From assembly GCA_947482125.1 (NCBI GenBank), contig CANKIV010000002.1, positions 1-45,738 on the forward strand: a stretch of 45,738 bases of DNA, read 5' to 3'. Each line of letters opens with the position of its first letter. The stretch's first letter is position 1. A model generated the notes under the pieces. The model ran no database searches. It worked only from the letters and a program-made list of their open reading frames with translations, and was not told where the DNA came from. The position numbers and the translations under genes were made by a program. Shown here piece by piece: positions 1 to 45,738 of the stretch. This DNA is from Alphaproteobacteria bacterium (lineage in GTDB: Bacteria > Pseudomonadota > Alphaproteobacteria > Micropepsales > Micropepsaceae).

Positions 1-48
1 GGCGGGGTGCTGCATGCCCTCCAGCTCCAGACGATTGCCAAGGACTAG
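1..48 (+). CDS. 3' end of a plus-strand CDS that begins outside the window (…GGVLHALQLQTIAKD*), product unknown
   Basis: Frame 1 is open from base 1 to TAG at 46-48, ending convergently with the Rsm22 gene (4-nt overlap). Too short to identify. Confidence 0.35.
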   Translation, partial: GGVLHALQLQTIAKD

Positions 49-1031
49 AACAAGTCACCCCAGCCGCGCTTCCTGACGCGGCGGTATTCATCCTTGTCCC
101 GCGCGGCGACAAACTGTGCCCGCAATCCGGTTTCATCGCACAGCTTGAATGTCAGGCCGGGCTTGGTTTCCAGAACCGGCGCCAGAATGCGCGCCCCCCT
201 TGCGGCCGGTTCACGCGTCACCGCGACATAGGCATAGCGTTCATCCTCGAACGGCACCGACGCACCCTTCATCAGCATGTGATCGCGCGAACGCGGCAGG
301 CGCTGGGAGAAGTGGCACCAATCGCTTTGATTTTGGTCGCTCCGGCTCTCGCCGACGCTCCGGGCCATTGGACATTCATCGTCATGCGTGCACGGCGCGG
401 CGACATGCGCCCCGGCCGCGATCAGGGCGGCACGGGCGGCGCGGATGCGGGCGAAGCCTTGCGGCGTGCCCGGCTCGACCAGCACCAGGGCCGCGTCCGT
501 CCAGCGCCACAGCTCCGCCGCGACGCCAGCCGCCTTTTCTTCGGGCAGTTCGGCCAGCACATAGCTGGCCACGACCAACCCGGCCTTCATGTCCAGCAAT
601 GCAAGATCGCCACCGAGGATTTCCGCGCTTGCCAATCCGGGCGGTCCTGCCTGCGCCAGCTTGCGCGCCAGCGCCCTCAGCGCCGGATTGTGGTCCAGCA
701 TGGTCAGCGATTCCATTTGCGGCCAGGCGGTAACCGCCGCCCAGCTTGCCGCCCCTGTCCCCGCGCCCACATCCAGCAAGGTCCGCGGCGCCAGATCCGG
801 CATCGCCATCATCAACCGAGAGAACACCGCGCTGCAGGCGGCATAGGTGGCGGGCATGCGCGCCACGGCATAGGCGCACGCGTCCTCGGGGCTGACGACG
901 GCGCGCGAGGTCTGGCCCTGGCGGTAGCCCTCGGACAGTTTCCGGGCGGCGGCGGCCAGCGGCTTGCGCGCCACGCCGGTCAGGGCCGCATCCAGGGCGG
1001 CGGCAAGCGCGGCAGGCAAGGCAGGGTTCAT
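45..1031 (-). CDS. Rsm22-family small-subunit rRNA methyltransferase-like protein
   Basis: 328 aa ORF with a SAM-binding LLDVGAGTGAASWAA motif and the Rsm22-like N-terminal region (SRAVVSPEDACAYAVARMPATYAA). Confidence 0.8.
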   Translation of the reverse strand: MNPALPAALAAALDAALTGVARKPLAAAARKLSEGYRQGQTSRAVVSPEDACAYAVARMPATYAACSAVFSRLMMAMPDLAPRTLLDVGAGTGAASWAAVTAWPQMESLTMLDHNPALRALARKLAQAGPPGLASAEILGGDLALLDMKAGLVVASYVLAELPEEKAAGVAAELWRWTDAALVLVEPGTPQGFARIRAARAALIAAGAHVAAPCTHDDECPMARSVGESRSDQNQSDWCHFSQRLPRSRDHMLMKGASVPFEDERYAYVAVTREPAARGARILAPVLETKPGLTFKLCDETGLRAQFVAARDKDEYRRVRKRGWGDLF

Positions 1032-1066
1032 GGAAATCCAGCAATATCAGGCATTTTTGGGCGATC

Positions 1067-1095
1067 TTGACCCTTCACAGCGCCATGCTTAGATC
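1067..1095 (+). promoter_or_regulatory. Candidate sigma70 promoter of grxD (TTGACC-N17-TAGATC)
   Basis: -35/-10-like hexamers with 17-bp spacing, about 28 bp upstream of the grxD ATG. Confidence 0.45.
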
Positions 1096-1123
1096 ATAGC
1101 GGAGTTTCAATGAGAGTTCCCAA

Positions 1124-1456
1124 ATGTCCGACGTTCAGGCCCGCATTGCCGACGATGTGAAGAACAGCGATGTGCTGCTCTACATGAAGGGCACACCCGC
1201 CTTCCCGCAATGCGGCTTCTCGGCCGTGACGGTGCAGATCCTCAACCACATCGGCGTCAAGTTCAAAGCCGTCAATGTGCTGGAAGACCAGGACGTGCGC
1301 GAAGGCATCAAGGCCTTCTCCAACTGGCCGACCATTCCCCAGCTCTACGTGAAGGGCGAGTTCGTCGGCGGCGCCGACATCGTCAAGGAAATGTTCGAGC
1401 AGGAAGAGCTGGTGCCGTTCCTGGAACAGCACGGCGTCGCGCTGGAAACCGCCTGA
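1124..1456 (+). CDS. grxD: Grx4 family monothiol glutaredoxin
   Basis: CGFS active site (KGTPAFPQCGFSAVTVQIL), WPTIPQLYVKGEFVGGADI motif, 110 aa. Confidence 0.95.
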   Translation: MSDVQARIADDVKNSDVLLYMKGTPAFPQCGFSAVTVQILNHIGVKFKAVNVLEDQDVREGIKAFSNWPTIPQLYVKGEFVGGADIVKEMFEQEELVPFLEQHGVALETA

Positions 1457-1476
1457 TACCAGGCCCATCGCCCAAT

Positions 1477-1507
1477 AAAAAAGCCCGCCATTTCTGGCGG
1501 GCTTTTT
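1477..1507 (+). terminator. Rho-independent terminator after grxD
   Basis: AAAAAGCCCGCCA-TTT-CTGGCGGGCTTTTT hairpin with flanking A/T tracts. Confidence 0.85.
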
Positions 1508-1548
1508 GTTTGTCTGCTCACGGCCGCTCGCCCAAGCTCGCGGCGTTC

Positions 1549-1601
1549 GCCGGTTCTCGCATGTCCACCGGACATGCTCGCGCGCAAAGCGCGCCACCGG
1601 C
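1549..1601. repeat. Nested palindromes that could fold as a three-way junction
   Basis: Outer GCCGGT/ACCGGC; inner GCATGTCC-ACC-GGACATGC and GCGCGC-AAA-GCGCGC; all arms perfectly paired. Confidence 0.6.
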
Positions 1602-1604
1602 TCA

Positions 1605-2219
1605 CTAGCGCGAGTAGAATTCAACGATCAGATGCGGCTCCATCTGCACGGCGTAGGGAACGTCCGCCAGCTTGGGGGTGCGCAGCAGCTTGGCGGTCTT
1701 GCCTTCGGAGACTTCCAGATAGTCGGGCGTATCGCGCTCGGCGCTCTTGGAGGCTTCCAGCACCAGCGTCATTTCGCGGGCCTTCTGCGTCAGCTCGATC
1801 GTGTCGGCGTCCTTCACATGGTACGAGGCGATGGTGACGCGGCGGCCATTGACCTTCACATGGCCGTGGCTGACCAGCTGGCGGGCGGCGAACGGGGTCG
1901 GCACGAACTTGCTGCGATAGACCACGGTGTCGAGACGGGTCTCGAGCAGGCCGATCATGTTCTCGCCGGTGTCGCCGGGACGGCGGGCGGCATCGGTATA
2001 GTATTTGCGGAACTGGCGCTCGGTGATGTTGCCGTAATAGCCCTTGAGCTTCTGCTTGGCCTGCAGCTGGGTGCCATAGTCGGACAGCTTCTTGGCGCGG
2101 CGCTGGCCGTGCTGGCCCGGACCATAGGAGCGCTTGTTGACCGGGCTCTTGGGGCGGCCCCAGATATTCTCGCCCATGCGGCGGTCGATCTTGTACTTGG
2201 AATTTTGGCGCTTGCTCAT
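1605..2219 (-). CDS. rpsD: 30S ribosomal protein S4
   Basis: 204 aa, [41 protein letters not shown]… S4 signature. Confidence 0.97.
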
Positions 2220-2266
2220 TGGTCCTCTAGGCTCGTTGACACCGGCCGGTGCCGGAAAGGTCGCGC

Positions 2267-2294
2267 ACTATATTCAGCGACCTTTGTAAGTCAA
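2267..2294 (-). promoter_or_regulatory. Candidate sigma70 promoter of rpsD (TTGACT-N16-TATAGT)
   Basis: Near-consensus hexamers on the minus strand, about 50 bp upstream of the rpsD ATG. Confidence 0.6.
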
Positions 2295-2356
2295 ACGCCT
2301 GCAACCTTTGGTTTAGTGTGCGATTCGTAACCCATAACTTTCAATGGGTTACATCA

Positions 2357-2572
2357 TCACACCTCGCGGATAGGCAGCGCCATGACGCGTCGGCCGCATG
2401 CGGTAACGACCTCCAGGACGGAGTTGGTGCCGAAACGCCCGGGAAACTCTCGGCACAATTCCTCGACGATCACCGACCCTTCCGCCTGCGCGGCTGCCCA
2501 GCTCGGCAGTTCGCTCCCCTCCGGATCTGGGATCTCGACGCTGCCTTCGAAGATATTGAAAAAATAAAGCAT
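2357..2572 (-). CDS. DUF6894-like small protein
   Basis: MLYFFNIFEGSVEIPDPEGSELPSWAAAQAEG… resembles the DUF6894 pattern; SD-like AGGGAAGG before the ATG at 2572. Confidence 0.6.
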   Translation of the reverse strand: MLYFFNIFEGSVEIPDPEGSELPSWAAAQAEGSVIVEELCREFPGRFGTNSVLEVVTACGRRVMALPIREV

Positions 2573-2639
2573 CAGCCTTCCCTGCACGGCATGCAGGATA
2601 AAGCCACAGCCAGCCGCGACGCCTTGATCCAGCGCAAGC

Positions 2640-3752
2640 CTAGGGGCTGTCGGGCAATGGCCGCGTCATCGCCAGCCGGTTCTGGCGCTTGCGGCGCCAC
2701 ATGAAAAATCCGGTGACGAAGAACAGCAGCGGCACGAAGCCGGTCACGAAAGCCGCCAGCCAATAGAGCGGACCCAGGACGTTGCCGACATGCAGCCTGG
2801 TCATCAGCATGGACAGTTCGTCCACCCGGCTGGGCGGCTGCGGATCTTCCACCACGGCCGCGCGATAGGGATCGACAAAGACGGTCCTGCCGGTCCAGTC
2901 GCCCAGCTGCACCTTGATCGTCTGTCCGTCCCGCACCGGCAGCGTCACGCTGGTGGGATGGACGCGGGCCTGGCCGGCCTCCGCCAGCGTCACCGCCTGC
3001 CAGCCGCCGGTCATCGCGCGGCCCGAAACCGGAACCTCGGCAATGAAGCCGTAAACCCGTTCGGGCGTGTTGGGTGACCCGCTGGCAAGCGCCAGCGCGG
3101 CGCGCGTAGTCTGGTGAAACACCATGCCCACGCCCGTCAGCGTCAGGGTCAGGAACAGCAGCAGCGACCAGATGCCCACCGCGCCGTGCAGTTCGCGGTG
3201 CAGCCGCAGGCCCCGCGCCTTGCCGCTGACCAGTAAGGCCTGGCGCCAGCGGCCTTTCCTTGGCCACCACAGATAGAGACCCGAAAGACCAAGCCCCAGC
3301 ATCAGGACGCCCAGCCAGCCGACCGCGATGCGGCCTGCGCGCGCCAGGAACAGGTGGCTGTGCAGGTCGCTCAGCACCGCCAGCGCCGGATGCATCCGCT
3401 GCGCATGGCGCGCGACCTCGCGCCCGGTGGCGGTGTCGAGCAGGATATTGGGATAAGGCGAATTCCATCCGCCGAAATGCACGGTGGCGGGCCGGTCGGG
3501 ACCTTCCGGCAGCGTCAACTCCGCCGTCAGCCCGGCGGGCGCGCCCGCAGCCTGACGCGCGCGGGCGACAAGCTCTTCCAGGGAAAGCGGTGGGCCCGCC
3601 GGAGTAACGCGGACCGCAGGCTTGCCGGTGTCCAGCCCCGTCACCGGCCCCAGCATCAGCAGCGAGCCGGACAGCGCGATCAGCGCGAACAGCACGCCCA
3701 GCGTCAGCCCGACCCACAAATGCACCTGAAACAGCAGCCTGTGCAGCCCCAT
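2640..3752 (-). CDS. PepSY-associated TM helix domain protein
   Basis: LHRLLFQVHLWVGLTLGVLFALIALSGSLL N-terminus, paired PepSY regions and C-terminal FVTGFFMWRRKRQNR. Start placed at MGLHRLL. Confidence 0.8.
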   Translation of the reverse strand: MGLHRLLFQVHLWVGLTLGVLFALIALSGSLLMLGPVTGLDTGKPAVRVTPAGPPLSLEELVARARQAAGAPAGLTAELTLPEGPDRPATVHFGGWNSPYPNILLDTATGREVARHAQRMHPALAVLSDLHSHLFLARAGRIAVGWLGVLMLGLGLSGLYLWWPRKGRWRQALLVSGKARGLRLHRELHGAVGIWSLLLFLTLTLTGVGMVFHQTTRAALALASGSPNTPERVYGFIAEVPVSGRAMTGGWQAVTLAEAGQARVHPTSVTLPVRDGQTIKVQLGDWTGRTVFVDPYRAAVVEDPQPPSRVDELSMLMTRLHVGNVLGPLYWLAAFVTGFVPLLFFVTGFFMWRRKRQNRLAMTRPLPDSP

Positions 3753-3884
3753 CCCTCGCCCCCAATTTTGCCGCGACTGTGCAGAATCGCCGCCCGCACC
3801 GCAATCGCGGCTTGCTGGCGCAGGGCGGTTGCGGGCGGCTATCATTTGCGCGGATGCCCCGACCTCAGTAAGGGATCGGCCATC

Positions 3885-3973
3885 GGCCCCGTGGCGGAAC
3901 TGGTAGACGCACCGGACTTAAAATCCGTTGATCCGAAAGGGTCGTGTCTGTTCGACTCAGACCGGGGCCACCA
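3885..3973 (+). tRNA. tRNA-Leu (anticodon UAA), CCA encoded
   Basis: Acceptor GGCCCCG/CGGGGCC, D-loop TGGTAGACGC, anticodon loop CTTAAAA, long variable arm GATCCGAAAGGGTC, T-arm GTCTGTTCGACTCAGAC, 3' ACCA. Confidence 0.93.
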
Positions 3974-3981
3974 CTTCACAC

Positions 3982-5529
3982 TTATGGCTGCAACACCGCT
4001 TCGATCAGGCGCGGACCCTTGCGCTGCATCGCGTCGGCGAATTGGGCGGCGAATTGCTCCACGGTTTCGGCGCGGCTGGCTTCCACGCCCATGCCCTGCG
4101 CCATTTTCACGAAATCCAGTTCGGGATTGTGCAGGTCCAGCATCGACAATGTTTTGGGGCCGGGATTGATCGCGCCCACCCGGCCCAGTTCGATGTTGAG
4201 GATGTTGTAGCTGCGGTTGGCGCAGATGATGGTCACCACATCCAGCTTTTCGCGCGCCATGGTCCAGAGGCTGGGGAGCGAATACATCGCCGCCCCGTCG
4301 CCCGATACCGCGATGACCTTGCGCCCGGGCGCAGCCAGCGCCGCGCCCACCGCCATCGGCTTGGCGTCGCCGATCGCCCCGCCGGTGAGATAGATCGCGT
4401 CATGCGCCGGGGCGTTGACCAGGAATTTCTGCAGGCCCGGGCCGGCGGTCAATGAATCGTCCGACCAGATGACGTCTTGCGGCATCAGCCGCGCAATGAT
4501 CGCGCCCATCGCCTCGCTGGTCAGCGCGCCATTGGCGGGAATATCGGGCCGCACCAGTGGCACAAGACTGCCCGGCGCATGCGCGCCCAGCGCCTGCGCC
4601 AGCGCGGTCAACGCCTGGATACTGTCTTCCTCCGGCGTGGCCAGGGTCAGCAGTTCGCAGCCCTCGGGCGTCACCCAGCTGGGCTTGTCCGGATAGGCAA
4701 AGAAGGTCACCGGCGGCGGCGCGCCCACCAGCACGATCTGTTCCAGCCCGGCCAGGGCTTCGACGATCTGTTCGGAGAAATAGGGAATGCGCTCGATGGC
4801 GGGTAGCCCGGCGCCGCGGGTGATGCGCGGGGTGAAATAGTCATGGGCGATGCGCAGCCCCGTGGCATGGGCAATGCGGCCCGCCGCTTCCATGCCGGCG
4901 CGTTCCAGGCAGCGGCCGCGCATCAACAGCAGCGTGCGCTTGCCGTTCTTCAGCGCCGCAGCGATTTTCTCGATCCTGTCCGGCGCGACAGCCCCGGGCA
5001 ATATCGCGGGCAGCGGCGGCGCGGGCGCATCCGCCGCTTCCCAGGCGCAATCGGCGGGCAACACCAAAGTGGCGATCCGGCCCCTCAGCGCCGCCTGCAC
5101 CGCCCGCGCCCCGTCGCCCGCCACTTCTGCCGGTGATCTGCTCTGGTGCAGCCAGTCCGACACGCCACCGCAGATCGCCATGATGTCCGACGTCAGCGGC
5201 GCCTGGGCATATCGGGAATGGCTGCGGGCGTGATCGCCCACGATATTGACGATGCCCTGGCCGGCCTTGCGGGCATTGTGCAGGAAGGAAATCGCATTGG
5301 CGAAGCCCGGGCCCAGATGCAGAAGCGTTGCGGCGGGCTTTGCCGCCATGCGGGCATAGCCGTCGGCCGCGCCCGCCGCCACCGCCTCGAACAGGCAGAG
5401 CACGCCGCGCATCCGGGGCTCGCGGTCCAGCGCCGCCACGAAATGCATCTCGGAAGTGCCGGGATTGCCGAAGCAGATCTCGATGCCGCTGTCGGCCAGG
5501 GTGTGAACCAGTGTCTCGGCGCCGTTCAT
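3982..5529 (-). CDS. ThDP-dependent enzyme, acetolactate synthase large subunit-like
   Basis: CFGNPGTSEMHF ThDP-enzyme N-terminal motif, DHARSHS, GGAIGDAKPMAVGAALAAPGRKVIAVSGDGAAMYSLPSLWTMAREKLDVVTIICANRSYNILNIEL. Start chosen at MNGAETLVHTL. Confidence 0.85.
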   Translation of the reverse strand: MNGAETLVHTLADSGIEICFGNPGTSEMHFVAALDREPRMRGVLCLFEAVAAGAADGYARMAAKPAATLLHLGPGFANAISFLHNARKAGQGIVNIVGDHARSHSRYAQAPLTSDIMAICGGVSDWLHQSRSPAEVAGDGARAVQAALRGRIATLVLPADCAWEAADAPAPPLPAILPGAVAPDRIEKIAAALKNGKRTLLLMRGRCLERAGMEAAGRIAHATGLRIAHDYFTPRITRGAGLPAIERIPYFSEQIVEALAGLEQIVLVGAPPPVTFFAYPDKPSWVTPEGCELLTLATPEEDSIQALTALAQALGAHAPGSLVPLVRPDIPANGALTSEAMGAIIARLMPQDVIWSDDSLTAGPGLQKFLVNAPAHDAIYLTGGAIGDAKPMAVGAALAAPGRKVIAVSGDGAAMYSLPSLWTMAREKLDVVTIICANRSYNILNIELGRVGAINPGPKTLSMLDLHNPELDFVKMAQGMGVEASRAETVEQFAAQFADAMQRKGPRLIEAVLQP

Positions 5530-5561
5530 GCACCCAATAAACAATCCCTGCGCGCAAAAAC

Positions 5562-5608
5562 AAGCCAGTCTTCCAAAAGCCAGCCTTCCCAAAAGCCAGT
5601 CTTCCCAA
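5562..5608. repeat. Three tandem near-identical 15-16 bp units AAGCCAG(T/C)CTTCC(C)AA
   Basis: AAGCCAGTCTTCCAA / AAGCCAGCCTTCCCAA / AAGCCAGTCTTCCCAA read directly. Confidence 0.9.
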
Positions 5609-5615
5609 AACAAGA

Positions 5616-5645
5616 GAGGCCGCCTCCCCGAAGGGAGACGGCCTC
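5616..5645 (-). terminator. UUCG-capped terminator/attenuator-like hairpin
   Basis: Minus-strand RNA GAGGCCGUCUCCC-UUCG-GGGAGGCGGCCUC (13 bp including one U-G) followed by UCUUGUUUUG. Confidence 0.8.
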
Positions 5646-5670
5646 GCATTGTCTTACCGAGTCCGTCGCT

Positions 5671-5745
5671 TTACGCGGCGCTGGCCTTCACCAGAAGCAT
5701 CCAGTTCGCGGTCCTCGACGTCCGCAGGTCATGACAATGAGACAC
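5671..5745 (-). CDS. Putative 24-aa leader peptide/small protein MSHCHDLRTSRTANWMLLVKASAA
   Basis: GTG start 7 nt after AGGAGG within AAGGAGGTGATCCAG, which complements the 16S 3' tail over 15 nt. TAA stop, then terminator hairpin. Confidence 0.65.
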   Translation of the reverse strand: MSHCHDLRTSRTANWMLLVKASAA

Positions 5746-5782
5746 TGGATCACCTCCTTCTGATAGATTGTTGCAGTGCAAA

Positions 5783-5812
5783 TATAGTGCAGGGCCCTGT
5801 TTTTACAATAGA
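5783..5812 (-). promoter_or_regulatory. Candidate promoter for the leader unit (TTGTAA-N16-TATATT), approximate coordinates
   Basis: Minus strand TATTGTAAAAACAGGGCCCTGCACTATATTTGC; position fits the leader ORF. Confidence 0.4.
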
Positions 5813-5832
5813 GTCGGGGCCAGGGGCGTGGC

Positions 5833-7065
5833 ATGGAAACACTTTCGACCAGTTTCGTCATTTCGGGCGGCGGCCCCGCCGGGATGATGTGCGGCTATCT
5901 GCTGGCCCAGGCCGGGATCGACGTGACGGTGCTGGAAAAGCATGCCGACTTCCTGCGCGACTTTCGCGGCGACACGGTGCATCCCTCCACCCAGCAGATC
6001 ATGCACGAGCTGGGGCTTCTGGAGCGATTCCTGCAATTGCCCCATGCCAGGATCCGCCATGTGACGATCGATTTCGGCGACGCGCATTTCACCATCGGCG
6101 ATTTCACCAGGCTGCCGACGGTGAGAAAATTCATCGCCCTGATGCCGCAATGGGATTTCCTGGATTTCATCGCCGATGAGGCCAGGAAATATCCCAACTT
6201 CCATCTGCTGATGCAGACCGAGGCGCGCGACCTGATCGCCCAGAAGGACAGGAATGGGGGCGACCGCATCGCCGGCGTGCTGGCGACTGGACCGAACGGA
6301 AACATGCAGATCCGCGCCGGGCTGACCATTGCCGCCGATGGCCGTCATTCCATCCTGCGCGACAGGTCCGGGCTGAAGGTGAAAGACCTGGGCGCGCCCT
6401 TCGATGTGCTGTGGCTCCGCCTGCCGCACCGCGCGGGCGATCCGGTGGACCTGGTGGGGCGCATCCAGGGCGGCGTGTTCTTCGTGATGATCTATCGCGG
6501 CAATTACTGGCAATGCGCCTATGGCATTCCCAAGGGCGGTCATGACGCCATCAAGGCCGAAGGCATCACCGCCTTCCGCGCCCGGCTGCGCAAGGTCGCC
6601 GGCTTTGCCGCCGACCGGGTGGATACCATCACCGGCTTCGACCAGGTCAAGCTGCTGACCGTGGCGGTGAACCGGCTGGAGCAATGGGCGCGGCCGGGCC
6701 TCTTGATGATCGGCGATGCGGCGCATGCCATGTCGCCGGCGGGCGGGGTCGGCATCAACCTGGCCATTCAGGACGCTGTGGCGACCGCCAACATACTGGG
6801 GCCGGTGCTGCAGAAAGGCGTGCCCAAATTGTCGGACCTGAAAAAGGTGCAGAAGCGGCGCGAATTCCCCACCCGCATCATCCAGCGCTTCCAGCTCTTC
6901 GCGCAGAACATGATGCTGGCCCCGGTGTTGCGCGCCAAGGAGACGCCCAAGGTGCCCTGGGTGGTCAAGCTGCTGAACGCCTGGCCGTGGCTGCGGCAAT
7001 TCCCGGCGCGGTTTGTCGGCATGGGCCCCAGGCCCGAGCATGTGAAACTGGCGGCGAAGAAATAG
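5833..7065 (+). CDS. FAD-dependent monooxygenase/oxidoreductase (UbiH/PHBH-like)
   Basis: ISGGGPAGMMCGYLLAQAGIDVTVLEKH Rossmann motif and GLLMIGDAAHAMSPAGGVGINLAIQDAVATAN. Confidence 0.88.
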   Translation: METLSTSFVISGGGPAGMMCGYLLAQAGIDVTVLEKHADFLRDFRGDTVHPSTQQIMHELGLLERFLQLPHARIRHVTIDFGDAHFTIGDFTRLPTVRKFIALMPQWDFLDFIADEARKYPNFHLLMQTEARDLIAQKDRNGGDRIAGVLATGPNGNMQIRAGLTIAADGRHSILRDRSGLKVKDLGAPFDVLWLRLPHRAGDPVDLVGRIQGGVFFVMIYRGNYWQCAYGIPKGGHDAIKAEGITAFRARLRKVAGFAADRVDTITGFDQVKLLTVAVNRLEQWARPGLLMIGDAAHAMSPAGGVGINLAIQDAVATANILGPVLQKGVPKLSDLKKVQKRREFPTRIIQRFQLFAQNMMLAPVLRAKETPKVPWVVKLLNAWPWLRQFPARFVGMGPRPEHVKLAAKK

Positions 7066-7087
7066 CTGCTGGCGCAAAAGACCCGCG

Positions 7088-8494
7088 CTACATTTGCATG
7101 GTCCAGCCTTCGACGCCCATGGCGGCCTGACGTACAGCTTCCGTGAGGGTGGGATGCGAATGGCAGGTGCGGGCGATGTCTTCCGATGACGCGCCGAACT
7201 CCATCGCCAGCACCACTTCGGCGATCAGGTTGCCGGCTTCCGGCCCGATGATGGCGCAGCCCAGAACCTTGTCGGTCTTGGCATCGGCCAGGATCTTCAC
7301 CATGCCGTCGGTGGCGGCGATGGTCTTGGCGCGGGCATTGGCGGTGAAGGGGAACTTGCCGACCTTGTAGGCGATGCCCGCCGCCTTCAGTTCTTCTTCC
7401 GATTTGCCGACGGTGGCGACTTCCGGGAAGGTGTAGACCACCGACGGAATGGCGTCGTAATTCACATGCCCCGGCTTGCCGGCGATGATTTCGGCGCAGG
7501 CCACCCCTTCGTCCTCGGCCTTGTGCGCCAGCATCGGGCCTTCGCGGCAATCGCCGACGGCATAGAGGCCCGGGACATTGGTGCGGTAGTGATTGTCGGT
7601 GACGACGCGGCCGCGCTTGTCCATCGCGACCCCCGCTTCCAGCAGGCCCAGATTGGCGGTGTAGGGAATGCGGCCGATCGAGACCAGCATCACATCGCAC
7701 TCGATCACCGACTTGTCGCCGCCCGCCGCCGGCTCGACCGTGACTTTCAGCCCGCCGCCGCCTTTTTTCTCCACCCCCGTCACCTTGGTGGAAAGCTGGA
7801 AGGTAAAGCCCTGCTTGGTGAGGATGCGCTGGAAGGCCTTGCCGACTTCGCCGTCAATGCCCGGCGTGATGCGGTCGAGGAATTCCACCACCGTCACCTC
7901 CGCGCCTAGCCGCTTCCAAACCGAACCCAGTTCCAGCCCGATCACGCCCGCGCCCACCACCAGCAGCTTGCGCGGCACGGCGGTCAGCGCCAGTGCGCCG
8001 GTCGAAGACACGATCTGCTTTTCATCAATGGTGACGCCGGGCAGCGGGGCGACTTCCGAGCCGGTGGCGATGATGATGTTCTTGCAGGTGAGGTTGCGGA
8101 TTTTGCCGTCCGCGCCTTTCACTTCCACCTTGCCGGGACCTGTGATGCGCGCTTCACCGACAATGGCTTCGGACTTGGCCTTCTTGAGCAGGAATTCCAC
8201 GCCCTTGGTCAGCTCGCCGACCACCTTGGTCTTCTGGGCCATCATGGCGGTGAGATCGAGTTCGACCTTGGCCTTGATCCCGAGCTTGGGGAAATCCTCC
8301 TTGGCTTCGTGAAAGCGCTCGCTGGCGTGCAGCAGCGCCTTGGAAGGAATGCAGCCGATATTCAGGCAGGTGCCGCCGAAGGTGCCGCGCTTGTCGATGC
8401 AGGCGCTGGTCAGGCCGAGCTGGCCCAGCCGGATCGCCGCATTGTAGCCGCCGGGGCCGCCCCCGATCACGATTGCGTCGAAATTGTCCGCCAT
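7088..8494 (-). CDS. lpdA: Dihydrolipoyl dehydrogenase
   Basis: [37 protein letters not shown] redox motif, C-terminal [16 protein letters not shown]. Start at [13 protein letters not shown]. Confidence 0.95.
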
Positions 8495-8583
8495 GGCCCT
8501 GCTCAGTTGATTTGCGAGCGGGAACATAACCATCCGTGGCTGCGGGAAAACAGCCCCAAACGCATGACTGAGCAGCTTTTTGC

Positions 8584-10287
8584 TTAGATCTGCGGGCCCT
8601 CATGGGACTTCGGGTCGGGATCGGGAAAAACCAGATCCACCACCGTGCCCCGGCCCGGCTCGGAATGGACGCTGGAAACGCCCCCCAGCTGCAGGCCGAA
8701 GGTCTTGATCAGCCGCGAACCCACGCGTTTGCGCGTGCCCTCCTGGGCAAAGCCCAGCCCATTGTCGGCGATCGCCAGTTTCAGCTTGCCGCCCTCCATG
8801 GGCTGCATGGTGACCCGGATCACGCCTTCGCGCCCTTCCGGGAAGGCATGCTTGAAGATGTTGGTCAACACTTCGACCGTGAACAGGGCCAGCGCCACCG
8901 CCACACTGCCCGTCACCACCCGGCTGGGAACATCCACCTCCACGCGGACCTGGTCATTGCTCATTCCGCCGGCGATCTGGTGGGAGAGCTGGTCCAGCAG
9001 GTCGCGGATGTCGAGGGTGGACTGGTCTTCCAGCTCGTTGAGGATGCGGTGCACCAGCGCCAGGGCATTGATGCGGGTCTGGGCCTGGAGCAGCGCTTCG
9101 CGCGCGCCCGCATCCTGCACCTGGTTGGCCTGGATGGAGAGCAGGCTCATCACGATCTGCAGGTTGTTCTTCACCCGGTGATGGATTTCCTTGATCAGGG
9201 TGGTCTTCATGTCCACCGCCTCGCGCAGGCGGCGGTCGCGGTCCTGGATGCCCTCCGCCATCTCGCTCATGGCGTCGCCCAGCAGCTTGAACTCGACCGG
9301 CGCCTCGGCGAGGTCGGGACGAATGACGTAATGGCCGCTGCGATAGGCATGGGCGATGCGGCGCAGGTAACTGATCCATTGCGTCACCTGGCGGTCGGTG
9401 GCCAGCCAGATCGCGACCCAGGCAAAGCCGATCATCAGGATGGGCAGCGCGAAATCCAGGCCGACATGCAGATAGGTGGGGCCGAACAGCTGGCTCTCGC
9501 CCATCGCGAAGGCGACGAAGATGGAGTTGCCCATCAGCGCCGCATTGCCGTAGCGCCAGGTGTCGCCGCGCGAATCCACCGCGCTGGAGATCTGGCCCGG
9601 GGCGCGATCCTTCAACGCCGACCGGGCGATGGCGTCGCCCACATCCTTGTTGTTGGTGGCGAGCACCTTGCCGGCGCGGTCGAACACCGCCACCACCGCG
9701 CCCTTCGGCAGGTTGCTGGTGCGCATCATGTAGTCGATCCAGTGCACATCCAGCGAGATGGCGACCGCGCCGTCGAAGCTGCCGTCGGATTTGTGCAGTG
9801 CCAGCAGGCCGCCGATGATGGGCTGGCCGGTGGCCCGGCTGGTAACCTGGTTGGACACCACCATGGCGTCGCTTTTCTTCGAGGCCTGGAATACCTCGGT
9901 ATCGGCAACATTCAGGCCGCGAGTCAGAGCCATGGCCGAGCAGACGACCCGGCCATGCTCGTCAATGCGGGTCAGGTTGGAGAAATAGCGCACGCCGATC
10001 AGTGTATCGGCCAGCACGCCATCGCAATTGCCGCTCATGGTGCGCACTTCGGACAGGCTGCCCACGGCCCGCAGCACCTGTTCGGCGGCAGCCAGCAGAT
10101 TCTGATCACCCGCCGCCACCGTGCGGGCCGACTGGATCAGCCTGTCATGGACATTGGCGATGTCGATCCGGGCGCGCGCCACGCCCTGGAAGATGGAGAC
10201 CATGATCACCGGGATCAGCGCCAGGGTGATGATCACCTGGAGCCGCTGGCGCAAAGTCCAGCCGGGCTCATGACCCGGATTGATCAT
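8584..10287 (-). CDS. Membrane-bound HisKA_2-type sensor histidine kinase with extracytoplasmic sensor region
   Basis: [31 protein letters not shown]-box and ATPase motif [10 protein letters not shown]; two TM segments flank a periplasmic region. Downstream of ecfG, so PhyK-like by context. Confidence 0.85.
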
Positions 10288-10297
10288 CGCGGCGGGA

Positions 10298-10939
10298 TTA
10301 TTTTGTGCGCTTTTTTCCGGCGACTTGCTCGGGCCGCCCGGGGCTGAGCTGATCAAGCTGCGCCATAATCTCACGAGCGGCATCTCCCCCGGCAGGACGC
10401 GACACATCGTTCAGTGTGTCGCCGCCGTCCAGAATCTCTATCAAGGTCTTGCGCGCTCTCGCAACACGGCTTTTGACCGTGCCCACGGCGCATTTGCAGA
10501 TGGCAGCGGCATCCTCATACGAGAAGCCGCCTGCACCCACCAAAATCAGCGCTTCGCGCTGTTCGTCGGAAAGATGTTTCAGCGCGCGCACCGTGTCGGA
10601 CAGTTCGGCGCTGTGCACCTGATCCTCGCCGCCGCCCGGAATGCGCTCGGCCGCGTCCTGATCCCAGGGCGCCTGACGCCAGGCGCGACGGCGATCGGAA
10701 TAGAACTGGTTGCGCAGGATGGTGAACAGCCAGGCTTTCAGGTTGGTGCCCGGGATGAAGCTCGAGCGGCTCTGCCATGCCTTGACCAGCGTTTCCTGCG
10801 CCAGATCGTCGGCGGCTTCCTGATTGCCGGTCAGCGACCGCGCGAAGGCGCGCAGGAACGGCACCAGGCCGAGCAACTCGGTCTTGAAGTCCGGATTTTC
10901 CGACTTCTGAATGTGCGTGGACGGGGAGGATGTCGGCAT
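10298..10939 (-). CDS. ecfG: EcfG-type ECF sigma factor of the general stress response
   Basis: LVPFLRAFARSLTGNQEAADDLAQETLVKAWQSRSSFIPGTNLKAWLFTILRNQFYSDRRR and region 4 LSDEQREALILVGAGGFSYEDAAAICKCAVGTVKSRVARAR. Confidence 0.93.
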   Translation of the reverse strand: MPTSSPSTHIQKSENPDFKTELLGLVPFLRAFARSLTGNQEAADDLAQETLVKAWQSRSSFIPGTNLKAWLFTILRNQFYSDRRRAWRQAPWDQDAAERIPGGGEDQVHSAELSDTVRALKHLSDEQREALILVGAGGFSYEDAAAICKCAVGTVKSRVARARKTLIEILDGGDTLNDVSRPAGGDAAREIMAQLDQLSPGRPEQVAGKKRTK

Positions 10940-11145
10940 CACGAAGCCTTGCCCTTTCCCGCTTTGTCGCCGGCTTCATCGATCTGGCGCAGCAGTTCCA
11001 TGAAATCGTCCGGCACGGCCTCCTGGGCCACATCGTCGTACATGCGGCGCAGTTCGCGTCCGATGGCTCGCTGGCGCGCGCGGATCGCCCGCGCCTTTTC
11101 GGTGGGCTTTTCCTCAGACACGGTGGTATCCCATTGCTGCGTCAT
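10939..11145 (-). CDS. nepR: NepR-family anti-sigma factor
   Basis: RAIGRELRRMYDDVAQEAVPDDFMELLRQIDEA core; next to ecfG and phyR. Confidence 0.9.
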   Translation of the reverse strand: MTQQWDTTVSEEKPTEKARAIRARQRAIGRELRRMYDDVAQEAVPDDFMELLRQIDEAGDKAGKGKAS

Positions 11146-11286
11146 ATCCGACCAAACCAGTCCCTGGTTGCCGCCGGCCCCCGGAAATCCGGTAGCGCGG
11201 CGAGTATTTTCGTTCCCTCAACCCCATGCAGTTCCCCTTCCCAAGGTTCCAAACGAACGGCCTACGCGATGGTTCCGGCAGGCTAG

Positions 11287-11313
11287 GGAACTTTTTTGGC
11301 TGGCGTAAGTTCC
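11287..11313. promoter_or_regulatory. Mirror-symmetric EcfG-type promoter element GGAAC-N17-GTTCC between nepR and phyR
   Basis: GGAAC TTTTTTGGCTGGCGTAA GTTCC; both strands read GGAAC-N16-AGTT, close to GGAAC-N16/17-CGTT. Confidence 0.75.
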
Positions 11314-11352
11314 TCATCTGAGCTTTCTATCCAGGGCTGAAGGAGCCAATCC

Positions 11353-12141
11353 ATGAGCATGTCGCAAACCCTTGCGCCGCATCTTCCCTATCTGCGCCGC
11401 TATGCGCGGGCCTTAACCGGGTCGCAGTCCAGCGGGGATGCCCATGTCCGCGCCGCCTTGACGGCACTTCTTGCGGGAGATCAAAGCCTTATTGAGGGGG
11501 TCCCCCCTAGGGTAGGCCTCTACCGCCTGTTCCATGCCATCTGGCAGTCGGGCGCCGAGCATTATGACGAAACCGCCCAGATCCCCGGCAAGACCCCGGA
11601 AGGGCGACTGAAATCCCTGTCCGCCTCCAAGCGGGCAGCCTTGCTTTTGACCGCTGTCGAGGCCTTCAGCCTGGAGGAAGCCGCTTTCATTATCGATGAG
11701 AGTCCCGAAGAGGTGGAGGCCGCCATCCTGGGCGCCCAGAAGACCATCGACACCCAGCTGGCCAGCAAGGTGCTGATCATCGAGGACGAGCCGATCATCG
11801 CCCTGGATCTGGAAAACCTGGTCACTGAACTGGGCCACAAGGTCGTCGCCATCGCCGCCACCCGCGACGATGCGGTGGCCAAGGCGCTGTCCGAGCGCCC
11901 CGGCCTGGTGCTGGCCGACATCAATCTGGGCGAAGGCGGCAGCGGCATCGACGCCGTCAGCGACATCCTCGCCGCCTTCGACATTCCGGTCATCTTCATC
12001 ACCGCCTATCCGGAAAAGCTTTTGACTGGCGAGCGTCCCGAACCTACCTATCTGATTGCCAAGCCCTTCCTGCCGGAAACCGTGCAGGCGACCGTGGGAC
12101 AGGCGCTGTTTTTCCATCCGGTGGCGAAGGAAGCCGCTTAG
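11353..12141 (+). CDS. phyR: PhyR general stress response regulator (sigma-like domain plus receiver)
   Basis: Sigma-like N-terminus (LAPHLPYLRRYARALTGSQSSGDAHVRAAL) fused to a receiver domain (VLIIEDEPIIALDLENLVTELGHKV…LVLADINLGEGGSGIDAV…VIFITAYPEKLLTG…AKPF). Confidence 0.95.
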   Translation: MSMSQTLAPHLPYLRRYARALTGSQSSGDAHVRAALTALLAGDQSLIEGVPPRVGLYRLFHAIWQSGAEHYDETAQIPGKTPEGRLKSLSASKRAALLLTAVEAFSLEEAAFIIDESPEEVEAAILGAQKTIDTQLASKVLIIEDEPIIALDLENLVTELGHKVVAIAATRDDAVAKALSERPGLVLADINLGEGGSGIDAVSDILAAFDIPVIFITAYPEKLLTGERPEPTYLIAKPFLPETVQATVGQALFFHPVAKEAA

Positions 12142-12186
12142 GCCGTTTGGTGCGTTGTATCATTTGCTGAATTGGAGATTTGAATC

Positions 12187-12558
12187 ATGGCCGCCAAGAA
12201 AAAGTCCGTGGCGAACGGCAATATCGAAGCCCGCCTTGCCGCCTTGCGCGCCGATTTCGGCGCGCTGCAGGATGACATGAAAGGCCTTTACGGCGACGTC
12301 AGCGAAGTGGCGTCGGAACGCGCTGCGCTGGCGATGAAGTCGGCCGAGGAAATCGCCGACCGCGCCGTGGCGCTGGCCGAGGAAGCCGCCAAGGAAGCCA
12401 AAGGCGTCGCCCTGGAATACAAGGACGAAGCCGAAGAATGGGCGGAAGAAAATGCCGAGGAATTGCGGGGCTATGTCCGGGCCCAGCCCATCCAGTCCCT
12501 GCTGATCGCGGGCGGCATCGGCGCCTTTCTGGGCGCCATTTTCCTCAGCAGGCGCTGA
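12187..12558 (+). CDS. DUF883/ElaB-YqjD-like protein
   Basis: Long Ala/Glu/Lys amphipathic region and C-terminal VRAQPIQSLLIAGGIGAFLGAIFLSRR. Confidence 0.75.
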   Translation: MAAKKKSVANGNIEARLAALRADFGALQDDMKGLYGDVSEVASERAALAMKSAEEIADRAVALAEEAAKEAKGVALEYKDEAEEWAEENAEELRGYVRAQPIQSLLIAGGIGAFLGAIFLSRR

Positions 12559-12625
12559 AGTTCGAGGATCATTTCCCTGTTAACCAGCGCTGTCGTATAA
12601 ACGGGCAGCAGGATGGGGATTTGAG

Positions 12626-12973
12626 ATGTTCGCGCGACTGACCGCCAAGGCCATTTGGACCGCCATTGCCATCGCCATGGCGTTTTTTGGCGTAGGCCTG
12701 CTGGGCATGGCGCTTGCTTCGGCGCTGGTTGCCACGCTGGGCATCGCCGGGGCGCACGCCGTGGCGGGCGCCATCCTTCTGGTGCCGCCCCTGCTCTGGG
12801 CTGTCATCACCGGCCTGTCGCGTCCGCGAAAGCCGCCGCCGCAAGCCAACAATGAACTGACACGCGCGCTTCTCGCTGCGGTGGCGAAGGAAACGCCCTG
12901 GATCGCCATCATCGGCGCGGGCCTGGCAGGCGCTGCCAACATGTTCCTCAATCGCAACAGAAGCGCCAAATAG
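12626..12973 (+). CDS. Small membrane protein, YqjE/phage-holin-like
   Basis: Two hydrophobic segments plus C-terminal PWIAIIGAGLAGAANMFLNRNRSAK; follows the DUF883-like gene. Confidence 0.5.
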   Translation: MFARLTAKAIWTAIAIAMAFFGVGLLGMALASALVATLGIAGAHAVAGAILLVPPLLWAVITGLSRPRKPPPQANNELTRALLAAVAKETPWIAIIGAGLAGAANMFLNRNRSAK

Positions 12974-13007
12974 CGCGCCCATTGCCGCCCCGTCCTGTGG
13001 ATAGGCG

Positions 13008-13033
13008 GGAACCCCAACCCTGATCCTGACGTT
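13008..13033 (+). promoter_or_regulatory. EcfG-type promoter GGAAC-N17-CGTT upstream of the DUF1328 gene
   Basis: GGAAC CCCAACCCTGATCCTGA CGTT, about 38 bp upstream of the ATG at 13071. Confidence 0.75.
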
Positions 13034-13070
13034 TTTGTGACCTACACTCTGGTTGCAGGAACGATCCGTC

Positions 13071-13244
13071 ATGCTTGGTTGGGCGCTTGCTTTCCTCATT
13101 CTCGCACTGGTCGCGGGCTATATGGGTTTCTTCGGACTGGCCGGCATGGCGGCAACGATCGCCAAACTTCTGCTGGTGGTTTTTGTGATCCTTCTGATTG
13201 TCAGCGCCTTTTCCGGCGCCTTGCGTGGACGACCGCCCGTCTAG
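13071..13244 (+). CDS. DUF1328-family small membrane protein
   Basis: MLGWALAFLILALVAGYMGFFGLAGMAATIAKLLLVVFVILLIVSAFSGALRGRPPV. Confidence 0.85.
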   Translation: MLGWALAFLILALVAGYMGFFGLAGMAATIAKLLLVVFVILLIVSAFSGALRGRPPV

Positions 13245-13273
13245 ATTTCATTTGTGTCGAAGGGAGATTGCCG

Positions 13274-13423
13274 ATGCGTATTCCCGCCTTCATCTACGAA
13301 CACCCCATCGAAAGCCTGATCGCCGGCGTGCTGCTGCTGGCGGTGCTGTTCGGCTCGGCCGACCGCCATGCCGCGGAAGCTGCCAACCCGACGTCCCAGG
13401 TCGCCGCGGCGGACAAGATTTAA
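13274..13423 (+). CDS. 49-aa hypothetical single-TM protein
   Basis: MRIPAFIYEHPIESLIAGVLLLAVLFGSADRHAAEAANPTSQVAAADKI; SD AGGGAGA; followed by a terminator. Confidence 0.65.
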   Translation: MRIPAFIYEHPIESLIAGVLLLAVLFGSADRHAAEAANPTSQVAAADKI

Positions 13424-13452
13424 AAAAGCGCGGCGCCCGGGAACGCTTTTTT
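13422..13452 (+). terminator. Rho-independent terminator
   Basis: AAAAAAGCG…CGCTTTTTT pairing at the end of the 49-aa ORF. Confidence 0.7.
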
Positions 13453-13542
13453 CGCTCACCCATTATCTGAAGCGAGCGGACGTCCGATCCGGAACGCCCC
13501 CAGCCCCTTCGACAGCCCGCTTCGGGTGTCCGCTCTCTTCCT

Positions 13543-13568
13543 AAAGCCCCGCTCTGCGGGGCTTTTTT
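13543..13568. terminator. Rho-independent terminator (probably bidirectional)
   Basis: AAAGCCCCGC-TCT-GCGGGGCTTTTTTT. Confidence 0.75.
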
Positions 13569-13582
13569 TGTTTGAGGCGCCG

Positions 13583-15001
13583 CTAGGGCATCCGGCCGAT
13601 TTGAGAACTTTTCGGCTTTCCTACGGGATACAGCATGTACAGCGTACCGGGCGCCTGAAGCTGAGTGGGATAGCCGGTATAGCCGAAGGATCGCTGCACC
13701 AGCTGGTGCTGGTCGCGCTTCAGTTCCGCCAGGTACCACAGCTTGCCTTGCAGGAGCCTTGCGCCGGCCGCAGGCGCGGACGGATAACGCTGCGGCTCAT
13801 TCACCTGGATCACGGTCACGCCCGGCTGGGTGAAGCGCAGCCAGGCGGTGGTCTGGTAATCGGTGGTCAGGATGGCGTCGGCGACACGCGCTTTGCTCAG
13901 TGCGCCGATCACTTCGGCGATGGGCGCAAAATCGCGGCCCAGGAGTCGCGCCACCGGATCCTTCTTCAAAGGCAGGATGGCGAACTGCGCCTGGGCATAG
14001 GTCAGGAGCACCAGCAGCAAAGCCAGCGGCGCGGCGGCGAAGGAAAGCCAGCGTGCCTTTCCTTCCGTGCGGAACGCGTCCGCCGCCAGGATGGCCAGCG
14101 CCGGATAGAGGAAACAGGGCCAGTTGCCCTGTATCCGGTCATGCAGGGCGTGTTGCAGGAAATAGGCGATCCCCGTCCATGCCAGCACCGCCAGGACAAG
14201 GCGGTCGTCGCCCCGCTTTGTCGCGCGCCACAGGCCGATGGCCATCAGGACGAAGATCAGCGGCGTGGCGAGGCCGAGTTGCGCGCCCAGGAATTCGCCC
14301 AGGAAGCGCAAGGTGAAGACGCCGCCGCCGACCCGGCCGAACTGGAAGGCGAGGGTCATCCAGTGATGCTGCGCCTGCCAGATCAGATGCGGGGTGACGA
14401 TCAGCAGCGCCAGCGCCGCGCCCAGATACGGCCAGGGCGTTGCCAGCCATTTTCTCTGACGTCCATCCACCACCAGCCACAGCAAGGTGCCGAAGCCCAG
14501 AAACAGCGCGGAATATTTCGACAGCAGTCCAAGGCCGGCGGAAACTCCAACCGCCAGCCACCAGCGGCCGTCGCCACTGGCCTGAACCTGCGCCAGGAAA
14601 CAGACAAAGGCGGCCGCGAAAACGACCGAGGGCATGTCCGGCGTCGCCGCCAGCAGCTCCACCGAAATCATCAAGGTGAGATTGAACAGCAAGGCCGCCA
14701 GCGCCGCGCGTTTGGCGTCTTTCAAAATCAGCACCGCGCTTTGCCAGACAAGCAAGCTGGCCGGCAGCGACAGGACAATTCCCGCCAAACGCACGCCCAG
14801 TGGCGTATCGCCGAACAGGGATGTCCCGGCGCGGATGGCCCAGGCGATCATCGGAGGATGATCGTAATAGCCGGCTGCCAGATGTTTGGACCAAAGCCAG
14901 TAATAGGCCTCATCCGCCGACAGCGGCAGCAATGCGGCCATCACCGCGCGCAAGACAACCAACGCGGCAATCAAAGCGAGGCTGACGCGGACGGGTATCA
15001 A
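13583..15001 (-). CDS. Glycosyltransferase family 39 (ArnT/PMT-like) membrane protein
   Basis: SADEAYYWLWSKHLAAGYYDHPPMIAW GT39 signature, multiple TM helices. TTG start overlapping the upstream TGA (TTGA) is inferred. Confidence 0.85.
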   Translation of the reverse strand: MIPVRVSLALIAALVVLRAVMAALLPLSADEAYYWLWSKHLAAGYYDHPPMIAWAIRAGTSLFGDTPLGVRLAGIVLSLPASLLVWQSAVLILKDAKRAALAALLFNLTLMISVELLAATPDMPSVVFAAAFVCFLAQVQASGDGRWWLAVGVSAGLGLLSKYSALFLGFGTLLWLVVDGRQRKWLATPWPYLGAALALLIVTPHLIWQAQHHWMTLAFQFGRVGGGVFTLRFLGEFLGAQLGLATPLIFVLMAIGLWRATKRGDDRLVLAVLAWTGIAYFLQHALHDRIQGNWPCFLYPALAILAADAFRTEGKARWLSFAAAPLALLLVLLTYAQAQFAILPLKKDPVARLLGRDFAPIAEVIGALSKARVADAILTTDYQTTAWLRFTQPGVTVIQVNEPQRYPSAPAAGARLLQGKLWYLAELKRDQHQLVQRSFGYTGYPTQLQAPGTLYMLYPVGKPKSSQIGRMP

Positions 15002-16098
15002 CGCGCGCGCCAGACGAAGAGAGTGGACATGGCGTAATTCCACAGCGCGCTCATGATGGCCCCCGCCGCGCCCGCCAGCAGCCAGCGCGAGCGTTCGATG
15101 TACAGCCACGAGGCGAGGTCGATATTGGCCAGCACGCCCACCGAACCGATCAGGCAGAACAGCACAAAGCCGCGCGCCATCGACCAGCCCTTGAGACGGC
15201 GGTCGCGATAGGTGAGCTCATTGTTGAGCAGAAAGTTGCTGGTCATGGCGATGAAGGTGGCGATGAACTGGGCCCAGCGGAACATGTCGGGCAGGTCGGC
15301 CGGCAGCAGCCACAGCGACAGGCGCAAGGCCACCAGATGGACGAACAGGCCGATGGCGCCGACAAGGGCGAAGAAAATGAAGCGCGGATCCACCACATCG
15401 CCGGTCATCTTGGCCAGCAGCAGGCCCAGGAATTCCACCCCGATCTGGGCGTTGAACTTGCTTTCGCCGGCAAAGCGCTCACCGAAACTGTAGGGCTGTT
15501 CGGCGATGCGCAGCTTGCCGCTGCCGGTGGCCGCGATATCGAGCAGGATCTTGAATCCCACCGGCGACAGGCGCGGCGCCACCTCGTCGAAACGGTCGCG
15601 CCGCATCATGAAGAAGCCCGACATGGGATCGCTGAGTTTGGTGCCGACCATCCGGTGGGTCAGCTTCGTGGCAAGCCGCGAGATGGCGCCGCGGCTGCCC
15701 GAAAAGCTGGCGGCGCTGCCGCCTTCGACATAGCGGGAGGCGGCCACCAGATCGGCCTGGCCGCTGGTCAATCTGGCCAGCATGGCGGGCAGGACCTTTT
15801 CGTCATGCTGCAGATCGCCGTCGATCACCGCCACATAGGGGGCGGCGCTGGCGGACATGCCTTCGATGCAGGCCCCGGCCAGGCCGCGCCGGCCGACCCG
15901 GCGCAGGCAGCGCACGCGGGTATCCCGGGAACCGATCTCCTTGGCCGCCGCCGCGGTGCCGTCAGGGGAATTGTCGTCCACGAAGATGACTTCCCAGGCG
16001 ATCCCCGACAGGGCCAGGTCCAGCCGCCGCACCAGCTCGGCAACATTCCCCCGCTCCTTGAAAGTGGGAACGACAACAGAGAGTTGAGGGCTGGACAC
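14998..16098 (-). CDS. Dolichol-phosphate-mannose-synthase-like glycosyltransferase with C-terminal GtrA domain
   Basis: LSVVVPTFKERGNVAELVRRL…FVDDNSPDGTAA…VIDGDLQHDE, then a GtrA-like region (FALVGAIGLFVHL…FLLNNELTYRDR…LFVWRAR). Confidence 0.9.
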   Translation of the reverse strand: MSSPQLSVVVPTFKERGNVAELVRRLDLALSGIAWEVIFVDDNSPDGTAAAAKEIGSRDTRVRCLRRVGRRGLAGACIEGMSASAAPYVAVIDGDLQHDEKVLPAMLARLTSGQADLVAASRYVEGGSAASFSGSRGAISRLATKLTHRMVGTKLSDPMSGFFMMRRDRFDEVAPRLSPVGFKILLDIAATGSGKLRIAEQPYSFGERFAGESKFNAQIGVEFLGLLLAKMTGDVVDPRFIFFALVGAIGLFVHLVALRLSLWLLPADLPDMFRWAQFIATFIAMTSNFLLNNELTYRDRRLKGWSMARGFVLFCLIGSVGVLANIDLASWLYIERSRWLLAGAAGAIMSALWNYAMSTLFVWRAR

Positions 16099-16145
16099 CG
16101 GCGCAAAGTCCCCAAGGGCATTGATGAAGAGAATTGATGGCCCTT

Positions 16146-16157
16146 GGTGACGTCACC
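16146..16157. repeat. Perfect 12-bp palindrome GGTGACGTCACC in a divergent intergenic region
   Basis: Read directly. Confidence 0.5.
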
Positions 16158-16273
16158 CGGCCGAACCGTCAAGTTGGCCGCCGACGGGTAAGGAATCGCT
16201 AACTCTATCAGAAGCTTAGGAGATGCCCGCGGTAGCGCGGGAAACTTCCGGACCTGCCATGCGTTGCAAACCG

Positions 16274-16699
16274 ATGAGCACCTCTCACCTCCTTCACCGC
16301 ACGCCCGGCCTTCCCGCCAATCATTCGACCCTGCGCCTGGCCGCCCCCAGGGTGCTGGTGGTCGAGGACGAGATGACGGTGGCGATGCTGATCGAGGACA
16401 TGGTCAGCGAGCTTGCCTATGAGGTGGCGGCCGTGGTGCCCCGGCTGGAAGACGCCATGCGCATGCTGGACAGCGACAGCTTCGATCTGGCGATGCTGGA
16501 TGTCCATCTGAACGGCAAGACCGTGTTTCCCTTCGCCGCTGAACTTGAGGCGCGCGGCATTCCCTTCATGTTCGCGACCGCCTACGGCGCACGCGGCCTG
16601 CCGGTGGAATTCCGCGACTATCTGGTGCTGCAAAAGCCGTTCGGGCCCGTGGAACTGCGCCGCGCCCTGATCGAGCTGTCCGGACGCACCACCCACTGA
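16274..16699 (+). CDS. Single-domain response regulator, FATGUY-like
   Basis: VLVVEDEMTVAMLIEDMVSELAYEV…LAMLDVHLNGKTV…IPFMFATAYGARGLP…LQKPF; no output domain. Confidence 0.85.
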   Translation: MSTSHLLHRTPGLPANHSTLRLAAPRVLVVEDEMTVAMLIEDMVSELAYEVAAVVPRLEDAMRMLDSDSFDLAMLDVHLNGKTVFPFAAELEARGIPFMFATAYGARGLPVEFRDYLVLQKPFGPVELRRALIELSGRTTH

Positions 16700-16703
16700 A
16701 CTC

Positions 16704-16850
16704 CTAGCGGAAGAAAATCGTGTAAAGCACGATGCCGGCGATCACCGACAGCGCCAGGCTGATATGCAGCACGTAGCGCATCACGCCGAGCTCCTTGCCC
16801 TGGCGCGCTTCCTGCGCACTGAGAACCACATGGCCTTCTTCGGTATGCAT
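16704..16850 (-). CDS. 48-aa single-TM small protein (not in the supplied ORF track)
   Basis: MHTEEGHVVLSAQEARQGKELGVMRYVLHISLALSVIAGIVLYTIFFR*; SD AAAGGAG upstream. Confidence 0.65.
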   Translation of the reverse strand: MHTEEGHVVLSAQEARQGKELGVMRYVLHISLALSVIAGIVLYTIFFR

Positions 16851-16870
16851 CTTCGTCTCCTTTGTATCGT

Positions 16871-17092
16871 CTATTCCGCGGCGTTATTGCTGGCGGTGTA
16901 GAGGCGCGCTTCCAGTTCCGCGATCAGGGCGTCGATCCCGGCTTCATCCACCGCCGCATACCCGCGCCAGGCCCGCAGAATTTCCACGCGTTCCGCATCT
17001 CCGAAACGGCGATCGCGGATGACGTCGCCCGGGGCGCGATAGATTCGCGCCGGATTGAGCTTGATGTCTTCAAACAGGCTCTTCTTGATCAT
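16871..17092 (-). CDS. Hypothetical 73-aa protein
   Basis: MIKKSLFEDIKLNPARIYRAPGDVIRDRRFGDAERVEILRAWRGYAAVDEAGIDALIAELEARL…; same direction as neighbouring small genes. Confidence 0.7.
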   Translation of the reverse strand: MIKKSLFEDIKLNPARIYRAPGDVIRDRRFGDAERVEILRAWRGYAAVDEAGIDALIAELEARLYTASNNAAE

Positions 17093-17119
17093 GCATGCCT
17101 CCCGACATGCTTGGACGCG

Positions 17120-17275
17120 TCAGATTCGTCCCAGCAGCGCCAGCACCAGCACGATCACCAAAACCAGGCCCAATGTGCCGGACGGGTAGTAGCCCCAGCT
17201 CTGGCTGTGCGGCCAGGACGGCCAGGCGCCCAGCAGCAGGAGCAGCAGAACCACAATCAGAATTGTTCCGAGCAT
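17120..17275 (-). CDS. DUF3309-like small membrane protein
   Basis: MLGTILIVVLLLLLLGAWPSWPHSQSWGYYPSGTLGLVLVIVLVLALLGRI. Confidence 0.85.
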   Translation of the reverse strand: MLGTILIVVLLLLLLGAWPSWPHSQSWGYYPSGTLGLVLVIVLVLALLGRI

Positions 17276-17302
17276 TTGAAATTCCTCCAGATATATGAGG
17301 AA

Positions 17303-17329
17303 GGAACACCGCCGGACCCTGCGGGTTCC
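17303..17329. promoter_or_regulatory. Second mirror-symmetric EcfG-type element GGAAC-N17-GTTCC
   Basis: GGAAC ACCGCCGGACCCTGCGG GTTCC in the divergent gap between the DUF3309-like gene (-) and the 155-aa secreted protein gene (+). Confidence 0.7.
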
Positions 17330-17402
17330 CATCAATGTCGGGCACGGTTCCAGCAGTTCCGCTGGCAGGCGCGGAACAACCCCTTGCCCGGCCCGTTTTC
17401 AA

Positions 17403-17442
17403 AAAAGATCCTCACTGCGTTCAAAAGATCCTCACTGCGTTC
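17403..17442. repeat. Perfect 20-bp tandem duplication AAAAGATCCTCACTGCGTTC x2
   Basis: Read directly; ends a few bases before the SD of the next gene. Confidence 0.9.
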
Positions 17443-17453
17443 AGGAGCCCCTC

Positions 17454-17921
17454 ATGAAATCGCGCAATGTCATCATGGCCGGTGCCGTCCTTTTGTTTTT
17501 CGGCGGCCCCGCATTCGCCGGAGAATCCACGCCGGCGGAAAGGGAAGCCACGCGCCAGCTGAACCTGGAGGCGGCGCGTAAAGCCGCGCCCGGCTCGCAA
17601 CAGGTGGGGGTGGTTGACGCCAGCCCCGTACCGGCGGCCGCGCCGACCATGCCGGTCGAGACCGCCACCGCCAGCGGGACGCTCTCTTCCCTCATCAACC
17701 CGCCTTCGAAGATCGCCACCGCCAATGTGCTGGACAATACCGGCAAGACCATAGGGGCGGTGCAGAGGGTCGAAGTGTCGCCCGAGGGCAAGCCCACCAA
17801 GGTCGCGGTGGCGCTGATAGGCCAGACCGGGAAGGTCGTGGTGCTGGATGCGGCGGCGGTCAGCTATGACGCGCACAAGAATGAAATCACCGCCCAGGGC
17901 GCCATTCCATCCGCCGGTTAG
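17454..17921 (+). CDS. Secreted hypothetical protein, PRC-barrel-like
   Basis: Signal peptide MKSRNVIMAGAVLLFFGGPAFA; PRC-like stretch VLDNTGKTIGAVQRVEVSPEGKPTKVAVALIGQTGKVVVLDAAAV. Confidence 0.65.
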   Translation: MKSRNVIMAGAVLLFFGGPAFAGESTPAEREATRQLNLEAARKAAPGSQQVGVVDASPVPAAAPTMPVETATASGTLSSLINPPSKIATANVLDNTGKTIGAVQRVEVSPEGKPTKVAVALIGQTGKVVVLDAAAVSYDAHKNEITAQGAIPSAG

Positions 17922-17942
17922 CTGCAAATCGAGCTTCGGCTT

Positions 17943-18344
17943 TTATTTCGCCAGTTTGAGCGCGGCCAGGGCCGCGGCGCTGGCGGTGACGGCCGTCAGA
18001 AGCGCACCCCAGGCCATGTCGATCAATGACACTTTCAGCGACCATGTTTTCAGGGTCGCCAGGTTTGTCAGGTCATAGGTCGCATAGGCGAAGAACCCGA
18101 ACAGGGCGCCGAACAGGGCCGCGGTGCGCCAGTCGCCGCTGGCCAGGGCCGGACGCACCGCGAAGATCAGAATGCCGGCGATATAGACGAGATAGAAGGC
18201 CACCGCCGCCGTCATGTTGGGATTTTCCGCCATCACCGCGCCCAGGGCGCGGTGGTAAAGCGGTCCCGATGTGTTGCTGAGCCAGAGGAAATCCAGCCCG
18301 CCCATCACCAGGGCCGCCGCGACATAGGCGATCAGATAAGCCAT
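17943..18344 (-). CDS. DUF2177-family membrane protein
   Basis: MAYLIAYVAAALVMGGLDFLWLSNTSGPLYHRALGAVM…FGFFAYATYDLTNLATLKTWS. Confidence 0.85.
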   Translation of the reverse strand: MAYLIAYVAAALVMGGLDFLWLSNTSGPLYHRALGAVMAENPNMTAAVAFYLVYIAGILIFAVRPALASGDWRTAALFGALFGFFAYATYDLTNLATLKTWSLKVSLIDMAWGALLTAVTASAAALAALKLAK

Positions 18345-18457
18345 CGGACATTCCCTCGCTTTGCTTGCTTCTACGTCCCCGCCGCCGCTACGGATCATCC
18401 CCTTTCCGGTGATCCGTGTCCGGCGCAGCGGCGTAACTGTCACAAAGGCGGGAGTGA

Positions 18458-19816
18458 ATGGCCAAAATCGCGATTGTCGGCACGGGTATTTCAGGACTGG
18501 GCAGCGCCTATCTGCTCAATCCGGACCATGAGATCACCCTTTATGAAAAGGCGGCCCGGGTCGGCGGCCACAGCCGTACCGTCACGCTGGATTATGACGG
18601 CGCGGCCATTGCGGTGGATACCGGCTTCATCGTCTTCAACCGGCCCAACTATCCCAATCTGTGCGGGCTGTTCGCGCATCTGGGCGTGCCCACCCATGGC
18701 AGCGACATGACTTTCGCCGCCTCCATCCGCGATGGCTGGCTGGAATGGGGCGCGGCCGATCTCAATGCCGTGCTGGGCCAGCGCCGGAATTTTTTCAGGC
18801 CGAAATTCGGCTTGCTGGTGCGCGACGTAATGAAATTCAACGCCGAGGCGCAAGCGACGGTGGAGCGCCATCCCGAACTTACGCTGGACGGCCTGATCGC
18901 CAGGCTGGGCCTGGGCGAGTGGTTTCGCCGCTATTACCTGCTGCCCATGGCGGGCGCGATCTGGAGTTGCCCGCCCTGCGAGATGATGAATTTCCCGGCC
19001 CGCACCCTGGTGCGCTTCTTCGCCAATCATCATCTCCTGTCCTATTCCGGCCAGCCGCAATGGCGCACCGTCACCGGCGGATCGCAGGAATATGTAAGCC
19101 GCCTGACCAGAAGCTTCGCATCGCGCATCCGCACCGGTTGCGGCGCCGTGTCGGTCACGCGTCCGCCATCAGGCCCCAATGCCGGCAAGGTCGAGATCCG
19201 CGACAGCCAGGGCGGCTTCGAGGTCTATGACCAGGTGGTGATGGCCAGCCATGGCGATGAGACTCTGGCGCTGCTGCAGGACGCCGACGCGGGCGAGCGT
19301 GCCGCCCTGTCCTGCTTTCGCTATCAGAAGAACACGGCCGTCCTGCACCGCGACACCAGCCTGATGCCGCGCCGCAGGCGCTGCTGGGCCAGCTGGGTCT
19401 ACAGTTCGGACGACGAACTCCTGCACCCCCGGATCGCCGTGACCTACTGGATGAACCGTCTGCAGGGCATCGACGAGAAATACCCCCTGTTCGTCAGCCT
19501 CAATCCCAGCCGCGCCATCCCCGAAGAGCGGATTTTCGATATGTGCGAATTCGACCATCCGGTTTTCGATGCCGCCGCCATCGCGGCCCAGCCCAGGATC
19601 GCCGCCCTGCAGGGACAGCGGGGCACCTGGTTCGCCGGCGCCCATCTGGGCCACGGCTTTCACGAGGACGGGCTGGCCAGCGCCGTCCGTGTCGCGCGGG
19701 GCCTGGGTGCTCCCATTCCCTGGGAGACCGGCACCCCCGCCCCCCTGGCCGATGCGGCGCTGCAAAAACCATGGACCCTGCCCACCTTCGAGCCGGTTCC
19801 GGCCGAATTGTTTTGA
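18458..19816 (+). CDS. FAD-dependent amine-oxidase-like protein of the CFA-synthase cluster type
   Basis: IAIVGTGISGLGSAYLLNPDHEITLYEKAARVGGHSRTV; VMASHGDETLALLQDAD; GTWFAGAHLGHGFHEDGLASAVRVARGL. Confidence 0.85.
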   Translation: MAKIAIVGTGISGLGSAYLLNPDHEITLYEKAARVGGHSRTVTLDYDGAAIAVDTGFIVFNRPNYPNLCGLFAHLGVPTHGSDMTFAASIRDGWLEWGAADLNAVLGQRRNFFRPKFGLLVRDVMKFNAEAQATVERHPELTLDGLIARLGLGEWFRRYYLLPMAGAIWSCPPCEMMNFPARTLVRFFANHHLLSYSGQPQWRTVTGGSQEYVSRLTRSFASRIRTGCGAVSVTRPPSGPNAGKVEIRDSQGGFEVYDQVVMASHGDETLALLQDADAGERAALSCFRYQKNTAVLHRDTSLMPRRRRCWASWVYSSDDELLHPRIAVTYWMNRLQGIDEKYPLFVSLNPSRAIPEERIFDMCEFDHPVFDAAAIAAQPRIAALQGQRGTWFAGAHLGHGFHEDGLASAVRVARGLGAPIPWETGTPAPLADAALQKPWTLPTFEPVPAELF

Positions 19817-19866
19817 GCCGCATTGGCGCTTAATCTTGGTCAGTCCTTTTTTTCCGGGAAGCCTCG

Positions 19867-21033
19867 ATGGCCTTGATACCCGCGTCCTATATCGAGAAGA
19901 GCTGGCGCAAGGCGATCGGCGCGCTGGAGTTTGGTACCCTGGAATTCATCGCCCCCAACGGCGAGGTGACCCTGTGCCGGGGGGCCAATCCCGGCCCTTC
20001 TGCGCGCTTTCACATCCATGAATGGGACGTGTTGCGCCGGATCATGGCGCGCGGCGATATCGGGCTGGGCGAGGAATATATCGCCGGCAGCTGGGACACC
20101 GACAGCGTCGAGAATCTGGTGAGCCTGTTCCTGCTCAACCTGGATCATTTCGACAAATTTTCCGACGGCAACATGCTGAACCGCATCGCTTTCGTCATTC
20201 ACAATGCGTTGGTGCGCAGGAATTCCATCAGCGGCTCGTCCCGCAACATCAAGGACCATTACGACGTCGGCAACGACTTCTATTCGCTGTGGCTGGACCA
20301 GAGCATGACCTATTCCTCGGCGCTCTATAACGGCACCGCCGATCTATATCGCGCCCAGCAGAACAAGTATGAGCGCATCCTGTCCAAATTCGACGCGCCC
20401 AGATCCAGCGTGCTGGAAATCGGTTGCGGCTGGGGCGGATTCGCCGAGCGCGCCGCCGCCGACAACCACAATGTCACCGGCCTGACCATTTCACCGGCCC
20501 AGCACAAATTCGCCACCGCACGCCTGGGCGGCGCCGCCGATATCAAGCTGCAGGATTACAGGCTTACAAAAGGCAGCTTCGACAACATCGTCTCGATCGA
20601 GATGTTCGAGGCGGTGGGCGAGCATTACTGGCCGGCCTATTTTTCCTGCGTCGCCGAGCGTCTGAAGCGCGGCGGCCGCGCCGTCATCCAGACCATCACC
20701 ATCAGGGACGAGCTGTTCGCCGGCTATCGCACCCGCAGCGACTTCATCCGGCACTATGTCTTCCCCGGCGGCATGCTGCCGTCCCTGGCGCGTTTCCGCG
20801 AGGAAGCCGAAAGGGCCGGCCTGAAATTCGCCGGCGCCTTCGGCTTCGGCAAGGACTATGCCCGCACCCTGCGCGAATGGCTGGTCAGGATGCAGGGCGC
20901 GGAAAGCCAGATCCGGGCCCTGGGCCATGACCAGCATTTCCTGCGCAACTGGGAATTCTACCTGGGCATCTGCGCGGCCACCTTCGAGGTGGCGCGGACC
21001 GATGTGGTCCAGGTCGAGCTGGTCAACGCCTGA
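19867..21033 (+). CDS. Cyclopropane-fatty-acyl-phospholipid synthase family SAM methyltransferase
   Basis: IKDHYDVGNDFYSLWLDQSMTYSSALY; VLEIGCGWGGFAERAA; FIRHYVFPGGMLPS. Confidence 0.92.
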   Translation: MALIPASYIEKSWRKAIGALEFGTLEFIAPNGEVTLCRGANPGPSARFHIHEWDVLRRIMARGDIGLGEEYIAGSWDTDSVENLVSLFLLNLDHFDKFSDGNMLNRIAFVIHNALVRRNSISGSSRNIKDHYDVGNDFYSLWLDQSMTYSSALYNGTADLYRAQQNKYERILSKFDAPRSSVLEIGCGWGGFAERAAADNHNVTGLTISPAQHKFATARLGGAADIKLQDYRLTKGSFDNIVSIEMFEAVGEHYWPAYFSCVAERLKRGGRAVIQTITIRDELFAGYRTRSDFIRHYVFPGGMLPSLARFREEAERAGLKFAGAFGFGKDYARTLREWLVRMQGAESQIRALGHDQHFLRNWEFYLGICAATFEVARTDVVQVELVNA

Positions 21034-21131
21034 GGTCAAATACCGACCGACCTGCTCGAAAAATGGGCTGTTTTCATCGGCAAGATCGGATATGGAAGCC
21101 CTTTGGGGTACCTTAAGAAAAGGCTTATTCT

Positions 21132-21503
21132 ATGCTTGCGAAAAGTTTCGTCGCCCTGGCGCTGCTGGTGGGCACCACCCTTGCGGCCCATGCCGCAGGC
21201 GACCCCGCCAAGGGCAAGAATGTCTACAAGCGCTGCGCCGTCTGTCACACCGACGACAAGGGCGGCGGCGACGCCCTGGGCCCCAATCTGTTCGGCGTTG
21301 TCGGCCGCAAGGCGGGCACCCGCCCCGGCTTTCCCTATTCCCCGCAGCTGAAGGCCGCCAACATCACCTGGACCGACGCCAATCTGGTGAAATGGTCTGC
21401 CGGCCCGGCCCGCATGGTGCCCGGCACCAAGATGTTCTTCGCCGGCATCACCTCCAAGAACCAGCAGGCCGATCTGGTCGCCTATCTGGCGACCCTGAAG
21501 TAG
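21132..21503 (+). CDS. Class I cytochrome c (cytochrome c2-like)
   Basis: Signal peptide, KRCAVCHTDDKGGGDALGPNLFGVVGRKAG, distal Met in GTKMFFAGI. Confidence 0.92.
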   Translation: MLAKSFVALALLVGTTLAAHAAGDPAKGKNVYKRCAVCHTDDKGGGDALGPNLFGVVGRKAGTRPGFPYSPQLKAANITWTDANLVKWSAGPARMVPGTKMFFAGITSKNQQADLVAYLATLK

Positions 21504-21548
21504 CCTGTGGCGGAATGACGCACAAAGGGGGCTGCGGTTAACCAGCTT

Positions 21549-21563
21549 TGCTGCAATGCAGCA
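21549..21563. promoter_or_regulatory. 15-bp TGC-rich palindrome TGCTGCA-A-TGCAGCA upstream of etfB
   Basis: Perfect 7-bp half-sites, upstream of the -35 of a candidate promoter. Confidence 0.5.
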
Positions 21564-21591
21564 TCTCTGGACCTAAGCTCATCGGGTTTCG

Positions 21592-21621
21592 TTGACAGCC
21601 TTGCGGCTGCGGCCATACTTT
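21592..21621 (+). promoter_or_regulatory. Candidate sigma70 promoter of etfBA-hbd (TTGACA-N18-TACTTT)
   Basis: Consensus -35 and plausible -10 upstream of etfB. Confidence 0.55.
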
Positions 21622-21697
21622 TTGCACCGCACAACAACAGGCCGGCCGCCGTTACCCGACGCTGAAAGCGCCGTCCATTGGGGATCAGAGAAACACC

Positions 21698-22444
21698 ATG
21701 AAGGTCCTGGTGCCCGTCAAGCGGGTGGTCGACTACAACGTCAAGGTTCGCGTCAAGGCGGACCAGAGCGGCGTGGACCTGGCCAATGTCAAAATGTCCA
21801 TGAACCCGTTCGATGAAATCGCCGTCGAAGAAGCCGTGCGTCTGAAGGAAAAGGGCAAGGCGAGTGAAGTCGTGGTCGTGTCCATCGGGCCGCAGCAGGC
21901 GTCTGAGACCATCCGCACCGCCCTGGCCATGGGCGCCGACCGTGGCATCCTCGTGAAGAACGACGCAATGGTCGAACCGCTTGTGGTCGCCAAAATTCTC
22001 AAGGCCATTGTCGACGCCGAACAACCGCAGCTGGTGATCACCGGCAAGCAGGCGATCGACGACGACGCCAACCAGGTCGGCCAGATGCTGGCCGCGTTGC
22101 TGGGCTGGCCGCAGGGTACCTTCGCGCATTCTCTCGAGCTTGGTGACGGCAATGCCAGGATCACCCGCGAGATCGACGGCGGCCTGCAGACGGTGGAGGT
22201 CAGGCTGCCGGCGGTGATGACCACCGACCTGCGCCTGAACGAACCGCGCTATGCCTCGCTGCCCAATATCATGAAGGCCAAGAAGAAGCCGATCGAGGAA
22301 AAGACGCCGGGCGATTTCGGCGTCGATGTCAGCCCTCGCTTCAAGGTGCTGAAAGTAACCGAGCCGCCCAAGCGCGCCGCCGGCGCCAAGGTCGCCAGCG
22401 TGGCTGAGCTTCTGGACAAGCTCAAAGCCGATGGAGTCATCTGA
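21698..22444 (+). CDS. etfB: Electron transfer flavoprotein beta subunit
   Basis: [20 protein letters not shown]…[23 protein letters not shown]…. Confidence 0.96.
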
Positions 22445-23388
22445 TGGCTTCGCTGGTGCTTGCCGAACACGACAATGTTTCGCTGAAGGATGCCACCCAC
22501 AAGACGGTGACGGCGGCGGCCGCCGTCTCCGCACCGGTTCATATCCTGGTGGCGGGTGAGAATTGCGCCGGCGTGGCGGATGCGGCGGCCAGGATCGCCG
22601 GCGTGGAAAAAGTGCTGCTGGCCGAGAGCGCTTCTTACGCGCGGCAACTGGCCGAGCCGATGGAAGCGCTGATCCTTACCCTGGCGGAAAAGTATGACGC
22701 CATCCTGGCCCCGGCCACCACCACCGGAAAAAACATCCTGCCGCGCGTGGCCGCCAGGCTGGACACGCCGCAAATTTCCGAAATCCTGAAAGTCATTTCG
22801 CCCGACACCTTCGAGCGACCCATCTATGCCGGCAACGCCCTAGAGACCCTGCAGGCCCCCAGCGGCAAGAAAATCATCACCGTGCGCACCACCGCTTTCA
22901 AGGCAGCCAGCGAAGGCGGCAGCGCCGCGATTGAAAAGATCGCCCCCGCTGCCGATCCTGGCACCTCCAAATTCGCCAGCGAGGCTTTGTCCAAGTCCGA
23001 GCGACCGGAACTGACCTCGGCCAAGATCATCGTCTCCGGCGGGCGCGGGCTGGGATCGGGCGAGAACTTCAAACTGCTGGATTCCATTGCCGACAAGCTG
23101 CATGCCGCCGTCGGCGCCAGCCGCGCCGCCGTGGATGCGGGCTATGTGCCCAACGATTATCAGGTGGGCCAGACCGGCAAGGTCGTGGCGCCCGATCTCT
23201 ACATCGCGGTGGGCATTTCCGGCGCCATCCAGCATCTGGCGGGCATGAAAGACTCCCGCGTCATCGTGGCCATCAACAAGGACGAAGAGGCGCCGATCTT
23301 CCAGGTCGCCGACTACGGCCTGGTGGCGGATCTGTTCAAAGCGTTGCCCGAGATCGATGAAGAGCTCGGCAAGCGCGGGTACAAGTAA
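22444..23388 (+). CDS. etfA: Electron transfer flavoprotein alpha subunit
   Basis: C-terminal FAD-binding region [89 protein letters not shown]. Confidence 0.96.
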
Positions 23389-23399
23389 AGGCAAATTAC

Positions 23400-24275
23400 A
23401 TGGCTGTTGAGAAAATTGGCGTAATCGGCGCGGGACAGATGGGCACCGGCATTGCCCATGTGCTGGCGCTGGCCGGCTATGACGTGGTGCTGGACGACAT
23501 CAACAAGGACGCGTTGTCCAAGGCGATCGAGCGCGTCGAAAAGAACATGCAGCGCCAGGCCCAGAAGGGCGTCATCAGCGAAGACCAGATCAAGCCGGCA
23601 TTGGCGCGCATCCGCGTCACCCAGACGCTGGACGATCTGCGCGACCGCGACCTGGTGATAGAGGCGGCAACCGAAGACGAAAGCATCAAGAAAAAGATCT
23701 TCCAAGATCTGTGCAAGCGCATTTCCGAAAAGTGCCTGATCGCCACCAACACCTCATCCATCTCGGTGACGCGGCTGGCCTCGGTCACCGACCGGCCTGA
23801 GAATTTCATCGGCCTGCATTTCATGAATCCGGTGCCGCTGATGCAGCTGGTGGAAGTGATCCGCGGCATCGCCACCAACGACTCGACTTTCCAGGCGGCG
23901 CTGGAAATCGTCAAGCGCGTCGGCAAGACCGCCGCCTATGCCGAGGATTTCCCCGCCTTCATCGTCAACCGCATTCTGCTGCCGATGATCAATGAGGCGG
24001 TCTATACGCTTTATGAAGGCGTGGGCAATGTCGACGCCATCGACACCGCGATGCGGCTGGGCGCCAACCATCCCATGGGGCCGCTGCAGCTGGCCGACTT
24101 TATCGGCCTGGATACCTGCCTGTCGGTGATGCAGGTGCTCTATGAAGGCCTGGCGGATTCCAAATACCGCCCCTGCCCGCTGCTGGTGAAATATGTCGAA
24201 GCCGGCTGGCTGGGCCGCAAGACCGGCCGCGGCTTCTACGACTATCGCGGGGAACATCCTGTCCCGACGCGTTAG
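23400..24275 (+). CDS. 3-hydroxybutyryl-CoA dehydrogenase
   Basis: [73 protein letters not shown]. Confidence 0.95.
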
Positions 24276-24826
24276 CTTCCGGTCACGCGCTTGAAATACT
24301 TCACCGCCTCTGGCGAATCCCAGTCCGCCGGCCCTTCGGCGCGGGCGATGATCTTGCCTTGCGGGTCGATCAGCACGGTCAGCGGCAGGCCATAGGCCTT
24401 GAAGCTCCTCAGCATGGTCACATCGACATCGCGGTAGGGGATCAGCGCCCGCGCGCCATGGCTTTTGAGGAAGGCGGCGGCGTCCACGCCGGCACGGTCG
24501 GTGTTGATCGCCATGACCCGAAGGCCCGGCGCACGCGCCTGCAGCCGCACCAGCGCCGGCAGTTCGGCGACACAGGGCGCGCACCAGGTCGCCCACAGGT
24601 TGAGCAGCACATAGCGGCCCCGGAATGTCTCCAGCGCATAACGACGGCCTGTGGCGTCGGTAAAGCCCACGGAAGGCGCGTTTTGGGGCGTCTTTTCCAG
24701 CTTCAGGGCGGCAAGCGACGCTGGCGGCTCCAGCCCCTGATGGACAGAAAGCAGGCCTTTCCCATATAGAAACCCGAACGCGATTGCTGCGATCACAGAC
24801 AGGCTGATGATGATTTTCTTGGTCAT
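24272..24826 (-). CDS. TlpA-family thiol:disulfide oxidoreductase
   Basis: N-terminal TM anchor; [24 protein letters not shown] active site. Confidence 0.9.
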
Positions 24827-24844
24827 GGCCTTTGGATTGAAAAA

Positions 24845-26227
24845 ATGAGCACGAACAAAATGTGGGGCGGACGGTTTGCCTCCGGTCCTGCCGCCATCAT
24901 GAGGGAGATTACCCCCTCAATCGATTTCGACAAGCGCCTGGCGGGTGAAGACCTGGCCGGCAGCCGCGCCCATTGCCGCATGCTGGCAACCGAAGGGATC
25001 ATCTCCAAGGATGACGGCCAGGCGATCCTGGGCGGCCTCGATGCCATCGAAAAGGAAATCGCCGCGGGAACCTTCGTCTTCAAGCGCGAGCTGGAAGACA
25101 TCCATCTCAACATCGAAGCGCGGCTGGCCGAACTGATCGGCCCCGCCGCCGGGCGTCTGCACACCGCCCGCTCGCGCAACGACCAGGTGGTGACCGATTT
25201 CCGCCTGTGGGTGCGCAGCGCCTGCGTGCGCGCCGATGAAGGCTTGATGGTGCTGCAGAAGGCGCTGCTGGCCCAGGCCGAGACGCATCTGGACACCATC
25301 ATGCCGGGCTTCACCCATATGCAGGTGGCGCAGCCGGTGACCTTTGCCCATCACCTGATGGCCTATGTCGAGATGTTCGGGCGCGACCGCGGCCGTTTCG
25401 AGGATGCGCGCAAGCGGCTGAATGAATCGCCGCTGGGCGCCGCCGCCCTGGCCGGCACGTCCTTCGCGATCGACCGCGACGCCACCGCCAAGGCGCTGGG
25501 CTTCACCAGGCCGATGCGCAATTCCATGGATGCGATCTCGGCGCGCGACTTCGCGCTGGAATATCTGGCGGCCTGCACCATCAGCGCCGTGAACCTGTCG
25601 CGGCTGGCGGGCGAGCTGGTGCAATGGTCGACGCCGGCTTTCGGCTTTGTGAGATTGTCGGACGCCTTCACCACCGGCTCGTCCATCATGCCGCAGAAAA
25701 GAAATCCCGACGCCGCCGAACTGATCCGCGGCAAGACCGGGCGGGTGCTGGGCGATTTCGTGGCGCTGGCCACCGTGGTCAAGGGCCTGGTGCTGACCTA
25801 TGGCACAGACCTGCAGGAAGACAAGGAACGGGTGTTCGACGCCGCCGACACGCTGGAGCTTTCGCTGGCCGCCATGGCAGGCATGATCGCCGACCTCACC
25901 GCCAACCCGCAAAAAATGCTGGCCGCAGCGGAAGCCGGCTATCCCACCGCCACCGACCTGGCGGACTGGGTGGTGCGGGTATTGAAAAAGCCGTTCCGCG
26001 AAGCCCATCATATCGCCGGCTCGATTGTGAAAGCCGCCGAGGACAAGGGCGTGACGCTCGAAAAGTTGCCGCTGGCCGAGATGCAGGCGATCGAACCCGC
26101 CATCACGCAAGACGTGTTTGCGGTTCTGTCGCTGGAATCCTCGGTGAAATCGCGCATGAGCCTGGGCGGCACCGCGCCGGCGCGGGTGAAGGAGCAGGTG
26201 GCGCATTGGAAGGCGGCCTTCAAATGA
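24845..26227 (+). CDS. argH: Argininosuccinate lyase
   Basis: [28 protein letters not shown]…[10 protein letters not shown]…[12 protein letters not shown]. Confidence 0.97.
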
Positions 26228-26367
26228 GACATGTCCTGATCCTTGTGGCGCTGTCGCTGCTGGTCACCGCCTGCGGCGTGAAAAACGATCTGGCAAGGCC
26301 CAACGGCCAGGCGACTTCCCGCGACGAACCCGATCCTTCGCGCCCACCTAACCCGCTAGGCCGATAG
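26224..26367 (+). CDS. LptM-like small lipoprotein
   Basis: [47 protein letters not shown]; lipobox LVTAC; ATGA overlap with argH; lies between argH and lysA. Confidence 0.75.
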
Positions 26368-27635
26368 TGAATTTTTTCCAGTACAAGGACGGCGTGCTGT
26401 GCGCGGAAGGCGTGCGGCTGGACCAGCTGGCTGAGAAAGTCGGCACACCTTTTTATTGCTACAGCACCGCCACGCTGGAGCGGCACTACAAGGTCTTCGC
26501 GGGCGCATTGCCCGCGGGGTCCCTGATCGCCTATGCGGCCAAGGCCAATGACAATCTCGCGGTGCTGAAGACCCTGGCGCGCCTGGGCGCGGGGGCCGAT
26601 GTCGTGTCGGGCGGCGAACTGGCCAAGGCGCTGGCCGCGGGCATTCCCGCGGGCAAGATCGTCTTTTCCGGCGTCGGCAAGACGCGCGAGGAAATGCGCG
26701 CCGCGTTGGACGCCGGCATCTATCAGTTTAATGTCGAAAGCGAACCGGAACTGGTGGCGCTGAACGAGGTCGCACAATCGATCGCAAGGCGCGCGCCGAT
26801 CACCCTGCGCGTCAATCCGGACGTGGACGCGAAGACCCACGCCAAGATCACCACCGGCACATCGGAAACCAAGTTAGGCATTCCCTTCGCGCATGCGCGC
26901 GAGGTCTATGCCCATGCCGCGGCGCTGAAGGGCATCGAGATCGTGGGCGTGGATGTGCATATCGGCAGCCAGATCACCGACCTGGAGCCGTTCGAAACCG
27001 CCTTCACCCGCGTGGGGGAATTGATCCGGGATCTGCGCGCCGACGGCCATGTCATCACCCGACTGGACATGGGCGGCGGGCTGGGTGTGCCGTATGAGAA
27101 CAACAATACGCCGCCGCCCGACCCGGCCGCCTATGGCGCCATGGTGACGCGGGTGACAAGGGATTTCGGCTGCAAGCTGTCCTTCGAGCCGGGACGGCTG
27201 ATTGCCGCCAATGCCGGTGTGCTGGTGAGCCGCGTGATCTACGTCAAGCGCGGCGACGCCAAGACCTTCCTGATCATCGATGCGGGCATGAACGATCTTG
27301 TCCGTCCCGCCATGTATGACGCCTGGCACGAGATCGTGGCGGTGTCGGAACCGGCCCCGGGTTCCCCGCGTCCCAAATACGATGTGGTGGGGCCGGTGTG
27401 CGAAACCAGCGACCTGTTCGCCTCGGGGCGGGCGCTGCCGGAACTCAAATCGGGCGATCTTGTGGCAATCCTGTCTGCCGGCGCCTATGGCGCGGTGATG
27501 GCTGGTGATTACAATGCCCGTCCGCGCGCGGCAGAAGTCTTGGTCGCGGGCGAGCAATGGGGCATCGTACGCCCCAGAGAAAGCCATGCCGATCTTGTCG
27601 CCAAAGACCGCATTCCCGACTGGCTTGCCGACTGA
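26367..27635 (+). CDS. lysA: Diaminopimelate decarboxylase
   Basis: GTPFYCYSTATLERHYKVF; AYAAKANDNLAVL; HIGSQITDLEPF; GPVCETSDLFA. GTG start overlapping the previous stop. Confidence 0.96.
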   Translation: MNFFQYKDGVLCAEGVRLDQLAEKVGTPFYCYSTATLERHYKVFAGALPAGSLIAYAAKANDNLAVLKTLARLGAGADVVSGGELAKALAAGIPAGKIVFSGVGKTREEMRAALDAGIYQFNVESEPELVALNEVAQSIARRAPITLRVNPDVDAKTHAKITTGTSETKLGIPFAHAREVYAHAAALKGIEIVGVDVHIGSQITDLEPFETAFTRVGELIRDLRADGHVITRLDMGGGLGVPYENNNTPPPDPAAYGAMVTRVTRDFGCKLSFEPGRLIAANAGVLVSRVIYVKRGDAKTFLIIDAGMNDLVRPAMYDAWHEIVAVSEPAPGSPRPKYDVVGPVCETSDLFASGRALPELKSGDLVAILSAGAYGAVMAGDYNARPRAAEVLVAGEQWGIVRPRESHADLVAKDRIPDWLAD

Positions 27636-29934
27636 TCCACTGGATCGGCGGCTGCTTCTCGCGCGCGCCGTTCTGGCCCTAGAGCGATTGCTGCCCCGGC
27701 TGTGGCCGGCAGCGGGCTTTATCGGCTTCTATCTCGCGCTGGCGCTGACCGGCATTTTCGCCTTCATCCCCTGGCCGCTGCAGGCGTTGCTGCTCGCCGC
27801 CACCATCACCGCCAGCGCCCTGTCGCTTGCCGATGGCTTTGAGGATTTCATCTGGCCCCGTGCGATCGACGCCGCCCGGCGGCTGGAGCGCGACAGCGGC
27901 CTCACCCATCGCCCCGTGTCGGAAAGGGACGATGTGCTGGTAGGCAGCGATCCCTTCGCGCGAGCGCTGTGGGACCTGCACCGCCAACGCCGCCTTCCCG
28001 GCCACTTTCGCCTGAGCCTGCCCCGGGCCGATATCGCCCAGCGCGATCCCCGAGGCTTGCGCTGGTACCTGCTGATCGCGCTGGCGGCAGGACTGGTGCT
28101 GGCGCGCGGCGACACCGGCGTGCGGCTGATCTCGGCCTTTGACAGCGGCGCGGGCGCGGCCGCGCGCATCGATGCCTGGATCGATCCACCGCCCTATACC
28201 GGCCTGCCGCTGACATCCTTGCGCGTCGGCGATAGCGGCATCATCACCGCGCCACAGGGCTCGGTGCTGAACTTGCGGGTGCATGGCGCACCCCGTACGC
28301 CGGGATTGACGGCGGGCGCAAACGCCGCGCCGCGCTTTGCCGGCACCGACGGGGAATATTCCAGCAATGTGATCCTGTCCGCCGATGCGCGGGTGCGGGT
28401 GCAGGTGGGCGGCGAGGCAATCGGCAAATGGCAAATCCGCGCCGTGCCCGACGCCCTGCCCAGCATCACCCTGACCGCGACGCCGTCGCGCACCGAACAA
28501 CTGGCCACGAAATTCGCCTTCAAGGGCAGCGACGATTACGGCCTCGCCACGGTCCAGGCCGTGATCGTTCCGAAGAATCGCAAGACAGCCAGGCCGCTGG
28601 TGGCCGACCTGCCGTTGCCCAGCCAGTCGGAAAAGTCGGTGACGCAGACCAGCTTTGTTGACCTGACCAGCCATCCCTATGCCGGGCTGATGGTGGAAGG
28701 CCGTCTGGAAGCGCGCGACGCCATCGGCCAGAAGGGCGTCAGCCGCACCGTCAGTTTCCGCCTGCCGGCGCGGGTCTTCACCGACCCCCTGGCCCGCGCC
28801 TTGATTGAACAGCGCCAGCGTCTGGCGACGTCCGACGCCGAGGGACGGCGCATCGTGCTGCTGACCCTGGACGCGCTCGGCATCGAGCCGGAGCGTTTCT
28901 ATGAAGATCGGCACGACATTTATCTCGCCATGCGCAACGCTTTTTACGGCGTGAAGAATGCCAAAGGCGAAAAGGATATCCAGCGGGTGCAGACCCTGCT
29001 GTGGGAAACCGCGCTGAAGCTGGAACGCGGCGGGCTGCTGTCGGCGGCGGAGGAATTGCGCAAGCTCCAGGCGATGCTCACGGCCGCCATGGCGGCGGGG
29101 GCGCCGCAGGAGGTCATCGACGAGCTGCTCAAGCGCTACAACGAAGCGATGCAGCGTTACATGCAGGCCATGGCGGCCAATCCGCCGCCACCCGGCCAGG
29201 CGCCGATGTCGCCAGACACCAAGACCCTGGGGGAGAACGATATCCAGCAGCTTCTGGAGATGATCCAGAAGCTGTCCCAGGCCGGCGACCGCCAGGAGGC
29301 GGCGAAGTTGCTGGCGATGCTGCAGTCCATGCTGGAGAATATGCGCATGGCCCAAAGCGGCAGCGGGCAGGGTCAGGGCCAGAGTCCGCAGGACAAGGCC
29401 CTGAATGACAAGCTGCAGAAATTCGGCGGGCTGATGGGCAAGCAGCGCTCGCTGCTGGACAAGACCTTCCGCCAGCGCCAGGGCCAGGCCGACCCGAAGG
29501 ATGGCGGCGCGCAAGGGTTGCAAAAGCAGCAGCAGGCGCTGGAAAAGGAATTGCAGGAATCGCTCAAGGGCATGGACGGCAAGTCGGCGCAGAAGCTGCG
29601 CGAAGCCGGCAAGGCGATGGGCGAGGCGCAAGGGGCGCTGGGCCGCAAGGATCTGGACAATGCCGGCAGCTCCCAGAACCAGGCGCTGGAAGCCTTGCGC
29701 CAGGGCGCACAGCAGCTGGCGCAGCAGGGCCAGCGCGGCCAGCAGCCGGGCGGGCGTGAAGATCCGCTGGGCCGCGGAAATTCTCCCCTGGGAAATTCGG
29801 GGGTGAAAATTCCAGGCGCCGCCGACCTGGCGCGGGCCCGCGCCATCCTGGAAGAACTGCGCCGCCGCGCCGCGCAGATGAACCGGCCGCAAGCCGAGCG
29901 CGATTATCTCGATAGGCTGCTAAAGGCGTTCTAG
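27586..29934 (+). CDS. TIGR02302-family (DUF4175) protein
   Basis: Two N-terminal TM segments, then a long Gln-rich coiled-coil tail with C-terminal ILEELRRRAAQMNRPQAERDYLDRLLKAF. ATG overlaps lysA by 50 nt. Confidence 0.85.
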   Translation: MPILSPKTAFPTGLPTDPLDRRLLLARAVLALERLLPRLWPAAGFIGFYLALALTGIFAFIPWPLQALLLAATITASALSLADGFEDFIWPRAIDAARRLERDSGLTHRPVSERDDVLVGSDPFARALWDLHRQRRLPGHFRLSLPRADIAQRDPRGLRWYLLIALAAGLVLARGDTGVRLISAFDSGAGAAARIDAWIDPPPYTGLPLTSLRVGDSGIITAPQGSVLNLRVHGAPRTPGLTAGANAAPRFAGTDGEYSSNVILSADARVRVQVGGEAIGKWQIRAVPDALPSITLTATPSRTEQLATKFAFKGSDDYGLATVQAVIVPKNRKTARPLVADLPLPSQSEKSVTQTSFVDLTSHPYAGLMVEGRLEARDAIGQKGVSRTVSFRLPARVFTDPLARALIEQRQRLATSDAEGRRIVLLTLDALGIEPERFYEDRHDIYLAMRNAFYGVKNAKGEKDIQRVQTLLWETALKLERGGLLSAAEELRKLQAMLTAAMAAGAPQEVIDELLKRYNEAMQRYMQAMAANPPPPGQAPMSPDTKTLGENDIQQLLEMIQKLSQAGDRQEAAKLLAMLQSMLENMRMAQSGSGQGQGQSPQDKALNDKLQKFGGLMGKQRSLLDKTFRQRQGQADPKDGGAQGLQKQQQALEKELQESLKGMDGKSAQKLREAGKAMGEAQGALGRKDLDNAGSSQNQALEALRQGAQQLAQQGQRGQQPGGREDPLGRGNSPLGNSGVKIPGAADLARARAILEELRRRAAQMNRPQAERDYLDRLLKAF

Positions 29935-29967
29935 GAGCGACCGGCGACCCGAGCGAAGCGAGGGCCC

Positions 29968-30009
29968 GCGCGCTTCGCGCGCAGTTAATTTAAGGGGCGC
30001 TCCGCGCCC
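29968..30009. repeat. Two adjacent GC-rich hairpins in an intergenic region
   Basis: GCGCGC-TTC-GCGCGC and GGGCGC-TCC-GCGCCC, preceded by GAGCGAAGCGAG. Confidence 0.5.
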
Positions 30010-30032
30010 GTCCGGCACGATTATTAAAAGAG

Positions 30033-30545
30033 TTAGAACTTCCCGATGTACGGCAACCCGCGATACTTGCCCGCGTCATCCATGCCATAGCCGATGACGA
30101 AGTCGTCACCGACCGTGAAGCCGACATAGTCAGCCTTGGCCAGCGCATCACCGCGCTGCTTGTCCAGCATCACCGCCACCTGCACGCTGGCAGCGCCCGC
30201 CGCATTGATAAGCGACACCGCCTTGGCGATGGTGCGACCGGCATCCAGCACGCCATCAATCACCAGCACATGGCGGCCGGCAATCTGTTCGGACGGCCCC
30301 GCCACCATGGACACGGCGCTGGCCACCCGCTTGTCGCCATAGGAACGCAGCCAGATCATTTCCACATCCAGCGGCACGCCTTCCCAGGCCAGCGCCCGGA
30401 GCAAATCTGCGGCGAAGACAAAGCCGCCGACCAGCACCGGCATGGCGATGTCGGGACGGAGCGGCGCGGCCGCAATGGTGCGCGCCATCACCCCGACCCG
30501 TTCCTGAATCTGCTCGGCGGAAAAAAGGATGGCAGGCGGGTTCAT
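30033..30545 (-). CDS. hpt: Hypoxanthine phosphoribosyltransferase-like protein
   Basis: VLVGGFVFAADLLRAL; VLVIDGVLDAGRTIAKAVSLI (PRPP motif); YVGFTVGDDFVIGYGMD. Confidence 0.9.
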   Translation of the reverse strand: MNPPAILFSAEQIQERVGVMARTIAAAPLRPDIAMPVLVGGFVFAADLLRALAWEGVPLDVEMIWLRSYGDKRVASAVSMVAGPSEQIAGRHVLVIDGVLDAGRTIAKAVSLINAAGAASVQVAVMLDKQRGDALAKADYVGFTVGDDFVIGYGMDDAGKYRGLPYIGKF

Positions 30546-31270
30546 GATCCGTCTTTGGCGAAACGCACTTCCAGATGGCGCGCCGCGGCGGGCGGGCTGG
30601 AAAGCCTGGTGGTGAAGGGCACCGACTGGCCCGGCTTGAGGATCGTGGCGGTGGGCTTGAAGTTCCAGTGATACAGCTCGCGCTTGCTGGCGTCGCTGAG
30701 GGTAACGCGCACGGTCTGGGGCACCGGCAGCTCGCGCGCCCCGGCATTGACGATCATGCCGGTCACCGCCAGCACGATCTGGCCGTCTTCGCTTTCACGC
30801 CGGTAATCCACCTGACGAAAATCAATGCCGCTGGAATTCACCGGCAGGCCCAGGCTGGAATAGACGCCCGCCGACTGCGGCCAGATCACCGCAATGTCCT
30901 GGCGATAGCGCACCGCCGACACCGCGATCAGCAGCACCACCGCGATCAGTCCCACCCAACCGGCCACCACCGCCAGCTTGGGGGCCAGGGGGCCGCGCGG
31001 CACCGGCGCATGGGCCGCAGGCGCATAGGCGCGGGTGGAGGAGGGATTGACGGGATAGGGATCGGCCGCAGCCGCGCCCTCCGGCGCCGCACGCGGCTCC
31101 GGATCGGGCTCGCGCGGTGCGATCTCGGGCGCGATTTCCGGTTCCGGTGTTTCCCCCGCCTGGTGCCAGCTATGGCCGCATTTGGCGCAGCGCACGGTGC
31201 GGCCGGCGACGGGAAACTTGGACCCATCCACCGAATAGCGCGTGTCGCACGAGGGACAGGTGAGAATCAT
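30542..31270 (-). CDS. MJ0042-type zinc-ribbon protein with C-terminal DUF3426-like region
   Basis: MILTCPSCDTRYSVDGSKFPVAGRTVRCAKCGHSWHQ; one TM segment; C-terminal VPFTTRLSSPPAAARHLEVRFA. Confidence 0.85.
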   Translation of the reverse strand: MILTCPSCDTRYSVDGSKFPVAGRTVRCAKCGHSWHQAGETPEPEIAPEIAPREPDPEPRAAPEGAAAADPYPVNPSSTRAYAPAAHAPVPRGPLAPKLAVVAGWVGLIAVVLLIAVSAVRYRQDIAVIWPQSAGVYSSLGLPVNSSGIDFRQVDYRRESEDGQIVLAVTGMIVNAGARELPVPQTVRVTLSDASKRELYHWNFKPTATILKPGQSVPFTTRLSSPPAAARHLEVRFAKDGS

Positions 31271-31350
31271 GTCCGGCCTGTTGAAAAACATGAGGAAAAT
31301 AGGGGTCGGGGGCCATGACCGCAAGGCATGTAATCTTTAAGGTCCGCCGC

Positions 31351-32019
31351 ATGGTTCGTTTTGAAAATGTCGGGATGCGCTATGGCTCGGGCCCCGAAGT
31401 GCTGCGCGATGTCAGCTTCTCGCTGGAACCGGGCTCCTTCACCTTCCTCACCGGCCTGTCGGGCGCGGGCAAGACGACACTTCTGAAACTGATTTATGTC
31501 GCCGAGCCGCCTTCGCGGGGGCTGATCACCCTGTTCGGCACCGAACTGGCCACGGCCCGGCGCCGCGACCTGCCGGCCATCCGGCGCCGCATCGGGGTGG
31601 TGTTCCAGGATTTCCGCCTGCTCGATCATCTCTCGGCCTTTGACAATGTGGCGCTTCCGCTGCGCCTGGCAGGCAAGAAAGTGGGCGATTTCTCCCATGA
31701 CGTGCGCGAACTTCTGTCCTGGGTGGGGCTGGGCGACCGCATGCAGGCAAGGCCCGCCACCCTGTCGGGCGGCGAGCAGCAGCGCGTCGCCATCGCCCGC
31801 GCCGTGGTGACGCGTCCCGACCTTCTGATCGCCGACGAGCCCACCGGCAATGTCGATCCGGAAATGGGGGCGCGGCTGATCCGCCTGATCGCCGAACTCA
31901 ACCGCCTGGGCACCACCGTGCTGATCGCCACCCATGACCGCGCCCTGATCGAGGCGACGCGGGCGCGCGAGATGCGGCTGATCGAAGGCCGGCTGGTCGA
32001 ACTCAGGGCCAACACATGA
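31351..32019 (+). CDS. ftsE: Cell division ATP-binding protein FtsE
   Basis: Walker A GLSGAGKTTLLKLI; FQDFRLLDHLSAFDNV; LSGGEQQRVAIARAVV; followed by ftsX with ATGA overlap. Confidence 0.92.
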   Translation: MVRFENVGMRYGSGPEVLRDVSFSLEPGSFTFLTGLSGAGKTTLLKLIYVAEPPSRGLITLFGTELATARRRDLPAIRRRIGVVFQDFRLLDHLSAFDNVALPLRLAGKKVGDFSHDVRELLSWVGLGDRMQARPATLSGGEQQRVAIARAVVTRPDLLIADEPTGNVDPEMGARLIRLIAELNRLGTTVLIATHDRALIEATRAREMRLIEGRLVELRANT

Positions 32020-32912
32020 GTGACCGCGCGACCTACATTCTTCCCAGAGACAAGGGCGCCGCGCCGCTGGATTTCGTCATCGCGGTGATGGCGTTCCTGG
32101 CGGCGCTTGCCCTGGGCGCCTCGCTGGTCGCCACCCGCGCCGCCCATGGCTGGCAGAGCGGACTGTCCGACCGCGTCACGGTACAGATCATGCCGCCGGA
32201 AACCGGCAGCGAACCACGCGCCGCGCTGGAACGCGAAACCAAGATCGTGCTGCGCATATTGGACGCCACGCCCGGCATCGCCCACGCCGGTCTTCTGTCG
32301 GATGCGGAGATCAACGCCCTGGTCGAGCCCTGGATCGGCAAGGATGGCGTGGTGGCGGGCATCCCGCTGCCCCGGCTGATCGACGCGTCGGTGACGCCGG
32401 GCAGCGATGTCGACATCGCCAGGCTCACCGCCGATCTCAAGCGCGCCGCGCCCCATGCCACCCTGGACGATCACCGGCGCTGGATCGCGCGGCTGAGGGG
32501 CCTGGCCGATGCAGTGCGCTGGTCGGCCTATGGCATCCTGCTGCTGATCGCGGGCGCCACGGCGGCGGCGGTGTCCTTCGCCACCCGCGCCGGGCTGGAT
32601 GCGCATCATGAGATGGTGGCGCTGCTGCACCAGATGGGCGCGCTGCCCAGCTTCATCGCCCGCGCCGTGGAATGGCATTATTTCATCTCCGCCTTGTTTG
32701 CCGCCGCCTTGGGCACCGCCTTCGCGGCGCTGTTCTTCCTGGGCGCCAGCGGACTGGAGATATTCGGCCTGGAAGCGGTCCCCTTCCTGCCGCCTTTGTC
32801 GCTGAAATGGACGGAAATCCCCTGGCTGGCGACGGTACCAGCCGCCACATCGCTGATTGCCTGGGCCACGGCGCGGTTTTCGGTGCTTTCGGTGGTCAGG
32901 GCGATCTACTAG
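32016..32912 (+). CDS. ftsX: Cell division protein FtsX-like permease
   Basis: Multi-TM ORF directly downstream of ftsE with FtsX-like layout. Confidence 0.88.
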   Translation: MSDRATYILPRDKGAAPLDFVIAVMAFLAALALGASLVATRAAHGWQSGLSDRVTVQIMPPETGSEPRAALERETKIVLRILDATPGIAHAGLLSDAEINALVEPWIGKDGVVAGIPLPRLIDASVTPGSDVDIARLTADLKRAAPHATLDDHRRWIARLRGLADAVRWSAYGILLLIAGATAAAVSFATRAGLDAHHEMVALLHQMGALPSFIARAVEWHYFISALFAAALGTAFAALFFLGASGLEIFGLEAVPFLPPLSLKWTEIPWLATVPAATSLIAWATARFSVLSVVRAIY

Positions 32913-32915
32913 CCT

Positions 32916-33545
32916 TTGTCCATCGTGGCCTTTGAGCGCGGCGAGCGCTTTGTTATCCTTGGCCGCAGGAGCTTTGTTTTGCGCGTTTTCCTGACTGTTC
33001 TTGTTCTGGCGCTGCTTGGCTATGCGATCGGCTTCGTGCTGTTCGTGGGCAACCTTCCGGCCGCGCCCACGGCAATGCCCAGGGCTGATGGCATCGTGGT
33101 CCTGACCGGCGGTGACGACCGGCTGAACACCGCCGTGAAGATGCTCGAAGGCGGCGTCGGCAAGCGGCTGCTGGTCACCGGCACCTCGCTGTCCATCACC
33201 AAGGAAACGGTGGGCAATATTTCCGGCGGCGGCCCGCGCTTTCACTGCTGCGCCGATATCGGCTATGAAGCCGCCGATACCCATGACAATGCCGAGGAAG
33301 CCGCCACCTGGGCGCGGGAAAACAAATTCGGCAGCCTGATCGTCGTGACCGGCCGCCATCACATGCCGCGCACCCTGAAGGAATTTTCCACCGCCATGCC
33401 GGACATCACCCTGATCGCCTGGCCGGTGGAACAGAGCAACGTGGTTCTCAGCGGCTGGTGGCAGCGTCCGCGCACCGCCCAGTTGCTGCACCGGGAGTAT
33501 TTCAAGTATCTCGCCAGCCTGGTGACGACGCGGCTGGCGCGTTGA
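32916..33545 (+). CDS. YdcF/DUF218-family membrane protein
   Basis: DGIVVLTGGDDRLNTAVKMLEGGVGKRLLVTGTS; SLIVVTGRHHMPRTLKEF. Non-ATG start uncertain. Confidence 0.85.
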   Translation: MSIVAFERGERFVILGRRSFVLRVFLTVLVLALLGYAIGFVLFVGNLPAAPTAMPRADGIVVLTGGDDRLNTAVKMLEGGVGKRLLVTGTSLSITKETVGNISGGGPRFHCCADIGYEAADTHDNAEEAATWARENKFGSLIVVTGRHHMPRTLKEFSTAMPDITLIAWPVEQSNVVLSGWWQRPRTAQLLHREYFKYLASLVTTRLAR

Positions 33546-34252
33546 TGCCAGGCGGGTTGATGACGATCTTTCGCTCGCTGCTGTTCCTGCTGTGGTTCGC
33601 TGCCCTGTCCGTCCTCCTGTCGCTGATCTTCTGGCCGGTGCTGCTCCTGCCGCGCGGCGCAGCCATCTGGCTGGCGAAGAGCTGGGCGCGCGCCACCTTC
33701 TGGGGGCTCAGGGTTTTCGCCGGCATCGGCTTTGAAATTCGCGGGGCCCCGCCGAAAGGTCCGGTTCTGGTCGCCGCCAAGCATATGAGCATGTGGGACA
33801 CGCTGGCTCTGTATCTGCTGCTGGACAGGCCTGGCATCGTGCTCAAGCGCGAGCTTCTGTTCGTTCCGTTTTTCGGCTGGTTCGTGTGGAAGGCAGCCGC
33901 GATCCCGATTGATCGCGGCGCCCGCGCGAAGGCCTTGCGCAAAATGAGCGCGGCGGCAGGCCGCGTGCTGGAAGAGGGGCGCCCCGTGCTGATATTCCCC
34001 GAAGGCACCCGCAAGAAACCGGGCGCACCGCCGGACTACAAGCCGGGCGTGGCGGGTCTTTACGGCATGCTGGATGTGGCGTGCGTGCCGGTGGCGCTGA
34101 ATTCGGGCGTCTATTGGACCGGTTTTCTCAAGCGCCCCGGAACCATCACGCTTGCGTTCCTCGAGACGATTCCGCCCGGGTTGAAGCGCGGCGACTTCAT
34201 GGCCTTGCTGGAAAAGCGCATAGAAACCGCCACGACCGCTCTTTTACCCTGA
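33545..34252 (+). CDS. PlsC-like lysophospholipid acyltransferase
   Basis: AAKHMSMWDTLAL (HX4D-type region), ILIFPEGTRKKPG motif. Confidence 0.9.
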   Translation: MPGGLMTIFRSLLFLLWFAALSVLLSLIFWPVLLLPRGAAIWLAKSWARATFWGLRVFAGIGFEIRGAPPKGPVLVAAKHMSMWDTLALYLLLDRPGIVLKRELLFVPFFGWFVWKAAAIPIDRGARAKALRKMSAAAGRVLEEGRPVLIFPEGTRKKPGAPPDYKPGVAGLYGMLDVACVPVALNSGVYWTGFLKRPGTITLAFLETIPPGLKRGDFMALLEKRIETATTALLP

Positions 34253-34343
34253 TATTTCAAACCTTTGCGCGCCTTGTGCGTTAGGCAACCATGCCTATCT
34301 ATAGCTGTGGCGAAGCCCCGCCCGATATGGTTTTTACGTACGC

Positions 34344-36641
34344 ATGAGCGAGATTTCCGCCAGCATCTGGGACATGAAATACCGGCTGAAGTCGCCGGAC
34401 GGCACGCCCGTGGACAAGGACGTGACGGACAGCTGGACGCGCGTGGCGATGGCGCTGGCCGAGGCCGAAGCGCCGGCCCAGCGCGTCACCCGCGCCCAGG
34501 AATTCGCCCATGCGCTGGCGGGACACAAGTTCCTTCCGGCGGGACGCATCCTGGCCGGCGCCGGAACAGGGCGCGCCGTCACGCTGTTCAACTGTTTTGT
34601 CATGGGCACCATCGCCGATTCGATGGACGGCATCTTTTCGGCCTTGCGCGAAGCGGCCCTGACCCTGCAGCAGGGCGGCGGCATCGGCTATGATTTTTCC
34701 ACCCTCCGGCCCAAGGGCGCGCTGGTGAAAGGCGTGGGCGCGGATGCGTCCGGGCCGGTCTCCTTCATGGAGGTGTGGGACGCCATGTGCCGCACCATCA
34801 TGAGCGCGGGCTCGCGCCGCGGCGCCATGATGGCGACCTTGCGCGTCGATCATCCCGACATCGAGGATTTCATCGACGCCAAGCGCACGCCCGGCCGGCT
34901 ATCCAATTTCAATCTCTCGGTTCTGGTGAGCGATGCCTTCATGGCGGCGGTCAAGGCCGATGCCGACTGGGATCTCGTGTTTGGCGGCAAGACCTATCGC
35001 ACCATCAAGGCCAAGGCCCTGTGGGAGCGCATCATGCGCTCGACCTATGACTATGCCGAGCCGGGCGTGATCTTCATCGACCGCATCAATAGCGCGAACA
35101 ATCTTGCCTATTGCGAAACCATCGCCGCCACCAATCCCTGCGGCGAGCAGCCCCTGCCGCCCTATGGCGCCTGCCTGCTGGGCTCGATCAATCTGGCCAA
35201 GCTGATCCGGCACCCTTTTGAGGAAAATGCCGCGCTGGACATGGCGGAGCTTGAACGGCTGACCGCCACCGCGGTGCGGATGATGGACAATGCCATCGAC
35301 GTGTCGCGCTTTCCCCTGCCCGAGCAGCAGGCCGAAGCGAAAGCGAAGCGCCGTATCGGGCTGGGCGTCACGGGCCTGGCCGATGCGCTGATCTTCTGCC
35401 GGGTGCGCTACGGTGCGCCGGAAAGCCTGGATCTGATCAGGACCTGGCTGGCGGCCATCAGCCATGCCGCCTATCGCGCCAGCATGGAACTGGCGCGCGA
35501 AAAGGGCGCGTTCCCGCTGTTCGATGCGGGTGAATATCTGGCGCGGCCCCATATTGCCGCCCTGCCGGACGATATCCGCGACGGCATCGCGCGGTTTGGC
35601 ATCCGCAATGCGCTGCTGACCTCCATCGCGCCCACCGGCACCATTTCGCTGTTCGCGGACAATGTCTCCAGCGGCATCGAGCCGGTCTTCGCTTTCAGCT
35701 ATAACCGCAAGGTGCTGCAGCCCGACGGCAGCAAGCGCGAGGAAACGGTCAGCGATTACGCCTTCCGCGCGTTTGAAGACCGCTTCGGCGAGGGCGCCGC
35801 CCTGCCCGGCTATTTCGTCACCGCCCAGACCCTCGCGCCCGCGGACCATCTGGCGGTGCAGGCCGCCGCCCAGCCTTATATCGACAGCGCCATTTCCAAG
35901 ACCATCAATGTCCCGGCGGCGATTTCCTTTGAGGATTTCGCCCATGTCTATCGGGAAGCCTATGAATCCGGCTGCAAGGGCTGCACCACCTATCGCCCCA
36001 ATGACGTGACCGGTTCGGTCCTGTCGGTGGAAGAGCCCAAGGCCATTGCCGCCGAAGCGGTGATGGCGCGCGATGGCGGCGAACCAGAATTGCCGCTGCC
36101 GCCACCCGAGCCGCGGGGCGGCGTTGTTTACATGACCCGTCCGCTGGACCGGCCCGCCGAATTGCTGGGCTGCACCTACAAGATCAAATGGCTGGACAGC
36201 GACCATGCCTTCTACATCACCATCAACGACATCGAGAAAGACGGGCGCCGGCGGCCGTTCGAGGTCTTCATCAATTCCAAGAATATGGAGGCCTATGCCT
36301 GGGCGCTGGCGCTGACCCGGATGATCTCGGCGGTGTTCCGGCGCGGCGGCGATATCTCATTCGTGGTGGACGAGCTGAAGGCGATCTTCGATCCGCGCGG
36401 CGGCCAGTGGATGAACGGGCGCTATGTGCCCTCGCTGCTGGCGGCGATCGGCGAGGTGATCGAGCGCCACCTGGTCGAGATCGGTTTCATGGGCCAGCGC
36501 GGGCCGTCCATACTGCCCGATGCCCAGATTCCGGCGGAAGGTGCGCGCGCGCGTTTCTGCCCGCGCTGCGGCGATGCCAGCTTCGTCAAGCTGGAAGGCT
36601 GCGATTCCTGTTTGTCCTGCGGCTATTCGAAGTGTAGTTAG
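34344..36641 (+). CDS. nrdJ: Adenosylcobalamin-dependent ribonucleoside-diphosphate reductase
   Basis: NCFVMGTIADSMDGIFSALREAALTLQQGGGIGYDFSTLRP; NPCGEQPLPPYGACLLGSINL; C-terminal CPRCGDASFVKLEGCDSCLSCGYSKC. Confidence 0.95.
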   Translation: MSEISASIWDMKYRLKSPDGTPVDKDVTDSWTRVAMALAEAEAPAQRVTRAQEFAHALAGHKFLPAGRILAGAGTGRAVTLFNCFVMGTIADSMDGIFSALREAALTLQQGGGIGYDFSTLRPKGALVKGVGADASGPVSFMEVWDAMCRTIMSAGSRRGAMMATLRVDHPDIEDFIDAKRTPGRLSNFNLSVLVSDAFMAAVKADADWDLVFGGKTYRTIKAKALWERIMRSTYDYAEPGVIFIDRINSANNLAYCETIAATNPCGEQPLPPYGACLLGSINLAKLIRHPFEENAALDMAELERLTATAVRMMDNAIDVSRFPLPEQQAEAKAKRRIGLGVTGLADALIFCRVRYGAPESLDLIRTWLAAISHAAYRASMELAREKGAFPLFDAGEYLARPHIAALPDDIRDGIARFGIRNALLTSIAPTGTISLFADNVSSGIEPVFAFSYNRKVLQPDGSKREETVSDYAFRAFEDRFGEGAALPGYFVTAQTLAPADHLAVQAAAQPYIDSAISKTINVPAAISFEDFAHVYREAYESGCKGCTTYRPNDVTGSVLSVEEPKAIAAEAVMARDGGEPELPLPPPEPRGGVVYMTRPLDRPAELLGCTYKIKWLDSDHAFYITINDIEKDGRRRPFEVFINSKNMEAYAWALALTRMISAVFRRGGDISFVVDELKAIFDPRGGQWMNGRYVPSLLAAIGEVIERHLVEIGFMGQRGPSILPDAQIPAEGARARFCPRCGDASFVKLEGCDSCLSCGYSKCS

Positions 36642-36647
36642 CCGCAG

Positions 36648-37394
36648 ATGACCTATTCCAGCCGTTTCTGGTTATACGCGCCCTTCGCGCTGGTGCTGGT
36701 TTTGGCCGCCGGGGTGAGCGCGCAATGGTGGCGGGCAGCCGGCGAATTCGAGAAAAAGCTCGCGGCCCTGAAAGGCCATCAGGTCATCCCCGCCGTCACC
36801 ATGGACTGGAAATCGGTCAGCGTGGGCGGCTTCCCCTTCCGCATCGATGCCGATTTCACCCAGATTCAGATCCGGGGCGAAGGCGCCCATGGGCCGTTTG
36901 CCTGGTCATCCGAGAAGTTCGCCCTGCACGCCCTCACCTATGGCCGCAGCAAGATCGTCTATGAAGCGACGGGCCGCCAAAGCCTGGCCTGGACAGGCGC
37001 GAACGGCGCCGGCCACGCCATCCGGTTCCAGGCCGGCAGCCTGCATGCCAGCAGCGTCACTGACGCAAGCGGGTTGGCGCGTTTCGACCTCGACCTGGTC
37101 AATGCTGGCAACAAGGACGTGACCGCCGGGCGGTTCCAGTTCCACATGAAGCGCGACGGCGGCAATCTTGACCTGATGGTGCGCGCCGATTCCGTGACCG
37201 GCTTCGGATCGCCGAAGAAGCTGGTCCAGGCCTATGCCACCCTCAGCAAGGCGGAAATCTATGCGCCACTGCTGCGCGGCGAGATGCCCTGGCCGATGGC
37301 GATGGGGGTGTGGCGCGGCTTTGGCGGCAAGGCGGCGCTGTCGCAGACCGTCGAACCGGACCTGGCGACACAGGCTTTAACCCCGCTCTATTAG
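36648..37394 (+). CDS. DUF2125-family protein
   Basis: N-terminal TM, then MDWKSVSVGGFPFRIDADFTQIQI…; typical DUF2125 pattern. Confidence 0.8.
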   Translation: MTYSSRFWLYAPFALVLVLAAGVSAQWWRAAGEFEKKLAALKGHQVIPAVTMDWKSVSVGGFPFRIDADFTQIQIRGEGAHGPFAWSSEKFALHALTYGRSKIVYEATGRQSLAWTGANGAGHAIRFQAGSLHASSVTDASGLARFDLDLVNAGNKDVTAGRFQFHMKRDGGNLDLMVRADSVTGFGSPKKLVQAYATLSKAEIYAPLLRGEMPWPMAMGVWRGFGGKAALSQTVEPDLATQALTPLY

Positions 37395-38308
37395 GGTTTT
37401 TTCTGGTCGCGGCCGAAATTCGGCGCGGCGCTTTCCTGGCCGATCTCGATGATCGCCTTTCGGATGGCGCGGGTGCGGCTGAAGGTGTCGAACAGAAGCT
37501 CGCCATTGCCTTCGCGGATCGCCCGCTGCAGCTGGCTGAGATCTTCGTTGAAGCGGCCCAGCACTTCCAGCACCGCCTCGCGATTGTTGAGGAAGACGTC
37601 GCGCCACATGGTGGGATCGCTGGCGGCGATGCGGGTGAAATCGCGAAAGCCGCTGGCGGAATATTTGATCACTTCGCCTTCGGTCACCGCTTCCAGGTCA
37701 TGGGCGGTGCCGACAATATTGTAGGCGATCAGGTGCGGCAGGTGCGAGGTGATGGCCAGAACCAGGTCGTGATGCCCGGCTTCCATCTCGTCCACCTGGC
37801 TGCCCAGACATTCCCAGAAGCCGCGCAGCCGCGCCACTGCACCGGCGTCCGCGCCCGGCAGGGGTGTCAGGATCGTCCAGCGGCCATCGAACAGGCTGGC
37901 GAATCCCGCTTCGGGGCCGGAAAATTCGGTGCCGGCGATGGGATGGGCCGGAATGAAATGCACACCCGCCGGCACGAAAGGCCCGACATCGCGCACCACC
38001 GCGCCCTTGACCGAACCCACATCCGACAGGATCGCGCCTGCATCCAGATAGGGCGCGATCGCCTCGGCGACGCGCTTGTAGGCGCCCACAGGCGTGCAGA
38101 GGATCACCAGCCTGGCGCCTTTTACCGCCGCCGCGATGTCATCCGGCACCGTGTCACAAAAACCGATCTTTGCGGCACGGGCCCGCACATCGGCACTGGC
38201 GTCAAAACCGGAGATCTCTTTCGCCAGCTTGCCGCGCCGCGTCGCGTGGGCGATGGACGAGCCGATCAGGCCCAATCCGATAATGGCGATCTTGCTGAAA
38301 GCTTCCAT
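37391..38308 (-). CDS. tyrC: Prephenate/arogenate dehydrogenase
   Basis: IAIIGLGLIGSSIAHATRRGKLAKEISGFD; VGSVKGAVV; HPIAGTEFSGPEAGFASLF. Confidence 0.92.
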   Translation of the reverse strand: MEAFSKIAIIGLGLIGSSIAHATRRGKLAKEISGFDASADVRARAAKIGFCDTVPDDIAAAVKGARLVILCTPVGAYKRVAEAIAPYLDAGAILSDVGSVKGAVVRDVGPFVPAGVHFIPAHPIAGTEFSGPEAGFASLFDGRWTILTPLPGADAGAVARLRGFWECLGSQVDEMEAGHHDLVLAITSHLPHLIAYNIVGTAHDLEAVTEGEVIKYSASGFRDFTRIAASDPTMWRDVFLNNREAVLEVLGRFNEDLSQLQRAIREGNGELLFDTFSRTRAIRKAIIEIGQESAAPNFGRDQKKP

Positions 38309-38312
38309 CTTG

Positions 38313-39413
38313 TTACGCCGCCATGAATTGCTGGATCAGCGACACCGCGAGCCGGTTCTCGTCCTCGGTACCCACCGTCATGCGCAGGCAATCGGGCAAG
38401 CCGTAACTGGCCACACCGCGCAGGATAACCCCGTTCTTGCTCAGGAAGGCGTCGGCATTGACCGCGCTTTTTTCCCCTTGCGGAAAATGGATCAGCACGA
38501 AATTGGCGACACTGTCATCCACCCGAAGACCGGTCCTGCGGATTTCGGCGGTGATCCAGGGCAGCCACTTGTTGTTGTGCTCCACCGCCTTCCAGAAATG
38601 ATCGCGGTCGCGCACGGCGGCGGCGCCTGCCAGCTGCTGCAGCAGCGCGGTGTTGAACGGTCCGCGGATGCGGTTGATCACGTCGCAGATGGCGGCGGAG
38701 GCATACATCCAGCCGATGCGCAGGCCCGCCAGGCCGTAGAGCTTGGAGAAGGTGCGGGTCATCACCACATTGTCGAACTTCGACGCCAGCTCGATGCCCG
38801 CTTCATAATCCTTGGCGGTGACGTATTCGGCATAGGCAGAGTCGATCACCAGCAGCACGCCCCCGGGCAGGCCGGCATGCAACCGCGCCATCTCTTCCCG
38901 GTTCAGGTACGAGCCGGTGGGATTGTTGGGATTGGCGATGTACAGCATTCGCGTTTTGGACGTCACCGCCGCCAGCATGGCATCGACATCCACCTTCAGC
39001 GCCTGGTTGGTGCGCCGCTCCGGTACGATCACCGGCGTGGCGCTGTTGGCCAGGGTGGCGATCTTGTAGACCAGGAAGGCATGCTCGCTGAACACCACCT
39101 CATCGCCGGGCTGCAGATAGGCATTGGCCAGCATGGTGAGCAGTGCGTCGGAACCATCGCCCGAGGTGACGATGCGCGCCGGGTCGAGCTTGTACACTTC
39201 GCCAATGGCTTCGCGCAGCAGCGCCGCAGAGCCTTCCGGATAGAGCGCAACACTGGCCTTGGCCTGGTCCAGCGCCGCCAGCGCCGCCGGGCTGGGACCG
39301 ATGGGGGATTCGTTGGATGACAGCTTGATGACCTTGGCGACGCCGGGCACGGCGGCACGCCCGCCGACATAGGGCGAGATGTCGAGAAGGCCGGGTTTGG
39401 GGGTCGGGTTCAT
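38313..39413 (-). CDS. hisC: Histidinol-phosphate aminotransferase
   Basis: KLSSNESPIGPSPAALAAL; IANPNNPTGSYL; TRTFSKLYGLAGLRIGW. Confidence 0.95.
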   Translation of the reverse strand: MNPTPKPGLLDISPYVGGRAAVPGVAKVIKLSSNESPIGPSPAALAALDQAKASVALYPEGSAALLREAIGEVYKLDPARIVTSGDGSDALLTMLANAYLQPGDEVVFSEHAFLVYKIATLANSATPVIVPERRTNQALKVDVDAMLAAVTSKTRMLYIANPNNPTGSYLNREEMARLHAGLPGGVLLVIDSAYAEYVTAKDYEAGIELASKFDNVVMTRTFSKLYGLAGLRIGWMYASAAICDVINRIRGPFNTALLQQLAGAAAVRDRDHFWKAVEHNNKWLPWITAEIRRTGLRVDDSVANFVLIHFPQGEKSAVNADAFLSKNGVILRGVASYGLPDCLRMTVGTEDENRLAVSLIQQFMAA

Positions 39414-39533
39414 CGTTAAACAGGGGCTCAGAAGGGCGTTGAGCGGCAGCGGGGCCGACCACTTAAAAGGGCCGTATTGATAGGGCGGGATTGCCCCAAA
39501 AGCAAAGCAGACCTGTCATTCGCAGGGCCTTCG

Positions 39534-39562
39534 TTGACTTGCAGGTCCGCCCATCTTAGCTA
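39534..39562 (+). promoter_or_regulatory. Candidate sigma70 promoter of metX (TTGACT-N17-TAGCTA)
   Basis: Well-spaced hexamers; predicted 5' UTR only about 15 nt. Confidence 0.5.
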
Positions 39563-39583
39563 CGCTTTCCCTGAGGATAGGCG

Positions 39584-40738
39584 ATGACCGAGGCTCCCCG
39601 CTTTCTGCGTCCCGTGACGGGCACGGCCAATGTCGGCATGGCGGTCACCTTCGACACGCCGCTGCCCCTGGATTGCGGCCGCAGCCTCGCGCCCTTCACG
39701 GTTGCCTACATGACCTATGGCGCGCTCAACGCCGCCAAGAGCAACGCCATCCTGATCTGCCATGCCCTGACCGGCGACCAGTTTGTCGCCAGCGAGCACC
39801 CACTCACCGGCAAGCCCGGCTGGTGGACCACCATGGTGGGTCCCGGCAAGCCGATCGATACCGACCGCTTCTTCGTGGTCTGCGCCAATGTCATCGGCGG
39901 CTGCATGGGCTCGACCGGCCCGGCGGAAATCGATCCGGCCACCGGCCAGCCCTATGGCCTGAATTTTCCGCTGGTCACCATCCGCGACATGGTGCGGGCG
40001 CAAAAGCGGCTGGTCGAGCATCTGGGAATCGAGAAACTGCTGGCGGTGGTGGGCGGCTCGATGGGCGGGATGCAGGCGCTGCAATGGGCGGCCTCCTATC
40101 CCGACTGCCTGCGCGCCGTGGTGCCGATCGCGTGCGCCGCGCGCCATTCGGCGCAGAACATCGCCTTCCACGAAGTGGGACGCCAGGCGATCATGGCCGA
40201 TCCCGACTGGAAGGGCGGCGAGTATCAGCTGCACGGTACCCGCCCCTCCAAGGGTTTGGCGGTGGCGCGCATGGCGGCGCACATTACTTACGTTTCGGAG
40301 ATGGCGCTGCAGAACAAGTTCGGCCGCGCCCTGCAGAATCGCGAGGCGCTGTCCTTCCAGTTCACGCCCGACTTCCAGATCGAATCCTACCTGCATCACC
40401 AGGGCGCCAGTTTCGTCGACCGGTTCGATGCCAATTCCTATCTCTACATCACCCGCGCCATGGACTATTTCGACCTGGCCGAGGAACATGGCGGGCTGTT
40501 GTCGGAAGTCTTCCGAGTCAATGCGGCGCGTTTCTGCATCGTCTCCTTCAGCAGCGACTGGCTGTTCCCGCCGGTGGAAAACAAGCGCATCGCCCATGCC
40601 CTGAACGCGGTGGCGGCGCAGGTCAGCTTTGTCGAGATCCGCAGCGACAAGGGCCATGACGCCTTCCTGCTGGACGAACCGGAAATGTTCGCCACTGTGC
40701 GCGGCTTCATCAATCACGCCGCGAGCGATCTGACATGA
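39584..40738 (+). CDS. metX: Homoserine O-acetyltransferase
   Basis: [44 protein letters not shown]-terminal [10 protein letters not shown]. Confidence 0.95.
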
Positions 40739-41358
40739 ACGGCTTGCGTCCCGACCTGGCCGCCATTGCCGACATGATCCGCCCCGGTTCGCGGGTGCTG
40801 GATGTCGGCTGCGGCGACGGCGCGCTTTTGGAACATCTGGTGCGCACCAAAAATGTGGATGGCCGCGGCATCGAGATTTCCCAGGCCAATGTGAATGCCT
40901 GCGTGGCGCGGGGCTTGGCCGTGGTGCAGGGCGATGCCGACAGCGACCTGGTGGATTATCCGGCACAGGTGTTCGACGCGGTGATCCTGTCCCAGACCAT
41001 CCAGGCCACGGAAAAGCCCCGCGCGGTTCTGAATCATCTCCTGCGCATCGGCCGGCGCACGGCGGTGTCGCTGCCCAATTTCGGCTATTGGAAAGTGCGG
41101 CTGTCGCTCCTGACCGGCGGGCGCATGCCGCGCACCCCGGCACTGGATTATTCCTGGTCGGAAACCCCCAACATCCATCTGTGCACCCTGGCCGATTTCG
41201 TCGACCTGACCCGCGAATGCGGCGCCACCACGGTCGAGGCCCATGCCCTGAGCGACAAGGGCACCACCACGAGGATCAATCCCGCCCGGCTGACCGACAG
41301 TTACATGGGCCCCAACCTGTTCGCCCAGGGCGCTATTTTCCTTCTGAAGAAAAATTGA
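40735..41358 (+). CDS. metW: Methionine biosynthesis protein MetW
   Basis: [16 protein letters not shown]…[20 protein letters not shown]…; ATGA overlap with metX. Confidence 0.95.
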
Positions 41359-42058
41359 AGTCGGAGGCTGCCTTCAATTCGGCCTTGGCCGCCTGGGGCA
41401 GACCCGGCGTGGCGGCGGCGTAAAGCGACTTGGTCGCCTCAACCACATGCACCCCGCCGATGGCGGGAAAGAGTTTCGCGCCCACTTTTTCCCAGCCCGC
41501 GCCACTGCGGGTGATGGTGGTGAGCGGCGGCGCATACAGCGCCCGCTCCCAGCGGCAAGGCTGGAACAGCGCGCCTTTCAGAATCCCGTCCAGCTCCATT
41601 TTCGAAAAGGGGCGTCCCTGGCCGAAAGGCGAGCGGTCAATCTGCGCCCACAGGCTGGCGCGGTTGGGCGCCACCAGCAGGATGCGCCCCTCCGGCGCCA
41701 GCACCCGCCAAAGCTGGCGCAGCAGCGGCCTGAGGCTTTCGGCGCCTTCCAGCCCATGCACGATCAGGATGCGATCGAAGAAGACGTCGGGAAACGGCAA
41801 GGACTCTTCCTCGCACAACAGGGCGGCATTCCTGCCCTGCGGCCAGGTGATGACACCCAGATGGGACGGCATGGCGGCGATGGCGCGCTCGGCATCGGCG
41901 AAGGCGCGCAGATAGGGAACAGCAAAGCCGTAACCCAGCAACCGGCGGCCTTTCATGTCGGGCCAGAAATTCTTGATCTGGCGCAGGATGGTGCGCCGCG
42001 CCAGCTGCCCCAGCGGGGCATGGTAGAAATCGGCCAGTTCACGCACATCCTGCGGCAT
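41333..42058 (-). CDS. Class I SAM-dependent methyltransferase
   Basis: LLGYGFAVPYLRAF…ILIVHGLEGAESLRPLLRQLWRVLAPEGRILLVAPNRASLWAQIDRSPFGQGRPFS. Confidence 0.85.
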   Translation of the reverse strand: MPQDVRELADFYHAPLGQLARRTILRQIKNFWPDMKGRRLLGYGFAVPYLRAFADAERAIAAMPSHLGVITWPQGRNAALLCEEESLPFPDVFFDRILIVHGLEGAESLRPLLRQLWRVLAPEGRILLVAPNRASLWAQIDRSPFGQGRPFSKMELDGILKGALFQPCRWERALYAPPLTTITRSGAGWEKVGAKLFPAIGGVHVVEATKSLYAAATPGLPQAAKAELKAASDFNFSSEGK

Positions 42059-42136
42059 GGCGCCGATTAAACCCTTTCCCGGCGGTTGTTCATAGATACG
42101 TCTCTGCTAGTCTTCACGCCGCTCAAGGAGACGTGC

Positions 42137-42898
42137 ATGCCCGCCCCGGTCGAAATCGAAGTTGTTTCCTGCCTATCCGACAATTACGCCTATCTGGTGA
42201 AGACGGGCGATGTCTGCGCCGTGGTCGACCCGTCCGAGCCGGAGCCGGTCAAGGCGGCGCTGGCGCGGCGCGGCTGGAAGCTCACCCATATCCTCAACAC
42301 CCACCATCACCTGGACCACACCGGCGGCAATCTGGCGTTGAAGGCGGAAACCGGCGCGGTGGTGGTCGGGCCGGCCAAGGACGCGGCGCGCATTCCCGGC
42401 CTGGACAGCGGCGTGGAGGAAGGTTCGGACTGGGAATTGGGCGGCCACAAGGTGCAGGTGCTGGAAGTGCCGGCCCATACACGCGGCGCCATCACCTTTG
42501 TGATCGACGGCAACGCCTTTACCGGCGACACGCTGTTCACACTGGGCTGCGGGCGATTGTTCGAAGGCGATGCGGCGATGATGTGGAAGAGCCTGTCGAA
42601 GCTGATGCGCCTGCCCGACGACACCAAAATCTGGTGCGGCCATGAATATACCCAGAGCAATGGTCGTTTCGCCCTGACGCTGGAACCCGGCAATCAGGCG
42701 CTGAAGGCGCGCATGAACGAGGTGAATATCGCGCGCGCGGCGGGCGAGCCCACCGTCCCGGCCACGCTAGGACTGGAAAAACAGACCAACCCGTTCCTCA
42801 GGCCGGACTCGGCGGAAATCCGCAAAAGCCTGGGCATGGAAAAGGAAGACACCGTCACGGTGTTCGCCGAAATCCGCGAGCGGAAGAACTCTTTTTAA
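42137..42898 (+). CDS. gloB: Hydroxyacylglutathione hydrolase
   Basis: LSDNYAYLV; THHHLDHTGGN; FTGDTLFTLGCGRLFEG; WCGHEYTQSNGRFA. Confidence 0.96.
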   Translation: MPAPVEIEVVSCLSDNYAYLVKTGDVCAVVDPSEPEPVKAALARRGWKLTHILNTHHHLDHTGGNLALKAETGAVVVGPAKDAARIPGLDSGVEEGSDWELGGHKVQVLEVPAHTRGAITFVIDGNAFTGDTLFTLGCGRLFEGDAAMMWKSLSKLMRLPDDTKIWCGHEYTQSNGRFALTLEPGNQALKARMNEVNIARAAGEPTVPATLGLEKQTNPFLRPDSAEIRKSLGMEKEDTVTVFAEIRERKNSF

Positions 42899-42941
42899 TG
42901 TTCGCGCCGCGATGCCCTGCGGGTTCGCGGCCTCTCCGGGT

Positions 42942-43151
42942 CTAGCGTTCGGCCTTGTCGCTGTCCGAGCTGTCGAACGGCGAGGTGACGATGTCGCCGG
43001 TGGTCGAAACCGCCGAGGCGCCCGTGCGCACCACCGAGCCGCCGACACTGGCGACGGTCGAGACCGCGTCATAGGCCATGCAGCCGGACAACAGGACGGC
43101 CATGGCGGCGAAGACCGCGGCGGTGACCGGAATGCGAAGATCGGAATCCAT
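42942..43151 (-). CDS. Small predicted lipoprotein
   Basis: MDSDLRIPVTAAVFAAMAVLLSGCMAYDAVSTVASVGGSVVRTGASAVSTTGDIV…; lipobox LLSGC. Confidence 0.65.
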   Translation of the reverse strand: MDSDLRIPVTAAVFAAMAVLLSGCMAYDAVSTVASVGGSVVRTGASAVSTTGDIVTSPFDSSDSDKAER

Positions 43152-43225
43152 GAACTGCCCCACTTGCCTTGTTATTTGCAGGCAGCTTAGCTGGTGAAGA
43201 GCCAATAAACCCTAAACGGGGAACC

Positions 43226-43822
43226 ATGTCCGACGCGCTTTTTGTCACCAGACTGCACCGCGGCCGTATCAGCGTGGCACAGGACCTTGAAAAGACCTGC
43301 CTGGGCATAGCCGCCGAGGACAAGGCCGGGCAGCGCTGGGCCAGGGAGCACGGCTATGGCGGCTACACCTCCTATGCCTCGCTGAACGACCTCACCACCC
43401 GCGCCAGCGTCTTCGCGGCCCTGGAAAAGGCCATCGCCAAGCAGGTCGCCGCCTTCGCCCGCGAGCTGCAGTTCGACATGGGCGGGCGCAAGCTTCGCCT
43501 CGACAGTCTCTGGATCAATGTGATGGAAAAGGGCGCCATCCATGCCCCCCATATCCATCCCCATTCGGTGATCAGCGGCACCTATTATGTGACGGTGCCG
43601 CCCAAGTCCGGCGCCATCCGCTTCGAGGACCCGCGCTTGCCGATGCTGATGGCCGCGCCGCCCAAGAAGAAGACGGCGCGCCCGGAAAACCGCAGCTTCG
43701 TGGACGTTAGCCCCAAGCCCGGCATGCTGCTGCTGTGGGAAAGCTGGCTGCGCCATGGCGTCGAGCCCAACGCGGCGCGGGGGCAGCGGATTTCCATCAG
43801 CTTCAACTACCGCGCGGACTGA
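43226..43822 (+). CDS. 2OG-Fe(II) oxygenase-like protein (TIGR02466-like)
   Basis: LRLDSLWINVMEKGAIHAPHIHPHSVISGTYYVTVPPKSGAIRFEDPR; C-terminal LLLWESWLRHGVEPN…RISISFNY. Confidence 0.8.
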   Translation: MSDALFVTRLHRGRISVAQDLEKTCLGIAAEDKAGQRWAREHGYGGYTSYASLNDLTTRASVFAALEKAIAKQVAAFARELQFDMGGRKLRLDSLWINVMEKGAIHAPHIHPHSVISGTYYVTVPPKSGAIRFEDPRLPMLMAAPPKKKTARPENRSFVDVSPKPGMLLLWESWLRHGVEPNAARGQRISISFNYRAD

Positions 43823-43879
43823 TATTCCGCTATCCGCGTCTTTGCCGTTATGATCGGCCCATTCAACGGGGAGGATATC

Positions 43880-44287
43880 ATGGAAATTTTCACCGGTTCG
43901 ATTGAACTTCAGCTTCTGTTCTGGAGCGTGGTGCTGGGCCTGGTCCAGCTGGTCATCGCCACCACCATGGCGACCAAGGACCAGGGCCTGGCGTACAACA
44001 TGTCGGCGCGCGACCTGCCAGCGCCGTCGGTCGGCAAGATCGCCGGGCGCTTCCAGCGCGCCTTCGCCAATTTCCGCGAGACCTTCGTCTATTTCGCCGT
44101 GGCGGTGATGCTGGTCACGGTGCTGGTCAAGGAAAGCGAACTCAGCGCCTGGGGGGCGCATCTCTATTTCTGGTCGCGCCTGCTCTATGTGCCGGTCTAT
44201 GCCGCGGGCATTCCGGTGCTTCGCACCCTGATCTGGACCGTGTCCATCATCGGGCTGGTGCTGGTGCTGCTGTCGATAATTGCCTAG
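43880..44287 (+). CDS. MAPEG-family membrane protein
   Basis: Four TM helices; RFQRAFANFRETFVYFAVAV; YFWSRLLYVPVYAAGIPVLRTLIW. Confidence 0.9.
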   Translation: MEIFTGSIELQLLFWSVVLGLVQLVIATTMATKDQGLAYNMSARDLPAPSVGKIAGRFQRAFANFRETFVYFAVAVMLVTVLVKESELSAWGAHLYFWSRLLYVPVYAAGIPVLRTLIWTVSIIGLVLVLLSIIA

Positions 44288-44299
44288 CCGAGCCGTAAC

Positions 44300-44515
44300 T
44301 CAGCCCTGGCGGCGCCGGATAATGGCGTTCAGCTTGTCGGGCAGATGCGAGACCTGATATTCGCGGTCCCAGGCCATCTTGGCTTCGCTGAGGATTTTTT
44401 CGCGCGCCTCGGGCGGCAGATGCGACCAGGCCGCCATCACGCCGGAACCCAGACGGCGCACCAGGCACTCGTCCTCGGACGGATATTTGAACTGTTTGTC
44501 TTGCACCAAAGCCAT
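44300..44515 (-). CDS. Hypothetical 71-aa protein
   Basis: MALVQDKQFKYPSEDECLVRRLGSGVMAAWSHLPPEAREKILSEAKMAWDREYQVSHLPDKLNAIIRRRQG; the long listed ORF at 44300-45313 is spurious upstream of this start. Confidence 0.65.
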   Translation of the reverse strand: MALVQDKQFKYPSEDECLVRRLGSGVMAAWSHLPPEAREKILSEAKMAWDREYQVSHLPDKLNAIIRRRQG

Positions 44516-44686
44516 GCGCTCGGTCCCTTCCTTCGAATTGTTGATGAGACCGGGCGAAGCGGGAACTTCGCGCGACGGCTTTGGAGCATCGGCGAACCCG
44601 AAGGCCTCGCCGTACGACCATTGAAAAAAGCTCGGGAGCAACAGGCTCAACCCGGCCAAAAGCCTAGACCGGATTGTGACGGTTGG

Positions 44687-44715
44687 GAAAAGAAAAATAC
44701 CGGGCCTAACGGCCC
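44687..44715 (-). terminator. Terminator overlapping the stop codon of the DUF6481-like gene
   Basis: Minus strand GGGCC-GTTA-GGCCC followed by GGTATTTTTCTTTT; TAG stop lies at the loop/3' arm junction. Confidence 0.6.
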
Positions 44716-45095
44716 TTCTTTTTCTGGGCCTTGCGGGCGGCATAGCGCGCGTCGCGCTTGGCCTTCTGTTCCAGTTCCAGGGCCTCCATCGCCGCGACAC
44801 GTTCCTCGTGCTCGCGCTCGGCCTGGGCCTTGGCCTCGATTTCCGCCTGCTTGCGCGCGGCTTCTTCCGCGATGCGGCGCTTTTCCGCCTCGATGGCGGC
44901 CAGGCGCTTTTCCTCGGCGCGCTTGGCGGCGCGTTCCTCGCGCGCGGCGGCGATCGCCTTGCGCTCTTCGGTCTTGGATTCGAAATTGACCTTGGCGGCT
45001 TCGGCACGGAGCTTGGCCTTGGCCAGCATATCGGCGCGCGCCTTGGCGGCGGTATCCATACGGTCGTTGAACTTGGTTTCTTTAAAGCCGGCCAT
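44706..45095 (-). CDS. DUF6481-like charged coiled-coil protein
   Basis: MAGFKETKFNDRMDTAAKARADMLAKAK… followed by Ala/Arg/Glu/Lys repeats. Confidence 0.75.
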   Translation of the reverse strand: MAGFKETKFNDRMDTAAKARADMLAKAKLRAEAAKVNFESKTEERKAIAAAREERAAKRAEEKRLAAIEAEKRRIAEEAARKQAEIEAKAQAEREHEERVAAMEALELEQKAKRDARYAARKAQKKKGR

Positions 45096-45110
45096 ACGTG
45101 ACGTTTTCTC

Positions 45111-45485
45111 TCAGGTTTCCATGATGCGGAGGTTGGGGGCCAGCGGTCGGTTGGCGCCGTCCACCAGCAGCACGCGCGGCTGCCAGACTTTCGCCTCGGC
45201 TTCTTCCATGCGGGCATAGGCGATGATGATGACCAGGTCGTCCTTCTGGGCGAGGCGGGCAGCGGCACCGTTGATGCCGATGGTGCCCGAGCCGGCAGGC
45301 GCGGGAATGGCATAGGTCGTAAAACGGTTGCCGTTGTTGATGTTCAGCACATCGACCTGCTCATGCGGCAAAATCCCGGCGCGTTCCAGCAGCGTGCTGT
45401 CCACGCTGATCGAGCCTTCATAGTGAAGGTCGCACTGGGTCACCGTGGCGCGGTGGATCTTGCCTTTGAGCAGTGTCAGCAGCAT
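45111..45485 (-). CDS. panD: Aspartate 1-decarboxylase
   Basis: [54 protein letters not shown]. Confidence 0.96.
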
Positions 45486-45738
45486 CAGTTGTCCAGGAAC
45501 GACCGCAGTTTGCGCGAGCGCGACGGGTGCTTGAGCTTGCGCAGCGCCTTGGCTTCGATCTGGCGGATGCGCTCGCGGGTGACGCTGAACTGCTGGCCGA
45601 CCTCTTCCAGCGTGTGGTCGGTGTTCATGCCGATGCCAAAGCGCATGCGCAGCACGCGCTCCTCGCGCGGGGTCAGGGTCGCCAGCACGCGGGTGGTGGT
45701 TTCGCGCAGGTTCGCCTGGATGGCGGCATCGATCGGCA
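45485..45738 (-). CDS. rpoD: RNA polymerase sigma factor RpoD, C-terminal part (start outside window)
   Basis: [63 protein letters not shown] region 4. Confidence 0.95.

Follow-up and report, generated by a model that had tools for sequence, protein, structure and literature searches.

The small RNA CC2171 of Caulobacter reportedly stems from the tiling-array screen of Landt et al. in 2008, and it is listed in Rfam as a Caulobacter gene of the type "Gene; sRNA" (RF01867, "Caulobacter sRNA CC2171"). The family also appears in a list for Mesorhizobium huakuii (PMC5596092) and among the families improved with R-scape in the Rfam 15 paper (PMC11701678). According to Schrader et al. 2014 (PMC4117421), intergenic ncRNAs of Caulobacter go untranslated, apart from two of the earlier ncRNAs, for which translation is described. 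No description of a 16S-tail mimic, an ORF or a pseudoknot of CC2171 was found in the literature searched, which covered few subscription papers.

Other described systems share single features with the RNA considered here. The rnTrpL/peTrpL RNA of Sinorhizobium meliloti (PMC10117765, PMC7298713) likewise has a short ORF within a terminated small RNA in which the position of the ribosome matters. However, the leaderless rnTrpL is located upstream of trpE, whereas the present RNA has an extreme Shine-Dalgarno (SD) sequence, no downstream gene and no run of regulatory codons. A further S. meliloti product, SEP1 (23 aa, pI 4.18), has the top translation efficiency among unannotated sORFs (PMC10117765); with that pI it is not obviously a homologue of the 23-aa peptides found here. 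Long SD:anti-SD pairing at start sites is also known from extended SD initiation in Staphylococcus aureus, where it is a general feature of mRNAs (PMC13009471); here it usually belongs to one special RNA per genome that carries its own 16S mimic. Finally, the Caulobacter RNAs SisA-D also contain a stretch resembling the 16S tail, but theirs is thought to pair with target mRNAs (PMC12559287), whereas the stretch described below covaries with the SD of the same RNA.

The window, i.e., the whole stretch of DNA that was analysed, comprises 45,738 nucleotides of an alphaproteobacterial contig. A covariance search, which the preliminary description had suggested, finds a homology to RF01867 that is absent from that description, as is the covarying pseudoknot with a 16S-tail mimic discussed below. 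The match (cmscan) spans positions 5769–5617 on the minus strand and the full model (1–159 of 159) at 74.3 bits (E = 1.4e-15), as seen at a permissive threshold, since the gathering cut-off is 75 bits and the copy in the window lies 0.7 below it. Alignment and covariation place the 5′ block, the P1 stem and the terminator of the family consensus at the locus, which is almost certainly a homologue of the CC2171 family. The predicted transcript is a stand-alone RNA of ~167 nt (5607–5773, minus strand), its 5′ end being deduced from the position of the -10 box and from a conserved CAACAA. It would be produced from a sigma-70-like promoter (TTGTAA-16-TATATT; 5781–5808, minus strand), the -10 box of which (TATATT or TATAGT) recurs at the equivalent place in relatives. 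The terminator noted previously after the ORF is borne out by the sequence and is strong, with a 13-bp stem (5645–5616) and a T-rich tail (TCTTGTTTTG) forming an intrinsic terminator at 5607–5645 on the minus strand. The TTGCACTGCAA palindrome close to the -10 box was entertained, as an idea only, as a PhaR-type operator, and it is lost in distant copies. Three imperfect direct repeats (AAGCCAGTCTTCC), spaced 15–16 nt apart, occupy 5562–5614 between the terminator and the downstream gene for a thiamine-diphosphate enzyme, and one close relative has a comparable stretch after the element. A tRNA-Leu (TAA anticodon) at 3885–3973 is the sole RNA gene of the window above Rfam gathering scores.

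Relatives scoring well under the curated cut-off are widespread in the Alphaproteobacteria. Among 41 genomes of the genus, 27 carry RF01867 homologues, with eight exceeding the cut-off. In a phylum-wide sample, 55 of 299 genomes have a match at E<=1e-3, and all 55 belong to the same class. The 75-bit cut-off thus leaves out most apparent homologues (45 of the 55 and 19 of the 27 genomes with a match). Caulobacter vibrioides is the only one of 14 well-known control genomes to match, and a scan of the collection yielded at least 120 matching stretches, including those in Bosea, Methylobacterium, Microvirga, Brevundimonas, Phenylobacterium and many others. One typical alphaproteobacterial copy sits on NZ_JAQGNQ010000093.1, which is filed under the betaproteobacterium Ramlibacter and is either a misbinned contig or a case of transfer. 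In the plasmid collection, partial matches occur on large Methylobacterium replicons (NZ_CP090580.1, 165606–165705; NZ_LR743510.1, 2300622–2300646) at places with no listed gene. A rhizobium-like copy used as the query against plasmids gave no match. Lineage labels of this kind (rhodobacter-like, sphingomonad-like, rhizobium-like, etc.) are provisional guesses.

The neighbourhood of the element is not conserved. At 60 of 95 loci the following gene lies on the opposite strand, and no family of neighbouring genes is found at more than nine of 99. The term "leader peptide", which had been offered earlier for the ORF product, is therefore not sustained, as there is no conserved downstream gene for such a peptide to lead. 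A role as the leader of the downstream thiamine-diphosphate enzyme was also discarded, as the pairing of element and gene is not conserved beyond close relatives. To judge from gene order, the element is a stand-alone, non-syntenic gene.

The most conspicuous part of the RNA is an extended SD (AAGGAGGTGATCCAG; 5745–5759, minus strand), complementary to the single-stranded tail of 16S rRNA and ending in a G that also opens the start codon. The 16S tail within the genus reads GCGGCTGGATCACCTCCTTTCTAAGG, so the contiguous 15-nt complement claimed in the preliminary description at 5759–5745 is real; in most relatives the complement reaches 16–17 nt (GAAAGGAGGTGATCCAG). The SD, which had been called very strong, stands out within the window, with a duplex energy against the 16S tail of -29.2 kcal/mol compared to a best value of -16.5 and a median of -10.7 among the 37 other long ORFs. 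The 2.4-Mb draft genome has a single occurrence of the 13-mer AAGGAGGTGATCC. Across 115 genomes of the class, the pattern AAGGAGGTGRTCCDDTG has 22 sites, 20 of which are mini-ORFs of the same kind, as opposed to a single site for the reversed pattern. The block is conserved within the genus and the class and is kept across 134 diverse, non-redundant copies. The search patterns themselves dictated much of it, so that perfect conservation there does not count as evidence, but DNA and covariance-model searches in which the SD block was not fixed recover the same block. Moreover, positions -16 (G in 93% of the 134 copies) and -15 (A in 94%), which the search had left free, extend the complement to GAAAGGAGGTGATCC, whereas the match is relaxed at -17 and at the base preceding the start codon. 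Its end near the base of helix 45 of 16S rRNA means that the conserved complement spans the single-stranded tail. The locus is also informative about the length that SD:anti-SD pairing can reach on natural RNAs. Slow clearance of the 30S subunit from so strong an SD is possible.

Two rival readings of this complement may be considered here. The first, that the locus is a fragment of a 16S rRNA gene or matches it by chance, arises because the 15-mer is the reverse complement of the 16S end. Its probability is negligible, since no rRNA covariance model of Rfam matches the locus, the flanks are unrelated to 16S, and the block is conserved as a mini-ORF element, with promoter, ORF and terminator kept alongside across the class. 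In the second, the RNA would be a non-coding, trans-acting sRNA in which the 16S-complementary stretch serves as a decoy or staller of 30S subunits, and the ORF is a mere footprint of binding. This agrees with the Rfam type and with complementarity that is kept across the single-stranded tail and relaxed just past it; it is nonetheless rather unlikely, as mere 30S binding has no need of the strongly conserved length and frame of the ORF.

This ORF (5671–5745, minus strand) has 24 codons, running from a GTG at 5745–5743 to a TAA at 5673–5671, and encodes MSHCHDLRTSRTANWMLLVKASAA. In copies classed as type 1, most of which carry MSHC as well as a Trp codon, the stop falls at codon 20–28 in 99 of 108 cases, compared to 13.6 ± 3.7 expected from dinucleotide shuffles; a mononucleotide-shuffle version of the test gave 97 of 99 observed against 13.9 ± 3.4. 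Indels in the type 1 copies come in threes, all three stop codons are in use, and the start codon varies between GTG, ATG and TTG. A CTGG[AG] motif occurs 27–56 nt from the start at many distances, yet in a single phase in 81 of 87 copies, and the stop mostly follows 25–34 nt beyond it. The ORF is thus very probably translated, in agreement with the earlier proposal.

The peptide itself shows no comparable conservation. The pN/pS ratio is 0.99 over 55 independent pairs (0.96 and 0.77 in the two other frames), and substitutions number 135, 151 and 122 by codon position, with no third-position excess. In other lineages the peptides are unrelated, e.g., MSHGSAxGSVQFV.. (18 aa), VSRKVLExxxGTxWEVRL (18 aa), MSYTKRCHLAGIAR (14 aa) and MSSDFVFQNVASADCTFGKQSSR (23 aa). 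A search of the peptide against NCBIfam and Pfam returned no NCBIfam family and no significant Pfam family. An EQP-like motif in the rhizobium-like copies (five loci) is an in-frame reading of the 16S-tail-like UGGAGCAGCC and not evidently a protein motif. Because the length, stop and frame of the ORF are conserved while pN/pS is 0.99 and lineages have unrelated peptides, what selection keeps, as far as comparison of the copies can tell, is translation to a set distance and not the peptide.

These data also bear on the idea of a 24-aa product that is made from an unusually strong SD and functions as a small protein or leader peptide. It had at first seemed likely, given that MSHC and the Trp codon recur in most type 1 copies, and the alternation of start codons would suit it as well. 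However, the SD and the P1 stem account for the MSHC, and the 16S mimic accounts for the Trp codon; together with the pN/pS value, the unrelated peptides and the unconserved downstream gene, this makes such a product improbable, and a selected small protein was discarded on the pN/pS value. The earlier label "small-protein gene" accordingly survives in respect of the reading frame and fails in respect of selection on the peptide.

Two helices are predicted to close over the start site. The P1 stem joins a 5′ strand in codons 3–5 (CATTGTC; 5733–5739, minus strand) to a 3′ strand directly before the terminator (GACAATG; 5647–5653, minus strand). Its two strands covary, with pairs such as CATAGT/ACTATG, CATGGTTCAGC/GCTGACCATG and CATTGCC/GGCAATG, and in a 29-sequence alignment the stem is 93.6% paired. 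Among the 41 copies with a non-consensus 5′ strand, matched strands average -10.8 kcal/mol, as opposed to -7.8 kcal/mol for strands mismatched with partners from other copies (Wilcoxon p = 2.5e-9). The second helix would form between the extended SD and a mimic of the 16S tail within the ORF (CTGGATGCTTCTGG; 5691–5704, minus strand; -14.3 kcal/mol). Variants of the mimic are CUGGAUGCUUCUGG at the locus, CUGGAUCCUCGCCUC in others and a UGGAGCAGCCUCC-like form in the rhizobium-like type, while the rhodobacter-like type has its mimic (CCACCUCCU) 3′ of the ORF. Likeness of the ORF to the 16S tail has a mean z of 1.26, compared to 0.16 for the reversed tail, and the mimic ends a median of 18 nt before the stop.

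Double changes are seen in four of the seven SD:mimic pairs of the 29-sequence alignment, including a start-codon G-to-A change matched by C to U. Taken jointly, the two helices have 88.9% paired cells and six pairs changed on both sides in this alignment, and their covariation score exceeds all slid controls and is reached by none of 500 shuffles, although the rows are related and the shuffle controls thus overstate significance. The duplex between the SD and the body of the RNA beats shuffles in types 1, 3, 4 and other; the sphingomonad-like type gives a weak signal for SD:mimic pairing (z = -0.3). Applied to the full alignment, RNAalifold returns the terminator and a small hairpin only, as expected where two helices cross and the middle aligns poorly. 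Since the SD, the P1 5′ strand, the mimic and the P1 3′ strand alternate along the RNA, the two helices would constitute a pseudoknot over the start site, and the covariation suggests that the SD is probably masked in this way. Alternatively, the mimic could be an anti-SD-like stretch of a trans-acting sRNA that represses other mRNAs, with translation controlling its availability. SisA-D are a precedent, as they work via an anti-SD motif (PMC12559287), but here the mimic covaries with the SD and start codon of its own RNA, and such a repressor is a doubtful candidate, marginally behind even the small protein.

The reading slightly favoured over its negation is a ribosome-operated, bistable mini-mRNA/sRNA switch, in which the 16S mimic of the RNA would mask the start site and ribosomes would open it. 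In the closed state, the P1 and SD:mimic helices would both keep the 30S subunit from the start site. A free 30S would compete through the much longer SD:16S duplex, which is worth roughly double the energy gained by the mimic helix (-29.2 vs -14.3 kcal/mol). Once translating, a ribosome would sit over the mimic until termination ~6 codons past it, leaving the SD open for the next 30S, and the RNA would close when initiation slackens. The structure of the RNA, and hence its stability or pairing with partners, would then report the ease of initiation, and the peptide would be a by-product. Such a switch fits the conserved frame and length, the unconstrained amino acids and the absence of a downstream gene. 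In the rhodobacter-like type, ribosome transit would not cover the mimic because it lies after the ORF. A broader version is more tentative and at present somewhat unlikely, namely that the RNA is a class-wide device for sensing free 30S subunits or initiation capacity, which docks the whole 16S tail, is self-masked by the mimic and held open by translation, and for which the peptide is irrelevant.

In contrast to its Rfam listing, then, an RNA long recorded as a non-coding sRNA resembles a translated switch around the docking sequence of the ribosome, with a conserved ORF free of amino-acid selection, a 16S-tail mimic and a predicted pseudoknot. It would be a natural case in which selection retains translation rather than the peptide. 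Mutants of the start codon, stop codon and mimic offer directly testable predictions in Caulobacter and further laboratory alphaproteobacteria. With respect to diversity within the family, the MSHC type and the sphingomonad-like MSHGS type occur together in one genome, and for this reason the two may represent distinct subfamilies or paralogues instead of strict orthologues.
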